Of a stretch of 64,000 nucleotides of DNA, positions 1 to 64,000 are shown in pieces. This DNA comes from an uncultured Desulfofustis sp. (GTDB lineage Bacteria > Desulfobacterota > Desulfobulbia > Desulfobulbales > Desulfocapsaceae), in contig CAJQNS010000061.1 in assembly GCA_905479735.1 (NCBI GenBank), positions 1-64,000 of the forward strand, given 5' to 3'. Position numbers and translations under genes: made by a program. The stretch's first letter is position 1; every line of letters begins with the position of its first letter. The notes beneath the pieces are model-generated. The model made no database searches. It was not told where the DNA came from and worked only from the letters and a program-made list of their open reading frames with translations.

Positions 1-335
1 ATGGAAAGATCGATGCGGTCACCGATAAAGTCGTTGGCCTCTTCCACATCGAGTCCACAGTCGGCCAGACTCTCGTTGAGCTCAATGAGTTGCTCTCGCA
101 AGGCCAGCATCTTCCTGGGATAACTCTCCTGATCCTCGAACAGTTTATAAATTCCAGGCTGACTGGTCTTCTTGTGCTCGAGCAGATCGTTGGTAACCCC
201 GGCATAGGCCGAAACCACATAAACCCTGCCGAACACATCATCAGGATTTCGCAGGATAATGTTGTCGATAATCTCGGGGAATCGGGACATGGAGGTCCCG
301 CCAATTTTCTCAACTCGCAGACTGTGTTGTTTCAT
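1..335 (-). CDS. Aspartate kinase, ectoine-associated (Ask_Ect) type, N-terminal part
   Basis: The gene reads leftward and runs off the window, so only about 111 N-terminal residues are visible. The start ATG is the complement of 333-335. The protein opens with VEKIGGTSMS, the ATP-binding signature of the aspartokinase amino-acid kinase fold, followed by VYVVSAYAGVTNDLLEHKK. The long LLEHKK region and the pattern VEKIGGTSMSRF resemble the Ask_Ect subgroup, which feeds aspartyl phosphate to ectoine synthesis, more than LysC or ThrA. Enzyme family is clear. The subgroup is inferred from remembered family patterns, and the ectABC genes that would confirm it would lie outside the left edge. Confidence 0.8.
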   Translation of the reverse strand, partial: MKQHSLRVEKIGGTSMSRFPEIIDNIILRNPDDVFGRVYVVSAYAGVTNDLLEHKKTSQPGIYKLFEDQESYPRKMLALREQLIELNESLADCGLDVEEANDFIGDRIDLS

Positions 336-664
336 ATTAGTTCCAGGATCAATCACTCCAATAATTTAAATTCCTTCTGTGGATCGCCCAGGAGTCACTA
401 CACTTGGGCCAGCAGGCTCTCATCCGTGGGGACTATTATAATTCTGATTGAGTCTTTGTCCAAACCTGCCGAAATCTATTTAACACAGCAGGCAAATACA
501 AGCATATTCTCGGTAACTGCAACAGAAACCCGTATGTCTACCAGCACAGATTTTATCTTGCACAGGCGAGAGAATTAGAGTAACAATATTACGATTTTCA
601 AATTTGTGTTACCGCTGCTTGATTGACTTAATAGGTATTGTTTTCAACCGGTTGTCAAACATCT
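336..664. other. Intergenic region between aspartate kinase and nikM
   Basis: Divergent promoter region of about 330 bases. I see no convincing gene. An open frame on the plus strand at 90-578 lies largely opposite the kinase gene and shows no recognisable protein. The right part carries the inverted repeat listed separately at 580-612. I looked for cobalamin-riboswitch hallmarks ahead of nikM and did not find them. Confidence 0.5.
580..612. promoter_or_regulatory. Inverted repeat upstream of the nickel operon, candidate metal-regulator operator
   Basis: GTAACA at 580-585 and TGTTAC at 607-612 form a perfect inverted repeat with a 21-base spacer, about 50 bases before the nikM start. NikR operators in other bacteria are spaced inverted repeats in front of nickel transporters, so a nickel-responsive operator is a reasonable inference. 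The spacing and half-sites do not exactly match the E. coli GTATGA-N16-TCATAC site. Confidence 0.4.
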
Positions 665-1264
665 ATGCATATATCTGAAGGCATCCTCTCGGCTCCAATT
701 CTCCTCGGCGGGGCATCCCTGACTGCCGTCGGGACGGTGATCGGTTTGAAGAAGCTCGACCTGGACCGGATCATGGAGGTATCGATGCTTACCGCCACCT
801 TCTTCGTCGCCTCACTGATTCATGTGCCGATCGGTCCCGCCTCTATCCATCTGGTCCTCAACGGACTTCTCGGCATCATGCTTGGCTGGGCCTGCTTCCC
901 GGCCATTCTGGTCGGTCTGCTATTGCAGGCGGTGTTCTTTCAGTACGGCGGATTGACGGTATTGGGCGTCAACGCTGTCAACATGGCCCTGCCGGCTGTG
1001 CTCTGTTTCTATCTGACCCGGCCGCTCCTCAATTCAGAAAAGACCCGGCCGCTGGCAGGTTTTGTCGCCGGCAGCGGGGCGATACTACTTTCAGCAGTGT
1101 TTATGGCGCTGTCTCTGGCCTTCACCGACAGCGGCTTTCTGGCCACCGCAAAAATCACCGTCCTAGCCAATATCCCGATCATGGTCATCGAGGGATTCAT
1201 CACCATGTTCATCGTCTCTTTCATCGGTCGGGTGCACCCTGAACTTCTCTGGGGAGGCAGGTGA
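665..1264 (+). CDS. nikM: NikM/CbiM-family nickel ECF transporter substrate-specific subunit
   Basis: Membrane S-component that binds the metal ion. I chose the ATG at 665, which gives a 199-residue protein beginning MHISEGILS. In this family the N-terminal Met-His pair is part of the metal site, so the upstream ATG at 638 is unlikely. The segment HVPIGPASIHLVLNGLLG is typical of NikM rather than cobalt CbiM proteins. About six hydrophobic segments span the protein. The stop codon overlaps the start of the next gene by one base. No strong Shine-Dalgarno sequence is seen before 665. Substrate assigned as Ni2+ from the partner genes NikL and NikK; cobalt is the alternative. Confidence 0.85.
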   Translation: MHISEGILSAPILLGGASLTAVGTVIGLKKLDLDRIMEVSMLTATFFVASLIHVPIGPASIHLVLNGLLGIMLGWACFPAILVGLLLQAVFFQYGGLTVLGVNAVNMALPAVLCFYLTRPLLNSEKTRPLAGFVAGSGAILLSAVFMALSLAFTDSGFLATAKITVLANIPIMVIEGFITMFIVSFIGRVHPELLWGGR

Positions 1265-1773
1265 TGAGCAGGACGCTTCTACTTGCTGTGCTGATATTGG
1301 TCTGGTTGCGGCCTGCTCTGGTCCCGGCCCATAATGTGCAGGTGTTCGCCTATGTGGAAAACGGGATCATCAAAGGTGAAGGAACCCTGAGCGGCGGCAG
1401 ACCGGCAAAAAACGGTGAGATAAAGGTTATAAGCAAGGTCGATCAGAGACTGCTTCTTACTACCACCACCGGCGACAGCGGCACCTTTACCATCACCCCT
1501 GAGGCGCTCGGCCTTGAGGAGCCCGCCGATCTGATCATCCTGCTCGACGCCGGTCCGGGGCACCGCAGTGAGTGGCAGCTGAGCGCAGCCGACTTTTCCC
1601 GATCTGAAACGACAACGGCTTCTCAATCGGGAAAATCTGAAAAAACGACAGAAAAAAAATCGCCGTTCCCTTCGTCACCACCGCTCAGAAATGTGGTAAC
1701 CGGAATCATATCCATAGTGGGTCTCGGCGCTCTGATCAAATGGTCAAGATCAAGGAGAAGAGGAAAGAAATGA
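1264..1773 (+). CDS. nikL: NikL-type accessory membrane protein of nickel transporter
   Basis: A 169-residue protein with an N-terminal signal peptide (roughly residues 1-22, ending PAHN), an extracytoplasmic beta-rich domain with the repeat-like stretch NGIIKGEGTLSGGRPA, a low-complexity Ser/Thr/Lys linker (about 115-140), and a C-terminal membrane helix followed by the basic tail KWSRSRRRGKK. The single-pass topology and position between nikM and nikK match NikL, which substitutes for the NikN/CbiN small subunit in deltaproteobacterial nickel transporters. GGGGAGGCAG is a good ribosome site. The start overlaps the nikM stop. Family known by context; sequence conservation is low. Confidence 0.7.
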   Translation: MSRTLLLAVLILVWLRPALVPAHNVQVFAYVENGIIKGEGTLSGGRPAKNGEIKVISKVDQRLLLTTTTGDSGTFTITPEALGLEEPADLIILLDAGPGHRSEWQLSAADFSRSETTTASQSGKSEKTTEKKSPFPSSPPLRNVVTGIISIVGLGALIKWSRSRRRGKK

Positions 1774-2558
1774 GAAGAAAATGTCTGCCGTTCTTACTGG
1801 TCACCGCTGTATTTTTTATCATCATTTCTGACCCCGGGCGGGTCTATGGTCATTTTGGCATGGTGATCCCGTCGAGACCTCTAGTAAGCGAGCAAAATCG
1901 GGCTGTTGATGTCTCACTGTCTTTTTCCCACCCGTTTGAAGCCATCGGCATGGACCTGGACAAGCCAAAACGTTTTTTCATGGTGAAAAACGGTGAACAA
2001 GCCGATTTGCTGAGCAGTCTGCAACCTGCAAGTATAATGGGAAGCCGCGGTTTTAACTACCATTTCACTCCGTCGCGGCCCGGCGTCTACCAGTTCGTCA
2101 TGGAACCTGAGCCCTATTGGGAGCCCATCGAGGACAGGTTTATCATCCATTACACCAAGACCGTGGTCCCCGTTTTCGGTTCCGAGGACGGCTGGCAGCA
2201 GCCGTTAGGTTTGCCGGCGGAGATCAGACCGCTGCTCAGACCCTTCGGCAACTACCAGGGCAACAGTTTCACCGGTCAGGTACTGATCGACGCCAAGCCG
2301 GCTCCAGGCGCCGAGGTAGAGATCGAGTTTTACGACCAGGCAGGCGCCTACCGGGCGCCCACCGATGCCCACGTGACCCAGGTTCTCGTTGCCGATGACA
2401 ACGGTGTTTTCACCTTCACCTGCCCGCTCAGCGGCTGGTGGGGATTTGCCTCCCTGAGCCTGGCTGATTACACCCTCAAAGGTCCCGAAGGTAGTGAGAA
2501 GGAAGTCGAGATCGGCGCGGTACTCTGGATTCATATGGATGAGTACCAGCGTCGATGA
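1770..2558 (+). CDS. nikK: NikK-type periplasmic protein, DUF4198 family
   Basis: A 262-residue exported protein. I start at the ATG at 1770, which overlaps the nikL stop as ATGA and follows a purine-rich AGGAGAAGAGGAAAG stretch. A signal peptide covers about residues 1-27. The mature protein begins HFGMVIPSRP, and this early histidine is typical of DUF4198 proteins from nickel-transport operons. Two Ig-like beta modules follow, with HFTPSRPGVYQFVMEPEPYW in the first and the sequence around GNSFTGQVLIDAKPAPGAEV in the second. Probable role: periplasmic metal-handling partner of the NikMQO transporter. The exact mechanism is not established from sequence. Confidence 0.75.
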   Translation: MRRKCLPFLLVTAVFFIIISDPGRVYGHFGMVIPSRPLVSEQNRAVDVSLSFSHPFEAIGMDLDKPKRFFMVKNGEQADLLSSLQPASIMGSRGFNYHFTPSRPGVYQFVMEPEPYWEPIEDRFIIHYTKTVVPVFGSEDGWQQPLGLPAEIRPLLRPFGNYQGNSFTGQVLIDAKPAPGAEVEIEFYDQAGAYRAPTDAHVTQVLVADDNGVFTFTCPLSGWWGFASLSLADYTLKGPEGSEKEVEIGAVLWIHMDEYQRR

Positions 2559-3319
2559 AATTCGAAACCTTCAGTACAACCTCCTCATTTATCCAGCGAC
2601 TCGATGCCAGAATAAAACTCTTGTCAAGCCTGGCCCTGATTGTAGTGATCAGTCTGTGCCGGACATTCCCCACCGCCAGCGCCGGGCTAACGGTGGCCAT
2701 AGTACTGGTGCTGACAGCAAAACTTGAGCCCTGGCTGGTATTCAGACGTCTGATGCTGGTCAACGGCTTTGTACTATTTCTCTGGTTCACCCTGCCTCTT
2801 ACCTATCCCGGAGAAACTGCCTTCAATCTTGGACCGCTTGGGATCAGCCGGGAGGGCATTGCACTTGCCGCACTGATCAGTATCAAGACCAATGCAGCCG
2901 TGCTGGTCCTGATTTCTCTGATCGCCACCTCATCCGTTGCAGCCCTGGGCCAGGCGTTGGTACAATTGAAAATGCCGATAAAGCTCTGCCTGCTGCTGCT
3001 GTTTTCCTATCGTTATATTTTTGTCATTCATCAGGAATACCTGCGCCTGGTCCGTGCCGCCAGGCTCCGCTGTTTCAAGGCCGGCACCAATATGCACACC
3101 TACCGAACCACCGGCTACCTGTTCGGGATGACCCTCGTTAAAAGTCATCACCGAGCCCATCGAGTTAGACAGGCGATGGTTCTGCGCGGTTTCCAGGGGC
3201 AGTTCCGCTCCTTATGCGAATCGCAGTTGGGGAAGAACGAAGTTGGTTTTTCTCTGCTGATTCTGACCGTTGTTGCCGCTCTGATAACCGTTGAAATAAT
3301 CAGCAGGTTTCAATCATGA
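2555..3319 (+). CDS. nikQ: NikQ/CbiQ energy-coupling transmembrane subunit
   Basis: The T-component (EcfT family) of the ECF nickel transporter, which couples the ATPase to NikM. The 254-residue protein has the N-terminal signature RLDARIKLLSSLALIVVIS, several membrane helices, and a cytoplasmic loop with the coupling-helix type sequences ARLRCFKAG and RAHRVRQAMVLRGFQGQ (about residues 165-215). The family's Ala-Arg-Gly coupling motifs are recognisable as QAMVLRGF. It overlaps nikK by four bases (ATGA) and nikO by four bases, so the five genes are translationally coupled. Confidence 0.88.
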   Translation: MKFETFSTTSSFIQRLDARIKLLSSLALIVVISLCRTFPTASAGLTVAIVLVLTAKLEPWLVFRRLMLVNGFVLFLWFTLPLTYPGETAFNLGPLGISREGIALAALISIKTNAAVLVLISLIATSSVAALGQALVQLKMPIKLCLLLLFSYRYIFVIHQEYLRLVRAARLRCFKAGTNMHTYRTTGYLFGMTLVKSHHRAHRVRQAMVLRGFQGQFRSLCESQLGKNEVGFSLLILTVVAALITVEIISRFQS

Positions 3320-4050
3320 TTGCACCGCCCCTGATCGAACTTGAAAGTCTTTCCTTTTCCTATACCGGTAGCCAATCTCCCGTACTTGACCGGATCAACC
3401 TTACCCTCCAGCATCAGCAGCAATTGGGCTTGATTGGCCCGAACGGCTGCGGTAAAACGACTCTTTTTCACTGCATCATGGGGCTCTTGAAGCCCCAGTC
3501 CGGTTCAATCCGATTCAAAGGTAACGAAATAAGCGAGGTGGAGGACTTTTTCACCCTGCGTAAGGAGATCGGCATGCTCTTCCAGGATGCAGACGACCAA
3601 CTCTTTTCGCCCACAGTCATCGAGGATGTAGCCTTCGGGCCACTCAATCTCGGCGCCAGGCCCAAAGCGGCCTTGGAAGTGGCTCACAAAACCCTTACCG
3701 ACCTGGGGCTGGATCATCTCGAAGACCGGGTAACCCACCACCTCTCTGGAGGAGAGAAGAAGCTGGTATCGCTGGCTACAATTCTGTCAATGCAGCCCAG
3801 AGCACTCTTTCTGGACGAACCCACCAACAATCTGGACCCTGAAACCAGGGAACGGTTGATAGACATCATCGCCAGGCTCGGGCTAGGGTTCATCATCATA
3901 TCCCACGATTACGATTTCCTGGCCGCCACCTGCGTCGATCTGGCCGGCATGGAAGCCGGCCGCATCGTCCCTGCCGACCACTCGGCCCTGCATACCCATC
4001 ACCACGTGCATCCTCATGGAACCCATCCCCATAAGCACGGCGATCACTAA
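3316..4050 (+). CDS. nikO: NikO/CbiO ATP-binding subunit with His-rich tail
   Basis: ABC ATPase of 244 residues driving nickel uptake. Walker A is GPNGCGKTT (about residue 40), the Q-loop is near MLFQDADDQLF, which is typical of ECF ATPases, the signature is LSGGEKK, Walker B is ALFLDEPTNNLD, and the H-loop is ISHDYDF. The C-terminus ends in a His-rich tail (about seven His in the last 20 residues) that may bind metal. Only one ATPase gene is present, so a homodimer is likely. It is the last gene of the operon. A weak hairpin (TGAAGA-AA-TCTTCA) follows, but without a T-run. Confidence 0.9.
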   Translation: MIAPPLIELESLSFSYTGSQSPVLDRINLTLQHQQQLGLIGPNGCGKTTLFHCIMGLLKPQSGSIRFKGNEISEVEDFFTLRKEIGMLFQDADDQLFSPTVIEDVAFGPLNLGARPKAALEVAHKTLTDLGLDHLEDRVTHHLSGGEKKLVSLATILSMQPRALFLDEPTNNLDPETRERLIDIIARLGLGFIIISHDYDFLAATCVDLAGMEAGRIVPADHSALHTHHHVHPHGTHPHKHGDH

Positions 4051-4202
4051 GCTGATGTTGAAGAAATCTTCAGCTCAGAACCGGCTGCCAAGACAGAATC
4101 AATAAGACCATTCCCTTCAATATCAGCCGATCATTGTTATCTTGCACTACAGCACCCTTTCAGGTAGCTTTTTGGCATCAAAATTTTACGGAGGACACGG
4201 CT

Positions 4203-4703
4203 ATGAGAGACAGATCGTATCTGGAAAATCTGGACAGTATAATGGAGTCTCTTACCAAAGGAGCATTTCTTACCGTCAAGTCAGACGACAGTATCAACAC
4301 CATGACCATTGGCTGGGCGACAATCGGTTTTGTCTGGAGGAAGGAAGTGTTCATGGTTGCCGTCAGGGATTCAAGGCACACTTTCAACCTGATTGAAAAG
4401 AGCAATGATTTTACCGTCACCATTCCGGCAGATGCGAGCAGCAAGGATGCAGTGATGTTCTGTGGCACAAAATCGGGCAGGGATTACGACAAGTTCATCG
4501 AATGCGGCCTGCAGACTCGCAAAGCCGTAACGGTGGACTCACCAATAATCGACATCCCCGGGATACACTACGAATGTAAAATTATCTACAAATCGGCCAT
4601 GGACAATACCAATCTCGATGAGCAGCTGGAAAAGCTATACCCGGCCAAAGATTACCACACCCTCTATTTCGGTGAAATTCTGGCCTGTTACCAGACCGAT
4701 TGA
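4203..4703 (+). CDS. Flavin reductase-like FMN-binding split-barrel protein
   Basis: A 166-residue protein starting at the ATG at 4203, preceded by GGAGG with about 8 bases spacing. An upstream in-frame ATG at 4134 lacks this site. It matches the flavin reductase (DIM6/NTAB) family: KGAFLTVKSDDSINTMTIGW near residue 20, MVAVRDSRHTFNLIEKSNDFTV around 60, and a CGTKSGRDYDKF stretch corresponding to the family's GxxSGRDxDKF. Such proteins bind FMN; some are reductases, others have unknown partners. It is 56 bases upstream of an ABC importer and may be co-transcribed, but a shared function is only inferred. Confidence 0.78.
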   Translation: MRDRSYLENLDSIMESLTKGAFLTVKSDDSINTMTIGWATIGFVWRKEVFMVAVRDSRHTFNLIEKSNDFTVTIPADASSKDAVMFCGTKSGRDYDKFIECGLQTRKAVTVDSPIIDIPGIHYECKIIYKSAMDNTNLDEQLEKLYPAKDYHTLYFGEILACYQTD

Positions 4704-4759
4704 AAGGGTAATCAAGGTTTCCCTTTCAACCAGGCAGTTACGACAGCGAGGTTGATGCC

Positions 4760-5686
4760 ATGAAGCATATTGCAGTTCTATTTATCACCCTATTCATTTA
4801 TGCGAACGCCGCCGCCGAGAGCCTCAAAATAGGGCTTTTGCAGATCGAGGACTCGGTCCCCTTTTATGTGGCTGAAAAGGAAGGTTTTTTCAATCAGGAA
4901 AACGTCCGAGTCGAGCTGGTACCTTTTCTCAGCGCTTTGGAGAGAGACAGTGCGCTTGCCGCCGGAGCTATTGATGGTGCCATCTCCGACCCCATTGGTG
5001 CGCTGCTGTTGGACAAAGGCCGGGGGCTGTTAAAAATCACCTCACTGGGGCTGGGTAAGACCTCGGCCGAAGGGGTTTTCGCAATTTTAGCTGCTCCATC
5101 TTCAGAAATCCATACCCTTGACGATTTAAAGGGGGTAGAAATCGCGGTCTCCAACTCCACGATTATCGAATATGTGACTGATAGGCTACTGGAACAGCAG
5201 GGATTCAGCCCAGAGGAAATCACCAAGGTGGAAGTGAAGAAAATGCCGATACGGATGCAGATGCTGCTCTCCGGTTCCGTCCAGGCGGCCACCCTTCCCG
5301 AGCCCCTGTCCTCGATTGCTGCAGGCAAAGGTGCCCGAGTTCTGATCCGTGACGCCGATCTGGATCAGAGTCTGTCTCAGACCGTGGTAGTGATAACTAC
5401 AGAGGCACTGAATTTAAAAAAAGAAGCGGTCCAGTCACTATTCAAAGCCTATGGGCGTGCAGTAGAGGCGATTAATGATGACCCTGAAAGCTATCGGTCC
5501 CTGGTGGTAGAAAAAGGTCGAATCCCGCCTTTTCTGGCCGACAAATATCCCATCGCCGTCTATCCAGCACCGGAACCATTCAGCAAAGATCTCTTCGAAC
5601 CAGCTGCCAGCTGGCTGGTCGACAAGGGGTTGATTGAGACGATCACCTACGAAGACATCGTCGCTACTGATTTTCTAGATGACTGA
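4760..5686 (+). CDS. ABC transporter substrate-binding protein, NMT1/SsuA-like
   Basis: A 308-residue periplasmic binding protein with a short signal peptide (residues 1-20, ending ANAAAES). The mature part opens LKIGLLQIEDSVPFYVAEKE, the usual start of NitT/TauT/ThiY-type binding proteins, with LDDLKGVEIAVS and the hinge-region pattern seen in the NMT1-like fold. With the following ATPase and permease it forms a complete importer. Family members carry sulfonates, nitrate, taurine, thiamine precursors or riboflavin. The ligand cannot be told from sequence. The flavin-binding protein upstream makes a flavin- or aromatic-sulfonate-related substrate worth testing. Confidence 0.8.
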   Translation: MKHIAVLFITLFIYANAAAESLKIGLLQIEDSVPFYVAEKEGFFNQENVRVELVPFLSALERDSALAAGAIDGAISDPIGALLLDKGRGLLKITSLGLGKTSAEGVFAILAAPSSEIHTLDDLKGVEIAVSNSTIIEYVTDRLLEQQGFSPEEITKVEVKKMPIRMQMLLSGSVQAATLPEPLSSIAAGKGARVLIRDADLDQSLSQTVVVITTEALNLKKEAVQSLFKAYGRAVEAINDDPESYRSLVVEKGRIPPFLADKYPIAVYPAPEPFSKDLFEPAASWLVDKGLIETITYEDIVATDFLDD

Positions 5687-5695
5687 CGGCCACCG

Positions 5696-6439
5696 ATGAT
5701 CAAGGTCAGCTCAGCCAGCCTGAGTTTTGAGCATGATGGACAGTTCCAGAACGTCCTGGACGATATCTCTTTTGAAATTGAGGCCCAGGACAGTTGTGCA
5801 ATAATCGGGCCCTCGGGATGCGGCAAGACCTCGCTGCTCTTTTTACTGGCTGGCATCCTGCAGCCTGATTCCGGTACCCTGGCGATCGCAGGTAATCCGC
5901 GCTGCGGGACGATACTCCAAAATTTCGGTCTATTCCCCTGGAAGACCGTGGCTGAGAACATTGGCCTCGGGCTGACCCTAAAAAATATCGATAAGGACAG
6001 GATCAGACGGGTTGTCGACCAGCTTATCGAGGAGATGGAGTTGGCTGGTTTCGGCAATCATTTTCCAGGCCAGCTTTCCGGAGGGATGCAACAGCGGGTG
6101 GCCCTGGCCAGGGCCCTGGCCGTCGAGCCTGAAATCCTGTTCATGGATGAACCCCTTAGTTCACTCGATGCGCTTACCCGCGAGCGACTCCAGAATCTCA
6201 TTCTCGACATTATTCAGAAGCGGAAAATCACCACCGTGCTGGTCACGCACTCCATCGAAGAAGCTGCGTTTCTCGGCAGAAAGATTATCATCCTGAGCAG
6301 AAGTCCGGCCCAGATTCTCAAGGTAGTGGACAACCCGAGTGCCGTTTCTTCAGAGTACCGGCTGAGTGAGCAGTTTTTCCAGCAGTGCATCCGCTTGCGG
6401 GAGCTTCTGAAAGGAGAGGTCAATGGGCAGGAAGCGTGA
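5696..6439 (+). CDS. ABC transporter ATP-binding protein, SsuB/TauB type
   Basis: A 247-residue ATPase partner of the preceding binding protein. Walker A is GPSGCGKTS (near residue 38), the Q-loop region is [12 protein letters not shown], the signature is [15 protein letters not shown], Walker B is [12 protein letters not shown], and the H-loop is [19 protein letters not shown] and SIEEA are characteristic of the nitrate/sulfonate/taurine importer branch. It starts 9 bases after the binding-protein stop, and its end overlaps the permease start by 17 bases. Confidence 0.88.
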
Positions 6440-7166
6440 TATTTTCTGGGCTGCGCTGATTCTGCTGGCGCTTTGGCAGGTCTGTGCGCTGCTGCTGGAC
6501 TCCATGGCTCTTCCTCAACCCTGGCTGGTGATGGTCGACCTGGCTACCAAACTGACGAATGGCAGCCTTATCGATGATCTGGCGGTAAGCAGTCTGCGAG
6601 CCCTGGCCGGCATTGGCCTGGCTCTGGCGGCGGCTGTTCCCCTGGGGCTTCTGGTCGGCACGGAGGAACAGATTGGCAAGCGCGTTTCACCCTTTATCTA
6701 TCTACTCTACCCAATTCCCCATGTGGTCCTGTTGCCGCTGATCATCATCCTTTTCGGTATCGGCAATTTTTCCAAGATCTTTCTGATAGCTCTGATCGTC
6801 TTTTTCCAGATTCTGGTAACCACAAGAGACGGCGCCAGAGCCATACACCGTAACTATTTTCACTCGATGAAAACACTGGGTGCAACAAAATTACAGATCT
6901 ATCGTCACCTGGTTCTACCGGCCACGCTGCCCAAAATTTTGACCGCTATGCGGATTTCCGTGGGTACTTCTGTCGCCATCCTGTTCTTTGTCGAATCTTT
7001 TGCCACCACCACCGGACTGGGCTATATCATCATGGATTCCTGGGGCCGGGCCGACTATGTATCACTCTACACAGGCATCTCCAGTATGGCGCTGCTCGGT
7101 TTTATGCTCTACATGCTCCTCGATAGAATCGAGCAGCATGTCTGCCGCTGGATGAGCGGTCGATAA
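6423..7166 (+). CDS. ABC transporter permease, SsuC/TauC type
   Basis: A 247-residue inner-membrane permease (BPD_transp_1) with about six helices. The conserved cytoplasmic EAA-like loop appears as SMKTLGATKLQIYRHLVLPA near residue 140-160, the point where the ATPase docks. IPHVVLLPLIIILFGIG and the TTTGLGYIIMDSWGRADY region are typical of this importer branch. It begins inside the ATPase reading frame after GGAGAGGTCA, so the two are translationally coupled. It is the last gene of the importer. Confidence 0.87.
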   Translation: MGRKRDIFWAALILLALWQVCALLLDSMALPQPWLVMVDLATKLTNGSLIDDLAVSSLRALAGIGLALAAAVPLGLLVGTEEQIGKRVSPFIYLLYPIPHVVLLPLIIILFGIGNFSKIFLIALIVFFQILVTTRDGARAIHRNYFHSMKTLGATKLQIYRHLVLPATLPKILTAMRISVGTSVAILFFVESFATTTGLGYIIMDSWGRADYVSLYTGISSMALLGFMLYMLLDRIEQHVCRWMSGR

Positions 7167-7312
7167 TCGAACAAATACTCGCTATTTTCCGGTTATTTCA
7201 AGACATTACTTGAAATTCTTCAGCAAGCTGCGATATAAGGGATAGGAAATGAGTTTTTTCTCAGCGGCAAACAGACACTTCACAATCAACGTCTAACATA
7301 GGAAAATCAATC

Positions 7313-7948
7313 ATGGACGGTATGGGTTTATGGCTGGTAATTGGTGCAGCGGTAGCAATAGCAGCTATTTGTGTGATCCTGCTGCAGAAAAAAGCAGGTG
7401 AGGCGAAGAAATATCTCGATGAACTCGAAAGCGTCAGAAGCCAGCTTACTGAAAATAAAGAGAAACTTGTTGAATCCCAGAAAAAATCCAGTAATGCTGA
7501 AGAATTGCAGGGAAAAATTGATGGCCTTTCGGCAACCCTGCAGTCGGCCAAAGAGCAAAACAGCCAATTAACTACCGAATTGACAGAAGCCAAAAACAAA
7601 CTGCACCTGGCCGAAGAAGAAAACCGGGGCCAGGCCGCAGAACTTGCCGATGTTAATAAAAAACTCGCAGAAACCAATAGCGCCAGCATGGAAGTTGAAA
7701 AACTTTCCCAGGAACTTACTTCGCTAAAGAAAGAACTTGAAGAAAAAACCCGGGAAGTGGCGGCAGTCGAGCGGCGCTTTGAAGAACAGATGGATGAGGT
7801 CGTTCAATCCTCGATCCAGAAAATAACCCATGCCGAACAGGCCAAGGAAGAGGCAATTCAGGCAGCCCAGGACAATTTCGAAGCTGCTGCTGAGGCCAAT
7901 ACCCGGCTCAAGGAACAAGAACAACTGATCAAAAAACTTCAGAGCTAA
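7313..7948 (+). CDS. Membrane-anchored coiled-coil protein of unknown function
   Basis: A 211-residue protein with one N-terminal membrane helix (about residues 5-24) and an almost continuous coiled coil afterwards, rich in Glu, Lys, Gln and Leu. The spacing LTENKEKLVESQKK, LQGKIDGLSATLQSAKEQN and later blocks follow heptads. No catalytic motif is visible. I do not recognise a named family; membrane-tethered spacer or scaffold is a plausible role. It stands alone between the ABC operon and the DUF4405 gene. AGGA lies about 9 bases before the ATG. Confidence 0.7.
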   Translation: MDGMGLWLVIGAAVAIAAICVILLQKKAGEAKKYLDELESVRSQLTENKEKLVESQKKSSNAEELQGKIDGLSATLQSAKEQNSQLTTELTEAKNKLHLAEEENRGQAAELADVNKKLAETNSASMEVEKLSQELTSLKKELEEKTREVAAVERRFEEQMDEVVQSSIQKITHAEQAKEEAIQAAQDNFEAAAEANTRLKEQEQLIKKLQS

Positions 7949-8256
7949 TGTTTCTCCTTTTCGTCTAATCTGACGGACCGTAGAAAAAATTCTCTGCGGT
8001 CGCTGCCGCCCGGCTTGAGTCGGAGTAATTCCTACCCAACTCAGCCTCTCCGGCGTATAAAAATTACCCATCCCCTCTCCCGTCTCTCGGGACTTATTGT
8101 ATTCCCTCCTTAATTAAAGACTTCCACATCAATGTAACTGTCTGAAAAAACTATTAATTTAAATATTTAACTATTTTGCTTAATACTTGGCATGGTTGTT
8201 GGATTATAGCCAGCACAATCTTGCTATATCAACCATTAAAAAAAATAGGAATCGCC

Positions 8257-9114
8257 ATGAACATGAGAAAAATAACCTCGATGACCATGCTGCTGTCGCT
8301 GCTGGTTTTAACCATCAATTCAATCATTCTCTATGTAGTACCTGAGGGAAGAATCGCCTATTGGGCCGACTGGAAGTTCCTGGGCCTGACAAAAGGCGAC
8401 TGGGGAGCCCAGCATACGACTGTTGGCGTGCTCTTCCTGATCGCCGGAATTATGCACATCTATTATAACTGGAAGCCGATTCTTGCCTACATGAAGAACA
8501 AGACCAGGCAGATCAAGGTTTTTACCGGCTCTTTCAACGTCGCCCTGGCCCTTACCGCCATTTTTGTTGTTGGAACCTATTTCAATATTCCGCCGTTGAG
8601 CACTATTCTACACATTTCTGAGTCGGTCAAAGACCAGGCTGCAGTTACTTACGGGGAACCACCCTACGGACATGCCGAGTCCTCCACCCTGAAGATGTTT
8701 ACCAAAAGAGAAAATCTTGATCTGCAACAGAGCCTCGAACTGCTCCGATCTGGTGGCATAAAAGTCGATGGGCCAGAGGACATTTTAAAAACCGTCGCCT
8801 GGAGAAACGATCGCTCGCCCCAGCAGGTCTACGAAATTATGAAACCAGCAAAACTGGCGGATACACAATCAGCTTCGACTGACGCAGCGGGACGATTCCC
8901 AGATGCGCCCGAGTCAGGTTGGGGAAAAAAGAAGCTGGCAGAGGCATGTCTCGAGTACGGACTGAATCTTGAAGATATTCTGGCAAAATTCGGGGAGCGC
9001 GGTGTAGTGGCGGAAGCAGAGATGAACATTAAAGAGATCGCCTCGGCCAACGATATAGATCCAATGGGCGTATTCGAAACCCTGCACGACATTGTTACCT
9101 CTAAAAACTGCTGA
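8257..9114 (+). CDS. DUF4405-like membrane protein with duplicated C-terminal module
   Basis: A 285-residue protein. I start at the ATG at 8257, which follows AGGA. The upstream ATG at 8176 lies in AT-rich sequence without a ribosome site. Three membrane helices fill residues 8-28, 48-72 and 95-115. AQHTTVGVLF and AGIMHIYYNW place histidines in helix 2, as in DUF4405 proteins that resemble cytochrome b561-type membrane haem domains. The C-terminal half has two related copies of a short helical module sharing the pattern A-x-x-N-D-x-x-P-x-x-V-(Y/F)-E, near AWRNDRSPQQVYEIM and ASANDIDPMGVFETL. Function unknown; haem binding is inference. Confidence 0.7.
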   Translation: MNMRKITSMTMLLSLLVLTINSIILYVVPEGRIAYWADWKFLGLTKGDWGAQHTTVGVLFLIAGIMHIYYNWKPILAYMKNKTRQIKVFTGSFNVALALTAIFVVGTYFNIPPLSTILHISESVKDQAAVTYGEPPYGHAESSTLKMFTKRENLDLQQSLELLRSGGIKVDGPEDILKTVAWRNDRSPQQVYEIMKPAKLADTQSASTDAAGRFPDAPESGWGKKKLAEACLEYGLNLEDILAKFGERGVVAEAEMNIKEIASANDIDPMGVFETLHDIVTSKNC

Positions 9115-9144
9115 AATATCAATTTATTAGCAACCATCCCTACA

Positions 9145-9169
9145 GGGGGGACTGTCTAATCGTCCCCCC
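9145..9169 (+). terminator. Strong GC hairpin after the DUF4405 gene
   Basis: GGGGGGAC at 9145-9152 pairs perfectly with GTCCCCCC at 9162-9169 around a 9-base loop, 30 bases past the stop at 9114. A second short GC palindrome (GGCCCCGGGGC) follows directly. There is no T-run, so it may act as an mRNA-end stabiliser rather than a classical terminator. Confidence 0.5.
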
Positions 9170-9520
9170 GGCCCCGGGGCACCCTCCGCGGACAATAAAT
9201 TTGTTTGCAGATAGAAGTAGCCACAACCTGGATTCTTCGCTCAGCGGGATTCAGGCTGCGCTGTTTTCTCTGCCCACCAGTAGAATAATTTATGGGTATT
9301 GGTTAATTTCCGAAATCTGCCCATGAATTGTCAGGTTCACAGGAGATAACCTCACTAACAGTTGGTGCTTGAAGATCTGGTCCCGGGAGGTCTGAAAAGT
9401 TAACCAAATAGTGATTTTTTTTATATGATGTCAGCTACCTTTGAGGTTTTCTGGTCTTGACTTTGACGGCTTGGTAAATATCTTCTGCTCTATCGTTAAT
9501 TCCAACGGGAGCTAGTATCT
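9170..9520. other. Intergenic region before the PilZ gene
   Basis: About 350 bases with no credible coding frame in either strand. The last 120 bases are AT-rich and probably hold the PilZ gene promoter, but I cannot pick a clear -10/-35 pair. GGGAGCTAGTATCT directly precedes the PilZ start and gives its ribosome site. Confidence 0.35.
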
Positions 9521-9832
9521 ATGCACTCAGAAGAACGTAGAGAGTCTTACAGGTTGGTAGACCTCTCCAAAGCAACCTGTAATCTGATAGATGGTGATGA
9601 TCGCATACAGGGTACGCTAAAGAATCTCAGCAGGACCGGATTCTTCATAGAAGCGGAGAGACAACCGGAAATTTCGAAAAGTTACGGCATCGAAATCATT
9701 CTTCAGGGATCACACAGCAGGCTCGTGGTCGATGACCTGTTCGGGGTCGTCACCAGAGCAGATGGAGAAGGAGTCGCCGTTGAATTCTCCAAATCCTTTG
9801 AGTGGCTTGTGCTGGCGCCAATTTTCTTTTAG
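9521..9832 (+). CDS. Single-domain PilZ protein (predicted c-di-GMP binding)
   Basis: A 103-residue stand-alone PilZ domain. The N-terminal arginine cluster (SEERRESYR, residues 3-11) corresponds to the RxxxR part and NLSRTGFFIE (about residues 34-43) to the (D/N)xSxxG part of the c-di-GMP-binding motif, both intact. It therefore probably binds cyclic di-GMP and acts as an adaptor for motility, exopolysaccharide or another target. No diguanylate cyclase or target is adjacent, so the output is unknown. The gene converges on the minus-strand MFS gene with 29 bases between them. Confidence 0.82.
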   Translation: MHSEERRESYRLVDLSKATCNLIDGDDRIQGTLKNLSRTGFFIEAERQPEISKSYGIEIILQGSHSRLVVDDLFGVVTRADGEGVAVEFSKSFEWLVLAPIFF

Positions 9833-9861
9833 ACGAAAAGGAGACGACCTTTGGTCGCCAG

Positions 9862-11073
9862 TTAATCTTCCCCAACAAGATTTCGGTCACTCTTGGGAGC
9901 TTGCAGCGGCGACCAGCCGTGCAACCCCCAGAGCACTGCCAGCAGTCCCAAAAAAGTGAACCCGGCAGAGGCTGCAGCCACCCCAGCAATTCCGCCCATA
10001 CCCCAGAGAAAACCGGCAATGAGAACGCCAACCATTCTGCCGACTCCGGCGGTGGCGTAGTAGCCAGACATCATCGTTGCCCGGGCCTGCGGAAGTACTT
10101 CCGTACAAAGAGGAAAACTGGTGACAATGGTAAACTCGAACGACAGAAATACCAGGAACAACCCGACCATTGCCAGACCCAGACTCTGGCCGATAACGGG
10201 CAGCAGCAAATAGGCGGATATGGCCATCAGAGGGCCCAGTATGATTGCTCTTTTCAGTCCAAGTCGATCAGAAAACAGGGCGGTCATCGATTCTCCAAGC
10301 AACTCGGCACTTCCTATGGCCACGGTGGAAAACCCCAGCGCAACAATCGAGACATTGAAATCCTGCTCAAACCAGGCACCGTAAACCACAAACAGGCAAT
10401 CATTGGCAACCGATATGAAGAAGCCGAAGGCCAGCATTCCTGCGGCCGGCCTGGATTTTGCGAGCTGCATCATGGAAGCCAGGAAGTTCACTTTCCCCCG
10501 CTGCCTTTTAGAACGGGCCTTATCGGCGGGAATCATCACTCCCATAAGCACCCAGCTTATACCGCCGAGCGCGGCAAGCAGATAGAAAGAGTTTCCCAAA
10601 CCGGCATGTTCGATAACCAGAGCCAGGGCCGGGATGCCAATCAGCGTACTGCCGGCCCAGGCCGTTTCTGCAATGCCTATAATCCGCCCCCTGCGTTCGA
10701 AACTGACGTTATTGCCGACGAAGGCCTGAATCGCCGGATCAAATAAAGTTTTTCCAAAACTGGCAACGACCAGACCAACGAATACCGGCCAGTACGCAGG
10801 CACCAACCCGCAGATGAGCATACCCAGCGCCAGCATGGCCAGACCCGCCCGCATCATCATCTTGTAGCCGTAACGGTCCGCCAGGGGACCGGCGAAAATA
10901 CCAAGCAGGGAGGTAAACTGACCCGCAGCAATGATCGAGGTGATGGCTCCGAGCGGCACCTCGAGCCCCCTGCTCAACGCCGGAGCGAAGGGGTAAACAA
11001 ACCGGCGACCGGTATTGAGAAGCAGCCTGAAGGCGGTGATTAGCAGAATCTGTCGTAAAAAGGCTCGGGTCAT
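9862..11073 (-). CDS. MFS transporter, drug/metabolite efflux type
   Basis: A 403-residue protein with about 12 membrane helices. The MFS loop signature between helices 2 and 3 is visible as GPLADRYGYKMMMRAG (near residue 62-77), and the second-half equivalent is ALFSDRLGLKRAIILG (about 270). The N-terminal half includes LDP-like FGKTLFDPAIQAFVG and the sequence FERRGRIIGIAETAWAGSTL, frequent in MFS exporters. The substrate cannot be inferred. The gene stands alone between the PilZ gene and a gene-poor gap. Confidence 0.8.
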   Translation of the reverse strand: MTRAFLRQILLITAFRLLLNTGRRFVYPFAPALSRGLEVPLGAITSIIAAGQFTSLLGIFAGPLADRYGYKMMMRAGLAMLALGMLICGLVPAYWPVFVGLVVASFGKTLFDPAIQAFVGNNVSFERRGRIIGIAETAWAGSTLIGIPALALVIEHAGLGNSFYLLAALGGISWVLMGVMIPADKARSKRQRGKVNFLASMMQLAKSRPAAGMLAFGFFISVANDCLFVVYGAWFEQDFNVSIVALGFSTVAIGSAELLGESMTALFSDRLGLKRAIILGPLMAISAYLLLPVIGQSLGLAMVGLFLVFLSFEFTIVTSFPLCTEVLPQARATMMSGYYATAGVGRMVGVLIAGFLWGMGGIAGVAAASAGFTFLGLLAVLWGLHGWSPLQAPKSDRNLVGED

Positions 11074-11168
11074 GCCAAGGAAGATACCAGGTGAATTGTT
11101 TGTATAAAAAACGGCTCGAAAAGATAACGGAGGGGTCTCTGTTTCTATTGAAAACGATGGGAGGAATT

Positions 11169-11258
11169 ATGTCCTTAAAAATAAGCAGAATAATTTACCA
11201 GGCCGAAACAATAGGCAGTCGCCTGCTCTATATGAGAGCCATCGTGCTCTACCTATGA
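11169..11258 (+). CDS. Possible 29-residue small protein
   Basis: An ATG at 11169 sits 5 bases after a strong GGGAGGAATT ribosome site and opens a 29-codon frame ending with TGA at 11256-11258. The peptide starts MSLKISRIIYQAETIG and ends with an aliphatic stretch. It lies in the otherwise empty gap between the MFS gene and the CotH gene. Only the ribosome site supports it; chance occurrence is quite possible. Confidence 0.25.
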   Translation: MSLKISRIIYQAETIGSRLLYMRAIVLYL

Positions 11259-11284
11259 AACTAAAACCTGAGGTACCGATTTCT

Positions 11285-13459
11285 TCAATTAACACCGTGA
11301 ACCTGGCATTCCTCGCCGCTTGAAATGGATAGTGCGATTTGCTGTTTTAGTGTTCGCTTACCGTTAACGAGCCAATATCTGACCTCACCTGAATCCGCTG
11401 GGGCAACCGCCAGTGTCGATCCGGGGAAATAATACCCATAGTAAGGTCCCTCTTTCTTATACCCATCTACTATTACCGGATAGCTGTCTGATGTTACTTC
11501 ACAGACAATGGCCGGATCTGTAGGAAACTGCTGTTCCATCTCTTTTAATAAATAAGGAATTCGTTCAGTAAAATAGGTCCTCAAGATACCAATATACTCA
11601 TCTCCCTCAGGGTAATCTATGGTTGTCAATATCTTCTGGTAGTAATCCAGCAATTGGGCAACAAATTTTTGGGTTACCCGATGGTTAATGGTTGAAGTAA
11701 AAAGAGTTTTAGTTTGCTCTCTAAATTCTGAATCCTCGTTTATTAAGCGTTTGAATAATCGGACTCGTGCACATTGGTGCGGTTTTTGCCCTTGGTCATC
11801 CATGAAAAAACCAGCGAATGATGGAGGCTGCTCCCAGCGTTCTCGTGGCTCGTCTCTTTCATTTTTTATCTCAACAGGGACATCAATATAACTGTGATCA
11901 AAATCCCAGCTGTACCAGAAATACCTGCTATCACGACTTGAACCTTTGAGAAGAACTCCCTGACAATAATCCGTAGTGGCATTTATCATGTATGAAAAAA
12001 TTGACTGAACAAGATTTTCAAGGTCAACAAATTGTGACGCGTATTGTTCGTCCATCTCCACATCTTGTTTGATGTCATTTAAAAAACCTGAAAAAAAATG
12101 GTAATCCGCCTCGTGTGGTGTGCCCCTGATCCGGAAATACTGATAATCTTTTTCCGGCAGCATTGCTTTGATCTGTTTTTCGCCAAGATGCGGCACCATA
12201 TAATAAAGACCGAGATTTTGACCATTGAGATACAGCAAACACATCTCCGTCATTGGGGCCAAACCACCTGCCTGCCGAGTTACATCATAAGCAATCGGAC
12301 TGTTCAACGGCCATTGCTTCCATTGAGACTGCTTAACAGCAAGCCGTTTAATTGTTCGGACTGAGCCATCAAAAATCTTATCCGACTCAATCTTCGATGT
12401 GCCATATTCTTCACGGAAATAGAGACGAAAATTAATCAGACCTTGCTCACGTCCGGGATCCCCACCCTGAAGGCGTACACCGCTGAAGGTTGAAAAAACT
12501 GCTTGCCCATCTTTAAAAAACCGGACATAGCCAAGCCGCTCCCATTCCCGGCCATGACCGTCATAATTGGTCAAAATGCCATAATCCTCGGCATAAAGAT
12601 CGATACTCTCTATATCAATAGCAAGAACCGGGATTCTAGCAATGCTGGTTGCGGCTAGAGATTGATCAGATATGTTTAAGTTGTTCAAGAGGTGATGATC
12701 TCTGCTGGCGGTCAATTCAATTGGCGTCTGGCCTTGCTTTTTGTGAAACTTACTTATGCCAACCGATGGTTTTTGCTGAAAAGACAAATTGCTTTTAAGG
12801 TGCTCAGTTTGCTTCAAGGGGTTTATTAAAGCAGCTGATTCGGTATAGGTAATGTTCTTTGACAGGCTGTGACGGAAAAAACTGGAAAAGCCTACCTGGT
12901 CATTAAAAACCAGTGGATGATAGCCATTTTTTAAAAAACCAATACCATAGATGTTTACCGGATATTGCTTGTTGCGGAAGGTAAGCCTCAGTTGAGGATT
13001 AGTACTGTCAGAGTCGATGAAAAATGAGTAACCAAATTTTTCTGATTTAATCTGTGAAGAGACCTGCTCAACCCAGGAACCGTTTTTCATAACTTCTATT
13101 TTGAACCTGACGGCAGGTTCCTGTGATTGCATCTCTATATAACCAAATATCCCGCTCTCTTTGAAACGGTCGAATCTCTCTAGCAAAAGCCATTTGTTTT
13201 TCTCCCGAGCTATGCGCCGGATAAAATCAACCGGATTCGTGGTGATACGACTGGAGATCTGCTTGTTTTCAACAGGTGCAATAGTTCCTGACTTACGCAG
13301 TATTTTACCGGTTTCGCCAAAGGCAAGCAGGGGGGAAGGAATAGTTTTATTCTGAAACAGTTCCCGTGGAGTATCCCAGTAAAAAGCAAGCACAGAGAGG
13401 ATAAGACCGAGAAAAAGCGTTCCGAGAAAAATGAATATTGCTTTTTTCTCCGGCTTCAT
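11285..13459 (-). CDS. CotH-like kinase family protein, membrane-anchored
   Basis: A 724-residue protein with an N-terminal membrane anchor (about residues 8-27), a poorly conserved N-terminal half of about 280 residues, and then a CotH-type domain (residues about 285-600). CotH hallmarks are GVRLQGGDPGREQ and FRLYFREEYG near residues 330-355, LGLYYMVPHLGEKQIK around 415, and the metal-site-like WYSWDFDHSY near 525. CotH proteins are atypical secretory protein kinases first known from spore coats. The usual basic residues before FRLYF (K-S type) are replaced by I-N here, so catalysis is uncertain. It starts 3 bases after the DUF4956 gene and ends the cassette. Confidence 0.8.
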   Translation of the reverse strand: MKPEKKAIFIFLGTLFLGLILSVLAFYWDTPRELFQNKTIPSPLLAFGETGKILRKSGTIAPVENKQISSRITTNPVDFIRRIAREKNKWLLLERFDRFKESGIFGYIEMQSQEPAVRFKIEVMKNGSWVEQVSSQIKSEKFGYSFFIDSDSTNPQLRLTFRNKQYPVNIYGIGFLKNGYHPLVFNDQVGFSSFFRHSLSKNITYTESAALINPLKQTEHLKSNLSFQQKPSVGISKFHKKQGQTPIELTASRDHHLLNNLNISDQSLAATSIARIPVLAIDIESIDLYAEDYGILTNYDGHGREWERLGYVRFFKDGQAVFSTFSGVRLQGGDPGREQGLINFRLYFREEYGTSKIESDKIFDGSVRTIKRLAVKQSQWKQWPLNSPIAYDVTRQAGGLAPMTEMCLLYLNGQNLGLYYMVPHLGEKQIKAMLPEKDYQYFRIRGTPHEADYHFFSGFLNDIKQDVEMDEQYASQFVDLENLVQSIFSYMINATTDYCQGVLLKGSSRDSRYFWYSWDFDHSYIDVPVEIKNERDEPRERWEQPPSFAGFFMDDQGQKPHQCARVRLFKRLINEDSEFREQTKTLFTSTINHRVTQKFVAQLLDYYQKILTTIDYPEGDEYIGILRTYFTERIPYLLKEMEQQFPTDPAIVCEVTSDSYPVIVDGYKKEGPYYGYYFPGSTLAVAPADSGEVRYWLVNGKRTLKQQIALSISSGEECQVHGVN

Positions 13460-13462
13460 TTT

Positions 13463-14161
13463 TTAAATGCCGGTCGACCTGTTGACCATAAGATTGAAAT
13501 TAAATTCGGGATAGGTGTCGCTGATTTTTTCTGTTAATGAGCTGATATCACTCTTTCTTGTTTTATGGAAAACAAAAGTGATACAGATATCTTCTTCGCA
13601 GGTGATGCTATGTAAAGATCCTTTGCGCAGCCATTGTTCACACACCCGTTGAATCTCATTTATTGTTTTCCCCGGATCCTTATTTTTGGGACCCCTCACT
13701 ACCAACATTCCACCATTAAGATTTCCCTTGGTCATAGGGGTAACCCACTCCATCACAATGAGCGCAAGAATGGCAAAAACAGCTAGAATTACAGTAAAGA
13801 TAATGTTGAAAGTGGCACAGGAAAGTGAGGAAGCGATGACCAACATGATGAAGCCAATTTCTTCCGGTTCCTTGATTGGTGTTCGAAAGCGGACAATTGA
13901 CAGGGCACCAAGCAACCCTAGAGACAGTGGCAGAGAAAACTGAATGGTAATAAAAATCACGGTTATGGCGATTGAAAGTAGGGGAAATGCCCTATGTACC
14001 TGACTTCCGGTCGCTCGCCTGGAAAAGAAATAGGTATAAAGCGAAGAAATTGCGAACGCCGAAAGCAAAGATGCGGAAATGACAAAGATAAAGGCTCCTA
14101 TGCCAATATCTTCCACCCTTTGATTCCCCATGCCGGAAATTACCGAATACAAATTATCCAT
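13463..14161 (-). CDS. DUF4956 membrane protein
   Basis: A 232-residue protein with four predicted membrane helices in residues 20-140 and a soluble C-terminal domain of about 80 residues. The motif LGALSIVRFRTPIKEPEE near residue 87 is the hallmark of DUF4956. The C-terminal region (from about GGMLVVRGPKN) looks like a small alpha/beta domain. Function unknown. DUF4956 genes are frequently found between VTC and CotH genes, as here, which suggests a membrane partner, possibly a transport or anchoring unit, in polyphosphate or CotH function. It lies 15 bases after the VTC gene. Confidence 0.85.
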   Translation of the reverse strand: MDNLYSVISGMGNQRVEDIGIGAFIFVISASLLSAFAISSLYTYFFSRRATGSQVHRAFPLLSIAITVIFITIQFSLPLSLGLLGALSIVRFRTPIKEPEEIGFIMLVIASSLSCATFNIIFTVILAVFAILALIVMEWVTPMTKGNLNGGMLVVRGPKNKDPGKTINEIQRVCEQWLRKGSLHSITCEEDICITFVFHKTRKSDISSLTEKISDTYPEFNFNLMVNRSTGI

Positions 14162-14176
14162 TAGAGGCCTCGATGG

Positions 14177-14893
14177 CTATGTTGCAAGTGAGGAGACACA
14201 TCGTTCATATTTAGAGAAACGGTCTTTGTTTACTATATTGCTGGTAAGATAGGCCAGTGCAGCTGGTGGGGCATCATCTTTGCCTTTGATTTCAAATACA
14301 CCCACATCCAAGGCTCGATGAGGAGGTGGTGGCAGAAATTGGGAGTTGGTCCTCTCAACTTTAATATCGCAGTCAAGACTCAACCGCACACCCGTATTTG
14401 AATCAACAAATCTTTTACGAGTGTAAGAAATCTGTATGAATGGTTGCAGGTAAGAAGAAACCTTGGTTTCTTTGGCAAATTGCTGATACCAGTTCCCATG
14501 AAAGGGTGAATTTAAACTATTATCCTTGAGCTCATCGAATCTTGTACTGGTAACCCACCGCCTTTTCAGCCTCTTTGCCCCTACTTTCATTTTTTTTTCT
14601 AAAAAAACGGGGACTTGATTATCATCGCTATAGGGTCGGCCTTCCTTAGTTTCGTACCATCTCACCCGAAACTTGGTTTTGAAAAAATCACTGTTAACCT
14701 TCTCATAGTAGGATCTTGCATCAGCAGCTTCAAGATAAATAGACTGAACGCGGGACTCAGGGTAAACTTCATCTTTTTTACAGATAATTGCCAACCAATG
14801 TTCGATGGAACTCGAAAGAATATGAGGAAAGGTATATTTCTGTTCGAACTCTCCATCTTCCTCAAGCACCTTTGTTAACATGAGAGCACCCAT
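14177..14893 (-). CDS. VTC-domain protein, predicted polyphosphate polymerase
   Basis: A 238-residue single-domain VTC protein of the triphosphate-tunnel superfamily. The tunnel strands are recognisable: EFEQKYTF (residue 14), VQSIYLEA (49), KFRVRWYET (73), VFLEKKMK (95), KRRWVTS (110), QISYTRKRF (152), RLSLDCDIK (169), VFEIKGK (195) and KDRFSKYERC near the end. These supply the Lys/Arg and Glu residues that bind ATP and polyphosphate. In yeast Vtc4 this domain makes polyphosphate from ATP. The start is the ATG at 14893 (AGGG upstream); a second ATG at 14881 is possible. First gene of the VTC-DUF4956-CotH cassette. Confidence 0.82.
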   Translation of the reverse strand: MGALMLTKVLEEDGEFEQKYTFPHILSSSIEHWLAIICKKDEVYPESRVQSIYLEAADARSYYEKVNSDFFKTKFRVRWYETKEGRPYSDDNQVPVFLEKKMKVGAKRLKRRWVTSTRFDELKDNSLNSPFHGNWYQQFAKETKVSSYLQPFIQISYTRKRFVDSNTGVRLSLDCDIKVERTNSQFLPPPPHRALDVGVFEIKGKDDAPPAALAYLTSNIVNKDRFSKYERCVSSLAT

Positions 14894-15490
14894 ATATCGG
14901 CCCTGATATTGTTAAAACATCTACTCAAACGAGTCCACTATCCGAACATATCCATCCTTCGAACACACCCGTCAATCAGCTCTTATCAATGTCCTGATTC
15001 ACGATCCCAGGTTTTACAAAAGTAGATATAAACTGACTATACAAAAGTAGATATAAACTGACGGGTTCTCAGTTAAATTATGTTATTGCTACTCGATTTA
15101 ATGCCAGAGGCCAGCAAGTTCAGCCCCGTAGACATCATCCTGCGAAAACCTTAACCATCGTTCATAGATCATATAACGATTTAGTCTGCCTGAAAAGACG
15201 ATGCCATAATAACCTGCAATCGGGGCAAAATTAAGGAGACAAGATCTTATCGAACAACCCGACAATTTTTACAGGACCACCTTTATGATAGCAACAATTT
15301 ATTGGAGAAACTTCGCTGGTCAAACGCACCAGGAGCTCACAATGATTAATCCTATGGCTACTTTTCAACAAGGGTATCTTGTTAATTTAGGTTGCGTACG
15401 ATAGGAAGATCATGGTTGAATCGTGACCAATTTCAATCATAACTCTGTTTTTAAACTAGCCTGATTACCCTCACGAAATTTTCTGAAGAG
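14894..15490. other. Gene-free region between the VTC cassette and the PqqD operon
   Basis: About 600 bases without a credible gene, between divergent transcription units. It contains the direct repeat at 15015-15062 and AT-rich stretches that probably hold promoters for both sides. I see no tRNA, riboswitch or insertion-sequence ends here. Confidence 0.4.
15015..15062. repeat. Tandem direct repeat, two 23-base copies
   Basis: Two identical 23-base copies lie at 15015-15037 and 15040-15062, with a period of 25 bases. Each contains AGTAGATATAAACTGAC. The spacing of about 2.4 helix turns would place two bound proteins on nearby faces, so a regulator site is possible. A simple duplication is the alternative. 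Confidence 0.7.
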
Positions 15491-15775
15491 ATGCCACTCC
15501 TTATGGATGTAAGCAAGATCGTAGAGTTAAAAAAAGACTATTTAATTGAACGGATAGATGGAGAAATCACGGTTTATCATCCGACTTTGACCACCGCCGT
15601 CTATCTCAACGAGACAGGTGCCCTGATCTGGGAATTGTGTGACGGCAAGCGCACAATTTTAGATATTATCGAGGCGCTGAGCGAACAATACCCTGAGAGC
15701 CGCACGCAGATAGAGACTGATGTAAAAACACTGATCACTCAACTGATCGAGCGCGATATCGGCGAGTTGAAATAA
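15491..15775 (+). CDS. PqqD-like small protein
   Basis: A 94-residue PqqD-family protein. The family pattern is clear: a beta hairpin with ITVYHPTLTTAVYLNETGALIWEL, then helices with DGKRTILDIIEALSEQYPE and a final segment ending LIERDIGEL. Such proteins bind leader peptides of ribosomally made peptides as RiPP recognition elements, or occur in polysaccharide-linked clusters with an HprK-like kinase. A later in-frame ATG at 15503 is an alternative start. It leads a three-gene unit with 30 and 10 bases between genes. Confidence 0.82.
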   Translation: MPLLMDVSKIVELKKDYLIERIDGEITVYHPTLTTAVYLNETGALIWELCDGKRTILDIIEALSEQYPESRTQIETDVKTLITQLIERDIGELK

Positions 15776-15805
15776 ACCGTTTCATTGCCATAGGCAAACC
15801 ACTCT

Positions 15806-16645
15806 ATGAATCTTTTTACCGTCGCATTTGCCGGATCGACCGTGACGCTTCTCTACGACACCAAAGATGCGCGGGAATTTCTGACACTACTTTTTAGAGA
15901 TGTTACCCAGCAAACCAGCGGCGACGTGCAGCAGCATCAGCTTTCCTTGCTTGCCGACAAAGGACTTAACGTGTATCGGCTTCAGGCTGGCAACACCCAG
16001 CTTTGTCGCGGCCGCCTGGGTGTCCGATTCGCTGCCCATATATACGATACGGTGATTTTCCACCTTTTGAACAGGGCCGAAAACGGAATCGCTTTGCATG
16101 CCGGTGCTGTCATCTGTAACGATCTGATAATTCTGCTGCCGGGCCAAAGCGGTGCAGGGAAATCCACGCTGACCAGTTGGCTCACCTGCCACAATTGTTC
16201 ATACCTGACCGATGAGTTGATATTCATATCTATTCACGATCCCCGGGAAATAAAGTATTTCAGCAGACCGCTTTGCCTAAAACCGGGATCGATGCACTTG
16301 TTTGAAGAACTGCTGGCATCAGATAAGAAAGACGATTTTCTCATGGACCTCCACGGCGCGGTTATTCCCCATCGACTGCTCAATCCGGAATTCAAAGAAC
16401 CCCAAGCGCCGCCTGCACTGATCATCATGCCCGACTATGCCCCGGAATCGGACCCCGAAATTGAACCCATCAGCAGAGCCCGTCTAGGTACCCTTTTGAT
16501 GGCTTGTCATGTCAACGCCCGCAACCTGGTCGATCACGGCTTTAGAGAGGTCCTGGATATTGCCAGGTCCACGCCGGCCGTTCGTCTTCGCTACAACAGC
16601 CTGCAAGATGCATCCAGCCTCCTCGATGCATTTTTGCAAGAATAG
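15806..16645 (+). CDS. HPr-kinase-like P-loop protein
   Basis: A 279-residue protein resembling the catalytic half of HprK. The P-loop is LLPGQSGAGKSTLTSWL (near residue 110-126). GIALHAGAVICNDLIILLPG before it and YLTDELIFI after it correspond to the family pattern in which a His and an Asp-Glu act in phosphotransfer and metal binding. HprK proper phosphorylates the sugar-transport protein HPr. Shorter relatives beside PqqD and nucleotidyltransferase genes occur in RiPP and polysaccharide contexts, and in lasso-peptide clusters some phosphorylate the peptide. Its substrate here is unknown. Confidence 0.78.
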   Translation: MNLFTVAFAGSTVTLLYDTKDAREFLTLLFRDVTQQTSGDVQQHQLSLLADKGLNVYRLQAGNTQLCRGRLGVRFAAHIYDTVIFHLLNRAENGIALHAGAVICNDLIILLPGQSGAGKSTLTSWLTCHNCSYLTDELIFISIHDPREIKYFSRPLCLKPGSMHLFEELLASDKKDDFLMDLHGAVIPHRLLNPEFKEPQAPPALIIMPDYAPESDPEIEPISRARLGTLLMACHVNARNLVDHGFREVLDIARSTPAVRLRYNSLQDASSLLDAFLQE

Positions 16646-16655
16646 AGCCGGCTGA

Positions 16656-17792
16656 ATGATCCGCAAAATTCTAGGGTTGTGCAGTCGCGATCATGGTCAC
16701 CCGGCCATGTACGAGATGCTTGACCGGGGGCTTACGGACTTTAAATCCAGACAATTGTCATGGGAATCGCTGCTGCATGTAGCCGAAGGTCACGGGGTCG
16801 CACCGCTTCTCTACAAGCATCTGGAGTACCTTGGTTTCACTCTGCCCAAAAGCCACCATCGTATCCTGCGCTCGCTCTATCAGCGTAGCCGACTGTCCAA
16901 TGAAATCAGGTACCGGGCCCTAAATGAAATTCTTGGTTTGTATCAGCAAGAGAAGATCGACAATCTGTTGGTCAAGGGCATCGCTCTGGCCAATTTTGTA
17001 TATACTTCTAAAAGCTTAAGACCTATGCGCGACATCGATATCCTGGTCCGTAAAAAAGATCTTGAAAAAGCTAAGCAGGCACTCCTCGAAATGGGCTATC
17101 GAGAAGAGCAAGCTCATGAAATACCGGAGTATTACTACCATCTACCGCCGCTTATAAAAACTATCGACGGTCTCCCCGTCACTATCGAGCTGCATCATAA
17201 CCTGCTTCCGCTAGATCCATCCTACCCTCACTGGCCTCTGGAAAAATCTGTTGATTCGGCCTTGCCGATTACGCTAAATGACTTTGTGGCAGCTTCGCTC
17301 AGTCTCGAAGACAATCTTTACTACCTCTACCTTCATGGCTTTCGTTCTCCACTAACCTACGAAGAGTTCCGCTTTATTCACATTGCCGATATTGTCAGTC
17401 TGACAGAAAAATATTACCAGCGGATCAACTGGGAACGCGTGCACGCACGGTTCGATGGATTGCCCGCCATACTCTCCCGTTTTCACTTCATAACCCCGTG
17501 GCGGGACAAGATAATCAGCAGTCTCAAGCTCGATATTCGCAGAGCACCGCGCCGACCGGGCATTGGCTATCGTGGCTGGCCTCGACACAAGATAAATAAC
17601 ACCCCCCTCAAGAAGATCGTGCCATTGATATTCGAAACCTTCTATCCCTCCCAATGGTGGACCCAGATTTACTATCGGCCCCTCAATGGCATTCACTATC
17701 TCAAGGTTCGCTTCTTCACCCACCCTCGTGCCGTCTGGCGCTGGTTCAAAGCCTATGTTCGCCAATACTTTCAAAAGTGCAGCAGCGCCTGA
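16656..17792 (+). CDS. NTP_transf_5-type nucleotidyltransferase family protein
   Basis: A 378-residue protein of the uncharacterised nucleotidyltransferase family often found with PqqD and HprK-like genes. The motif LLVKGIALANFVY followed by LRPMRDIDILVRKKDLEKA (near residues 108-135) contains the D-x-D catalytic aspartates of the polymerase-beta-like fold. ITIELHHNL-like TIELHHNLLP near residue 185 supplies the third acidic position. LEDNLYYLYLHGFRS is the family's later helical signature. The C-terminal 80 residues are basic. The transferred nucleotide and acceptor are unknown. It ends the three-gene unit. Confidence 0.78.
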   Translation: MIRKILGLCSRDHGHPAMYEMLDRGLTDFKSRQLSWESLLHVAEGHGVAPLLYKHLEYLGFTLPKSHHRILRSLYQRSRLSNEIRYRALNEILGLYQQEKIDNLLVKGIALANFVYTSKSLRPMRDIDILVRKKDLEKAKQALLEMGYREEQAHEIPEYYYHLPPLIKTIDGLPVTIELHHNLLPLDPSYPHWPLEKSVDSALPITLNDFVAASLSLEDNLYYLYLHGFRSPLTYEEFRFIHIADIVSLTEKYYQRINWERVHARFDGLPAILSRFHFITPWRDKIISSLKLDIRRAPRRPGIGYRGWPRHKINNTPLKKIVPLIFETFYPSQWWTQIYYRPLNGIHYLKVRFFTHPRAVWRWFKAYVRQYFQKCSSA

Positions 17793-17980
17793 AAGCATTC
17801 AACAAATAGCATGTAAATTAAAATGGTTGTGATCTTCAGCAGGGCCGGCCACGGCTATGGTACAGCCACTGTAAAGATAACTGGACTTGAGTCCCTTTTA
17901 TGTTATATTGACACAATTTTATGCCAAGGCCGGCGCCAGCAAGTCCGGTCTTTTTGAAACCTTTAAAATGGAGATTGCCA

Positions 17981-18607
17981 GTGAAGAGATTCAGATTTTT
18001 AGTTGTGTTGCTTCTTGCGGGTTTGTTGACGATTTCTTGCAGCGACGATGACGGCGGTACTTCCGGAGGCAGTGGAATAGCAGATACGGATCCCCTAAAT
18101 CCCGCCCCTCAGGGAGCAGCTGCACAGGAGAATGTAGAGGCGGCTGCAACCCAAGCTGCTTCTGCGGCAAGAATCGGAACCAATGATTTTAATCTGAGGT
18201 TTGTTCAAACCGTCCAGCCTTGTGCCAGTTGTGGTATATGGTTTGACTCAGCACAGCTCGTCGTTCAATACTCTGGTGATAACAATAAGCCTTATACAAA
18301 GGTTCAGAACGGATCTCTTCTGATAAAGCAGGCCTCGGGTAGTGTGGGACGATTTCAAGCCAACCTGGGTGCAATACCAGCTGGGGCTGTAATCAACAAT
18401 GCCACGCTTAACATGCGTTTGAACACCGGTGAAGGTATTGCCAACAGCGACAATTCAAGTGTCATTGAAGTCTATGATGCCCCGACCGGCGCTTTTGTCA
18501 GGCGCATTACCGCCGCGGCGGATATCAAAGGCAGAGGATATTCAAAAGGAAATCCCGTTGTGCCAATCGATTTCACCGCCTATGCAAAGCAGGTGCGCGG
18601 TCAATAA
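17981..18607 (+). CDS. Predicted lipoprotein, type A
   Basis: I start at the GTG at 17981, which has GGAG at 17970-17973 with 7 bases spacing and gives a proper signal peptide; the ATG at 17921 would put an odd 20-residue extension in front. The 208-residue product has the lipobox LTISC (Cys about residue 20), then an acidic, Gly/Ser-rich linker (SDDDGGTSGGSG). The mature domain is beta-rich with a CASC pair (VQPCASCGIWFDSAQLV) and NNATLNMRLNTGEG, reminiscent of DNRLRE/PA14-like surface modules. No family recognised. It has its own terminator. The linker resembles that of the lipoprotein at 24213-24860. Confidence 0.7.
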   Translation: MKRFRFLVVLLLAGLLTISCSDDDGGTSGGSGIADTDPLNPAPQGAAAQENVEAAATQAASAARIGTNDFNLRFVQTVQPCASCGIWFDSAQLVVQYSGDNNKPYTKVQNGSLLIKQASGSVGRFQANLGAIPAGAVINNATLNMRLNTGEGIANSDNSSVIEVYDAPTGAFVRRITAAADIKGRGYSKGNPVVPIDFTAYAKQVRGQ

Positions 18608-18656
18608 ATTTTAAGGGATCAGACTGTTTAGCGCAGTCTTCCAAAAGCCATAAGGA

Positions 18657-18701
18657 TGCTCCGATGGATTCCACCACGGTGGTGACTATCGGGGCATTTT
18701 T
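18657..18701 (+). terminator. Rho-independent terminator after lipoprotein A
   Basis: TGCTCCGAT at 18657 pairs with ATCGGGGCA (one G-T pair), enclosing a second short palindrome (CCACCACGGTGG), and is followed by five Ts at 18697-18701. It lies 50 bases after the lipoprotein stop. Confidence 0.85.
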
Positions 18702-18881
18702 ATAGCTCAATTCCAGCTGATCATCATTGGTTTTATAACCAGCCTAACTGAAATTCTATCAATTAGTCACCTTACTCTCGCCTGCCCGAGTAGTCTTATA
18801 GATTCCTGCGAACTGCCTCTTCCTGCCAATCTAAATAAGAGACCGCTATTTCTAAATTGGCTGGTCTGAGAGATGCGGAAC

Positions 18882-20048
18882 TTATTGAAGAGGTCGATAG
18901 CTTAAGTGCATATCGAAAACCCTGCGGATAAGATCGTGTTCCATTCTTTTTAAAAAAAAGTTGTCGCTCCGCCCGGTTCTAATGGCGATCAAGTTGAGTG
19001 ATGGCACGATAAACACAAAATTGCCTCCGGAACCATACATCCTGTAGAGATCCTCAGGGAATTCCTCGTGCAAATAACCATCCACGTTGGATCGGAGATT
19101 AGGGTAATAAGGAGTTGTTACGAAAGACGGCACCCATTCTTTCGGCAGGATTTGCTCACCTTCCCAGCTTCCTTCATGCAGCATCAGGTAAGCGAATCTG
19201 GCGAGATCCCTTGTGGTCATCTTCAGCCCGCCCCCGGAAAACCATTTCAAGTCGGGAGGAGCAGGCGGATTATGAAATTCAATTCCAGAGAAGCCTATTT
19301 TTTTCAGCAATCGACTCCAGAGAAAATCTTCGGCGGGCATCCCATAAAGCTGATTGAATACCAGGCTTAGATGAGCAAAACCTACACTCGAATAAAGACC
19401 TGACTGCTCGCCCCAATGTTCAGGCTCAGCGTATTCTTCAGGCTGACCTGGCGAATAAGCGAGCTCACTGGTCTGTGGATATCGAGGATCGTGACCTACA
19501 ACCCACGCTAAATAACCAGCCTGCTGGTCACGGCCTTCTCTGTTGACCTTACCCTCTGCGGTAAAACCTGCTGTGTGCCTGAATACCTGCTCAAAGGTAA
19601 TGTCTTTCTTTCTTGGATCGGAAAGGGGAAAACCTTCTGCAATCCAGCGTCTGTCGTACAGCTTGGAGGAACGATTTATTTTAGCTGGTATTTTACCATC
19701 TTCTCCATCCTTAACTGCGATACCAAAACAGGCAAGTGCAATTGATTTGCCAATTGAAGCCACATAGAGCTTTTCGTCTTTTGAAATCCTTTTCTTTTTG
19801 GCATACCACTCCCCTACTACCCAACCATCCTTGATGACAATTGCGCTGGTAGAATCCTCGACTTGGAGATTATAGGCTAGAAAATTGTTTACGCCTTTAG
19901 GGTTCAAGTCGAGGCTGATCAGGAAATCTGGATCAGGGTCCATACGCCAGCCCCCCTCGCTCTCCGGTTCAGGGAAATAAGTCTCGGAACAGGAAGTCAG
20001 AACAATCGACACCATAAAAGCCATTAAAAGAGCTGTTCTGACCGACAT
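18882..20048 (-). CDS. Serine hydrolase, beta-lactamase-related lipoprotein
   Basis: A 388-residue lipoprotein with penicillin-binding-like fold (class C beta-lactamase family). I chose the ATG at 20048 with GGAG 9 bases upstream, rather than the TTG at 20063. The signal ends at the lipobox VLTSC (about residue 20). The catalytic S-x-x-K is VASIGKSIA (near residue 100). FRHTAGFT follows as usual. The Y-x-N position is YSSVG, so the Asn is not conserved. A C-terminal GSGGN may replace the K-T-G box. Probably an esterase or peptidase acting in the periplasm. It lies 40 bases after the epimerase gene. Confidence 0.78.
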   Translation of the reverse strand: MSVRTALLMAFMVSIVLTSCSETYFPEPESEGGWRMDPDPDFLISLDLNPKGVNNFLAYNLQVEDSTSAIVIKDGWVVGEWYAKKKRISKDEKLYVASIGKSIALACFGIAVKDGEDGKIPAKINRSSKLYDRRWIAEGFPLSDPRKKDITFEQVFRHTAGFTAEGKVNREGRDQQAGYLAWVVGHDPRYPQTSELAYSPGQPEEYAEPEHWGEQSGLYSSVGFAHLSLVFNQLYGMPAEDFLWSRLLKKIGFSGIEFHNPPAPPDLKWFSGGGLKMTTRDLARFAYLMLHEGSWEGEQILPKEWVPSFVTTPYYPNLRSNVDGYLHEEFPEDLYRMYGSGGNFVFIVPSLNLIAIRTGRSDNFFLKRMEHDLIRRVFDMHLSYRPLQ

Positions 20049-20088
20049 GTTGCTGTGCTCCAATTATAGTAGTTCAGTCGAAGGCGGC

Positions 20089-21072
20089 TTAGAGATACCC
20101 CTCTTCCCGGTACCAGGCCGCCGTGCGGCGTAATCCCTCATCGATGCTGATATGCGGTGCATAACCGAGATCTCGTTTGGCCTTGTCTATTGAAAAAGCG
20201 CGGTTTTGGCGATACCAGTCAACCCGGCGGGGAAAGATCGGCGGGGTGATTTTGAATGGTTTGCATACCTTCTCGCAGATATGGCCCACGATGATTACCG
20301 GTGTCACTGGAAAATGTGGGATTTTAACATCCACTTTGAGGGCTGCAGCGGTTTTCTGGACCAGCGTCTCGATTTCGATATATTCCTCATCGGCGATCAG
20401 ATAGGCTTCGCCGACTCCCTTGCCAGGTTCCTGTGCCAGGACATGGGCATCAACGAGATGATCAATATAGAGGGGGTGATAGAGGGTTTTGCCGTTGCCA
20501 AACATCGGAAACATCCCCTTGTTAACTCTCTTGAAAATCATGAAAAAACGTTCGGGATCACCCGGGCCATAGATGGCCGCCGGACGCAGAATGGTAGTTT
20601 CCATACCTTTCTGCTGGTACTCCTTGACGATCGGTTCAGCCTCATACTTGGTCTGCTGGTAATAGTCGGCCGCATTGATCGGGCTTTCTTCATTACCCGG
20701 AGGGTTATCGACGTTGCCGTGCACCCCGCAGGTGGAGCAGTAGACAAACTTCTTCACATTCTCACGACGGGCCGCTTCCAGCACGTTTCTGGTACCCTCG
20801 ACGTTGACATCCCAATAGTAGCTGTTCGGCACATTGAGTTGTCTGAACGCCGCCGCCAGATGATGAACAACCTCAATCCCTTTCATACAACGGTCAACAA
20901 CTTCTTTATCTGTAACGGTGCCGATGACCACCTCAGCTCCCCAATCACGAAGCTCCTGGGTCTTCAGCCCTTCCTGGAAATCCAGAGCGACAACCTGATG
21001 ACCATCATCGAGCAGGCGACGGACAAGTGCTTTACCGGTGAACCCGGTTCCCCCGGTAACCAAAATTTTCAT
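20089..21072 (-). CDS. NAD-dependent epimerase/dehydratase (extended SDR)
   Basis: A 327-residue extended short-chain dehydrogenase. The nucleotide-binding motif is TGGTGFTG at residues 6-13, VNVEGTRNVLEAA follows, and the catalytic pattern is CSTCGVHG with YQQTK (Y-x-x-x-K) near residue 145. LRPAAIYGPGD is the typical post-catalytic motif. The ATG at 21072 has GGAG with 7 bases spacing; a GTG lies just before it. Members act on nucleotide sugars or on lipids such as sterol-like 3-beta-hydroxy compounds; the long C-terminus with FPVTPVIIVGHICEK allows membrane association. It follows a glycosyltransferase gene, favouring a sugar substrate. Confidence 0.8.
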   Translation of the reverse strand: MKILVTGGTGFTGKALVRRLLDDGHQVVALDFQEGLKTQELRDWGAEVVIGTVTDKEVVDRCMKGIEVVHHLAAAFRQLNVPNSYYWDVNVEGTRNVLEAARRENVKKFVYCSTCGVHGNVDNPPGNEESPINAADYYQQTKYEAEPIVKEYQQKGMETTILRPAAIYGPGDPERFFMIFKRVNKGMFPMFGNGKTLYHPLYIDHLVDAHVLAQEPGKGVGEAYLIADEEYIEIETLVQKTAAALKVDVKIPHFPVTPVIIVGHICEKVCKPFKITPPIFPRRVDWYRQNRAFSIDKAKRDLGYAPHISIDEGLRRTAAWYREEGYL

Positions 21073-21165
21073 CACTTTACTCCTTTGTTATTGCCGCAGC
21101 CAGGTCACTGGCTGCGACTACTGTACTACTGCGGCTGGAACCGAAGTTGAAAACTGCCGGTCCTT

Positions 21166-22344
21166 TTAGTTTTCAAATTGATGATACAGACGATTCAGCT
21201 GCTGGCCGGCCGAATCGGACGAAAAGTCCTCGCCGGCTCTGGTTCGGCAGAAGGCACCATACTTAAGCCGCGACTCACTATCTGTCAATGCCAAATCGAT
21301 GGCTGCAGCCAGATCGCTGCCTGTCTCGGAAGCTGCATAAAAAGCGTTGTCCCCTAAGAAGGCCCGGTTGTTTTCGGTATTGAAACAGACGACTGCCAGA
21401 CCTGCGGCCATATAGTGAAGTACCTTTCCACTGGCCTCCCCCGCTCCTGACCGCTTAGGTTCGACGGCCAGATCAGCGGCATAGAGCCAACCGCCCAGAT
21501 CACTATATTCGACTTCTCCGGGAAGCACTACCCTGCCGGCCAGCCCCGCGCTGTCAACCATCTCCCTAACCTTCTCAACCGGATAGCCGATCAGGGCGAA
21601 CACGGTATCATTGCGTTTCTTCAGCACCGGTTCCACGGCCTCTACCAGCAGGTCAACACCTTTTCCAGGAAGCAGTGAGCCGGTATAGATAACCACCTTC
21701 TTGTCAGCAGGAAGCCCAAGTTTCTCTCTTCCCCCAGCGCCGTCAGCCGATTTGAAAAACGACGAGGGTACCACATCTCCAACCAGTTCGAGTTTGTCTT
21801 CGCTCACCCGGCAAGAGTGTACAAGAAAATCCAGGCTGGCCTGTGAGGAACAGACTATCCTGTCCGGCATCAGGCAGATAAGCCGCTCTAGAAAATAAAA
21901 AAAACTCAGCATGAACGGTATCCTTTTAAACGTTCCATAGGAGCGCAGCTCGCCCGACAGACTTCCCTGGATATCCATGATAAGGGTTATTCGACGCCAG
22001 AATAGCAGGATTTTCACCCACCAGCCGATCAGTCCGCCTTCATGCAGATGGCCGTGAATAATGGTCGCTCGTTCCTGCCAGGCGACTTTTAGGACCAGGA
22101 AAAAAAGTAGCACATCGGCCAACGGTTTAAATGGCGAGAAACCGGCGCCGGTCTTGGTGTAGCCGGGAATCGGCCAGATCCTGTGAACCTCGAGCCCCTG
22201 AACATCGCCGCCAAGTCCGTAGGTACAGAGAATGACCCTCCTGCCGGTTGCAGCCAGCCCGCGAATTTCATTGAGAATACGTATGTGACATCCCCGGTTG
22301 GAAAAAAATGGCGTCGGCCCTATATGGATGATCGGTGCCGTCAT
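21166..22344 (-). CDS. Glycosyltransferase family 4-type protein
   Basis: A 392-residue GT-B glycosyltransferase. The N-terminal domain has HIRILNEIRGLAATGRRV, as in GT4 enzymes. The C-terminal domain has VVIYTGSLLPGKGVDLLVEAV (near residue 225) and the donor-site pattern VEPKRSGAGEASGKVLHYMA with the E-x7-E spacing near residue 300. Probably transfers a sugar during envelope polysaccharide or glycolipid synthesis. The acceptor is unknown. It lies 54 bases after the GlpD-like gene and 93 bases before the epimerase gene on the same strand. Confidence 0.83.
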   Translation of the reverse strand: MTAPIIHIGPTPFFSNRGCHIRILNEIRGLAATGRRVILCTYGLGGDVQGLEVHRIWPIPGYTKTGAGFSPFKPLADVLLFFLVLKVAWQERATIIHGHLHEGGLIGWWVKILLFWRRITLIMDIQGSLSGELRSYGTFKRIPFMLSFFYFLERLICLMPDRIVCSSQASLDFLVHSCRVSEDKLELVGDVVPSSFFKSADGAGGREKLGLPADKKVVIYTGSLLPGKGVDLLVEAVEPVLKKRNDTVFALIGYPVEKVREMVDSAGLAGRVVLPGEVEYSDLGGWLYAADLAVEPKRSGAGEASGKVLHYMAAGLAVVCFNTENNRAFLGDNAFYAASETGSDLAAAIDLALTDSESRLKYGAFCRTRAGEDFSSDSAGQQLNRLYHQFEN

Positions 22345-22398
22345 GGCTGGTTTTGGTTTCCTGTTTTCCAGAGAATCAGCTGGCTATGCACTTGACTA

Positions 22399-24075
22399 CT
22401 AGTTCCATTGATAGCGGCGTTCCACCGCCTCGATCTCGTCTCGACACCTTGGCTCATCCCAGGCCAATAGAGGTCCGATGACCTTGACGACCCGGTTCAG
22501 CACCTCCTTACCTGGATGACCTATGGTCCCCAGCCCGGTTCGGGCGAACACCACGTCATCGAGAGTACAGGCCATTTCATGCTCCACCGCATAGGCGACC
22601 TCACCGACCAGCGTCTCGCGCACATCCGAGAGCTTTTCCAGGTAGCCGGCTTGGTTCCGGCAGTAGTCGATCACTTTATCGACTTCGCTGCCGTGCGAGA
22701 CGATCAAATCGTGTACGGTCTGGGCTGGCAGAATTTCACGGTAGTGCTGCTGTTTTTTAGCAATAAACTGCTCCAGGTTGTCTATTCTTCCCTCGAACAG
22801 CGGTACCGAAGCAGTTCGGCAGCGGGGGTCCGGCATCGACATTTTCCGGCCGATAAGATCAACTGCCTGCTCGGCAATGGCTCTGGCAGTGGTATATTTG
22901 GCACCCATTACAGAAACGATTCCCTCGGGTCCTCCCTGCTCGCTGTGGTCAACCACCTGATATTCTCCAGTGCCCTGGTAGGTGTCGGTCTTTATCTCAT
23001 CGCTGATCAATGGATAGAGACCGGCGAAGGCATAATGGACGTCGCCGTTCTCCAGAGAGAGGCCTGGTACGATGGCATTGATGTCCTGAAGGAAATCGTC
23101 AATATCTTTATCGGTTACCCGGATTTCGTCGAGCTTGTCAGCAAACGGAACGTTGGTGGTGCCTATGAGGGTACGGCCCCGCCAGGGTATCATAAAAATA
23201 TGCCGGCCGCCCCTGGTCACCAGCCCTTCGGTCTTTTTACCGCTGCTCAACGCCAGGGCATACTTTTCCTCGAGTTGTCTGACAACAATGTGGACGCCTT
23301 TTGAAAAGCCAGTTGTGTTCTTGAACAGCCTCAGACTCTCGATCTGGGAATTGATGCCGGGCAAAAACGGGCCCGCGGCATTGACAACCATCTTGGCCTC
23401 GATCTGAAACTCCTCGCCAGACAGCGTATCCCGGCAATGGACACCGGTGATCCTTTCATCAGTACTGATAAGTCTCTGAACCGCTACATGATTTGCCGCC
23501 TGAGAACCATTGCGCACGGCGCTTTTGATAAACGCCAGGGTCATGCGTTCGCTATTGTGCATATGGGATTCGAACAAGGTATGCGCCCCATTGAGGCCGC
23601 CTATGGCTTTGAGCATCGGCACCTGCTCCAGCACCTTGCTCTTCGAAAAAAAGGCTCCGAATTCGACCTTCTTCGAGGGGTCGCTGACCAGCCCATTGAG
23701 CCCCGAACAAATAGTTCTGTAGAGGTTCATCCCGGCCAGCAGCGCAGCCCTGCCCTTCATGATACTACCCTGGATGGTGGGAATCAGAAAGGGAATAGTG
23801 GTGGTGATGTGCGGGGCGATGATCTGGAAATAAGTCCGCTCGCGCGCCGATTCGCGCACCTTGCCAAACTGCAGTTTCTGGAGATAGCGTATGCCTCCGT
23901 GCAGAAGCTTTGACGATGCCGAAGAGGTGCTCATGCCAAAGTCATTTTTCTCCACCAGGGCCACGCGCAGGCCACGCAAGGCGGCGTCATGGGCCAGGCA
24001 GGCACCGGTTATGCCGCCGCCGATTATTACCAGATCGAAGGCAGCTGATTTTATCTTTTCAATATCTCTTTTCAT
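22399..24075 (-). CDS. glpD: FAD-dependent glycerol-3-phosphate dehydrogenase
   Basis: A 558-residue DAO-family flavoprotein. The FAD-binding motif is LVIIGGGITGACLAHDAALR (residues 16-35), followed by KNDFGMSTSSASSKLLHGGIRYLQ, which is diagnostic of GlpD/GlpA (the S-S-x-S-x-L-x-H-G-G-x-R-Y block). IPWRGRTLIGTTNVPF and the C-terminal cap domain (DAO_C, from about residue 400) are present. It oxidises sn-glycerol-3-phosphate to dihydroxyacetone phosphate and passes electrons to quinone at the membrane. No glpK or glpF is adjacent. Its position ahead of a glycosyltransferase may be incidental. Confidence 0.87.
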   Translation of the reverse strand: MKRDIEKIKSAAFDLVIIGGGITGACLAHDAALRGLRVALVEKNDFGMSTSSASSKLLHGGIRYLQKLQFGKVRESARERTYFQIIAPHITTTIPFLIPTIQGSIMKGRAALLAGMNLYRTICSGLNGLVSDPSKKVEFGAFFSKSKVLEQVPMLKAIGGLNGAHTLFESHMHNSERMTLAFIKSAVRNGSQAANHVAVQRLISTDERITGVHCRDTLSGEEFQIEAKMVVNAAGPFLPGINSQIESLRLFKNTTGFSKGVHIVVRQLEEKYALALSSGKKTEGLVTRGGRHIFMIPWRGRTLIGTTNVPFADKLDEIRVTDKDIDDFLQDINAIVPGLSLENGDVHYAFAGLYPLISDEIKTDTYQGTGEYQVVDHSEQGGPEGIVSVMGAKYTTARAIAEQAVDLIGRKMSMPDPRCRTASVPLFEGRIDNLEQFIAKKQQHYREILPAQTVHDLIVSHGSEVDKVIDYCRNQAGYLEKLSDVRETLVGEVAYAVEHEMACTLDDVVFARTGLGTIGHPGKEVLNRVVKVIGPLLAWDEPRCRDEIEAVERRYQWN

Positions 24076-24144
24076 TCGCTATGATCATCAATCATATCCC
24101 GACCAAATTTTGGATGCCAATAGTTTAAACGGGCTAAAATAGAA

Positions 24145-24178
24145 AATGCTTCCCCGGAGTGTCACCCGAGAAAGCATT
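24145..24178 (-). terminator. Hairpin terminator after lipoprotein B
   Basis: Reading the minus strand, AATGCTT and AAGCATT form the stem of a hairpin spanning 24178 to 24145, with further partial G-C pairing inside, followed by TTCTATTTT. It is 35 bases downstream of the lipoprotein stop at 24213. Confidence 0.75.
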
Positions 24179-24212
24179 CCCTACTTCTACTATTATGTAT
24201 TTTATAAATTAT

Positions 24213-24860
24213 TTATCTTCTAATCGCTTCAATACCGCGCCATTTAGTGTATGACCCGTGACCACCGCAAGGGTACACATCATCGCCCCAGACGGTTAAT
24301 GTATCTCCCGGGTTAAGATCGTATGTACCGAGATTTATATCCCTGTCCTTATCAGGACAAACGTCACGCCAATTCTCCTGTGGACAATCGCAACCAAGCG
24401 GGCTGGAAAGCGGGTACGTTCCACTGGCTACCTGGGTACCGTTTATGGAAAATTTATAGGGCGATTCCCCGTCAAATTCTGTCACAGCTTTTAAAACCAG
24501 CAGGTAGGTGCCGGCTTCGCCGGGAAAGGATTCATCGCAAGTACCGCTTCCTGTGTAAGCCTTTATCCCCACTGCCCCATCCCTGTCTCCCCAGTTAGCT
24601 GAGCAATTAAAATCAAAGGCATCCATAAAAATCTTAGAAGAACTATTGACAGAAGCAGTTTTTTCCTCAGGTTCTTCTTTAGTCTCCTCTTCGGACTCTT
24701 CCTCTTTAGTCTCGGTCTTTGCAGAAGAATCTTCTTTGGCTGCTGTAGCCTGAGTCTCGCCACTGCCGCCAGTGGTGCCCCCATCATCACTGCTGTCGCT
24801 GCAGGAGACAAAGAAAAATCCCAAAACCACCAATACTGCCAAAAGTCTAAACATTCTCAC
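24213..24860 (-). CDS. Predicted lipoprotein, type B, with acidic linker
   Basis: A 215-residue lipoprotein starting with GTG at 24860, which has GGAGG with 7 bases spacing; an ATG two codons later is too far from it. The lipobox is FFVSC (Cys about residue 20). Next come SDSSDDGGTTGGSG and a long Glu/Lys repeat linker (about residues 45-70). The C-terminal domain has at least six Cys (FNCSAN, GTCDE, CDCPQ, VCPDK, YPCGG), probably forming disulfides, and may be a small beta-sandwich. Not recognised as a named family. It is transcribed alone, ahead of a terminator. Confidence 0.72.
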   Translation of the reverse strand: MRMFRLLAVLVVLGFFFVSCSDSSDDGGTTGGSGETQATAAKEDSSAKTETKEEESEEETKEEPEEKTASVNSSSKIFMDAFDFNCSANWGDRDGAVGIKAYTGSGTCDESFPGEAGTYLLVLKAVTEFDGESPYKFSINGTQVASGTYPLSSPLGCDCPQENWRDVCPDKDRDINLGTYDLNPGDTLTVWGDDVYPCGGHGSYTKWRGIEAIRR

Positions 24861-24951
24861 TGATCACCCTCCGTATATCTGGTAACAGCCTAAATAAAAC
24901 TAATGATTATAACAGCTTCCTTGTTAGAAACCGGTGTCACTATAACATAAT

Positions 24952-24960
24952 ATTATAGCA
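24952..24960 (-). promoter_or_regulatory. Candidate extended -10 promoter of lipoprotein B
   Basis: On the minus strand TGCTATAAT is a perfect extended -10 element about 92 bases before the GTG start of the lipoprotein. No good -35 hexamer is seen at 16 or 17 bases further upstream, which fits an extended -10 promoter. Confidence 0.4.
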
Positions 24961-25143
24961 TGTCCAGCTATCTTTCCGATTTTACGCGCCTCAGCAGAAG
25001 ATTAAGAATTGTTCTCATTATATCAATCAGGGTCTGCACATTATTCGCTATACCGTCGGCATTACTCGTATATTCATATCATAAAACCTTGTAATGATGA
25101 TATAATTGAGATTTTATGCCCTTTGTTGTAAAGTTGAACGGCG

Positions 25144-25893
25144 ATGAGGTTCAATACCTGCAACTACAGTGTCGTCATCAATCTGCAGAGTGCAGAATTC
25201 TGTCTGCACCAGAACCAGATCTCTGCGCTGGAAAAACGACTGGAGAAGATCTACTCATCAATCCCCTCGTTCACCGACATCTGTACTCTTAAAAACGGAG
25301 TTCTGCGCTACGAATCCATATCGATCATACCACCGAAAACCGATTCGAAAAAGCAGAAAGTACTACTGGTTCTGGGCAACCCCTCGATCAGGAGCGTCAA
25401 ACACGGAATGCTCTTCTATTCCCGGCGTGACGGCGGCAGGCATGGTTTCTGGGGTAAACTGGCCCGGGCCAAGCTGGTGGCGCCGGTGGTCGAGGAGACG
25501 AGAGAGCGGGAGGCTGAATGCCGGTGGATACAACTCCTCGAAGACAGCGCCTCAAAGACTTATAGCGTCGGTCTGACGACGTTCTACTCGTTCCCGACCC
25601 CTGGTTCTGATGATGAACCATTCTGCGGATCGGCGGGGGTGGAAAGATTATTCGAGCCTGTCCTCAAACAGATACGGCTGCAGGAAACCCGGCGACTCCT
25701 CTCCCTGCCGTTCATCCGTGATTCAATTCTTGTCTTTACCCGCAAAAGTCTGCTCAAGCACTTTTACAAGACTACGGGCATCAAACCGGCCTACTGGCCA
25801 ATTCGCGGAGAAGACTCAAGTGGGAACGAGCTGGCGGATCTTTTGTCTCGGGCCGCGAAAGTGAGATCTTCTGCCACACCGCTGCTGTTTTGA
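25144..25893 (+). CDS. Protein of unknown function, possible uracil-DNA glycosylase-like fold
   Basis: A 249-residue soluble protein. The middle section has VLLVLGNPSIRSVKHGMLFYS followed by RRDGGRHGFWGKL (about residues 77-105), then a helical C-terminal half with TTFYSFPTPG near 150. The pattern of a hydrophobic strand, GNPS, and a later S-F/W-rich loop resembles the uracil-DNA glycosylase-like superfamily, but catalytic residues cannot be assigned and this is a guess. It lies 37 bases before the HDAC-family gene and may be co-transcribed. Confidence 0.6.
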   Translation: MRFNTCNYSVVINLQSAEFCLHQNQISALEKRLEKIYSSIPSFTDICTLKNGVLRYESISIIPPKTDSKKQKVLLVLGNPSIRSVKHGMLFYSRRDGGRHGFWGKLARAKLVAPVVEETREREAECRWIQLLEDSASKTYSVGLTTFYSFPTPGSDDEPFCGSAGVERLFEPVLKQIRLQETRRLLSLPFIRDSILVFTRKSLLKHFYKTTGIKPAYWPIRGEDSSGNELADLLSRAAKVRSSATPLLF

Positions 25894-25929
25894 TAATCTC
25901 ATTCTTTCATTTTCTTAGAGGATAATGTC

Positions 25930-26676
25930 ATGACCGTCTACTTTCATCACGATTTTTATGAAGAATACACTTCGGACCCAGCCGCAGAGAGTGGCCGAAT
26001 GGAGGCGATCGTGAAAGAACTGTCCACCTTCGTCGAGCTGGTCGAGTGTGAGCCTGCGACTGAAGATGACCTTCTTGCTGCGCACTCCAGCAGCCACCTG
26101 AACTGGGTGCACAGCCAGGGCCTTTTCGATATCGCAGCCCTGGCTGCTGGAGGGGCAATTCAGGCCGCACTGCGGTCGCTCTCCGAACCAAGTTTTGCGG
26201 TGATCAGACCGCCCGGACACCATGCCTCAGCCAGCAGCTGCTGGGGATTCTGCTATTTCAACAACATGGCCGTCTCTCTGCTGCGCCTCAAAGGCGATGA
26301 TTTGATACAACGGGCTTTCGTCCTCGATTTTGATCTTCACTTTGGTGACGGCAACGTCAATATCCTGGACCGGAACCCCTGGGTTGAAATTCTCAACCCT
26401 GAGGCCGCCGATCGAGACGCCTATCTCGAGGAGGTGCGCATCGCCCTTGAAGATACGGCTGCCGACATGATCGCCGTATCAGCTGGTTTCGACAATCATG
26501 TCAATGACTGGGGTGGACTGCTTCTCGCCAGTGACTACAAGATCATGGGGCAATGGGTCAGGGCAGCCGCCGAGAGAAATGGCGGGGGGTGTTACGGTAT
26601 CCTGGAAGGCGGCTATAACCACAACGTTCTGGGTACCAACGTGCTGGCTTTTATCGAAGGTCTCGCGGATATCTGA
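25930..26676 (+). CDS. Histone-deacetylase-family amidohydrolase
   Basis: A 248-residue HDAC/acetoin-utilisation/acetylpolyamine amidohydrolase-type enzyme, shorter than most. The catalytic core is intact: RPPGHHA (the two His of the charge relay, near residue 97), FCYFNNMA, LDFDLHFGDG (Asp and His zinc ligands, near 137), SAGFDNH (third Asp ligand, near 182), and a final EGGYN with the transition-state Tyr. It hydrolyses an N-acetyl or related amide; the bacterial substrate is unknown and could be acetylpolyamine or acetyl-lysine. AGAGGAT precedes the ATG. Confidence 0.85.
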   Translation: MTVYFHHDFYEEYTSDPAAESGRMEAIVKELSTFVELVECEPATEDDLLAAHSSSHLNWVHSQGLFDIAALAAGGAIQAALRSLSEPSFAVIRPPGHHASASSCWGFCYFNNMAVSLLRLKGDDLIQRAFVLDFDLHFGDGNVNILDRNPWVEILNPEAADRDAYLEEVRIALEDTAADMIAVSAGFDNHVNDWGGLLLASDYKIMGQWVRAAAERNGGGCYGILEGGYNHNVLGTNVLAFIEGLADI

Positions 26677-26777
26677 GCGGTGGCCCGCCCACCAGTGTCA
26701 TTTCTGATTGGAAGCGGTAGCTTCAACTTCCTGACTCCCATTACATTGTAAGCTCAATCGGTCGCTTCCGTTGACTT

Positions 26778-27533
26778 TTATTGTGGTGCCGTCTTTTCCG
26801 TATGCAGCAGATGGTGCGGATTTTTCGATTTTACGATCAAGGTTCCGTATCGATCCACTGCATAGACAGGAACAAATTGGAATTCCGAGAGAGGTACTAG
26901 GTCAGCGGTAATGGAGCGCATAACCAGCTGTTCTCCCTCTGACGTCTCGACCAGTAGAACGGCATGCGATTCTTTTTTTCCTCTCTCGGTTAAAAATCCG
27001 ACGAGAAGGTGCATCTTATCGCCAGGCCAATTGAACCTCCTCAGCGTGGCTGCCTTTACCAGGGCAATGTCTTCACAATCTCCACCCTCGGTCAATACTG
27101 TTTCCGGTTCAGCCCAGTAATCAGCCTTGTGGAAATGGTGGTAATCATCGACATAGTCGACATCAGCATTGACAAACTCGTTCAGTTTCTTCAAGGCGGT
27201 GACCTCATACTGAAAATCAAGCTCGACCAATTGTTCTCTCCAGGCAACGATCCTGGGGTTAGTTGAGGTATTCATCTGATCATAGTGCAGCCTGGCCCGA
27301 TCATACCAATTCGACAGTCGAGACTCGATTTTCTCGTTATGAATGCGGATCTCCTCGTATAACTCGGGAACACTGGCGGGCAAGGGGTAAACTGCCAATA
27401 AGAGAGGCAGTAACAAGGTGGGTGTCAGGACTTGATTCAGTCTCCTTGGTACTTTACCGGAAGCAGCTGGGCTCGACTGCCTGGCCAATCCCCCGGCTCC
27501 TGACTTCGATTTAGTACGCGACTCAAGTAACAA
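26778..27533 (-). CDS. LapG-like transglutaminase-type cysteine protease (BTLCP)
   Basis: A 251-residue protein of the bacterial transglutaminase-like cysteine proteinase family. The catalytic Cys is in EGGDCEDIALVKAATL (near residue 150), the His in ESHAVLLVET (near 190), and the Asp probably in VYAVDRYG (near 228). An N-terminal basic region then a hydrophobic segment (about 38-55) gives periplasmic export. The likely start is TTG at 27533, 8 bases after GAGGG. LapG cuts biofilm adhesins of the LapA type under c-di-GMP control by LapD. Neither a LapD nor an adhesin gene is nearby. Confidence 0.78.
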   Translation of the reverse strand: MLLESRTKSKSGAGGLARQSSPAASGKVPRRLNQVLTPTLLLPLLLAVYPLPASVPELYEEIRIHNEKIESRLSNWYDRARLHYDQMNTSTNPRIVAWREQLVELDFQYEVTALKKLNEFVNADVDYVDDYHHFHKADYWAEPETVLTEGGDCEDIALVKAATLRRFNWPGDKMHLLVGFLTERGKKESHAVLLVETSEGEQLVMRSITADLVPLSEFQFVPVYAVDRYGTLIVKSKNPHHLLHTEKTAPQ

Positions 27534-27609
27534 GTGTAAATCCCTCTATTTTTTCACCAGTCATGGCGGTTCGACTTATGAACAGATTCTGTCTCCCTCT
27601 GACTCAGCT

Positions 27610-28401
27610 TTAGGCAACCAGCCTGCTCCAATAACGTCTGCTTTCCAGGAGCTGCTGCCGGTCATCATCAAACACCTCGAAAGTCACAGTGCTGTTGTAG
27701 CCCAGGCCTTTCAACGCTTTTGCAAGTCGGCGGAAATTGATGCTACCAATACCGAGGGGTAAATGATCATCGTACACGCCGCGGTTGTCGCTTAAATGGA
27801 CATGGCCGATTCTATCTCCAAAGCATTTCACCAACTCCTGCAGACGCGCCTTGCCGTTATCTGCCAGATTGGCGTGCCCGGTATCGAGGGTAAATTGTAG
27901 CGTCGGAAATCGATTGAAAATCATCTCGAGTTCAGACGGTTCGACCCCGATACCGTTTCTGGGCATCATGTTTTCGAGGCAGATGGTCACCCCCAGCGCC
28001 TTGGATATTTCGACCATTTCTGCGATGAACTCAATGGCGTAAGCTCTCACTCTGTCGGCAACGTAGGATCCCATGCCGCTGATCATAGGCGGGTGCAATA
28101 CAACCTTCTCTGCACCAAGATCGGCAGCTAAAGACAGTGATCGTTTCATTTCTGTTGCAGAAGCCTGCCTGATACTGTCAGTCAGATCGGCCGCACTAAC
28201 AAAGGTAGGCAGATGACAGACTATTTCCATGCCGTTATTTTCGAGTGCCTTGGTGATGGCTGATCGGTTTTCAGAGACAATACTATAATGCGCTTCAGGC
28301 GGGTCCATCGCAAGTTCAAGATAATCGAATCCAAGCTCAGCAAACGTCTGAATTTCTTCGACAACAGGTATTACAGGAAAATTCATTGCACCATAGATCA
28401 T
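27610..28401 (-). CDS. Sugar phosphate isomerase/epimerase-like TIM-barrel protein
   Basis: A 263-residue protein of the xylose isomerase-like TIM-barrel family (AP_endonuc_2). Metal-site motifs are visible: VVLHPP (near residue 100), ICLENMMPR with the first Glu (near 145), FTLDTGHANL with Asp and His (near 180), IGHVHLSDN with His (near 205), and the final VTFEVFD with Glu (about 245). Such enzymes isomerise or epimerise sugars or act on inositol derivatives; the substrate is not predictable. It is transcribed alone, about 75 bases upstream of the protease gene on the same strand. Confidence 0.8.
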   Translation of the reverse strand: MIYGAMNFPVIPVVEEIQTFAELGFDYLELAMDPPEAHYSIVSENRSAITKALENNGMEIVCHLPTFVSAADLTDSIRQASATEMKRSLSLAADLGAEKVVLHPPMISGMGSYVADRVRAYAIEFIAEMVEISKALGVTICLENMMPRNGIGVEPSELEMIFNRFPTLQFTLDTGHANLADNGKARLQELVKCFGDRIGHVHLSDNRGVYDDHLPLGIGSINFRRLAKALKGLGYNSTVTFEVFDDDRQQLLESRRYWSRLVA

Positions 28402-28437
28402 GGTTCACCCTATAGAATATCCCAATCCGGACTAATC

Positions 28438-29817
28438 TTACTGATAATCACTGGGTCGTGACCTTGACAACTGGTTTGTTGAGATCTTGCCGACTTGATA
28501 GCCTGAAATCATTAGATGTCCATCGGTATATGATCCACTAAGACCTCCACAAGCCCATCCCAGATTCGTTCGCTCTTCGCTATCCGCACCTGGTACCTTG
28601 CCTATCCATCTACTTTCGTGTCCCTGGGAAAAAAAGGCTCGCATAAGCGGCAGGGTATTCTCTTCTTATGCGCCAGGAAGTTTCAAACAGCTTCCTCATC
28701 GTGATATGTGCAAGGAGACAAATGGCGCTCCCGAGTTCCCGCGCCAACCCGGTGGATGCATGCACTGGTCTCTGACCCCGGTGGTGACCTGTATAACGGC
28801 CATAGCGTATCCAGGTCTGCTGACTTCCGGCTTCCTGAGACCGTCGGCTTTCACTTTCGATATTCTGGAAGCTATCTTCAGACCACGACTATAGGCTGCC
28901 TTGAAGAATGATCTTTCCCCACGCAGGTGGAAAGTCAGTTTAGCCGCATTTTGCAGCTTCTCCCACTCAGCCTCATATGAGGCGGGCGTTTTGTACCCGT
29001 TTGTTGAATGCCTTCGTCTGCGATTGTAGTAGACTTCAATGTAATTGAACAAAGCTTGTTGGCCATCTATAAATGAGATTACTGCTGACACCAAGATTTT
29101 CTGCCACTTCCTTAACATGTCTGTTAGTGATCCTTCCCGAAGCGATCTACGGGAAACATGGCTCATCCATAAACTTTGCCCGGCTGACCCTAGTTGTTCT
29201 CTTCCTACCATCGTGAATTATTTGAAAGTACTTATGCACAGCCATACAGGGAGCATCTTATGGCAGTGGCGTTGGACATGTAGGTTAGTAACTAGCCTTA
29301 AACCCTGCTGAACAACAGAGCAATTATCAGGCCTGTTAAACGTGTTACAGAGAAAACACTTATTGGTTATAAAATCATCCTGTTAATATCTGTTGAAAAT
29401 TATCAATTGAAGCGTCAGACACTGCGGCCCTCAATATACTGAGGCGCCCACCAATTGTTGAGGGAGAGATGCCAGGATGGTCTCGTGATTCCTAGTTTTT
29501 TAAGCTTATAACGCGGTGTGCTCGGGTGGTATGTCGAGTTGTGGATGCAGTTCTGTGAGGTCCTTCAACTTTCAATTGGTGGGGGCAAGAATTTCCAGAA
29601 AAAGTTCTTCAAACTGCCTGGAGCATCGGCTGAAGCACTAATTAGGAATTGTCCTTGTACAGATAAAAATCTTCAGGTAACATCCTCCAACCCTTTGTCT
29701 TATCTAAAAAAGTGAGCCCAAAATATAAATGATAAGATTTAGCCGCAGTAAAGACTGTCAGCTGCTCTAGGGTACTCAATAAACCTTTTTGATAATATAG
29801 TTTCAGTTTCCCAGTCA
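28438..29817. other. Gene-poor region with insertion-sequence debris
   Basis: About 1.4 kb with no intact gene. An IS3-type transposase tail lies near 28930-29070. The stretch 28600-28880 keeps open frames on both strands (for example 28598-28894 plus and the minus-strand frame ending 28696) but I recognise no protein in them. The part 29220-29817 is AT-rich with stops in all frames apart from a doubtful 65-codon frame at 29518. It looks like decayed accessory DNA. Confidence 0.5.
28930..29070 (-). pseudogene. IS3-family transposase C-terminal remnant
   Basis: Within a minus-strand open frame, the segment ALFNYIEVYYNRRRRHS followed by NGYKTPASYEAEW matches the conserved C-terminal end of IS3-family integrase-type transposases. 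The catalytic DDE part upstream is missing, and the neighbouring residues do not fit the family, so this is a degraded fragment. I could not find terminal inverted repeats or a target duplication. Confidence 0.75.
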
Positions 29818-31938
29818 TTGAATTACTCAAATACCTCACAATCAAGATATAGACCTGATGTTGATGGCTTAAGGGCATTGGCGGTATTATCTGTCTTTCT
29901 TTTTCATCTCAAGCCTGATTTCCTGCCAGGGGGGTTTCTCGGCGTTGATGTGTTCTTTGTGATCTCCGGATACCTGATTACCGGGATCATCATACGGGAA
30001 AGTCATCGTAGGACTTTTTCCTTCTCTCATTTCTATGCCCGGCGTGTTAAACGCATCTTTCCCGCTTTATTTGTTGTTCTGCTGCTTTCATCACTAATCG
30101 CGACGTTTCTGCTCACGCCCGAAACGTATGTCAATTTTATGAAGTCAGCACGCTATGCCTCGGCACAGCTGTCAAATTTGTTCTTCATGCAAAACGTTGA
30201 TTATTTCGAGGAAGGATTCTCCGGACAGCCTCTTCTACATACCTGGTCTCTAGGGGTGGAGGAGCAATTCTATCTTGTCTGGCCACTGTTGATCTACCTT
30301 TGTTTTCGATTTGCTCGTCCATTGTTTGCTTCAGGCGTCACTTCTGATCAGGCACCCGAGAGTGTGCCGGACAGCGCTCATGCCTTGTTTGAAGCGGATA
30401 ACGCCAATAATGGACGGGTTCAGGCGGGCAACATGGCAACGGGCTTAATCCTGATCCTGCTTTTTCTTGCTTCCTATGGTTTAGTCTTCGTTACTGCCGA
30501 GACAAACGTCAATTTTGCTTTCTACATGTTCTTTACCAGGGCATTTGAGTTCTGTATCGGTGGGTGGCTGGCGCTTGGAATCACTCATCAACCGCTAAAA
30601 AAGATATCCCACAACCTGGCTGGTATTAGCGGTCTTACTCTGATAGTAGTAAGTTTTCTTGTGGTCCAGCAAGAATTTGTCGCGGGATCGTTCCTGAGGT
30701 ATGGGACCCTCATTACTTGCCTTGGCACCGCACTGATCATATACTCCAGCGCCAGCACAAGTATCGTTAATAAAGGGCTGGCCAAGCGAGTGCCCGTATC
30801 AATCGGAAAAGTATCCTACTCACTCTACCTCTACCACTGGCCTGTCATTATCTTCTGGAAGCAGTACAATGATCTGGACAAGCTCAGTTTGAGTGCTTCT
30901 TCGATCATCATAGCGATATCATTTGGCCTCTCGATCCTGAGCTATAAATTTGTCGAACAACCCGCCCGAAAATCTTCGTTGCCAGATCGAGTGGTTTTGT
31001 CATTAGCCCTGACAGCGATTATTGTCTTCGCCGTTTCATTCAGGATTCTTGAAGACCAGGAGGTTGCTTCCTGGAGAATTACTCAGTACAGCAATCCTCA
31101 GACCAGTGAATCTGACTTTTCACCGGAGTGCCGACGACGCTATGAGAATGGCGTAATGGTCTTTGACTGTTTTACCGAAAAGATCGACTCGCGACCAGTC
31201 ATAGCCTTGTTAGGCGACAGCCATTCCGGCCATTTCTTCTGCTCGGTCTATCAATGGGCCAGGGATAACGGGTATGCTTTTAAATATCTTGGAGTTCCCG
31301 GCTGTCCTATGCTTATTGGTGATGTATCGATCAAGAGCATCATAAACGATGAGCACACTGAGCAGTGCAAGAGTGCACTTCCAGCGTTTAAGAAGGGGAT
31401 TGTTGAGGATCCGAACGTGGAACTGGTTCTGATTGCCCAGCGATTCGATCTCCTCTATGACGGCAAAGGCTATCAGAGTTTGAGCCGACAAATGCTGTTT
31501 AAGGACGACAACGGTGAAACAATAGAGAATCATACCGAGTATTACAGGGAACAACTGCTTAATACGGTCGATACGCTCAGAAATAGCGGCAAGGAGGTCG
31601 TGCTGCTCGGCCAGGTGCCGCTGTTCAGAAGTGTTGAGGCGTGCAATTGGCAGCCACGTATAATGGAACTCTTCTCAAAAGAACGGGTCTGCTCATATGA
31701 TCGAGACTTTATCGATATATGGCAGCAGCCGAGTCTTTCGTTTATCAAGGAATTTGCAGCAAAATATCAGGTGATGTACTTCGATCCGTTCCTGCACCTC
31801 GACCAACCGCTGAAGAACAATTTCAATATCTACAATAACGTTGATCATCTCAACGATGCGGGGTGCCTTTACCTGGCTCCGTATATCTTTGAGGCGTTGG
31901 ATCAGTCCCTGGCGGACCGGCAAAAGACTGAAAATTAG
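29818..31938 (+). CDS. OafA/YrhL-like acyltransferase with C-terminal SGNH domain
   Basis: A 706-residue membrane O-acyltransferase. The acyltransferase-3 domain opens with YRPDVDGLRALAVLSVFLFH (about residue 11) and contains GGFLGVDVFFVISGYLI, FYARRVKRIFPAL and TWSLGVEEQFYLVWP. Around ten helices fill residues 15-420. After a linker, the periplasmic SGNH part has ALLGDSHSGH (near residue 465) and the D-x-x-H pair in NVDHLNDAG (near 680). Such fusions add acetyl groups to O-antigen or other glycans. The only start before the conserved region is TTG at 29818, with no clear Shine-Dalgarno, so expression may be weak. Confidence 0.88.
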   Translation: MNYSNTSQSRYRPDVDGLRALAVLSVFLFHLKPDFLPGGFLGVDVFFVISGYLITGIIIRESHRRTFSFSHFYARRVKRIFPALFVVLLLSSLIATFLLTPETYVNFMKSARYASAQLSNLFFMQNVDYFEEGFSGQPLLHTWSLGVEEQFYLVWPLLIYLCFRFARPLFASGVTSDQAPESVPDSAHALFEADNANNGRVQAGNMATGLILILLFLASYGLVFVTAETNVNFAFYMFFTRAFEFCIGGWLALGITHQPLKKISHNLAGISGLTLIVVSFLVVQQEFVAGSFLRYGTLITCLGTALIIYSSASTSIVNKGLAKRVPVSIGKVSYSLYLYHWPVIIFWKQYNDLDKLSLSASSIIIAISFGLSILSYKFVEQPARKSSLPDRVVLSLALTAIIVFAVSFRILEDQEVASWRITQYSNPQTSESDFSPECRRRYENGVMVFDCFTEKIDSRPVIALLGDSHSGHFFCSVYQWARDNGYAFKYLGVPGCPMLIGDVSIKSIINDEHTEQCKSALPAFKKGIVEDPNVELVLIAQRFDLLYDGKGYQSLSRQMLFKDDNGETIENHTEYYREQLLNTVDTLRNSGKEVVLLGQVPLFRSVEACNWQPRIMELFSKERVCSYDRDFIDIWQQPSLSFIKEFAAKYQVMYFDPFLHLDQPLKNNFNIYNNVDHLNDAGCLYLAPYIFEALDQSLADRQKTEN

Positions 31939-32015
31939 CTTGGGATTTATATTACGTCTGACAATATGTAAATTGCTGAATCTGGCAGCCTGGCACCATC
32001 ACTATAGAACTCTGG

Positions 32016-32825
32016 TTATTTGCCAGGCGCTACGGTAGCCATGGTTTTCTTCCAGAATACCCCTGAAAAATCTTCATACAACGCCTCTTTTATTCCCAGC
32101 CGTTCTCTGAAATCTAACAACGCTTGTCGGGCACCACTTATCAGCCAATCGTCTAAAATCAAGTAACCACCGATTTCCAACTTGTGATAGAGCTGCTCCA
32201 GTACTGTCATTGTTGAACCGTACATGTCACCGTCAAGCCGCAGGACAGCGAGTTTCTGTATATCGGCAGATTGCAGGGAATGTTCAAAAAATCCTTTAAT
32301 GAAAATGATGTTCTCTGATAGGAGGTTGAACATTCGAAAATTATCTTTTACGTCCTGAACGCAAATCGCCAAATCCGTTCTCTTATAACTCGTGTCGCCT
32401 TTGTCTTCGGGCCATTTTGCTGCATCGGGAGGTGGCAAACCTTCAAACGAATCGGCGACAAACACCTTCTTGTCTGTATTCCCGTGAGCTTTTAATATGC
32501 CGGCAAGATAAATGGTGGCTCCACCTTTCCAAACTCCTGTTTCTATAATGTCGCCCTGGATATTATTTCTCAAACAGTCTTCAGTGCAGTAGCGCAGGGT
32601 ATCAAGTTTATGTTCTCCAAGCATAGATACCCCGTCGTTCAATATGCTTTTCTTCAATAAGTCGAGGTATAGCTCCGTGAGGTTGTTCGCGCCAAATCTA
32701 TATTCATCAAACTTTTTCACTCCATATTTTTCTGCAAAATAGCTTATTTTTGCCAGCTTATTACTCTCGTATATTTCCCGTTTCTTCAGGTTCTTTCTCT
32801 CGGCGATTTTATCTAAAAATCCCAT
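32016..32825 (-). CDS. TylF/MycF-like O-methyltransferase
   Basis: A 269-residue S-adenosylmethionine-dependent methyltransferase of the macrocin O-methyltransferase type. Motif I is GDIIETGVWKGGATIYLAG (near residue 90), followed by VFVADSFEGLPPPD (120), VLRLDGDMYGSTM with the metal-ligand Asp (near 190) and GGYLILDDWL (about 215). Family members methylate sugar hydroxyls in antibiotics and O-antigens with Mg2+. Here a surface glycan is the likely target, given the acyltransferase and glycosyltransferase genes on either side. The start ATG at 32825 has AAGGA upstream. Confidence 0.85.
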   Translation of the reverse strand: MGFLDKIAERKNLKKREIYESNKLAKISYFAEKYGVKKFDEYRFGANNLTELYLDLLKKSILNDGVSMLGEHKLDTLRYCTEDCLRNNIQGDIIETGVWKGGATIYLAGILKAHGNTDKKVFVADSFEGLPPPDAAKWPEDKGDTSYKRTDLAICVQDVKDNFRMFNLLSENIIFIKGFFEHSLQSADIQKLAVLRLDGDMYGSTMTVLEQLYHKLEIGGYLILDDWLISGARQALLDFRERLGIKEALYEDFSGVFWKKTMATVAPGK

Positions 32826-32956
32826 AAAAGACCCGTCCTTGTGAGTTGGTCGTTATGATTTAATGATGACCCGTCACGCTGCCTTTGCCGCCCTATCGGT
32901 CCCGATTAATGGTCTTGATTTAAGGCGGATTTTCTACTAAGGCTATACCTGTTGAC

Positions 32957-33604
32957 TCAACCAAGCTGCTCTAATATCTTGCCTGAGATAAAGCTGTAGC
33001 CAAACTCGTTTGGGTGACCCGTATCTAGATAATATTCCGGCATCTTTTCTAAGAAATCATCGTATAATCTGATGAAGAGACAATGATCGTGGGAGTGGGC
33101 AATGTGTTCAAGGATCTTGTTGTATCGCTGAATTGCTGGATTCCTGAATGTCTCTTGATGGGGAATTATTTCTGGCAACACGACCTGTTTATCTCTGCAC
33201 CGCTCAACCATCACGGAAACATTTTGTCGATATTCCTGTTCAGACACGACATTTACCTCTCCCAGGAGTTCATTTAAGCCAATCTTCCTGCATGTTTTCT
33301 TATATTTTTTTACAATGCTACGAATCTGTTTTCGGAGAAAATTTTCTGGGTAATAAAGAATATTCGGAGAATATTTAAAGGTTGTATACGCATCTTTCAG
33401 ACCGAACTGAATGAAGACACAATCGAACTCATCACTATCGCTATCTCTTAGAAGGGCAAGCCCCTCCCTGGTGCTGAACATGGCTTTCCCGCAATTTTTT
33501 ACAGGAACATTCAAGGCCAGGCCCACTTGCTCGGGATAGCTGTTTCCCAGACAATGCTCTACACCAGATGTTATACAATCGCCAACTGCCAGAATACCTT
33601 TCAC
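32957..33604 (-). CDS. SGNH-hydrolase-like protein with Cys at the nucleophile position
   Basis: A 215-residue protein with SGNH/GDSL topology. Block I reads ILAVGDCITSGVEH (residues 4-17), so the usual GDS serine is Cys. Block II is NCGKAMFSTREGLA, with the conserved Gly. Block III has FIQFGLKDAY in place of GxND. Block V is YLDTGHPNEFG, giving D-x-x-H. The start is GTG at 33604, preceded by AAGG at 5 bases. Probably acts on glycan or acyl groups together with the surface genes around it; whether Cys supports hydrolysis is unknown. Confidence 0.7.
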   Translation of the reverse strand: MKGILAVGDCITSGVEHCLGNSYPEQVGLALNVPVKNCGKAMFSTREGLALLRDSDSDEFDCVFIQFGLKDAYTTFKYSPNILYYPENFLRKQIRSIVKKYKKTCRKIGLNELLGEVNVVSEQEYRQNVSVMVERCRDKQVVLPEIIPHQETFRNPAIQRYNKILEHIAHSHDHCLFIRLYDDFLEKMPEYYLDTGHPNEFGYSFISGKILEQLG

Positions 33605-33705
33605 TTTTGCCTTGTCTCAATTATTGGTTATAAGAACTGTCGGAAGCGGTTTAACACACCTGGATAACACTTCCCGGAGTATGAGCAAGGTGTCATTACA
33701 GTTAA

Positions 33706-34266
33706 TTACCCGATGTGTTGGAATCTTTCTGTGATCAAATTTCTTAAAATATTTTCGTAATAGGGAAGATCGTTCACTGTATCGTCCGGAAAATATGATC
33801 GGGAATAGTTAAACGCTAACTGATCACGTCTCGACCACTTTATCAACTGATCAAACCACCTCTCCATCAAGTTAACCACATGCAGATCTCCTGCCTGACG
33901 ATCAATCAGGTCTCCCCCCACGTGGGGCTGATCATCAATAAATCCCTGTTGATTAAGGTAATACTCATACTGGCTTGGCAAAATATCCTCGTTTTCCTTA
34001 CCAACGGCGATGCATGCCTCAAATTACTGCGCGAGTCAATGATGAAAGGGATGCAGCAGCATAGACAGAGAGTTCTCTTCAACCATGGCATAGGCTAGAA
34101 AACAGTCTAGATTCTCACGAATCCGAGAACTGGCATCAAGGTAAACGCTTAGCTCGTATGAGCGGTCAACCAAGTGATTATTGATCTTATAATGGCGGGT
34201 CAAACGAGACGGTATCATCACCTGTTTCCACGTCTCCGATGAAAAACGGCGACAAAGTGGGGACAT
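33706..34266 (-). pseudogene. DUF616-type glycosyltransferase, broken
   Basis: One reading frame through 34266-33706 reads as a DUF616 glycosyltransferase: RLTRHYKINNHLVDRSYELSVYLDAS near the start, MLLHPFHH, FEACIAVGKENEDILPSQYEYY, and RRDQLAFNYS near the end. The frame carries TGA and TAA four codons apart, right after LLHPFHH, where intact members usually continue with a short Cys-containing stretch. The usual first 50 or so residues are also absent, and the 5' side runs into tRNA-Arg. Truncation plus two stops makes it a pseudogene unless the sequence contains errors. Confidence 0.75.
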
Positions 34267-34322
34267 AATACTATCGCAAAGAGATCAAACAGAAAGGATA
34301 TCAGTCAAGATGCTGACCTTAT

Positions 34323-34398
34323 TGGTGCCCCCGGCATGATTCGAACATGCGACACCAGGATTAGGAATCCTGTGCTCTATCCCCTGAGCTACGGGGGC
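34323..34398 (-). tRNA. tRNA-Arg (anticodon CCT)
   Basis: Reading the minus strand from 34398, GCCCCCG pairs with CGGGGGC at the acceptor end, and the 3' end A-CCA is encoded (34323-34326). The anticodon arm is CAGGA-TTCCTAA-TCCTG, giving anticodon CCT for AGG codons. The T arm contains TTCGAATC, and the D arm AGCTCAGGGGATAGAGC. Length 76 bases including CCA. Confidence 0.95.
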
Positions 34399-34643
34399 AT
34401 GGTGGTAGGTATGAGCGGAGCATCCAGCGCTGCGGACGGTCCGGAAGTGTCTTATAGCACCGTCCGAGGCCGGTGTCAATCCATACATGGCAGCATCAGT
34501 GTCGCCAGCTGCTACCTGCTCTCAGCACTGCTGGGCTGCTCCAACGACGCCTCTCTCATGGTTCGTCTAGATGATCACCTCGAGTTCAGGCAGCCGGTGC
34601 TCACTCTTGATGCGGCGGGGCCAGTTAAATAACAAAGTTCTCG
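34399..34643. other. Intergenic region between tRNA-Arg and glgC
   Basis: About 245 bases. It contains no credible gene; a plus-strand frame at 34336-34632 runs across the tRNA and is not a gene. It presumably holds the tRNA promoter on the minus strand and the glgC 3' end. I see no strong T-run terminator for the glgC pair. Confidence 0.3.
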
Positions 34644-35912
34644 TCAAGTCAGTGATTCCCCATCCTGCAGCAGAGGAGTGCTATAATCCTCTTCCTGAGC
34701 GTTGCATTTGATGATGCAGTTGCGGCCTACTTTCATCTTTTCAGGAATCCTGGCTTTTTCTCCAACCAGGGTAATACCGGTATAAAGGTGCTTGGGATAG
34801 AGCCGATTGGCGATATCGTGATGGTCACCGATGCCGACGGATGAGTTGGCTCCGAATCTGGTAAATTTGTCACATATGACAAGATCTACCTCGGCCTTGG
34901 TCTCTACCACACAGTCTCTGAACAGTATAGAGTCTTTGACAAGCGCGCCCTCCTCGACTACTACGCCGGGCGACAGTACCGAATTCACGACTGTGCCATT
35001 GACCACACAACCGGCTGATATCAGTGAATTATCAACCCTGGCACTGAGGCCGTATCTGGCGGCCGGCCGATCTGCCCGGCGTTCCTCTGCCTCAACATTG
35101 GTGCGAATCTGCCAGCGCTCCAGAGAAATGGGGCCGTCCTGTTTCAACAGGTCCATATTCGCTTCCCAGTAAGCCTGAATGGTGCCGACGTCACGCCAGT
35201 AGCCGTAAAACGGATAGGCGAAGACGTTGTCATACTCAATTGCCCAGGGCAGGATGTGCATACCGAAATCTATCTCACTGCCTGAGCGGGCCAGGCTTTT
35301 CAATAGATAATCGCGGGTAAACACGTAAATACCCATGGAGGCCAAATTGGTTTTCGGCACCTCTGGCTTTTCCTCCCAGTCAACGATGCGCCCATCATCG
35401 TTGGTGATTCCCGCCCCGAACTGATGAATCTGCTCCATCGGAACCACCATCATGCCAACCGTCACATCGGCCTTTTTGGAGCGATGAAATTCCAGCATCG
35501 CGTCAAAATCCATATGGTAGATATGGTCTCCGGAAAGAATAACCACCTCATCGGCCTCGTTGGCCTCGATGAAATCGACATTACGTCTCACCGCGTCGGC
35601 TGTTCCCTGATACCAGTCACTATCTTTGGAGCCGGTCCGGGGCGGCAGTATCTTGACGCCGCGGGTACGTCCGGTAAAATCCCAGGCCTCGCCCATGCCG
35701 ATATGGCTCATCAGGGACAGCGGCTTATACTGAGTGAGCACGCCAACCCTGGTCAACCCGGAATTCATCACATTACTGAGGCTGAAATCAATGATCCGGT
35801 AAATACCGCCGAAGGTGACCGCCGGCTTGGCCCGTTTTTCGACCAGCAGGTTGAGACGGCTGCCGACCCCGCCAGCCAGCAGCAGTACGAGCGCATCCTC
35901 TGGTTTTCTCAT
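34644..35912 (-). CDS. glgC: Glucose-1-phosphate adenylyltransferase
   Basis: A 422-residue ADP-glucose pyrophosphorylase, which makes ADP-glucose from glucose-1-phosphate and ATP for glycogen synthesis. The nucleotide-binding motif is VLLLAGGVGSRLNLLVEKRAKPAVTFGG, listed here in two parts: LAGGVGSRL and KRAKPAVTFGG (residues 10-37). SGDHIYHMD (near 120), WEEKPEVP, and FYGYWRDVGTIQAYWEANMDLL (near 250) are typical, and a left-handed beta-helix ends the protein. The start at 35912 overlaps the preceding gene's stop as ATGA, with GGGGAGGGTG upstream; the ATG at 35948 is inside the neighbour. Confidence 0.88.
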   Translation of the reverse strand: MRKPEDALVLLLAGGVGSRLNLLVEKRAKPAVTFGGIYRIIDFSLSNVMNSGLTRVGVLTQYKPLSLMSHIGMGEAWDFTGRTRGVKILPPRTGSKDSDWYQGTADAVRRNVDFIEANEADEVVILSGDHIYHMDFDAMLEFHRSKKADVTVGMMVVPMEQIHQFGAGITNDDGRIVDWEEKPEVPKTNLASMGIYVFTRDYLLKSLARSGSEIDFGMHILPWAIEYDNVFAYPFYGYWRDVGTIQAYWEANMDLLKQDGPISLERWQIRTNVEAEERRADRPAARYGLSARVDNSLISAGCVVNGTVVNSVLSPGVVVEEGALVKDSILFRDCVVETKAEVDLVICDKFTRFGANSSVGIGDHHDIANRLYPKHLYTGITLVGEKARIPEKMKVGRNCIIKCNAQEEDYSTPLLQDGESLT

Positions 35913-37162
35913 CGCAGCACCCTCCCCGCTTCCAGCAATCCGGGCCATTTATCCCGATCGAGCTCAGGTGAAATGGTAACACCTCGTCCCATCTTAGTTC
36001 CAGCCGGAACCCTGTTATTCCAGCCGACAACTGCAATCTGTTTTTTCGAGTCTCCGTGATCGATGCCGATCTGTACATCATCCTCGTAGATTGTATTTAC
36101 ATCTGAAATCATCTTATCGAATCTGCAGTTTCTGCCAATCACGTTGCTGAAAAAGATCACCGAATTTTCAACCACGGCACCAGGACTTACATGAACGCCC
36201 GGAAACAGAATCGAATTTACGACTTTGCCTTCGACCGCGCAGCCATTGTAGATTAAGCTGTTTCGCACATCAGCATTCTTGCCTATGAGAGCGGGCTGAT
36301 AGTCTCTTAACCCCCGGTGATCGAGGTTGGTCCTTATTCCCCAGCGCTCTAAATCGATCAGCGGCTGGTCTCCAAGAAGGTCCATGTTTGCCTTCCAATA
36401 TTCCAGTACCGTTCGGGTATAACCCCAGTAGCCGTTAAACTTGTAGCCATAGATTCGACTTCCCTGCCGCATCAGCCGGGGAATAATGTCATGGCCGAAC
36501 TCGAAGGATTCGTCCGCCTGGTTTTCCTCCAGTACACGGTAAAGTACCTCCGGCTTGAAACATAGCACGGTAAGCGACGACCACTCACCTTCGGGATTCT
36601 CGCTCTTTTCCTGGTAGTTGGTAAGTTTTCCGCCTCGATCACCGTCCTCATGATCGAGGTGCGCCATGCCGAAACGGGACGCTCTAGCTTTCTCCACCCG
36701 CTTACAGACCACCGTCAGGTCGGCGTCTTTTTCATGATGGTAGGCGATAACGTCCCGGTAATCCATCTGATAGATATGATCGCCGGAGAGGATTAGAATC
36801 TCCTCGGGACGATGATACTGAACGAAATCGAGATTTTTATAGACAGAATCCGCCGAGCCCCTATACCAGTCCTGCTGTTCTGAATCGATAAAGGGCGGCA
36901 GGATGGAAACTCCTCGATATCGGCCAATCATGTCCCAGGCTGCACCGGTGCCGATGTGGTTGATTAGAGAATAACTGCGGTATTGGCTGAGAATGGCAAT
37001 CTGTTCGATCCCCGAATTCATAAGATTTGACAGGGCAAAATCTATCACCCTGGCAAATCCGCCGAATGGCACCGCCGCTTTGGGCCGATAATAGGTGAGC
37101 ACATTGAGCTCATCTGCTCTGCCCCCGGCCAGAATCATCGCAAGTGTCGTCGGTTTCAACAT
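35909..37162 (-). CDS. GlgC-like sugar nucleotidyltransferase with divergent N-terminal loop
   Basis: A 417-residue paralogue of the following glgC. I start at the ATG at 37162, after GGAG at 8 bases; the ATG at 37189 adds a 9-residue tail without support. The fold is intact: SGDHIYQMDYRDV, YQEKSENPEGEW, YGYKFNGYWGYTRTVLEYW. However, the phosphate-binding loop reads LAGGRADELNVLTYYRPKAA, lacking the usual G-x-R-L of LAGGxGxRL. Related genes with a GGRxxEL loop exist in this group, so it may be a distinct subfamily with altered catalysis or a regulatory subunit. The stop overlaps glgC by four bases, so both are coupled. Confidence 0.82.
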   Translation of the reverse strand: MLKPTTLAMILAGGRADELNVLTYYRPKAAVPFGGFARVIDFALSNLMNSGIEQIAILSQYRSYSLINHIGTGAAWDMIGRYRGVSILPPFIDSEQQDWYRGSADSVYKNLDFVQYHRPEEILILSGDHIYQMDYRDVIAYHHEKDADLTVVCKRVEKARASRFGMAHLDHEDGDRGGKLTNYQEKSENPEGEWSSLTVLCFKPEVLYRVLEENQADESFEFGHDIIPRLMRQGSRIYGYKFNGYWGYTRTVLEYWKANMDLLGDQPLIDLERWGIRTNLDHRGLRDYQPALIGKNADVRNSLIYNGCAVEGKVVNSILFPGVHVSPGAVVENSVIFFSNVIGRNCRFDKMISDVNTIYEDDVQIGIDHGDSKKQIAVVGWNNRVPAGTKMGRGVTISPELDRDKWPGLLEAGRVLR

Positions 37163-37253
37163 CGCCTGTCTCCGAACAGTGTGGTTCACTCAGACCAAAT
37201 TGGTCTGGTGAAAAATTTCAGTGTGAATGCAGGCAGCGGTGCAGCCGAATGGG

Positions 37254-38276
37254 CTACTTCATATGACGTGAAGTAAGACGCTTCAGAGTCTGCGTGTTAA
37301 TGTCATATTCGGTTAATTCAAGTGCTTTGAGTGGAATCTCCGCCCGAGCTGCACCTTTATGCCCTCCGGCTGGTCCCAAATGACCAAAAACCCGGGTGGC
37401 CAGTTTACCAGCGCTTTTACGATACCCATCACAGCGGAAGATGACAACCAGTTTGTCGTTGTAAATACCGGAAACCAATACCCAGTCGATATCGGAGACA
37501 TGGTTGAGGAAATCGGCAATGATAACCAGGACGTCGGGACTTCTTACCCTGCCGATGTGGGTGTAGAACCTGCCTTTTGAGTATTGCAGTTCATTGAGTG
37601 CAGTACTGAAGTATTTGAGTTCGGAACGACGCAGGTCTGTTAACTCAAATTTTCTGACCAGGTTACGGTTGGCTATGTCGAACAGATACCTGAAGGAGAT
37701 GCCATCCGCCAGCCGAGACTCTTTTTCGAAATCTCCGGTGTCGACCTTGATCCCGTAGAATAATGCCGTTGCCAGGGCCACGGAGGGTTTCATGTTAGCC
37801 GCCCGCAGGTACTCCACCAGCATCGAAGACGCAGCACCGTAATCGGGCCTTATATCGACATAGGTGGCATCCCATTCATTGCTGATGGGGTGATGATCGA
37901 TGATGGCATCGAACGAAATTCTTTCAAAGGACGGAAGATGATCGGGTTGGGAATCGACTATGACCTTCTTTGTATAATCTCCAGTTTTGACCGAACTGAG
38001 CTTTTCCAGAGGAATTCTCAACCGTTCGATCATCGCCAGGTTGTTCAGGCGCGTGACCTCGTTCGGGTGAGCAATGGTAATGTGCTTGACCCGGTATCTG
38101 AGCAGTCTTTTGACCGCCATCGCACAGGCGAGAGAATCGGGATCTGCGTTGATGCAGACCAGAACGGTGTCTTCTTTGTCAAATACGCTCCAGAACTCCG
38201 CCAAGCGAATTTTGGCAGACTTTTTATACGACTGTTCACAGAGATTAACACCGTTCGCTTTATGTTTTCTCGCCAT
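37254..38276 (-). CDS. DHH-family phosphoesterase (NrnA-like)
   Basis: A 340-residue protein with a DHH domain followed by DHHA1. Motif I is CINADPDSLACAMAV (near residue 40, with the metal-binding D-x-D form NADPD), motif II VDSQPDHL (near 105), motif III FDAIIDHHPIS (DHH, near 125), and the C-terminal GHLGPAGGHKGAARAEIPL is the DHHA1 substrate motif. NrnA-type enzymes degrade short oligoribonucleotides or cyclic-dinucleotide products and may dephosphorylate pAp. The start could also be the ATG at 38294. A 19-base hairpin (CTGACTGC-CTT-GCAGTCAG, 38318-38336) lies in its 5' leader. Confidence 0.8.
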   Translation of the reverse strand: MARKHKANGVNLCEQSYKKSAKIRLAEFWSVFDKEDTVLVCINADPDSLACAMAVKRLLRYRVKHITIAHPNEVTRLNNLAMIERLRIPLEKLSSVKTGDYTKKVIVDSQPDHLPSFERISFDAIIDHHPISNEWDATYVDIRPDYGAASSMLVEYLRAANMKPSVALATALFYGIKVDTGDFEKESRLADGISFRYLFDIANRNLVRKFELTDLRRSELKYFSTALNELQYSKGRFYTHIGRVRSPDVLVIIADFLNHVSDIDWVLVSGIYNDKLVVIFRCDGYRKSAGKLATRVFGHLGPAGGHKGAARAEIPLKALELTEYDINTQTLKRLTSRHMK

Positions 38277-38317
38277 TAATGGTAACCGTGACATTCTATC
38301 AGGACCGGGCGCTCCCC

Positions 38318-38336
38318 CTGACTGCCTTGCAGTCAG
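38318..38336. repeat. Perfect inverted repeat in the nrnA leader
   Basis: CTGACTGC and GCAGTCAG form an 8-base stem with a 3-base loop. It is about 40 bases before the nrnA start on the minus strand, so it may be a leader hairpin or operator. No T-run follows on either strand. Confidence 0.4.
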
Positions 38337-38784
38337 CCTTCCCGTCCTTCTTGTGAGTTAATCTCCACCCAGTAGCAGGCCTCGAATGGACTGTACCCTC
38401 CGTCCAGTACTTCACCTGCACTATAGATTGTCAGCCACCTCCGGTTGAGTTTAGCCTCGAGCTGCTCCGGACTTCTCACGAGACAGAAAGGCTGCCTGGC
38501 GCAGAGATCTCGAATTGCCAGACAGCCGAACGAGCTGTTAGTATAACACAGGTATAACTAAAAATTCAAGCCGCAGAAACAGCTGCAAGCTATTGTAATC
38601 AGGAAAATTATAGGTTGGCCTAAATCAGCCGAAAGGATGTTTGTCAATTTAACACCGGTTCATTAGCCTTCTGTTCCCAGGAATTGCCCGGTGCGCTCAA
38701 TCCCTTATTCTTGACTGAATCAGATGGTAATGGTAGGTAAATTGACTCAACCTGTGCTGATTCATTTTATGGAATTCGACCACT
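38337..38784. other. Intergenic region upstream of crcB
   Basis: About 450 bases between divergent nrnA and crcB. I see no gene in it. I looked for the fluoride riboswitch pattern expected before crcB and found only a weak partial resemblance around ATCAGATGGTAATGG near 38720, not enough to call. Confidence 0.35.
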
Positions 38785-39168
38785 ATGATCAAAATTCTCG
38801 CGGTGGCACTTGGGGGAGCAATAGGCTCAACCGGCAGGTACTTGACCTCGCTGGCCGTCGAATCGTTCTCCAACTCAAGATTTCCCTATGAGACTCTGGC
38901 GGCCAACCTGATCGGCTGTTTTCTGATCGGACTGCTCTGGGGATACTTTGAACGATTGACTATCAGCAATGAATTCAGGCTATTTCTGTTTACCGGCGTC
39001 CTCGGCGGTTATACAACTTTTTCGGCCTTTGCCAGGGAAAACATACAATTTTTCAAAACGGGAGAGCCCTTCTCTGCCCTGAGCTACATACTTGTCAGTA
39101 ATCTCATCGGTCTCAGCCTTGTGGCTGTGGGGTTTTTGATTTCCACCCACCTTATACACTCGAACTGA
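38785..39168 (+). CDS. crcB: CrcB/Fluc fluoride channel
   Basis: A 127-residue fluoride-specific channel protein with four membrane helices that dimerises in antiparallel orientation in the inner membrane. Motifs: GGAIGSTGRYLTS near the N-terminus, the ANLIGCFLIGLLWG helix with the pore Asn (near residue 41), and TGVLGGYTTFSAFARE (near residue 76-91) containing the Thr-Thr-Phe-Ser track. It protects enzymes by expelling F-. It lies 14 bases upstream of the LptG-like gene and probably shares its promoter. No fluoride riboswitch was found. Confidence 0.93.
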   Translation: MIKILAVALGGAIGSTGRYLTSLAVESFSNSRFPYETLAANLIGCFLIGLLWGYFERLTISNEFRLFLFTGVLGGYTTFSAFARENIQFFKTGEPFSALSYILVSNLIGLSLVAVGFLISTHLIHSN

Positions 39169-39182
39169 TATTCAAACCTTTT

Positions 39183-40265
39183 ATGCAGCTTCTCGACCGC
39201 TATCTGCTGGCCCAGTTTATCCGGCATTTTCTAACGCTGAACATTGCATTTACCTCCCTTTACCTGCTAATCGATTTTTTCGAGAAATTCGACGAATTCT
39301 CCGAGGCGGGCAAACCGATGTCATTGGTCATCAGCTTTTTTATGCTCAATCTGCCCTATGTGGTGGATCAGCTCAATCCGGTTCTGATCCTGCTCTCCGG
39401 GGTCATCACCTTTGGGGTTCTCAACAACAATAATGAGCTGCTGGCTCTGAAAGCTGCCGGAATCCCTCTTCGCAAAATAATCAGACCCATCCTTATTGGC
39501 TCGGTAATAGCCACCGCCATTTTCATCATCACGGCCCAACTGCTGCTGCCCAAGACTATCGCCGTTACCAACGATATCTGGTTCGAACAAGTACGGGGCA
39601 AAGTACCTCTGGGAATCTTCAGAAACGGCAGATATTATTTCAAGGGAAACGAAGGCTTTTACTCATTTCAATGGCCCAATAAAGAAAAAATAATTTTCAG
39701 GGATTTTTCCTATTCGACCTGGGACGAGAATTACAATATCAAATCACTCGCCAGTGCCGAGTTTGCCAATTGGGTTCCGCCGATGTGGGTGCTGAAAACC
39801 GGACAGATCATCGAACGTGACGAAACCGGATCTTTCATTTCCAAACCCTTCAAAGTTTTCACTCAGCGTTTCCCTGAAACCCCCGATGATTTTCTTGTCC
39901 CGGAGTACGAGTCAGCAGAGAAGTCACTCACCGGGCTTTTCAGTGATATTAGCAAACAGGACCTTGCCATCGAAAAGACTCGCGCACGGGCTGAATTTTA
40001 TGGCCGCATCTCATACTTATTACTCGGCATCCCTCTTCTCTTGCTAGGATTACCAATATTGATAATTTCATATCAGAAATGGGGACGTGACTTATCTATT
40101 GCCATTCCAGTAAGTTGCTTCATGGCCTTCTTTGCCTGGGGCATCTGGGGAACTTTACAGTCTCTGGCTAAAGCGGGAACCTTGTGGCCAATACCCGCAG
40201 CTTTTTCTGTTAATATACTTTTCGCATTTATTGGTATTTATCTGCTCCAAAAACAGGATAATTGA
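39183..40265 (+). CDS. lptG: LptG/LptF-family lipopolysaccharide export permease
   Basis: A 360-residue YjgP/YjgQ permease of the LPS export machine. The N-terminal DRYLLAQFIRHFLTLNI and NNNNELLALKAAGIPLRKI (near residue 78-96, the coupling helix) are typical. Helices lie at about 15-40, 60-85, 100-120, then a periplasmic beta-jellyroll (about 130-260), and three C-terminal helices including YLLLGIPLLLLGLPILI. LptF and LptG form a heterodimer with LptB. Only one permease gene is in this window, so the partner must be elsewhere. LptG is a better guess than LptF from its length and C-terminal pattern. Confidence 0.82.
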   Translation: MQLLDRYLLAQFIRHFLTLNIAFTSLYLLIDFFEKFDEFSEAGKPMSLVISFFMLNLPYVVDQLNPVLILLSGVITFGVLNNNNELLALKAAGIPLRKIIRPILIGSVIATAIFIITAQLLLPKTIAVTNDIWFEQVRGKVPLGIFRNGRYYFKGNEGFYSFQWPNKEKIIFRDFSYSTWDENYNIKSLASAEFANWVPPMWVLKTGQIIERDETGSFISKPFKVFTQRFPETPDDFLVPEYESAEKSLTGLFSDISKQDLAIEKTRARAEFYGRISYLLLGIPLLLLGLPILIISYQKWGRDLSIAIPVSCFMAFFAWGIWGTLQSLAKAGTLWPIPAAFSVNILFAFIGIYLLQKQDN

Positions 40266-40771
40266 TCTACAATCAAATTCATACTGAGAAGATATCTACC
40301 AATATAGCATCTTCGTTCCACATTAGATTAAGTTCAATTGACATAATTTTTAGAGAGATCTTATGGTTTGGCATTTAGAATAATTGAACAACCGATTTGA
40401 GACGTGTCTGAGTATTCAACGATGGAAAACCCAATGATTAGCAGATAGATTCTAGAAATATTCACTTTTGAGGAATCAGGCGATAAGAGCTTAATCGACA
40501 CAAATTCGGGATGTTTAGATGAGAGTTAATGCTGGATAAAGGGTGCTCGCACCCAAAACGCTGTCCAGGACTACCAGGTCACAGGATAATTGCTTTACTT
40601 ACGAATGCGACCTCATCGGTCGTTGCGTTAGTTAACACCTTTTGAATACAGGAAAAAAACAGGAAATTCCAACCAAAAGAAAGAGGAAGAACTCTCATTT
40701 AGCTTGGCATAGCAAATGGGGGAAGGTCACTGGAACTAAAATATACGAGCTCTAACGAAAGGCTATTGTTA
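40266..40771. other. Gene-free region between lptG and the arylsulfotransferase-like gene
   Basis: About 500 bases with stops in all frames. The genes converge here. It contains a short perfect palindrome, GGGTGCTCGCACCC (40541-40554), and a second small hairpin near 40605-40625 (CGACC-TCATC-GGTCG), neither followed by a T-run. No RNA gene recognised. Confidence 0.35.
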
Positions 40772-42097
40772 CTAATTGCAGGCTAAATCCGCCAGCCAGG
40801 ATAGATCCATCTCCTCGCCTGAGATGTATCGAGACCAATGCAATGCTCCCACGGTATTTTCAGAAACTGCATTGACATATTCCCATCTAACTTTCTCTTC
40901 GGATACACGCAAAATTCTGGATAAATCTGTCTGCTCGATATAGAGATCACCGTTAGCAAGAATCTTTGATCGCCCCTGGGTTTTGGACTTAATTCCTTCT
41001 TTGGCCATTAAGTTGGAGTAAGGTTTAGTAACAGCATCCGTTTGCGGATCATAGATATATATTTCGGATCTTTCCTTCTGCACAAACCTATTGCCTGTCT
41101 TCTCGTAGCCTCTCACAATGTCATTTCCAAAAATGGAGTAACGACCGTCAGAGAGCTGATTTATGTCATGCTGATTCAGCCAGGGTCCTACTTTCAGCCA
41201 TTTAAAAGAACCTGATCGTGGATCAAGCAGAGCAACGGTTGAGAGATGACGACTACTCAAGAGAATGTCTCCAGTTTTTGCCTCGTTATTGTCTTTTAAG
41301 ATAGGTTGTGCATCATTTAAATGGATCCTATCTTTCTCAAATTGACCGATACCATAGATCAACCATCCGTATCCATTTTCCAGCAAATGCTTGGTTATTG
41401 AAAACTCTTCAAGAATTTCGCCCTCTGGTGAAATTATAGCAACCCCGTCATCTCGAATTGGTAAGACTGTATTGGGCCCATCTCCATCAATTTTACTGCA
41501 GGTAACGATATTGCCTTCATGATTCAGCTCAATCGAGTGATGAAATCGATGATCAAGCACCCAGACGATATTATTACAGGCGTCGAGGCGGACCATTGGG
41601 CCAGCACCTGAGGTGAAGATCAAACTGCCATCTTCAAGCAGAAGCGGGTGCATTGCTCTATAGCCTTTCGGTGTATTTGGACCAGTAGTATGATTTGGTG
41701 TTTGTGCCAGAATGGTGCTGATAGGGGGTGTCCACCTGTGGATCACCTGGTTGTCTGCCAGTGCTAGGAGTTCGACAATGACTTGATTTTGCTCCTTCCT
41801 GAAGGCAGAAATCAGTAAATATCCCTCGTCGTGGAACTGCGGATCTCTCAATTGCAGACCAGAAATCGTATATTTTGTCTTATATTCCTGATGATGAAGC
41901 TGTAGCTTTTCTGTGGTTGACTTTTTGGGGCCTTCCTTAAACGTCAAATACGCATTCAATTCTTCCCACACACCGCCTATATGTTTCCACGGAAATATTT
42001 CATGTTTCCCAGCAGCCACTCCCCATACGAAGAAACTGAAGGCGATAAAATATATTACAGCAAGTAGGGGGATCAGACCTTTTTTGAATTTAGGCAT
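40772..42097 (-). CDS. Arylsulfotransferase-like beta-propeller protein
   Basis: A 441-residue protein with one N-terminal membrane anchor (about residues 8-27) and a periplasmic six-bladed propeller of the arylsulfotransferase (ASST) family. Key stretches are LDHRFHHSIELNHEGNIV (near residue 185, with histidines at the active-site position), DRIHLNDAQPI (255), DILLSSRHLSTVALLDP (about 275, Arg-His pair) and LNQHDINQLSDGRYSIFGND (310). Classical ASSTs transfer sulfate between phenols without PAPS. Whether this member does so is unknown; the His residues are kept. It is transcribed alone. Confidence 0.75.
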   Translation of the reverse strand: MPKFKKGLIPLLAVIYFIAFSFFVWGVAAGKHEIFPWKHIGGVWEELNAYLTFKEGPKKSTTEKLQLHHQEYKTKYTISGLQLRDPQFHDEGYLLISAFRKEQNQVIVELLALADNQVIHRWTPPISTILAQTPNHTTGPNTPKGYRAMHPLLLEDGSLIFTSGAGPMVRLDACNNIVWVLDHRFHHSIELNHEGNIVTCSKIDGDGPNTVLPIRDDGVAIISPEGEILEEFSITKHLLENGYGWLIYGIGQFEKDRIHLNDAQPILKDNNEAKTGDILLSSRHLSTVALLDPRSGSFKWLKVGPWLNQHDINQLSDGRYSIFGNDIVRGYEKTGNRFVQKERSEIYIYDPQTDAVTKPYSNLMAKEGIKSKTQGRSKILANGDLYIEQTDLSRILRVSEEKVRWEYVNAVSENTVGALHWSRYISGEEMDLSWLADLACN

Positions 42098-42490
42098 GCG
42101 GTTTCAGGTAATTGGAGTTTCTGGGTTGAATTACAGGGCCCCTTTATAACATATTGGGATAAAGTTAAAAGAATTTTGGATCTATATTTCTTTACATGCT
42201 GCTCTATCCAGAGTCGTACTCAGAGCTATAATTAATTCAGACTGAGGTGTTAGGTTTAAGGAAAGACTTTTCAATTCAGAAACGAACTAGTAGTTACCAT
42301 AGTTTATATCAGGATATAATCCTGGAAATTTGTTTTCTCCATATTATTCGAGCTGATTATGATTAGCCTAATGTGGTATCAACATATAGTCGATCAGGGA
42401 GATTGATATAATATTTCAAATGTTTCTGATCTGGGAACACGTGAGCAACTTCAGATAATCAATCAAAGCACGACAATCAGATTGAAAGGT
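42098..42490. other. Intergenic region before the DUF362 gene
   Basis: About 390 AT-rich bases between divergent genes. No gene or RNA structure recognised; it should carry promoters for both neighbours. Confidence 0.3.
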
Positions 42491-43342
42491 ATGAATCAAG
42501 ACAGGACATGCAGAGACAAAGGTGTGGTCTGGAGCGGTGAATTCTATAACTACCGCGAATCGCTACCGCCCCTTCTAGACGCCACAGGCCTTCTGACCAA
42601 GCTTGCCGGCCACCAAAGGGTGTTGATCAAGCCCAATCTGGTGGAGGCGCTTGATCCGCCGATCACCACCCACATTGACATGGTGGAAGCACTGGTCGAT
42701 TATATATTGTTTCACAATTCCGAGATCCGGATCATAGTCGGTGAAGGAACCGGAGCACTTGAATACGACACCTTCCACTGCTTCGAACAGCTGGGTTACC
42801 TGAAACTGCTGGACAAGGAACGGGTCCAGCTGCTCGATCTCAATATCGAGCCCTGCCGCCGTCTCACCAACGACGCTTGTAAGCGCTGGCCCGAGCTCTA
42901 TCTGCCGGAGCTGTTATTCGACTGTTTCCTGATTTCAGTGCCGGTGCTCAAGGCCCACTCGCTATGCCGCGTCACCCTGACCATGAAAAACATGATGGGC
43001 TGCGCACCGCCGGTCCACTATCAGCAGGGCGGGGCCTGGGGTAAATCGTCGTTTCATTCGCGACTGGACGAGGCAGTTTTCGACCTTAACCTTTACCGGG
43101 CAGCAGATTTTACTGTTATAGATGGTGCCGTCGGTATGGCCAAGGCCCATCTGTGGGGACCGACCTGCAATCCGCCGGTCAATAAAATCATCGCCTCTTA
43201 CGATCCGGTGGCGGTCGATGCCTACGGAACCTCGCTGCTCAAAAAATCATGGAAGGATGTCGGCCATATCTGGATGGCCAATGGCGTTCTTGGTCAGGCG
43301 GAGCCGCTCGACATCCGAGAGCCGGCTGTCGCCTTAAAATAG
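42491..43342 (+). CDS. DUF362-domain protein
   Basis: A 283-residue cytoplasmic protein of the DUF362 family, without the ferredoxin domain often fused to it. Typical motifs are VLIKPNLVEALDPPITTHID (near residue 45), VGEGTGALEYDTFHCFEQLG (about 85), LKAHSLCRVTLTMKNMMGC (155) and SYDPVAVDAYGTSLL (about 238). The function of the family is not settled; members occur in anaerobes with iron-sulfur or redox proteins. The start could be the TTG at 42482; I prefer the ATG at 42491, but neither has an ideal ribosome site. It stands alone before a bidirectional terminator. Confidence 0.8.
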   Translation: MNQDRTCRDKGVVWSGEFYNYRESLPPLLDATGLLTKLAGHQRVLIKPNLVEALDPPITTHIDMVEALVDYILFHNSEIRIIVGEGTGALEYDTFHCFEQLGYLKLLDKERVQLLDLNIEPCRRLTNDACKRWPELYLPELLFDCFLISVPVLKAHSLCRVTLTMKNMMGCAPPVHYQQGGAWGKSSFHSRLDEAVFDLNLYRAADFTVIDGAVGMAKAHLWGPTCNPPVNKIIASYDPVAVDAYGTSLLKKSWKDVGHIWMANGVLGQAEPLDIREPAVALK

Positions 43343-43357
43343 GTTTCAGCAAAGAAA

Positions 43358-43390
43358 AAAGGGGAGAACGGCTGACCGTCCTCCCCTTTC
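43358..43390. terminator. Bidirectional terminator between DUF362 and FKBP genes
   Basis: AAAGGGGAG pairs with CTCCCCTTT, extended by ACGG with CCGT around a 4-base loop. The A-run on the left and T-rich tail on the right allow termination in both directions, fitting two convergent genes ending at 43342 and 43412. Confidence 0.85.
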
Positions 43391-43411
43391 TATTAATTGC
43401 GGATAAAGCTA

Positions 43412-44179
43412 TTACTCGCTTTTCTTTTCCTCTTTCATCTCTTCAGGAGCAGCAGCAGGGGCTGGCTCAGCAGGCGGTTCTTCAATGCCGAGCAGATCTA
43501 TCTCAAACACCAGAACCGAGTTGGGTTCGATCACCGGTGGTGCACCCGCCTCACCATAGGCGAGATTTGCCGGGATGGTGACCCGGTATTTAGAGCCAAC
43601 GGGCATAAGCTGCAGTGCTTCAGTCCAGCCTGGGATGACCTGACCTACCGGAAAAGTCACCGGCTCGCCTCGCTTGATAGAACTGTCGAATTCGGTACCG
43701 TCGATCAAGGTACCGACATAATCGACTTTGACCGTATCCTCGGCTGTAGGCTTCTCACCATCACCCGCCACCAGCACCTCGTACTGCAGGCCGCTGTCAG
43801 TGGTTGAAATCCCTTCTTTATTCTTGTTTTCTTCGAGATAGGCCTGGCCAGCGGCGCTGTTTTTCTGCTTCATCTCTTCGAGTTGGGCTTCCTGCTCGGC
43901 CTGGAGAGTGGCCGCAAACTCTTCCTGGGCACTGGTCATCTCTTCTTGGCTCAACCTCGGCTCGGTCCCGGTAAAACCGTCATCGAGGCCTTGTTTGAGA
44001 ATGTCGAAGTCGATCTTGCCCTTCATATTGATCAGGTATTTGCCCAGATCAAGACCGATCGAGTAGCTCACTTTATCTTTGTTCGTCTCCAGCGGCGTAT
44101 CAGCAGCTGAATCTGCAGCACTGAGGGTCAGCGGCAGAGAAACCAGCCCGAACAATATCGTTGCGATAATTCTTTTCAT
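43412..44179 (-). CDS. FKBP-type peptidyl-prolyl isomerase, periplasmic (FkpA/Mip-like)
   Basis: A 255-residue exported isomerase. I start at the ATG at 44179, 5 bases after GGAGATATG; the frame extends 10 codons further without need. Signal peptide about residues 1-20 (LSAADS). An N-terminal dimerisation domain (FKBP_N, residues 28-125, with SYSIGLDLGKYL) precedes the FKBP fold: VKVDYVGTLIDGTEFDSSIKRG (near 150), VIPGWTEALQLMPVGSKY, and LAYGEAGAPPVIEPNSVLVF. The Pro-rich tail ends in a Lys/Glu stretch. It aids folding of secreted and outer-membrane proteins. Confidence 0.9.
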   Translation of the reverse strand: MKRIIATILFGLVSLPLTLSAADSAADTPLETNKDKVSYSIGLDLGKYLINMKGKIDFDILKQGLDDGFTGTEPRLSQEEMTSAQEEFAATLQAEQEAQLEEMKQKNSAAGQAYLEENKNKEGISTTDSGLQYEVLVAGDGEKPTAEDTVKVDYVGTLIDGTEFDSSIKRGEPVTFPVGQVIPGWTEALQLMPVGSKYRVTIPANLAYGEAGAPPVIEPNSVLVFEIDLLGIEEPPAEPAPAAAPEEMKEEKKSE

Positions 44180-44319
44180 CATATCTCCTTGTTTTTGTTC
44201 ATGAATCATCCCTGCCTATAGGTCACATCCGGGAATCATCTGTTTGTAAACTATGAGGTTATACATTGCTGACCTAAAATGAGCCAGTAAATAATCATAG
44301 AAAGTTCCGGTTTTCCCTC

Positions 44320-44766
44320 TCAGATCACCACGATGGTGACTCCCGGGTTGGAAAAATCGGAGGCGCAGTCGCGTTCCAGATGAGGGAACCGGTGCAGCAA
44401 TGCTTTGCCAGGTCCTGTCCTCTTCCTGAACTTCTCACCAGCTATAGCAAAATTTATCTTCTTCCGTCGGCTCAGTTGGTCGAGAACCTTTCTGCATTCC
44501 ATTCGTATTCTGCCGCCTTTGCCCGTCGATCCGTAGCCATGGATCAGAGTTACAACCCGAACACGATCTGTTCTGGCCCGGGCCAGTTCATTCTCCATTT
44601 GTTTCAGGGCCGTTTCCACCAGGGGACGCCCGCGCTCGATATTTACTATTCGGTGAGGTATGTCAGGAGCAGGATCGGCAGATGTTGTATCCAATGGTGC
44701 GCCACAGAACTTACAGGCAACATCAGTCAAGATTATATCGTTGCCACAGACGGGACATTGAGACAT
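44320..44766 (-). CDS. Zinc-ribbon protein with Smr-like domain
   Basis: A 148-residue protein. The start at 44766 has GGAAG upstream; the ATG at 44790 adds 8 residues. An N-terminal zinc ribbon (CPVCG ... CKFCG, residues 4-22) is followed by an Smr-like domain, with VVTLIHGYGSTGKGGRIR (near residue 72) matching the HGxG-S-G-G loop of MutS2/Smr nuclease domains. Smr domains cut or bind nucleic acid, including stalled mRNA in ribosome rescue. The position between the FKBP and the (p)ppGpp synthetase genes fits a translation-stress role, but this is inference. Confidence 0.78.
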   Translation of the reverse strand: MSQCPVCGNDIILTDVACKFCGAPLDTTSADPAPDIPHRIVNIERGRPLVETALKQMENELARARTDRVRVVTLIHGYGSTGKGGRIRMECRKVLDQLSRRKKINFAIAGEKFRKRTGPGKALLHRFPHLERDCASDFSNPGVTIVVI

Positions 44767-44790
44767 GATAGATCTTCCAGGTAAAAACAA

Positions 44791-46974
44791 TCAGTGGCGG
44801 CGAACCGAAATCACCGCTTCCATCTGGCGCAGGTGCAGGAGAACCTCCTGGAGATGGTCCAGATTCCTGACCTCGAGGGCAATGCTGAATTCAGCACGGT
44901 CTTCCGCTGTTACATGGGCCGAGATCTCCACGATGGATGCCATATCGGCACCAATGGCGGAACTGATATCAGCGAAAATCCCCCTTCGGTTCTCGGCAGT
45001 TACCTTGACTTCCACCCGATAGCTCTGATGTTCCTGACTGTTCCAATACACCTCGATCCAGCGCTGAGGGTCGGAACTGAGCAAGTTAGTACAATCCGAT
45101 TTATGGACAGAGACGCCGCTGCCAGTGGTGATAAATCCGACAATAGGATCTCCTGGAACCGGATTGCAGCACTGACTTACCTTGGCCAGCATGTCATCGA
45201 TACCGTCAATACTGATTGCCGAACCGCTGCGACTGGCTCCCGAACGGACCTGTGAAGACATCACCTCGGCGATCTGTTCGGGAGTCATCTCTGAGGGTGC
45301 TTGTTCCTGCTCCCTGCGCATCTCTGGCGGATCGAGCGCCTTGACCAGATTTTCTATGGTAATGGCACCGCTGCCAACCTTGACCAGCATATCATCTAAA
45401 GAGTTGCAGCGAAGCGACTTGAGCAGCAGTTTGATGTGGCCGCTCTTGACCAGCCTTTTCAGGGTCAGGTTGTGCTTTTTCAGCTCCCGCTCGCACATCT
45501 CGCGGCCTAGCGCGAAAGACTTGTCCCGCTCTTCACGACGATACCATGACCGGATACGGTTCCTGGCCCTGCTGGTTTTAACCAGATCAAGCCAGCCCCG
45601 GCGGGGCCGCTGATTCGGTGAGGTGATAATCTCGACGATATCACCGTTCTGGAGTTCGTATTTCAGAGGTACGAGGCGGCCGTTCACCTTGGCCCCGGCA
45701 CAGTGATTGCCAACCTCGGTATGAATCGCATAGGCGAAATCGATGGGGCAGCTCTTGGCCGGCAGCTCTTTTACCTCGCCGTTTGGCGTCAAGGCATACA
45801 CTTCCGGATCGTGCAGTTCCCCTCGCAGACTTTCCAGGAATTCACGGGAATCCTCGACATCCTGCAGTGAGGTCACCAGGCTCTTCAGGTCCCTGAAAAG
45901 CCTGGCATCCTTATCCTTTACCTTCTGGCCATCCTTGTAGGCCCAGTGGGCGGCAACCCCTTCCTGGGCAACGCGGTCCATCTCCTCGGTCCGAATCTGA
46001 ATCTCTATGAAATGGTCTCGCGGCCCGACGACGGTGGTGTGCATCGACTGGTAGTTGTTGGTTTTGGGAACCGAAATAAAATCTTTGATCCTGCCGGGTA
46101 CCGGTGCCCAATTGGCATGAATAATTCCCAGAGCCTCGTAACACTCCTTGACCTCTTCGACGATAACTCTGAAGGCAACTTTGTCGTAAACCCGTTCAAG
46201 CGGGATGTCCTGGGCGATCAGCTTCTTGTAGATCGAATAAAGATGCTTGGGACGACCTAAAACACGAGTGGGGTAAACATTTCCGTATTTGAGCTTGTCA
46301 TAGAGAATGGCGATCATCTCATCGACATAACTCTGCCGTTCGGTGAGCGAGCTTTCGAGCCTGAGATTAAGATCCTCATACTCGGCAGGGTAGAGGTATC
46401 TAAAAGCAAAATCTTCCAGCTGGCGCTTGAGCCAATCGATACCCAGTCTGCTTGCCAGCGGGGCATAAAGATCCATGGTCTCCCTGGCCACTTCGATTTG
46501 GCGCTGACGCTCTACCAGATCGAGGAGCAGCAAGTCCTGAAGCCGGTCAATCAGGCGCACCAGCAAGACCCTGATGTCCGTGGCCATGGCCAACAGCATT
46601 TTTCGAACATTCTCAGCCTGACTGGTAAGCCGATTGTTAAACTGGACGCTGGTAATTTTGGTGGTTCCACTGACGATGTAGGCCACATCCCTGCCGAACT
46701 TCTCCTCGAGCTCCTCAAAGCGAACGCCGTTTTTCAAGGCACCATGCAGCAGGCCGGCAATGATGGTATCCATGTCCAGATGCATGGAGGCAAGGGTCGA
46801 GGCCACCTCAAGAGCGTGAATAAGGTAAGGCTCCCCAGAAAAATGTTTGCCGCTACGGTGGACGTCAACGGCAAGCTCCCAGGCTTCATCGATGGGACTC
46901 AGATCGACATCATGAAGATAATTGGCGGCCAGCAATTTCAAGCCGCCCGGATTTATGACAGAAGCCTGTTCCAT
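44791..46974 (-). CDS. RelA/SpoT-family (p)ppGpp synthetase with degenerate hydrolase domain
   Basis: A 727-residue long RSH protein. Domains: HD-like (about residues 30-180), synthetase (about 230-340), TGS (VYALTPNGEVKELPAKSCPIDFAYAIHTEVG, split across residues 392-425), Zn-finger/CC region (VSQCCNPVPGD), and a C-terminal ACT domain. The synthetase site is intact with RIKDFISVPKTNNYQSMHTT and QIRTEEMD. The HD motif expected as LLHDVVEDT reads LLHGALKNG, losing the Asp and the ED pair, so hydrolysis is probably lost. RIKD is the RxKD type found in bifunctional enzymes. The preceding gene proS is 27 bases upstream on the same strand. Confidence 0.9.
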   Translation of the reverse strand: MEQASVINPGGLKLLAANYLHDVDLSPIDEAWELAVDVHRSGKHFSGEPYLIHALEVASTLASMHLDMDTIIAGLLHGALKNGVRFEELEEKFGRDVAYIVSGTTKITSVQFNNRLTSQAENVRKMLLAMATDIRVLLVRLIDRLQDLLLLDLVERQRQIEVARETMDLYAPLASRLGIDWLKRQLEDFAFRYLYPAEYEDLNLRLESSLTERQSYVDEMIAILYDKLKYGNVYPTRVLGRPKHLYSIYKKLIAQDIPLERVYDKVAFRVIVEEVKECYEALGIIHANWAPVPGRIKDFISVPKTNNYQSMHTTVVGPRDHFIEIQIRTEEMDRVAQEGVAAHWAYKDGQKVKDKDARLFRDLKSLVTSLQDVEDSREFLESLRGELHDPEVYALTPNGEVKELPAKSCPIDFAYAIHTEVGNHCAGAKVNGRLVPLKYELQNGDIVEIITSPNQRPRRGWLDLVKTSRARNRIRSWYRREERDKSFALGREMCERELKKHNLTLKRLVKSGHIKLLLKSLRCNSLDDMLVKVGSGAITIENLVKALDPPEMRREQEQAPSEMTPEQIAEVMSSQVRSGASRSGSAISIDGIDDMLAKVSQCCNPVPGDPIVGFITTGSGVSVHKSDCTNLLSSDPQRWIEVYWNSQEHQSYRVEVKVTAENRRGIFADISSAIGADMASIVEISAHVTAEDRAEFSIALEVRNLDHLQEVLLHLRQMEAVISVRRH

Positions 46975-47001
46975 TTAGGCATACACCTGGACAACAATTT
47001 A

Positions 47002-48702
47002 TCAGTTGGCAATTTTCGAGGAGATATAGGAAACGACATCCTCAATCCCCACGTCTTCTGTTGTACCATCTTCTCGGCGGCGGACCTCAACCATCGAATT
47101 TTCCTTGAAGCGCTTGCCGACCGTAATCCGGTAAGGAAAACCGAGCAGATCCGCGTCCTTGAATTTGCTCCCAGGCCGTTCGTCCCGATCGTCGATAAAG
47201 GCGTCAAACCCGGCCTCGTTGAGCTGGATATAGATCTTTTCGGCAGCAGCGCTGACCTCATTATCATTGAGGTCAAGATTCAGCACTGTCACCTGATAGG
47301 GAGCCAGGGGAGCAGGAAAAATGATGCCGTGGGCATCATGGTTCTGCTCTATGGCGGCAGCCACCACGCGGCTGACACCGATGCCGTAGCAGCCCATGAC
47401 CAGCGGACGTCCGTTGCCGTCGCGGTCCTGGTAAAAGGCTTTCATCGATTCTGAATATGAGGTCCCGAGCTTGAAGATATGGCCAACTTCTATGCCCTCG
47501 ACCAACCGTATGGTTCCACCGCAGGAAGGACACGGATCGGCTGTGGTGAGCCGCCTGAAATCGGCAATCTCCCTGACCTCGAAATCTCTGCCCTGGTTGA
47601 CGTTCTGCAGATGGTGGTTCTTTTCGTTGGCGCCCACGGTCAGATTAACCATCTGGGTTACCTCCTGGTCGGCGAGCAACCGTATCCTGATGCCGACCGG
47701 TCCCAGATAACCGCTTGGCACTCCGGTGGCATCATAGATCTCCTTGTCGTCGGCCGGTCTTATCTCAGTGACGCCGAGATAGTTCTTGAGCTTGACTTCT
47801 TCGAGCTCGCAGTCACCGCGCAGCAGCACAGCCACAGGCTCATCATCGGCCAGGTAAACCAGAGTTTTGACAAGCTGATCGGGTTTAATAGCCAGGAACT
47901 CACAGACGCTGTTAACTTTGCGCTTGCCTGGAGTTTCTACCTTGACCATCGGTTGTTGCTCGACGCTATCGCCGGGCTCCGCCAGCTTGACTTCGGCCTT
48001 TTCGAGGTTGGCAGCCCAGCTGCAGTCGTTGCAGACGGCAATGGTGTCCTCGCCGGTGTCGGCCAGCACCATGAACTCGTGGGAGAAACTGCCGCCGATG
48101 GCGCCGGAATCTGCCTGCACACAGCGAAATTCAAGGCCGCAGCGCTGAAAAATGCGGTTATAGGCATCAAACATTTTCCGATACGACACCTCTGCGGCTT
48201 CATCGTCTACGTCAAACGAGTAGGCATCCTTCATGATAAATTCACGCCCCCTCATCAACCCGAACCGGGGTCGTATCTCGTCCCGGAACTTGGTCTGGAT
48301 CTGATAGAGATTCACCGGCAGATCTCTATAGGAATGCAGCTCCTTGCGGGCGATATCGGTGATTACCTCTTCATGGGTGGGGCCAAGGCAGGACTGGCGC
48401 TCATGACGGTCCCTGAAGCGCAGAAGTTCAGGCCCGTATTTCTCGTAGCGACCCGACTCCTGCCAGAGGTCGGCGGGCTGTACCATCGGCATTGACAATT
48501 CCTGGGCGCCGGCCCGGTTCATCTCTTCCCGGACGATATTCTCAACCCTCCTTATGGCCGCAAGGCCATAGGGCATATAGGTGTAGACACCGGAGGTCAG
48601 CTTCTTGATAAAGCCGGCGCGAAGCATCAATTGATGGCTGATTACCTCGGCCTCAGCCGGTACCTCTTTGAGTGTCGGAATCAAAATCTGTGAATAACGC
48701 AT
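47002..48702 (-). CDS. proS: Prolyl-tRNA synthetase
   Basis: A 566-residue class II synthetase of the bacterial ProS type with editing insertion. Motif 1 region YTYMPYGLAAIRRVENIVRE (residue 41), motif 2 LGPTHEEVITDIARKEL and FRDEIRPRFGLMRGREF (about 108-155), the editing domain (about 225-400, with KTLVYLADDEPVAVLLRGD), motif 3 MGCYGIGVSRVVAAAIEQ (near 440), and an anticodon-binding domain at the end. It charges tRNA-Pro. The start ATG at 48702 lies 9 bases after ispG's stop. Confidence 0.95.
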   Translation of the reverse strand: MRYSQILIPTLKEVPAEAEVISHQLMLRAGFIKKLTSGVYTYMPYGLAAIRRVENIVREEMNRAGAQELSMPMVQPADLWQESGRYEKYGPELLRFRDRHERQSCLGPTHEEVITDIARKELHSYRDLPVNLYQIQTKFRDEIRPRFGLMRGREFIMKDAYSFDVDDEAAEVSYRKMFDAYNRIFQRCGLEFRCVQADSGAIGGSFSHEFMVLADTGEDTIAVCNDCSWAANLEKAEVKLAEPGDSVEQQPMVKVETPGKRKVNSVCEFLAIKPDQLVKTLVYLADDEPVAVLLRGDCELEEVKLKNYLGVTEIRPADDKEIYDATGVPSGYLGPVGIRIRLLADQEVTQMVNLTVGANEKNHHLQNVNQGRDFEVREIADFRRLTTADPCPSCGGTIRLVEGIEVGHIFKLGTSYSESMKAFYQDRDGNGRPLVMGCYGIGVSRVVAAAIEQNHDAHGIIFPAPLAPYQVTVLNLDLNDNEVSAAAEKIYIQLNEAGFDAFIDDRDERPGSKFKDADLLGFPYRITVGKRFKENSMVEVRRREDGTTEDVGIEDVVSYISSKIAN

Positions 48703-48711
48703 GGTTTCCTT

Positions 48712-49824
48712 TTAAGCGGACTGATTATTATTTTTCTGCTCCTGGTCCTGAAGACGTTCGGCCTCCATTTTTTTCAACTCGTCCATGAAGACCTTCAGGA
48801 GCTCGTCTTCAGCAACCCGTTTAACAATTTCGCCCTTTTTGAAGATGATCCCCTTGCCGCGGCCGCCGGCCACCCCGATATCTGCCTCCCGTGCCTCTCC
48901 GGGACCATTTACTACGCAGCCCATAACCGCCACTTTAAGTGGAGATTTCATCGTCTGAATGTAGTCTTCCACCTCCTGAGCCAGAGAAAACAGATCAATC
49001 CCGGTACGACCGCAGGTCGGGCAAGAAATGAGCTCCGGGCCCCTCTCTCTAATTTTGAGCGACCGCAACAGCTCATAGGCCACCCGAATTTCCTCGACAG
49101 GATCCCGGGTCAACGAGATCCTGAAAGTGTCACCGATCCCCTCATTGAGCAGAATCCCCAGGGCCACACTTGATTTCACGGTACCGCCGATCAATCCTCC
49201 TGCCTCGGTCACCCCAAGGTGCAGCGGATAATCCAGTTTCTTTGACAGGGCGCGATAGCCATTTATCGTGGTAAGCACATCGGCCGATTTTATCGAGATC
49301 TTAATCTCGTGATAACCAAACTCCTCGATCAGCCTGACATTTCTCACTGCACTTTCAATCAGCGCTTGAGGTTTCTCGGCAGTCGGGTATCCATAGCGCT
49401 CGAGCAGATCCTTTTCTATGGAGCCGCTGTTGACCCCTACCCGGATCGGCACCTGCTGATGCCTGGCCGCATCCACCACCTTTTTCAAATTTTTAGGCCC
49501 ACCGAGATTGCCCGGATTGATCCTGATTCCCTGGGCACCTTGCTCCATTGCTGCCACCGCAAGCCGCCAGTCAAAATGGATATCACCAATCAGCGGGATT
49601 CCAATCTCCTCACGGATCTGTCGAATTGCCCGGGCCGCATCCAGATCGGGAACCGCGACTCTGATTATTTCACAACCCGCAGCCTCAAGCCGGTGGATTT
49701 GCTCAGCCGTCTTCTCGATATCGGCGGTATCGGTATTGGTCATCGACTGGACGCTTATCTGCGCACCACCACCGATCAACATACCACCGAGTTGTATCTG
49801 TCTCGTTTTACGCCTGACGATCAT
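48712..49824 (-). CDS. ispG: 4-hydroxy-3-methylbut-2-enyl diphosphate synthase (IspG/GcpE)
   Basis: A 370-residue iron-sulfur enzyme of the non-mevalonate isoprenoid pathway. The TIM-barrel domain begins RRKTRQIQLGGMLIGGGAQI and SVQSMTNTDTAD, with GIRINPGNLG and GVNSGSIEKDLL further on. The [4Fe-4S] ligands are the two Cys in SCPTCGRTGID (near residue 270) and the Cys in MGCVVNGPGEAREAD (near 305). It is the short bacterial form. The Gln-rich tail is poorly conserved. It sits with dxr in the same run of genes, so two MEP-pathway steps are clustered. Confidence 0.95.
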   Translation of the reverse strand: MIVRRKTRQIQLGGMLIGGGAQISVQSMTNTDTADIEKTAEQIHRLEAAGCEIIRVAVPDLDAARAIRQIREEIGIPLIGDIHFDWRLAVAAMEQGAQGIRINPGNLGGPKNLKKVVDAARHQQVPIRVGVNSGSIEKDLLERYGYPTAEKPQALIESAVRNVRLIEEFGYHEIKISIKSADVLTTINGYRALSKKLDYPLHLGVTEAGGLIGGTVKSSVALGILLNEGIGDTFRISLTRDPVEEIRVAYELLRSLKIRERGPELISCPTCGRTGIDLFSLAQEVEDYIQTMKSPLKVAVMGCVVNGPGEAREADIGVAGGRGKGIIFKKGEIVKRVAEDELLKVFMDELKKMEAERLQDQEQKNNNQSA

Positions 49825-49831
49825 ACCATAT

Positions 49832-50551
49832 TTATCCGGACTTGAGCGGGCTCACCAGGCTCAATTGTGCATCTGAAGAGCGCACATACTCAGGTGCTGC
49901 CTGATCGAGATCGAGATAGTTGCCCGCCGCCTGCTCAACCGAAGCGAGAAACCCAATATTAGCTGCCGAGGGCGAACTTATCCTGGTCAGCAGTTCAGCT
50001 TTCTCTCCCAGCAGCTCGCTGAAAACATCATTATAAACACGTACCCCGTCGCCCGCTATCGTCACCGGTTCGTTGATCAGTCCAGCCAGAGCTTTCGGTG
50101 GCATAACTGCCGGCTCTGAACATCTCACCACTTCCCCTCCCGGTCGATAGCGGTAAAAACAGCAGTATACCTCCTTCTTCCTGGCATCCATCGCCACACA
50201 GATCAGCCTTTCAGAGTGGACCGAGGCAGCCACCGCGTCCAGCGAGCTGATGCCTATCAGCGGCAGTCCTTGGCCATGGGCGAAGCCTTTGGCGGTAGCC
50301 ATGCCGATACGCAGGCCGGTGAAACTGCCGGGACCGGTTCCCAGGGCCAGGGTGCCAATGTCGGAAATTTTCATATCAACAGTCTGCAACAGCCAGTCAA
50401 TGGAACCGAGAAGCCGCCGAGAGTGGGTGACGCCAGAGTCGAAACTGAGTGCCCCCAGCACCTGCCCGTCAGTAAAGCCCCCTCGGGTGATGGCCACCGA
50501 GCAGTTACTGGTTGCCGTATCGAAGGCAAGTATGGCAGAAGCGGATGTCAT
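49832..50551 (-). CDS. tsaB: tRNA threonylcarbamoyladenosine biosynthesis protein TsaB
   Basis: A 239-residue actin-like ATPase-fold protein needed for the t6A modification at position 37 of ANN-decoding tRNAs, as the partner of TsaD. Signatures are LAFDTATSNCSVAI at the N-terminus, HSRRLLGSIDWLLQ (near residue 43), and LGTGPGSFTGLRIGMATAKG (near 70). The metal-binding motifs of TsaD are absent, as expected. Its start overlaps the rseP stop by four bases, coupling the two. Confidence 0.92.
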   Translation of the reverse strand: MTSASAILAFDTATSNCSVAITRGGFTDGQVLGALSFDSGVTHSRRLLGSIDWLLQTVDMKISDIGTLALGTGPGSFTGLRIGMATAKGFAHGQGLPLIGISSLDAVAASVHSERLICVAMDARKKEVYCCFYRYRPGGEVVRCSEPAVMPPKALAGLINEPVTIAGDGVRVYNDVFSELLGEKAELLTRISSPSAANIGFLASVEQAAGNYLDLDQAAPEYVRSSDAQLSLVSPLKSG

Positions 50552-51621
50552 TGGCTGAATATCCTGACGATATCGTTGTAAAAGACAAAGAGCATCAGAG
50601 TCCCGAGCAGGGCAATGCCAACCTGCTGGGCCAGAATCTGGGCCCGCTCATTAAGCGGTTTACGCCGGATTCCCTCAATGGTTAGAAATACCAGATGACC
50701 ACCATCGAGTACCGGGATCGGCAGCAGGTTGAGAATACCCAGGTTGACACTCAGCAGCCCCATGAAATGGGCCAGGTTAAGCCAACCGGCCCGGGCCTGC
50801 TCACCGGCAAGCTGGGCGATCAGAATGGGTCCGCCAAGTTCGGAAGCCGGAACCACGTTCTGGATTATTTTCACCACCCCCATAAAGGTCAGGTAGATGA
50901 ACATCCAGGTCTGCCAGATACCGGCCTGCAGTGCCTCGAAGGGCCCGGCCCGGCGGTAGTCGATCTGCTCCTTCTTGACGATGCCAATCATAAAGCGCTG
51001 TTCGACCTCTTCGCCGAAGACGTTGGTAACGCTGTCAATTCTCGGCGTGACGGGAATGGTCAGTTCCTCACCTTCGCGCACTATTCTGAACTCGAGCTGC
51101 CGGCCCTCACTGGTCGAGACGGTGGTGAGCACTTCCATCCAGCTACTGATCGTTTGGCCGTCGATGCCGATAATCGTGTCCCCCGCCTCTATACCTGATT
51201 GGGCTGCCGGAGACCCGGAACTGACTTCGCCGATTTCTGTTGTATCCCGGTTTTCAGGGATTCCCATTACCAGAAATATGAGAAAAAACAAAAAGACGGA
51301 GAACAGCAGATTGAACAAAGGACCGGCCAGCACAATGAAGAATCGATTCCAGACCGGCCGGGCAGCAAAAGAGCGCTCCTGATCCTCGGAATCGGCAGCT
51401 TCATCTGGATTCTCTCCGAGCATCTTTACATAGCCGCCGAGCGGAAATGCAGAGATCAGGTATTCGGTTTCACCGATTGTTTTACTGATCAGTTTTGGCC
51501 CGAAGCCGAGGGAGAATTTGAGGACCTTGACCTTGAACAACTTGGCGAACAGAAAATGGCCGAGTTCATGGACAAATATGAGAACACCGAGAACAACAAT
51601 AAAGGATACGAACGTATTCAT
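50548..51621 (-). CDS. rseP: Site-2 intramembrane metalloprotease RseP
   Basis: A 357-residue zinc protease. I start at the ATG at 51621, giving MNTFVSFIVVLGVLIFVHELGH; the frame extends upstream into dxr without support. HELGHFLFAK (residue 19) supplies two zinc ligands and the catalytic Glu; NLLPIPVLDGGHL near residue 300 gives the third ligand Asp. One PDZ domain (about residues 125-195, GSPAAQSGIEAGDTIIGIDG) is present, and four helices anchor it. It cleaves anti-sigma-E and signal-peptide remnants. The gene lies in the classical order dxr-rseP downstream of cdsA. Confidence 0.93.
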   Translation of the reverse strand: MNTFVSFIVVLGVLIFVHELGHFLFAKLFKVKVLKFSLGFGPKLISKTIGETEYLISAFPLGGYVKMLGENPDEAADSEDQERSFAARPVWNRFFIVLAGPLFNLLFSVFLFFLIFLVMGIPENRDTTEIGEVSSGSPAAQSGIEAGDTIIGIDGQTISSWMEVLTTVSTSEGRQLEFRIVREGEELTIPVTPRIDSVTNVFGEEVEQRFMIGIVKKEQIDYRRAGPFEALQAGIWQTWMFIYLTFMGVVKIIQNVVPASELGGPILIAQLAGEQARAGWLNLAHFMGLLSVNLGILNLLPIPVLDGGHLVFLTIEGIRRKPLNERAQILAQQVGIALLGTLMLFVFYNDIVRIFSQ

Positions 51622-51652
51622 AGCTAATAGTTCAAGAAATCTTCTGAGATCT

Positions 51653-52807
51653 TTACTTGGGTATGAGCGATTCGGCCAGTTTTCTGGCCTCGCCGTCGGC
51701 CTCAATCAAGCCTGCCAGATCCAGATCCTGGCCGTTTTCAAGGCTGGACATGGTCTGTTCGACAATGGTGGAAATCTGGGGAAAGGAAATCCTCATATCG
51801 AGAAAAGCCGCCACCGCCACCTCGTTTGCCGCGTTCAACACGGCACTGCTTGTACCACCCCGCTCGAGTGCCTCGAAAGCCAGCCGCAAAGCCGGAAAGC
51901 GTGTGAAATCTGGTTCATAGAACTCGAGGTCACTGCATTGCCAGAGATTCAGCGGTTTCAACCCCAGGGCAATACGCTCGGGATAGGACAGGGCGTAGGC
52001 AATCGGGATTTTCATATCCGGAATACCCAGCTGGGCCAGTACCGATCCGTCCTGATACTCAACCAGTGAATGGACTATGGACTGTGGATGTACGGCTACC
52101 CTGATGGACTGTGGTTCCATGCCAAAAAGCCAATGGGCTTCGATGACTTCGAGTCCTTTGTTCATCATGGTGGCCGAGTCGATGCTTATTTTTTTGCCCA
52201 TGGACCAGTTCGGGTGGTTAAGCGCCTCGTCACAGGTCACTTTGAGAAGATCCTCTGTCGGGGTGTGCAGGAACGGCCCACCTGAGGCGGTAAGAATAAG
52301 CTGGGAGACATCCTCGCGCCGTCCGGCTTCAAGCGCCTGGAAAATGGCGCTGTGTTCGGAATCGATGGGCAGCAGCCGAACCCGATTGTCGCGCACCTTC
52401 TGCATCACCAGCCTGCCGGCCACGACCAGTGTCTCCTTGTTGGCAAGGCCTATGTCCTTGCCTGCTTCGATGGCGCCGATGGTGGGCAGCAGGCCAGCAG
52501 CACCTACCACCGCGCAGATAGTCATCTCGACTCCATCCAGAGCGGCCACCGCAACATTTCCCTCGTTTCCCCAGACAATCCGATCAGCAAACTCCGAGGG
52601 CAGCATGGTCAAGAGCTGCTCGGCATGTCCCTCATCGATCACCGAGATCAATTTCGGCTTAAACTCGAGGATCTGGTCGCTGAACAATTTGACATTGCGG
52701 CCTGCGGCCAAGCCGAGAATCTGAAACCGATCGGGAAACTGACGAACGATGTTGAGAACGTTGATGCCTATTGAGCCAGTGGATCCGAGAACGGAAAGAT
52801 TCTTCAT
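51653..52807 (-). CDS. dxr: 1-deoxy-D-xylulose 5-phosphate reductoisomerase
   Basis: A 384-residue enzyme catalysing the first committed step of the MEP isoprenoid pathway. The NADPH site is LSVLGSTGSIGINVLNIV (residues 4-21), LANKETLVVAGRLV follows near 118, and the active-site PIDSEHSAIFQ (near 145), TASGGPF (about 180), and MNKGLEVIEAHWLFG (about 225) are present. A TTG one codon before the ATG at 52807 is the longest frame. The start overlaps the cdsA stop. Confidence 0.95.
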   Translation of the reverse strand: MKNLSVLGSTGSIGINVLNIVRQFPDRFQILGLAAGRNVKLFSDQILEFKPKLISVIDEGHAEQLLTMLPSEFADRIVWGNEGNVAVAALDGVEMTICAVVGAAGLLPTIGAIEAGKDIGLANKETLVVAGRLVMQKVRDNRVRLLPIDSEHSAIFQALEAGRREDVSQLILTASGGPFLHTPTEDLLKVTCDEALNHPNWSMGKKISIDSATMMNKGLEVIEAHWLFGMEPQSIRVAVHPQSIVHSLVEYQDGSVLAQLGIPDMKIPIAYALSYPERIALGLKPLNLWQCSDLEFYEPDFTRFPALRLAFEALERGGTSSAVLNAANEVAVAAFLDMRISFPQISTIVEQTMSSLENGQDLDLAGLIEADGEARKLAESLIPK

Positions 52808-53610
52808 CAAAAACCTGAATAGATGAGCATGTAATATAGCACGGGGGACGCCAGCAGCAGCGAATCGATACGATCGAGGACACCACCGTGACCGCCAAGC
52901 AGCGTTCCAGAATCCTTGACCCGATAGCCACGTTTGACAACCGATTCTACCAGATCGCCCACCATCCCGGCCACCGACAGGAGGACGGCCAGCAGGGCGA
53001 CAAACCAGATCGGCGCTGCCACCGGAAAGATCAGATAGAACGCAAGGCCGGCCACCACCCCTCCGGCAACTCCGCCAAAGCCGCCCTCAACAGTTTTGTT
53101 GGGACTGATGTTTGGACACAGTTTACGCCGGCCCAACCGGGAACCGATAAAATAAGCACCGGTATCGGATCCAGCCGTGATCGCGGTGAGAATAATCAAC
53201 CAGGAGGCTCCGTCGCCAAGACCCCGTATCAGGATCAGATGTGAAGCGAGAAAGCCGACAAATACAAGCCCCAAAGTCGCCCTCGACAAAACCATCAGGG
53301 GAGCCTCAAAACGATGATAGTGGTTGAAAACATAAACAGCCAGAGTGATAAAGCCGAGCAACAGCCCGGCTGGTACGACAACCGCAGACTGGCGGCAGAA
53401 GAGCGCTCCCAGTATGGGCAGAATCAGGATCAGGGGCAGCAGGACCCGATCGGATTCGTACAGGTAGTCGGCAAACGCCATCCGGCAATACTCACGACTG
53501 CCGAGGAACCCGATGAGAACCATGGCCCCCCAGAAGAGTTGAAATGATCCCAGGGCCAGCAGAAGCAGCCAGCCAATTGCCAGCAGTATGCCGGGTATAA
53601 TACGGTTCAT
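52807..53610 (-). CDS. cdsA: Phosphatidate cytidylyltransferase
   Basis: A 267-residue inner-membrane enzyme making CDP-diacylglycerol from phosphatidate and CTP. About seven helices are seen. The signature region GSDTGAYFIGSRLGRRKLCP (near residue 147) and NKTVEGGFGGVAGG, VGDLVESVVKRGYRVKDSG and LLGGHGGVLDRIDSLL (about 200-250) are all intact. It overlaps uppS by four bases and dxr by one base. Confidence 0.95.
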   Translation of the reverse strand: MNRIIPGILLAIGWLLLLALGSFQLFWGAMVLIGFLGSREYCRMAFADYLYESDRVLLPLILILPILGALFCRQSAVVVPAGLLLGFITLAVYVFNHYHRFEAPLMVLSRATLGLVFVGFLASHLILIRGLGDGASWLIILTAITAGSDTGAYFIGSRLGRRKLCPNISPNKTVEGGFGGVAGGVVAGLAFYLIFPVAAPIWFVALLAVLLSVAGMVGDLVESVVKRGYRVKDSGTLLGGHGGVLDRIDSLLLASPVLYYMLIYSGF

Positions 53611-54359
53611 GATACCTTATCGGTGATCTGCTCCCCGGTTTTTCCGAACCGGCGTTCCCTGCTCTGGTAGTCGAGCAGCGCCTCGAGGTAGGCCTTCTTC
53701 CTGAACTCCGGCCACATTGTTTCGGTAAAATAGATTTCCGCATAGGAAGCCTGCCAGAGAAGAAAGTTTGACAGTCGCTGTTCCCCTCCGGTTCGAATCA
53801 ACAGATCGGGATCGGGCTGTCCGGCAGTATAGAGCTGATCGGAGAGAAATTGGTGATCGATCTGCTCCGGTTTGAGCTTCAGGTCCAGGCAGAGTTGAGC
53901 GATGTTTTTCACGGCCAGGCAGATCTCATCACGGGCCCCGTAGCTCAGGGCCAGATTGAGTACCATTTTATCATTGCCGGCGGTGCGTCTGACTGTATCC
54001 TCCAAAGTCTGGCGGACGGTTCCAGGCAGCTTGGCTGTTTCACCCAGGCAATTGAGACGAATCTCGTTTTTCTCCATCCTGCTCAATTCCGAGACCAGAT
54101 AGGACTTGAGGATGTTCATCAGACCGGAGACCTCTTGCTCCGGACGATTCCAGTTTTCTGTGGAAAAGGCGTACAGGGTCAGGTGCCCGATACCAATTTC
54201 CCGGGACATTTCAACGATCTCCCGAACCGAATCGGCACCTACCTTATGTCCGTAGATTCTTGGTTTCCTGCGCTGTTTGGCCCAGCGGCCATTGCCGTCC
54301 ATGACAATGGCAACATGGCGGGGAAGGCGTTCCGGATCGAGGGGGGCTGAAAAGCTCAT
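53607..54359 (-). CDS. uppS: Undecaprenyl diphosphate synthase
   Basis: A 250-residue cis-prenyltransferase that makes the C55 lipid carrier for peptidoglycan and LPS. The catalytic motif is AIVMDGNGRWAKQRRKPRI (near residue 18-36), with YAFSTENWNRP (near 70), and the C-terminal PDLLIRTGGEQRLSNFLLWQ (about 190) followed by EIYFTETMWPEF. The start is ATG 54359; the frame extends one TTG codon upstream. It overlaps cdsA by four bases. Confidence 0.95.
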   Translation of the reverse strand: MSFSAPLDPERLPRHVAIVMDGNGRWAKQRRKPRIYGHKVGADSVREIVEMSREIGIGHLTLYAFSTENWNRPEQEVSGLMNILKSYLVSELSRMEKNEIRLNCLGETAKLPGTVRQTLEDTVRRTAGNDKMVLNLALSYGARDEICLAVKNIAQLCLDLKLKPEQIDHQFLSDQLYTAGQPDPDLLIRTGGEQRLSNFLLWQASYAEIYFTETMWPEFRKKAYLEALLDYQSRERRFGKTGEQITDKVS

Positions 54360-54399
54360 CAATCGGTATCAGGACTGTGAAACGGCGCCAGAGCGCCTC

Positions 54400-54954
54400 T
54401 CAGACCTCCATCACCTCTTTTTCCTTGGCTCCGCTAATCTCGTCGATCTGAGCGATGTAGTCATCGGTTTCGGACTGGGCATCATCCTGGAGCTTGAAAA
54501 GATCGTCTTCGGATATTTCTTTATCTTTTTTCTGCTTTTTCAACTGATCGATGGCCTCTCTACGGATGTTTCTGACTGCCACCCGAAACTCCTCAGCAAT
54601 CTTTTTGACCTGTTTGACCAGCTCCTTGCGCCGCTCCTCCGTCAACTGGGGAATGTTCAATCGGATGATCTTGCCGTCATTGGCAGGGGTCAAACCGACA
54701 TCAGATTTCAGAATTGCCTTTTCGATGGCTCCCAGCACCTGGGGATCCCAGGGTTGAATGGCGATGGTACGACTCTCGGGAATGGTCAGCGTACCGACCT
54801 GATTGAGCGGCATGGCGCTACCGTAGGCCTCGACCTGGATTCCGTCAAGCAAAGCGAGTGATGCCCGTCCGGTTCGGACTTTGGCCAGTTCGTTCTTGAA
54901 CGCCTCGACACTTTTTTCCATTTTTTCAGCCATTTCCAGAATCACATCGCTCAT
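54400..54954 (-). CDS. frr: Ribosome recycling factor
   Basis: A 184-residue protein that splits the ribosome from mRNA after termination, with EF-G. The family order is clear: MEKSVEAFKNELAKVRTGRA (near residue 12) then NQVGTLTIPESRTIAIQPWD (about 55), NDGKIIRLNIPQLTEERRK (about 97) and the C-terminal helix with VAVRNIRREAIDQLKKQKKD. A run of acidic residues sits near EISEDDLFKLQDDAQSETD. It follows pyrH by 35 bases and ends 40 bases before uppS. Confidence 0.95.
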   Translation of the reverse strand: MSDVILEMAEKMEKSVEAFKNELAKVRTGRASLALLDGIQVEAYGSAMPLNQVGTLTIPESRTIAIQPWDPQVLGAIEKAILKSDVGLTPANDGKIIRLNIPQLTEERRKELVKQVKKIAEEFRVAVRNIRREAIDQLKKQKKDKEISEDDLFKLQDDAQSETDDYIAQIDEISGAKEKEVMEV

Positions 54955-54989
54955 ATTCTCACCCGTTTCGTTGAATTGAAAGTGGTCTT

Positions 54990-55706
54990 CTATTCCAAGC
55001 TGATCAAAGTCCCCACATTTTCGCCAAGCACCGCTTTTCTGACATTACCGGGTACAGTCATATTCATCACCAGGATAGGTTTCTTGTCTTCCTTGGCCAG
55101 CGCAATTCCGGCAGCATCCATTACCCGAAGCCCCTGCTTGAGTACCGTATCGTAGGTGAGCCGGTCATATTTTACGGCATCTGAATATTTTACCGGATCT
55201 TTATCGTAAACGCCATCGACCTTGGTAGCCTTAATGATCAGATTGGCGTCAATTTCCAGTGCCCTGAGCACCGCGGCTGAATCGGTGGTGAAATAAGGGT
55301 TGCCTGTACCGGCGGCAAAAATTACGGTTCGGCCTTTTTCCAGATGCCTGGTCGCCCGTCGCCTGATATAAGGTTCACAGACCGACTGCATGGGAATAGC
55401 CGACTGCACCCTGGTATCGACCCCGCACCTCTCCAGTGCATCCTGCATGGCCAGACTGTTCATTACCGTGGCCAACATACCCATGTTGTCGGCGGTGGAG
55501 CGATCCATGCCTTTGCTGGCCCCGGCCACGCCCCTGAAGATATTTCCTGCCCCGATCACCAGACCGATTTCGACGCCCAGACCGACAACGGCCTTGATTT
55601 CCGATGCAACAAAATCGATCACAGTAGTACTGATCCCGAACGAATCTTCACCCATAAGTGCTTCACCGCTCAGTTTCAGTAGTATTCGTCGATATTTGAC
55701 CTGCAT
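54990..55706 (-). CDS. pyrH: UMP kinase
   Basis: A 238-residue amino-acid-kinase-fold enzyme making UDP from [16 protein letters not shown] (residues 9-21) is the ATP-binding start, followed by [19 protein letters not shown] (about 41), [20 protein letters not shown] (near 72), [20 protein letters not shown] (about 132) and [10 protein letters not shown] (near 162). The protein begins [14 protein letters not shown]. It is activated by GTP in most bacteria. Gene order tsf-pyrH-frr is the usual one. Confidence 0.95.
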
Positions 55707-55764
55707 CGAAGTGCTCCCGTTTTGAATTGATCTATTGCGGGTTCAGACCGGAACCGAAGTCGGT

Positions 55765-56361
55765 CTATTCCGCGCCAATCTGAAAGCGGGCGAACCGTTT
55801 CACGGAAATATTCTCACCCATTTTCCCTACACAATCGGTCAACAGATCCTGAACGCTGAGATCGGGGTCTTTGACGTATTTCTGTTCAAGCAGGCAGATT
55901 TCAGCCAAAAACTTATCAATTTTACCGGAGACAATCTTCTCTACGATATTTTCCGGCTTGCCAGATTCCAGCGCCTGCTGGACGTAGATATCCTTCTCCC
56001 TGGCCAGGACGTCCGCAGGTACATTCTCACGGTCGATAGCCACCGGATTGGAGGCGGCAACGTGCATTGCCAGATCACGAGCCAGTTCTCGAAACTGATC
56101 GGTTTTGGCAACGAAGTCCGTTTCACAATTGAGTTCAATCATAACACCGAGCTTTCCGCCCGCGTGAATGTAGGTCTCGACAGCACCTTCAGAAGTGGCC
56201 CGTCCCGCCCGCTTAGCGGCAACGGCAAGACCCTTTTTGCGAAGCAGGTCAACTGCTTTTTCCATATCTCCATCGGTTTCGCTCAGAGCCTTTTTGCAAT
56301 CCATCATTCCGGCGCTGGTTTTGTCGCGCAGCTCTTTAACCATCTGGGTGGTGATTTTCAT
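55765..56361 (-). CDS. tsf: Elongation factor Ts, short form
   Basis: A 198-residue nucleotide-exchange factor for EF-Tu. I start at the ATG at 56361, preceded by GGAGGAATATC; an ATG at 56397 is only a frame extension. KELRDKTSAGMMDCKKALSE (residue 9-28) is the N-terminal UBA-like module; ELNCETDFVAKTDQF (about 75-89) is the core TDFV motif contacting EF-Tu. The protein has only one core subdomain copy, as in the short Ts proteins of some deltaproteobacteria and Thermus, against about 290 residues in E. coli. Confidence 0.95.
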   Translation of the reverse strand: MKITTQMVKELRDKTSAGMMDCKKALSETDGDMEKAVDLLRKKGLAVAAKRAGRATSEGAVETYIHAGGKLGVMIELNCETDFVAKTDQFRELARDLAMHVAASNPVAIDRENVPADVLAREKDIYVQQALESGKPENIVEKIVSGKIDKFLAEICLLEQKYVKDPDLSVQDLLTDCVGKMGENISVKRFARFQIGAE

Positions 56362-56491
56362 GATATTCCTCCGTACATGGCTGTACCGCTTTGCCAACCG
56401 GTACAGTTCCTCTTGTCTGATGTAAGTTATTGGTCAGGTACGGCAAGGCATGACCGAAATTGAATCAAGCGATTTTGCCGCTATAGCGAAA

Positions 56492-56515
56492 AGGGGCTGT
56501 CTGACGACTGCCCCT
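56492..56515 (-). terminator. Hairpin between rpsB and tsf, possible attenuator
   Basis: Reading the minus strand, AGGGGC at 56515 pairs with GCCCCT at 56492 around a 12-base loop and is followed by TTTCGC. It lies 41 bases after the rpsB stop, and may partly terminate or stabilise the transcript so that rpsB and tsf levels differ. Confidence 0.5.
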
Positions 56516-56556
56516 CTCATTTTTCCACCAGCCCTCGCTGGATATAGACTGCGAGG

Positions 56557-57351
56557 TTACTCGGCAGCTTTCTCAGAGTCTTCTGCCTCGGTACCTTCCA
56601 GAACGCTGTCTTGTTCGGCATCGGCCATTGCTGCTTCGACTGCCTCTTCTGAGGCCTCCTCACCGTCGCGCATGGCCTGTCCCTGCAGGACCGCCTCGGC
56701 AACATAGTGACTGATCAGTTTAATTGCCTTTATAGCGTCATCGTTGCCAGGAATCAGGTAGTCGATACCGTCCGGGTCGCAATTTGTATCGGTGACTGCG
56801 ACTATTGGGATACCAATCTTTTTGGCCTCGTTAACGGCGATCGTTTCGGCCTTGGGATCGACAACAAAAAGAGCGCTGGGGAGCACCCTCATATCCTTGA
56901 TACCACCAACATTTCGTTCGAGTTTTACCCGCTCTTTCTCCATCATCAGAATTTCCTTTTTGGGGAATTTGTTGATGGAGCCATCCTCCTGCATGGACTC
57001 GATCGACTTGAGCCGATCGACACTGGTTTTGATGGTCTGGAAGTTGGTCATCATTCCACCGAGCCAGCGATGGTCGACATAGTACATATTACAGCGCTTC
57101 GCTTGTTCTCGGATAATTGCCTGGGCTTGGCGCTTGGTGCCCACGAACAGAAGAGTTCCACCGGCCCCGATTTCATTGGTGATGAAATCGCAGGCTTTGT
57201 CGAACATGCGCTTGGAAATATCCAGATTGATGATATAGATACCGTTACGCGGACCGTAGATATAGGGTTTCATTTTCGGGTTCCAGCGCCTGGTCTGGTG
57301 ACCGAAATGCAGGCCTGCCTGCAGCATCTCTTTTACACTTGCGTTTGCCAT
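56557..57351 (-). CDS. rpsB: 30S ribosomal protein S2
   Basis: A 264-residue S2 protein. I start at the ATG at 57351, which follows AGAAGGAGG with a good spacing; the longer frame from 57408 has no support. Signatures: [20 protein letters not shown] in part ([19 protein letters not shown], residue 9), [31 protein letters not shown] (about 93) and [22 protein letters not shown] (near 175, listed in part). The C-terminus carries an acidic Glu/Ala-rich tail of about 40 residues, longer than in E. coli. First gene of the rpsB-tsf-pyrH-frr run. Confidence 0.95.
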
Positions 57352-57546
57352 GGTTAACCTCCTTCTGGTTGTTCCTCCACTCCCCGTTGATCGACTCACT
57401 GCCGACACCAGATTGGCTGGGAATGTGTGTATTTACTGGCTTTTAACATTATCACCCAAATGTTGGGCGCAAAACATTTTCTTTTAACACAAAACCCACC
57501 TTCTTGCAAGCATCTGGCGGGCCCTGTTTCTCCTCCGGCGAACCTT
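57352..57546. other. Leader region of rpsB
   Basis: About 195 bases between the rpsB start and the YkgJ stop. No gene. It should hold the promoter and the S2-responsive leader of the rpsB operon, but I cannot identify the structure by eye. Confidence 0.3.
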
Positions 57547-58314
57547 CTATTTTTTTATCAGTGAAGAGCGCCCGCCAAAGATTTCTTTGAGCCACTCGAA
57601 ACCGAATTTCAGTAACTCCGCGTCGTCTCCACCAATTCTCTTTTTCTGCTCCCGGTTGAGACGATAGTGGTCGAGCAGACGCTGCTGCTCGGAAAAATTT
57701 CTAAAACCATCAATATCATAGCAGACCATAAAAGCGATCTGCTGCTTCGGACCACCGCTACCCTCACCTTTCCAGGGGTTGGTCGTGAACAGAGTGTCGA
57801 CCTCGGCCCAGCGATCATTCATCTGATTAAACTGATCGAGATGCTGACTTCTGAGCCATTTTTTCACACTGTTCTGCTGGGCCTCATAATGGCCTTTGCA
57901 GTAGTCGTGATTGGTCAGGAAATAAAAATCGCTTACACGACCCCTCTCACCATTTCTGTCAACTGCTCGTTCAAGCGGATAAGTCCGGCAGGCTGTGGGG
58001 CGATCTTCGTATACTCTACAACCCTGTGTGTCCAGAAATGGGCACTGGTGTTCACTTCCAGCTGATACCAGCTTGAGAATCACTGTTGGAAAGTAGGGGT
58101 TGGCACCCTTTTTCAGCTCGGTGTGCGAACGCATAAAAGTCTCAGAATCGATCGACAGCCGTTTCTTCAATCTGACTACATCGTAAGGATAAAGATCGAG
58201 TTCCACATTTTTACAGCAGACAGTGAAACATGAGACACCCGGATGGCACTTGAAGGTGAATTCCTGGCTGCCAAGCGGCTGCATTCCTTCAGGAAATTGT
58301 TTGGATTCAGTCAT
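57547..58314 (-). CDS. YkgJ-type cysteine-cluster protein
   Basis: A 255-residue protein of the YkgJ/Fli-B-like metal-chelating family. The cluster starts FKCHPGVSCFTVCCKNVELD (near residue 22-41), giving C-x5-C-x3-CC, and continues with CPFLDTQGCRVYEDRPTACRTYPLE (about 90-115, listed as CPFL, GCRVYEDRPTACRTYP). The family is thought to bind Zn or Fe-S; its role is unknown. The ATG at 58314 has no strong ribosome site; 58341 is the longer alternative. It sits alone between the rplQ and rpsB operons. Confidence 0.8.
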   Translation of the reverse strand: MTESKQFPEGMQPLGSQEFTFKCHPGVSCFTVCCKNVELDLYPYDVVRLKKRLSIDSETFMRSHTELKKGANPYFPTVILKLVSAGSEHQCPFLDTQGCRVYEDRPTACRTYPLERAVDRNGERGRVSDFYFLTNHDYCKGHYEAQQNSVKKWLRSQHLDQFNQMNDRWAEVDTLFTTNPWKGEGSGGPKQQIAFMVCYDIDGFRNFSEQQRLLDHYRLNREQKKRIGGDDAELLKFGFEWLKEIFGGRSSLIKK

Positions 58315-58389
58315 AGCTTCAGAACGCAAAAAAGCTGACATGAACGGAGTTCATTGCCAGCTTTTCACCACGGTTGATTGATAAGAAAA

Positions 58390-58779
58390 TCAGCTTTCGT
58401 CTTCTTCTTCACCCAGATCTTCTTCATAACCGACCAGTTCGATGATCGCCATGGGAGCGGCATCGCCCAGCCTGTTACCGGTCTTGATGATTCTGGTGTA
58501 TCCTCCCTGACGGTCGGCAAACTGACCTTGAATTTCATCGAAGAGTTTGGCCACCACGTCCTTGCTCTGGATATAGCTCAGGGCCTGCCTTCTGGCGTGC
58601 AGATCACCGCGCTTGGCCAGGGTAATCATCTTCTCGGCAATGGGTCTTAACTCCTTGGCTTTCTGCTCGGTAGTGACAATTCGCTCATGTTCGAACAAGG
58701 AAGTGACCATGTTCCTGAACATTGCCTTGCGATGCGAACTTGTGCGGCCGAGCTTTCTGCCCGATTTTCCGTGTCTCAT
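58390..58779 (-). CDS. rplQ: 50S ribosomal protein L17
   Basis: A 129-residue L17. [20 protein letters not shown] at the N-terminus is the family signature, followed by [21 protein letters not shown] (about 23, in part), and [14 protein letters not shown]. The C-terminus is acidic ([11 protein letters not shown]), unlike the basic end of many L17 proteins. It is the last gene of the alpha operon and follows rpoA by 23 bases. Confidence 0.95.
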
Positions 58780-58802
58780 GATTCTATCCTCAACTGATTA
58801 TT

Positions 58803-59840
58803 CTATTCCGTTTTCTTTTCAGGTATTTCCGGACGCTGCCATTTGTCGAATTTCAACCCAAGGGTGAGACCCATTTCGGCCAGCAGGGTCTTGATCTCGT
58901 TGAGCGATTTACGCCCAAAATTCTTGGTTTTCAACATTTCCTGATCGGTCTTCTGGGCCAGATCGCCAATAAAGTAGATCTCGGCATTTTTAAGACAATT
59001 GGCCGACCGCACCGATAACTCGAGATCCTCGACCGATTTATCGAGATAGGGATTCAACGGCGGCAGATCATCGTCAGCCTCTTCCTCTTTCTCAGGCTCC
59101 GCACTTTCCTCGTTGAAATTTATGAAGATGGACATTTGATCCTTGAGAATCTTGGCGGCGTAAGCGAGTGAATCCTCGGGGGTCACACTACCGTCGGTCT
59201 CAATTTCCATGGTCAGCTTATCGTAATCAGTCATCTGGCCGACACGGGCTTGGGAAACGACGTACTGCATCCGTTTGATCGGCGAAAAAATTGCGTCGAT
59301 GGGTATCTGGCCAATGGACAACTCATCCTTTTCCTGACGCTCAGCAGGCAGATAGCCTTTGCCCCACTCAACCGTCATTTCGGCGGAGAACTCCGTGTCA
59401 CCAGTCAGCGTGCAGATCAGCTGTTCAGGATTCATCACCTCAACATAAGCGGACGGGGTGATATCTCCTGCCCTGACCTCGCCGGCACCCTTTTTTTCAA
59501 CCACGATTTTCTGTGGTTCTTCACAATTGAGCTTGAGGCGGATCTGCTTGACGTTCAGGATAATCTCGCTCACATCCTCCATCACGTCTTTGAGTGTAGT
59601 GAATTCATGAAGCGCGCCCTCGATCTTAACCGTGGTAATGGCCGCTCCCTGAATTGAGGAAAGCAGAATCCTTCTCAATGAATTGCCTATTGTCGTGGCA
59701 AATCCACGTTCAAGAGGCTGACAGACAATTTTCGCATAAGAGTTCGTATGACTGTCCTTGTCCGTCTCGAGCTTTTCAGGCTTAATAAGCTCGTGCCAGT
59801 TCCTGTAAGAAGGTATGTTCTCGTCGGCAGCGTGAGTCAT
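58803..59840 (-). CDS. rpoA: RNA polymerase subunit alpha
   Basis: A 345-residue alpha subunit. The N-terminal dimerisation domain has [20 protein letters not shown] (near residue 40, here beginning [20 protein letters not shown]) and [21 protein letters not shown] flexible linker with [19 protein letters not shown] follows (about 240-260). The C-terminal domain has [20 protein letters not shown] and [19 protein letters not shown], which contact UP elements and activators. The protein starts with an N-terminal extension of about 20 residues compared with the E. coli protein. Confidence 0.95.
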
Positions 59841-59958
59841 ATCATCCCTTTATCTGTGATTTGCAAAACCCTTTTATCCGTGTATCAACACAATATGTGC
59901 AGACAGGCGAAGATAGAAGACGAGTTGTCTCCATCGTAGAAGGGTTTTCAATTGATAA

Positions 59959-59997
59959 CGACGGAAACCCCAGTTCAGCTGAAACGGGGTTCCGTCG
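59959..59997. promoter_or_regulatory. Strong hairpin between rpsD and rpoA
   Basis: CGACGGAAACCCC at the left pairs with GGGGTTCCGTCG at the right (one bulged base), around a 14-base loop. It lies 18 bases past the rpsD stop and 120 bases before rpoA on the transcribed minus strand, and is not followed by a clear T-run. It could be an attenuator, an RNase processing site or a stabiliser that separates ribosomal from polymerase expression. Confidence 0.6.
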
Positions 59998-60014
59998 ATA
60001 TTCCTTTTGTCTAA

Positions 60015-60644
60015 TTATTTTGAGTAAAGTTCAACGATGAGCTGCTCCTGAATCGGCATAGTCAGCTCTTCTCTGTTCGGTAACGCTTTAATCGTCGAAG
60101 CATACCCTTTTTTATCAAGTTCAATCCAACTCGGCACGCCGCGGCGTTCAACAGCTTCAAGGCTTTCGTTGATCATGGTGTTAGCCCGGCTTTTTTCCTT
60201 GATGGTAACCACATCCCCTACTATAACTTGGTAGGAAGGAACGTTCACCTTTCTGCCGTTAACCATCACGTGCTTATGCCTGACCAACTGGCGGGCTTGA
60301 TTTCTGGACGAAGCAAAGCCCATCCGGAAAACGGCATTGTCCAGCCGGCGTTCAAGCATTATGAGAAGGTTTTCACCGGTAACTCCTTTCTGGAGATCGG
60401 CCTTCTTGAAATATTGGCGAAACTGGCCTTCAAGCATTCCGTACATACTCTTGACCTTTTGTTTCTCCCTGAGCTGAACCGCAAAATCAGATTGTTTTCT
60501 GAATCGTGCCTGACCATGCTGTCCCGGGGCGTATGCTCGACGCTCAAACGAACATTTGTCGGAATAGCACCGATCTCCCTTCAAGAACAGTTTAAGTCCT
60601 TCACGCCTGCAGCGTCGACACGCTGCTCCTGTATCTCTAGCCAA
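60015..60644 (-). CDS. rpsD: 30S ribosomal protein S4
   Basis: A 209-residue S4, primary rRNA-binding protein and translational regulator of the alpha operon in many bacteria. The N-terminus has the zinc-binding form with Cys at [11 protein letters not shown] and [14 protein letters not shown] (about residues 7-35). [15 protein letters not shown] and the S4 domain [20 protein letters not shown] (about 95-115), [20 protein letters not shown] are intact. The Cys4 'C+' form indicates zinc-dependent ribosomal proteins. It follows rpsK by 57 bases. Confidence 0.95.
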
Positions 60645-60701
60645 CTTTGCCTCCGTTGATTAAATGCTGAAAAGCCCCTCAGATGACAACTATCGTCCCC
60701 T

Positions 60702-61097
60702 TTAAACGCGGCGGCGCTTGGGGGGTTTGCAACCATTGTGCGGTATGGGGGTCACGTCGTAGATCCGGGTAACCTCGAGACCGGCGTTGAGAAGCGCACG
60801 CAGGGCAGCTTCACGTCCGGGTCCGGGCCCCTTCACCTTTACTTCGACTTTTTTCATCCCCTGGTCGGTCGCCTTCTTGGTTGCATCGGCAACCGCATTC
60901 TGAGCGGCAAACGGTGTGGACTTACGGGAGCCTTTGAATCCCAGCACACCAGAACTACACCATGAGACTACGTTTCCCTGTTTATCGGAAATCGTCACAA
61001 TGGTATTATTGAAGGTCGAGTAGATGTGTACAATACCTTCGGGAATATTCTTTTTTACCTTGCGCTTAGACCGGGTTTCCGTCTTTTTTGCAGCCAT
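60702..61097 (-). CDS. rpsK: 30S ribosomal protein S11
   Basis: A 131-residue S11. [20 protein letters not shown] (near residue 22), [20 protein letters not shown] (about 40) and [20 protein letters not shown] (about 88) are the classical signatures. The C-terminus ends in [12 protein letters not shown], as usual. The start has AGGTAG upstream, and it lies 27 bases after rpsM. Confidence 0.96.
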
Positions 61098-61124
61098 TCG
61101 TATCTACCTGTCAGATTATTGAAT

Positions 61125-61490
61125 TTATTTCCGGCGTACGGCTCCACGACGGGGGCCTTTTCTGGTCCGGGCATTGGTTTTGGTTTTCTGTCCCCTCACC
61201 GGTAGCCCCTGACGATGACGTCTGCCACGGTAGCAGCCAAGATCCATAAGCCGCTTGATATCCATGGACACTTCTCTACGCCTGTCACCCTCTACGATAT
61301 AATCGCTTTCGATCACTGTGCGGATCCGATTCACATCGTCGCCGCTGAGATCGTCACTATTCATCGTGTGGGGAAGATCAACCGCGTCGAGAATCTTCCG
61401 GGCCGAGGTCAGGCCGATACCGTAAATATAGGTCAAGGCCCGATCCATGTGCTTGTTTTTGGGAAGGTCAACTCCTGCTATACGTGCCAA
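61125..61490 (-). CDS. rpsM: 30S ribosomal protein S13
   Basis: A 121-residue S13 with [20 protein letters not shown] at the N-terminus, [16 protein letters not shown] next, and the C-terminal [20 protein letters not shown] followed by the basic tail. It contacts the P-site tRNA from the small-subunit head. GGAG precedes the start. It is separated from rpmJ by 39 bases. Confidence 0.96.
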
Positions 61491-61529
61491 GATGTATCTC
61501 CTTTACTCTGTTTTCCGGATGGATAAAAA

Positions 61530-61643
61530 CTATCCCTGCTTCTGCTTATGTTTCTTGACTTTGCACGACACGCGGACAACGCCGTTCCGCTTATACACCT
61601 TGCAGTCGCTGCAAATCTTTTTTACCGATGACCGTACTTTCAT
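61530..61643 (-). CDS. rpmJ: 50S ribosomal protein L36
   Basis: A 37-residue L36, short enough to be missed by usual length cut-offs. It reads [20 protein letters not shown] and ends KKHKQKQG. The zinc ribbon Cys-x2-Cys (ICSDC) with the later Cys and His (SCKVKKH) is the zinc-binding form, in line with the Cys4 S4 protein. The ATG is at 61643 and the stop at 61530-61532. Located between infA and rpsM as in most bacteria. Confidence 0.95.
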
Positions 61644-61656
61644 GGTACAACCTCAA

Positions 61657-61893
61657 TTATTTCTTTTTCTTGGCATTTTTTGCCCTGAACGTCACTCTGC
61701 CACGCGTCAGGTCATAAGGAGAAAGCTCAACGGTTACCCTGTCACCCGGTAGAATCTTAATAAAATGCATGCGCATTTTGCCGGAGATGTGAGCCAGAAC
61801 CTTGTGGCCGTTATCCAGCTCCACTCTGAACATGGCATTGGGTAAGGGTTCAATGATCGTTCCTTCAACTTCTATTGCTTCTTCCTTGGCCAT
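61657..61893 (-). CDS. infA: Translation initiation factor IF-1
   Basis: A 78-residue S1/OB-fold protein. [20 protein letters not shown] at the N-terminus, [20 protein letters not shown] and the C-terminal [20 protein letters not shown] are the family signature. The last residues, RAKNAKKKK, are a basic extension compared with the E. coli protein. It lies between map and rpmJ. Confidence 0.96.
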
Positions 61894-61964
61894 AAATTTT
61901 CCTGAGCTAATTAATAATCGTCAAAACAGATCACTATAATACACAGAATAAGAAAAGAGAAGTA

Positions 61965-62771
61965 TTATTTCTCCTCCCCATTGAACGGTGCCCGAGAACT
62001 CAGTACCAGCGGTCCATTGCTTGTGACTGCCACCGAATGCTCGAAGTGGGCGGAAGGTTTTTTATCACTGGTAACCACTGTCCATCCATCCCTCAGTACT
62101 TTCACCTTGTAGGTCCCGGCATTAACCATTGGCTCAATCGCCAGCACCATCCCCTCTTTCAGGCGAGGGGAACTGTTATCCTGGACGAAGTTCGGTATTT
62201 CCGGTCCTTCGTGCAGGGAGGTACCAATACCATGGCCGACAAACTGCCTGACAATTGAGAATCCGTTGTTCTCAACGTGATCCTGAACCGCTGCGGATAC
62301 ATCGGCAACTCGGTTCCCTTCCCTGACCTGTTCAATTGCCTTGTGCAACGACTCTTCGGTGATTTTCAGAAGCTTGTCTTTGAGGCCATCGATCTTGCCG
62401 ACCGGAATCGTCACCGCAGAGTCGCCGTAATAACCTTTATAAAGGGTGCCGAAATCCACCGAAATGATATCGCCCTTTTTCAATTTTCGTTTCCTGGAAG
62501 GAATGCCGTGCACCACCTCTTCGTTGATCGACACACACAAGCTTCCTGGAAATCCCCGGTACCCCTTAAACGCTGGTAGCGCTTTTCTTTTCAGGCAGAG
62601 TTCCTCAGCAAGCCGGTCTAGCTCAAAGGTGCTGATCCCGGGTTCGACCGTAGTCTGCAGCATCACCAGTACTTCAGCAACAATCCGATTAGCATCCTCC
62701 AGAATCCGGATTTCGTCACGACTCTTGATCGTGATCGATTTCCCGGACGAACCACTTGCCGAAGCGATCAC
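61965..62771 (-). CDS. map: Methionine aminopeptidase, type I
   Basis: A 268-residue enzyme removing N-terminal Met. The substrate-side His is in EEVVHGIPSRKRKLKKGD (near residue 88), metal ligands are SVDFGTLYKGYYGDSAVT (two Asp, about 105-117), FVGHGIGTSLHEGPEIPNF (His, about 178), AIEPMVNAG (Glu, about 211), and HFEHSVAVTSNG (Glu, about 242). The first 15 residues (Ser/Gly-rich) are variable and another start is possible. It is 3 bases after secY's stop. Confidence 0.94.
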   Translation of the reverse strand: MIASASGSSGKSITIKSRDEIRILEDANRIVAEVLVMLQTTVEPGISTFELDRLAEELCLKRKALPAFKGYRGFPGSLCVSINEEVVHGIPSRKRKLKKGDIISVDFGTLYKGYYGDSAVTIPVGKIDGLKDKLLKITEESLHKAIEQVREGNRVADVSAAVQDHVENNGFSIVRQFVGHGIGTSLHEGPEIPNFVQDNSSPRLKEGMVLAIEPMVNAGTYKVKVLRDGWTVVTSDKKPSAHFEHSVAVTSNGPLVLSSRAPFNGEEK

Positions 62772-62774
62772 CTC

Positions 62775-64000
62775 TTATCTCCTGCCCTTGATTCTCCCCT
62801 GCTTCATGAAACCTTCGTAATTTCTCATAACCAGGTGAGACTCAATTTGGGAAATAGTATCGATGCCGACGCCAACCACAATCAGCAGAGCCGTACCTCC
62901 AAAGTAGAATGGCAGGTTCAGCTTCGAAATCAAAATAGTCGGCAGCACACATACTGCACTCAGATAAATGGCACCGATAACCGTCAGTCTGGTCAGCGCT
63001 TTATCTATGAACTCGGCGGTTCGTTTACCGGGCCTGATGCCGGGGATGAAGCCGCCGTTCTTTCTTAAATTTTCCGCCACATCTTCAGGCTTGAACTGAA
63101 CGGCAGCATAGAAGAAGCAGAAGAAAACGATCAGACCAATAAAACAAATATAGTAATAAACCGTTCCCGGCGACATGGCCGCGGAAGCTCTCTGAACCCA
63201 GTCGATCTGTATGAAGCTACCAATAGTTGCCGGAAACATCATGATCGACGAAGCAAAGATCGGCGGAATAACGCCCGACACATTGATCTTCAATGGCAGG
63301 TGTGAACTTTGCCCACCATAGACCCGTCGGCCTACGACTCGTTTGGCATATTGAATTGGAATACGCCGCTGAGCAGTTTCGAAAAAGACGATCAGACCGA
63401 TGACACCAAACATCATAAGGACGATGAACGGTACGAAAAAGATCTGGATCTCACCGGCTTTGACCAGTTCGAAGGAGTTGATGATGGCAGATGGTCCCCG
63501 GGCCACGATACCGGCAAATATGATCAACGAAATACCGTTCCCGACACCTCGCTCGGTCATCTGCTCACCGAGCCACATCAGAAAGGCGGTACCTGAGGTG
63601 AGGGTGATCATGGTCATCAGCTTGAACTGAACCCCAGGATCCAAGACGATCATCTCTCCACCGGGACCAGTCATGCCCTCGAGCCCAACGGCAATGAAGG
63701 ATCCCTGGATAACACTGAGGACCACCGTACCGTATCTGGTGTACTGGGTTATTTTTCGACGTCCGGATTCACCCTCTTTTTTCAGTGCTTCAAGCTGGGG
63801 TATCACCACGGTGAGCAGCTGCATAATAATCGAGGCACTGATATAGGGCATGATCCCCAGGGCGAAGATGGAAAAATTTTCCAACGCCCCACCGGAAAAC
63901 ATGTTGAACATGCCGAACAGGTTACCCGCGTTCTGCTGAAAGAAAGCGGTCAAGGCCTCGCTGTTGATCCCGGGTGTCGGCACCTGCACACCGACCCGGT
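62775..64000 (-). CDS. secY: Protein translocase subunit SecY, 5' part missing
   Basis: The frame is open to the right edge, so about the first 30 residues are outside. The visible 408 residues begin RVGVQVPTPGINSEAL. The family signature ALGIMPYISASIIMQLLTVV (about residue 43) is present, with about ten helices, LTSGTAFLMWLGEQMTERGV, the loop KRVVGRRVYGGQSSHLPLKI, and the C-terminal EDVAENLRKNGGFIPGIRPG with QIESHLVMRNYEGF. It is the central channel of the Sec translocon. SecE and SecG are not in the window. Confidence 0.95.
   Translation of the reverse strand, partial: RVGVQVPTPGINSEALTAFFQQNAGNLFGMFNMFSGGALENFSIFALGIMPYISASIIMQLLTVVIPQLEALKKEGESGRRKITQYTRYGTVVLSVIQGSFIAVGLEGMTGPGGEMIVLDPGVQFKLMTMITLTSGTAFLMWLGEQMTERGVGNGISLIIFAGIVARGPSAIINSFELVKAGEIQIFFVPFIVLMMFGVIGLIVFFETAQRRIPIQYAKRVVGRRVYGGQSSHLPLKINVSGVIPPIFASSIMMFPATIGSFIQIDWVQRASAAMSPGTVYYYICFIGLIVFFCFFYAAVQFKPEDVAENLRKNGGFIPGIRPGKRTAEFIDKALTRLTVIGAIYLSAVCVLPTILISKLNLPFYFGGTALLIVVGVGIDTISQIESHLVMRNYEGFMKQGRIKGRR

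Follow-up and report, generated by a model that had tools for sequence, protein, structure and literature searches.

We found that the genes for a VTC-domain protein, a DUF4956 membrane protein and an N-terminally anchored CotH-like protein form a tight minus-strand operon in an uncultured Desulfofustis sp. and constitute a conserved module that recurs in many bacterial phyla. The trio looks like a machine for putting phosphate on the cell surface. The reading that we favor, while holding it somewhat short of probable, is that of a trans-membrane phosphate-delivery module, in which polyphosphate would be made inside the cell, passed outward and used to support phosphorylation of surface glycans or proteins. 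In the window (i.e., the whole analyzed stretch of 64,000 nucleotides, contig CAJQNS010000061.1), the genes are ordered VTC-DUF4956-CotH, with no DUF4832 gene in the cassette, and are found at 14177..14893 (238 aa), 13463..14161 (232 aa) and 11285..13459 (724 aa), respectively, all on the minus strand, as are all features described below. The three ORFs and the gaps between them (15 bases for VTC-DUF4956 and 3 bases for DUF4956-CotH, from the ORF coordinates) matched the initial annotation exactly. Each protein exceeded the curated cut-off of its Pfam family (VTC, PF09359, 5.9e-23; DUF4956, PF16316, 7.9e-13, 48.9 bits vs. a cut-off of 30.6; CotH, PF08757, 3.2e-12), and a search of NCBIfam with the VTC and CotH proteins matched no family. 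The dN/dS values relative to a congener (locus L038) were ~0.13 for VTC, ~0.07 for DUF4956 and ~0.15 for CotH, which indicates that the three ORFs are real genes under purifying selection. A phage or plasmid origin of the cassette was rejected, as no plasmid match was found and the single match to a viral contig was probably host DNA.

VTC was identified in 18 of the 243 genomes surveyed from the same order, accompanied by DUF4956 in all 18 and by CotH in 17. Of 51 well-flanked loci from different phyla, 48 contained VTC, 45 CotH and 42 both, so that all three families occurred together in 42 of the 51, in at least five gene orders. CotH was absent from 6 of the 51, and some loci had VTC and DUF4956 without a recognized CotH, which weakens the phosphate-delivery reading. 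Across 64 loci, the pairwise gene distances were strongly correlated (r = 0.89 for VTC-DUF4956; 0.70 and 0.73 for the pairs with CotH). A count of neighboring genes had been proposed earlier, with rare co-occurrence as the outcome that would speak against a joint function; the result was the opposite, as the three genes are nearly always together. There is next to no likelihood that they adjoin by chance and without a joint function, given their co-occurrence and the shuffling of gene order with adjacency kept across phyla, and the same-order and cross-phylum surveys rule this explanation out. Side-by-side occurrence of the three families, to which the initial annotation had alluded, is already known from Gram-positive pel loci (PMC7112168).

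The VTC protein consists of the VTC domain alone, with a TTM fold and no hydrophobic segments (hydropathy), and is predicted to be a soluble, cytosolic polyphosphate polymerase. A profile of 19 relatives matched yeast Vtc4 (3G3Q) at 2.5e-19, and residues of the window protein aligned with Vtc4 K200, R264, R266, E279, K281, K294, Y359, R361 and R373, as well as with D377, E426, K428, S457 and K458. These tunnel and catalytic positions showed little or no variation among 76 relatives, which bears out the earlier statement that the tunnel residues are intact. Joint replacement of R264, R266 and E426 was previously found to impair Vtc4 (PMC9911596). PPK1 is encoded by the host genome and by at least nine of the other 17 VTC genomes, so that VTC as a replacement for PPK1 is unsupported and VTC need not serve bulk storage. 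The TTM folds also include triphosphatases and the window VTC starts with an ExExK motif, both of which weaken the phosphate-delivery reading. The motif would suit a cassette in which VTC is a soluble, CYTH-like tripolyphosphatase or polyphosphate sensor and DUF4956 regulates membrane transport in the manner of MgtC, with the cassette as a whole serving the response to phosphate stress and not delivery. We consider this improbable, as most relatives lack ExExK and have R instead of E at its first position, the Vtc4 polymerization residues are invariant in the 76 relatives, and CotH and the secreted enzymes described below would be unexplained.

In the AlphaFold2 model of the DUF4956 protein (mean pLDDT 86), a helical membrane part (residues 21–144; 13730..14101) with five helices (21–46, 55–73, 77–93, 99–116 and 120–144) is followed by a C-terminal ferredoxin/ACT-like domain (residues 149–226; 13484..13717) that is predicted to be cytosolic. 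The signature GALSIVRFRTPIK (residues 85–97; 13871..13909) contains R91, R93 and K97 where helix 3 is predicted to end on the cytosolic side; R91 and R93 were present in 89 of 89 relatives and K97 in 88. The DUF4956 proteins of Anaerolineae carry a signal peptide and, ahead of helix 1, an outside domain, which fits an N-out/C-in topology. No relative of solved structure was found by sequence search. Among the Foldseek matches listed were small alpha/beta folds, some of them ACT domains, as well as the C-terminal domain of MgtC (2LQJ). Comparison with the whole model was dominated by the small ACT-like domain and barely probed the membrane part. A weak profile similarity to MgtC (hhalign prob 54, E 1.3e-4), a possible remote homology, extended over 189 columns of the membrane part and C-terminal domain and, together with the ACT-like domain, is in line with the phosphate-stress explanation; the MgtC/SapB family PF02308 had no match in the DUF4956 protein up to E 1.

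The description of the CotH-like protein as anchored was confirmed by its single hydrophobic segment (residues 8–26; 13382..13438; model helix 3–28). Such an N-terminal segment was found in 85 of 94 CotH proteins vs. 1 of 85 VTC proteins, which places the two enzymes on opposite sides of the membrane. In the structural model of the protein, the anchor is followed by a predicted extracytoplasmic beta domain (residues 103–177; 12929..13153), a kinase-like domain (residues 278–644; 11528..12628) and a C-terminal beta domain (residues 651–722; 11294..11509). The first beta domain is related to the outside domain of X, a separate protein of sister operons (hhalign prob 97.6, E 3.5e-12, against a five-sequence alignment of CotH N-termini that includes the window protein). 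The CotH fold was also recognized by profile comparison with 5JD9/5JDA (2.7e-41) and by Foldseek with the model (B. cereus CotH 5JDA, E 4.9e-11). The catalytic segment from D497 to W518-D519-x-D521 (11903..11971) is invariant in all 18 CotH proteins of the window type, and D497 and D519 are the equivalents of D228 and D251, the catalytic residues of the Ser/Thr kinase CotH of B. subtilis (PMC7821199). A Glu that is near-invariant after the GxY motif (85 of 95 relatives) is Pro at position 423 of the window protein, and position 500 is Gln. His usually takes the place of the catalytic Asp in the common DUF4956-CotH-VTC cassettes, and thus some CotH proteins may not be kinases. The Pro for Glu and the His for Asp both count against phosphate delivery.

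New in this study is the observation that secreted metallophosphatases or inorganic pyrophosphatases often accompany the cassettes elsewhere. A family of signal-peptided metallophosphatases was found in 15 of 80 loci, lying in 12 of them no more than 65 bp from a gene of the cassette. Signal-peptided inorganic pyrophosphatases were found in six loci, in four of which they abut or overlap one of the cassette genes. A cultured carrier of the cassette is the marine bacterium Dokdonia pacifica DSM 25597 (L102), which also has a secreted pyrophosphatase. These partners point to phosphate chemistry on the outer side of the membrane. We found no phosphatase partner in the vicinity of the cassette in the window, which weakens the phosphate-delivery reading, and none of the papers searched dealt with secreted pyrophosphatase together with polyphosphate. 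Protein-kinase-like folds are capable of AMPylation, and the outside CotH could be a nucleotidyl- or AMP-transferring enzyme whose pyrophosphate is removed by the secreted pyrophosphatase, with VTC and DUF4956 having a separate role. The adjoining pyrophosphatases and the structure of B. cereus CotH solved with AMP (5JDA) would agree with this, yet it is very improbable, as nothing encoded in the cassette would supply ATP outside, the CotH of B. subtilis acts as a Ser/Thr kinase (PMC7821199) and VTC would be left without a role.

In Gram-positive pel loci the trio lies beside the Pel exopolysaccharide genes (PMC7112168). In S. intermedius, deletions of DUF4956 and CotH alter aggregation and Pel, in opposite directions for the Pel level, and deletion of the VTC gene (SIR_1593) brought no reported change in either (PMC12345266), the latter weakening the case for phosphate delivery. 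Neighbors of the cassettes are often glycosyltransferases, with Wzy and MBOAT frequent, and in one locus (L030) the cassette is immediately downstream of MBOAT and AlgX-like acetylation genes. The pel context, the mutants and these neighbors would be consistent with an accessory regulator of exopolysaccharide machines, in which the ACT-like domain of DUF4956 senses a ligand, CotH phosphorylates a synthase or glycan-binding protein to tune polymer amount, and what VTC provides is a signal and not a polymer for export. This is possible but rather unlikely, as PelG was above the cut-off in none of the 243 same-order genomes (18 of them with VTC and DUF4956), the host's own (90.65% complete) included. 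The neighboring genes also differ widely, hence no single polymer is common to the cassettes, and the secreted pyrophosphatases would be unexplained. With PelG absent, a Pel accessory locus was rejected for the host genome. The trio also occurs away from Pel loci, in contrast to the outcome of the search made in the latest experimental study.

For the phosphate-delivery module, we propose that VTC would convert the gamma-phosphate of ATP to polyphosphate inside the cell, as yeast Vtc4 does, working against DUF4956, of which R91/R93/K97 and the ACT-like domain are predicted to face the cytosol. DUF4956 may then bring the chain, or phosphate from it, to the other side of the membrane in a role like that of the membrane part of Vtc1/3/4, and the anchored CotH would use or place the phosphate on a surface polysaccharide or protein. 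The secreted pyrophosphatase and metallophosphatase, where present, could dispose of the products or undo the modification. The sequences show the operon, its conservation and co-inheritance, the catalytic residues, and the signal peptides and membrane anchors of the encoded proteins. We infer which way the VTC reaction runs, that DUF4956 is the route of transport, what CotH does and on which substrate, and which donor is used. Phosphate delivery is favored by the co-occurrence and distance correlation, VTC residues identical to those of catalytic Vtc4, enzymes on opposite sides, secreted partners, the Anaerolineae topology, the host PPK1 and the glycosyltransferase, MBOAT and AlgX-like neighbors. 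In a stronger form, which is possible but on balance doubtful, the trio would be a polyphosphate-export machine, in which VTC and DUF4956 make and push polyphosphate, CotH uses it instead of ATP as the donor for surface glycans or proteins, and the secreted pyrophosphatase and phosphatase finish the cycle. The initial annotation had suggested one complex coupling VTC polyphosphate via DUF4956 to phosphorylation outside. This suggestion is partly supported. The co-occurrence and distance correlations speak for it, and the recurrent signal-peptided phosphatases and pyrophosphatases support its outside-phosphate part. It is qualified by P423 and Gln 500 of CotH and by the Streptococcus VTC deletion, which gave no reported phenotype. 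Extracytoplasmic kinases act in a compartment thought to be without ATP, and, to our knowledge, the PPK enzymes do not account for how polyphosphate gets to the outside of bacterial cells. If the proposal is true, both puzzles would be answered by one widespread machine that combines a polymerase in the cytoplasm, a conserved membrane protein and, outside, a kinase fold.

Compared with known systems, DUF4956 resembles MgtC/SapB in its layout of helices and ACT-like domain and in weak profile similarity, but it lacks a Pfam MgtC match and its signature motif is not the same. The window CotH shares the fold and both catalytic Asp residues (D497 and D519) with the Bacillus spore-coat kinase (5JD9/5JDA; PMC7821199), from which it differs in its membrane anchor, extra beta domains, Gln 500, Pro 423 and the lack of a sporulation context. 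NELoc-2 of C. perfringens (PMC2879425) resembles locus L109 in having VTC, a membrane protein of 222–226 aa, CotH, a hypothetical protein, a HEAT protein and a chitin-synthase-like glycosyltransferase, whereas its neighbors are unlike those in the window; its membrane protein was annotated as tubulin/FtsZ (PMC2879425) and is probably DUF4956, judging from size and order. The Gram-positive pel accessory genes PPP-DUF4956-CotH(-DUF4832) (PMC7112168; S. intermedius SIR_1591-1594, PMC12345266) have the identical three families adjoining, with a secreted CotH and a DUF4956 that has multiple TM segments and an ACT domain inside the cell. They differ from the window in that its order (243 genomes) has no PelG, its cassette is VTC-DUF4956-CotH without DUF4832, and its CotH has the N-terminal beta domain related to X. 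The eukaryotic VTC complex (Vtc1/Vtc3/Vtc4) differs in that the window VTC has neither an SPX domain nor membrane helices and that the membrane part here is DUF4956, for which no relation to Vtc1 was found; the two share a TTM protein, a predicted polymerase in the window, with identical tunnel residues, and in the eukaryotic complex synthesis is proposed to be coupled to movement through a basic path in the membrane (PMC9911596).

The VTC (14177-14893), DUF4956 (13463-14161) and CotH (11285-13459) genes of the window were confirmed to lie in this order on the minus strand, separated by 15 and 3 bases, as described in the initial annotation, and each of the encoded proteins scored over its own Pfam cut-off. 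Synteny with a congener (L038; ~79% DNA identity) extended across much of the 20 kb around the cassette, and dN/dS values against this congener were ~0.13 for VTC, ~0.07 for DUF4956 and ~0.15 for CotH. On the strand of the cassette, CotH is followed by an MFS transporter gene (9862-11073); its counterpart in L038 is conserved (85% identity) and starts 6 bp past the CotH end. The genes for PqqD, HprK-related kinase A and NTP_transf_5 (15491-17792), which are divergent from the cassette, are also conserved in L038. The epimerase and glycosyltransferase genes at 20089-22344, syntenic in L038, make a surface-glycan context for the cassette possible.

The initial annotation proposed counting how often the three genes neighbor each other. 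Among the 243 genomes surveyed from the order to which the window belongs, DUF4956 was identified in 19, VTC in 18 and CotH in 24, and the VTC genomes contained DUF4956 in 18 of 18 cases and CotH in 17. In the regions fetched from other genomes the three genes were together, except at contig ends, in L027, where CotH was ~8 kb distant from the other cassette genes, and in L029, where the CotH position was taken by an 892-residue protein without CotH recognition. A DUF4956 profile scan of one genome per species identified at least 578 relatives, the best 80 of which span Spirochaetes, Acidobacteria, Desulfobacterota, Verrucomicrobia, Alphaproteobacteria including SAR11, Myxococcota, Bacteroidota, Chloroflexi, Planctomycetes, Calditrichaeota, Firmicutes, Nitrospina, Campylobacterota and others. 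Where both flanks reached at least 4 kb (51 loci), VTC was present within 5 kb in 48, CotH in 45 and both in 42, in at least five different gene orders. Pairwise distance correlations of the three families over 64 loci were 0.89, 0.70 and 0.73 (maximum of 0.16 in 1000 permutations), part of whose strength is owed to the shared ancestry of the hosts. The trio is a real, widespread module. A DUF4956 gene of G316 (L005/L023) with a far stronger Pfam score (1.9e-43) lies where its contig ends, so that neither VTC nor CotH is within reach, and perhaps represents another subfamily.

A profile built from 19 VTC relatives matched yeast Vtc4 at 2.5e-19. The tunnel residues are indeed intact: the window VTC is identical at the positions of Vtc4 K200, R264, R266, E279, K281, K294, Y359, R361, R373, D377, E426, K428, S457 and K458, and these 14 positions are invariant or near-invariant among 76 VTC relatives. 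Vtc4 is impaired by R264A/R266A/E426N (PMC9911596). Given this match and the kept residues, the window VTC, which differs from Vtc4 in having neither SPX domain nor membrane helix, is likely a polyphosphate polymerase. Because the host genome also encodes PPK1, VTC is not its sole polyphosphate enzyme.

In the DUF4956 model (mean pLDDT of 86), an ACT-like domain comes after five helices. Similarity to MgtC was weak, yet extended across 189 columns, with which the published view of SIR_1592 agrees (PMC12345266). R91 and R93 were invariant in 89 relatives and K97 was kept in 88 of them. Anaerolineae DUF4956 proteins (L074, L078 and L107; 448-465 aa) have a signal peptide and an extra domain ahead of the first helix, which was 3keto-disac_hyd-like in L074, the one scanned. 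Together with the five helices, these features point to a topology with N-terminus outside and C-terminus inside, which would thus place R91, R93 and K97 where helix 3 ends on the cytosolic side.

In the model of the window CotH, the CotH domain lies between two beta domains, the first preceded by an anchor and the second C-terminal, and Foldseek matched this model to B. cereus CotH. D497 and D519 of the window CotH are the equivalents of D228 and D251 in B. subtilis CotH (PMC7821199). Two CotH types, with Asp or His at the catalytic position, are found in the module, the former typical of the order VTC-DUF4956-CotH and the latter of DUF4956-CotH-VTC. The window CotH is of the Asp type, with Pro at 423 versus Glu in 85 of 95 CotH proteins. 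Eight sister operons (L027, L028, L032-L036 and L039) contain with DUF4956 a fourth gene, X (272-297 aa), located between DUF4956 and a shorter CotH in seven of them. X consists of a helix, an outside beta domain, a second helix and a domain akin to the DUF4956 C-terminal domain (E of 1.5e-10 in the best case), and no Pfam family was found in the two X proteins scanned. The window cassette has no X gene, but the N-terminal part of its CotH includes an X-related beta domain; the outside part of X thus appears to have been fused to, or duplicated in, the kinase-like protein.

The recurrent operon-neighbor families were glycosyltransferases and two secreted phosphate enzymes, whose signal peptides and lipoboxes were judged by eye. 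A metallophosphatase family, most members of which have a signal peptide or lipobox, was found in 15 of the best 80 of at least 578 loci (L057, L066, L072, L080, L082, L083, L086, L097, L098, L100, L105, L108, L116, L117 and L122), and at 12 of these its gene lies no more than 65 bp from a cassette gene. This family has the motif GHxYG...GNHD and adjoins cassettes in different phyla. Six loci of SAR11 and Bacteroidota (L079:9132-9815, L080:14055-14684, L087:5040-5645, L116:14227-14892, L102:16819-17433 and L055:705-1412) encode an inorganic pyrophosphatase (PF00719, E as low as 1e-35) that has a signal peptide or lipobox, and at four of these the gene directly adjoins or overlaps a cassette gene. 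Neither secreted enzyme was detected near the window cassette. As inorganic pyrophosphatase is usually cytosolic, the secreted copies beside the cassette suggest that pyrophosphate or polyphosphate is present outside the membrane.

That the three families occur side by side, as the initial annotation stated, is already published in one context: the trio lies beside pel in streptococci, clostridia and bifidobacteria (PMC7112168). In S. intermedius, Pel increased upon loss of the DUF4956 gene and decreased upon loss of CotH, either loss reduced aggregation in one medium, and no change was reported for the VTC mutant (PMC12345266). Unlike the search of these authors, who did not find trio synteny outside the Pel locus (PMC12345266), ours finds the trio widespread outside Pel loci; PelG scored over cut-off in none of the 243 genomes of the order. 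The C. perfringens NELoc-2 cluster (PMC2879425) is identical in layout to L109. Its CP4_0461 and CP4_0464, named tubulin/FtsZ, lie between VTC and CotH genes and, given their size, membrane location and gene order, are probably misnamed DUF4956 proteins. In the literature searched, we found no description of the spread of the trio beyond Pel loci, of the X-domain relation, of the Asp and His types of CotH or of the secreted pyrophosphatase and phosphatase partners.

By sequence, the trio has a predicted polymerase on the inner side, a conserved protein in the membrane and a kinase fold on the outer side, and the secreted partners place phosphate turnover outside. In the simplest reading, phosphate would be delivered outward as polyphosphate and would modify surface polysaccharide or protein. 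Of the facts that speak against polyphosphate having a central role, the silent Streptococcus VTC mutant weighs most, although the conditions used for S. intermedius may not have revealed an effect. Outward delivery of phosphate would have a counterpart in acetylation of the MBOAT/AlgX type, in which the donor is inside, followed by a membrane protein and a transferase outside; in L030 the cassette comes after MBOAT and AlgX-like genes. The logic of the two systems would be equal, with phosphate in the trio and acetyl groups in MBOAT/AlgX.
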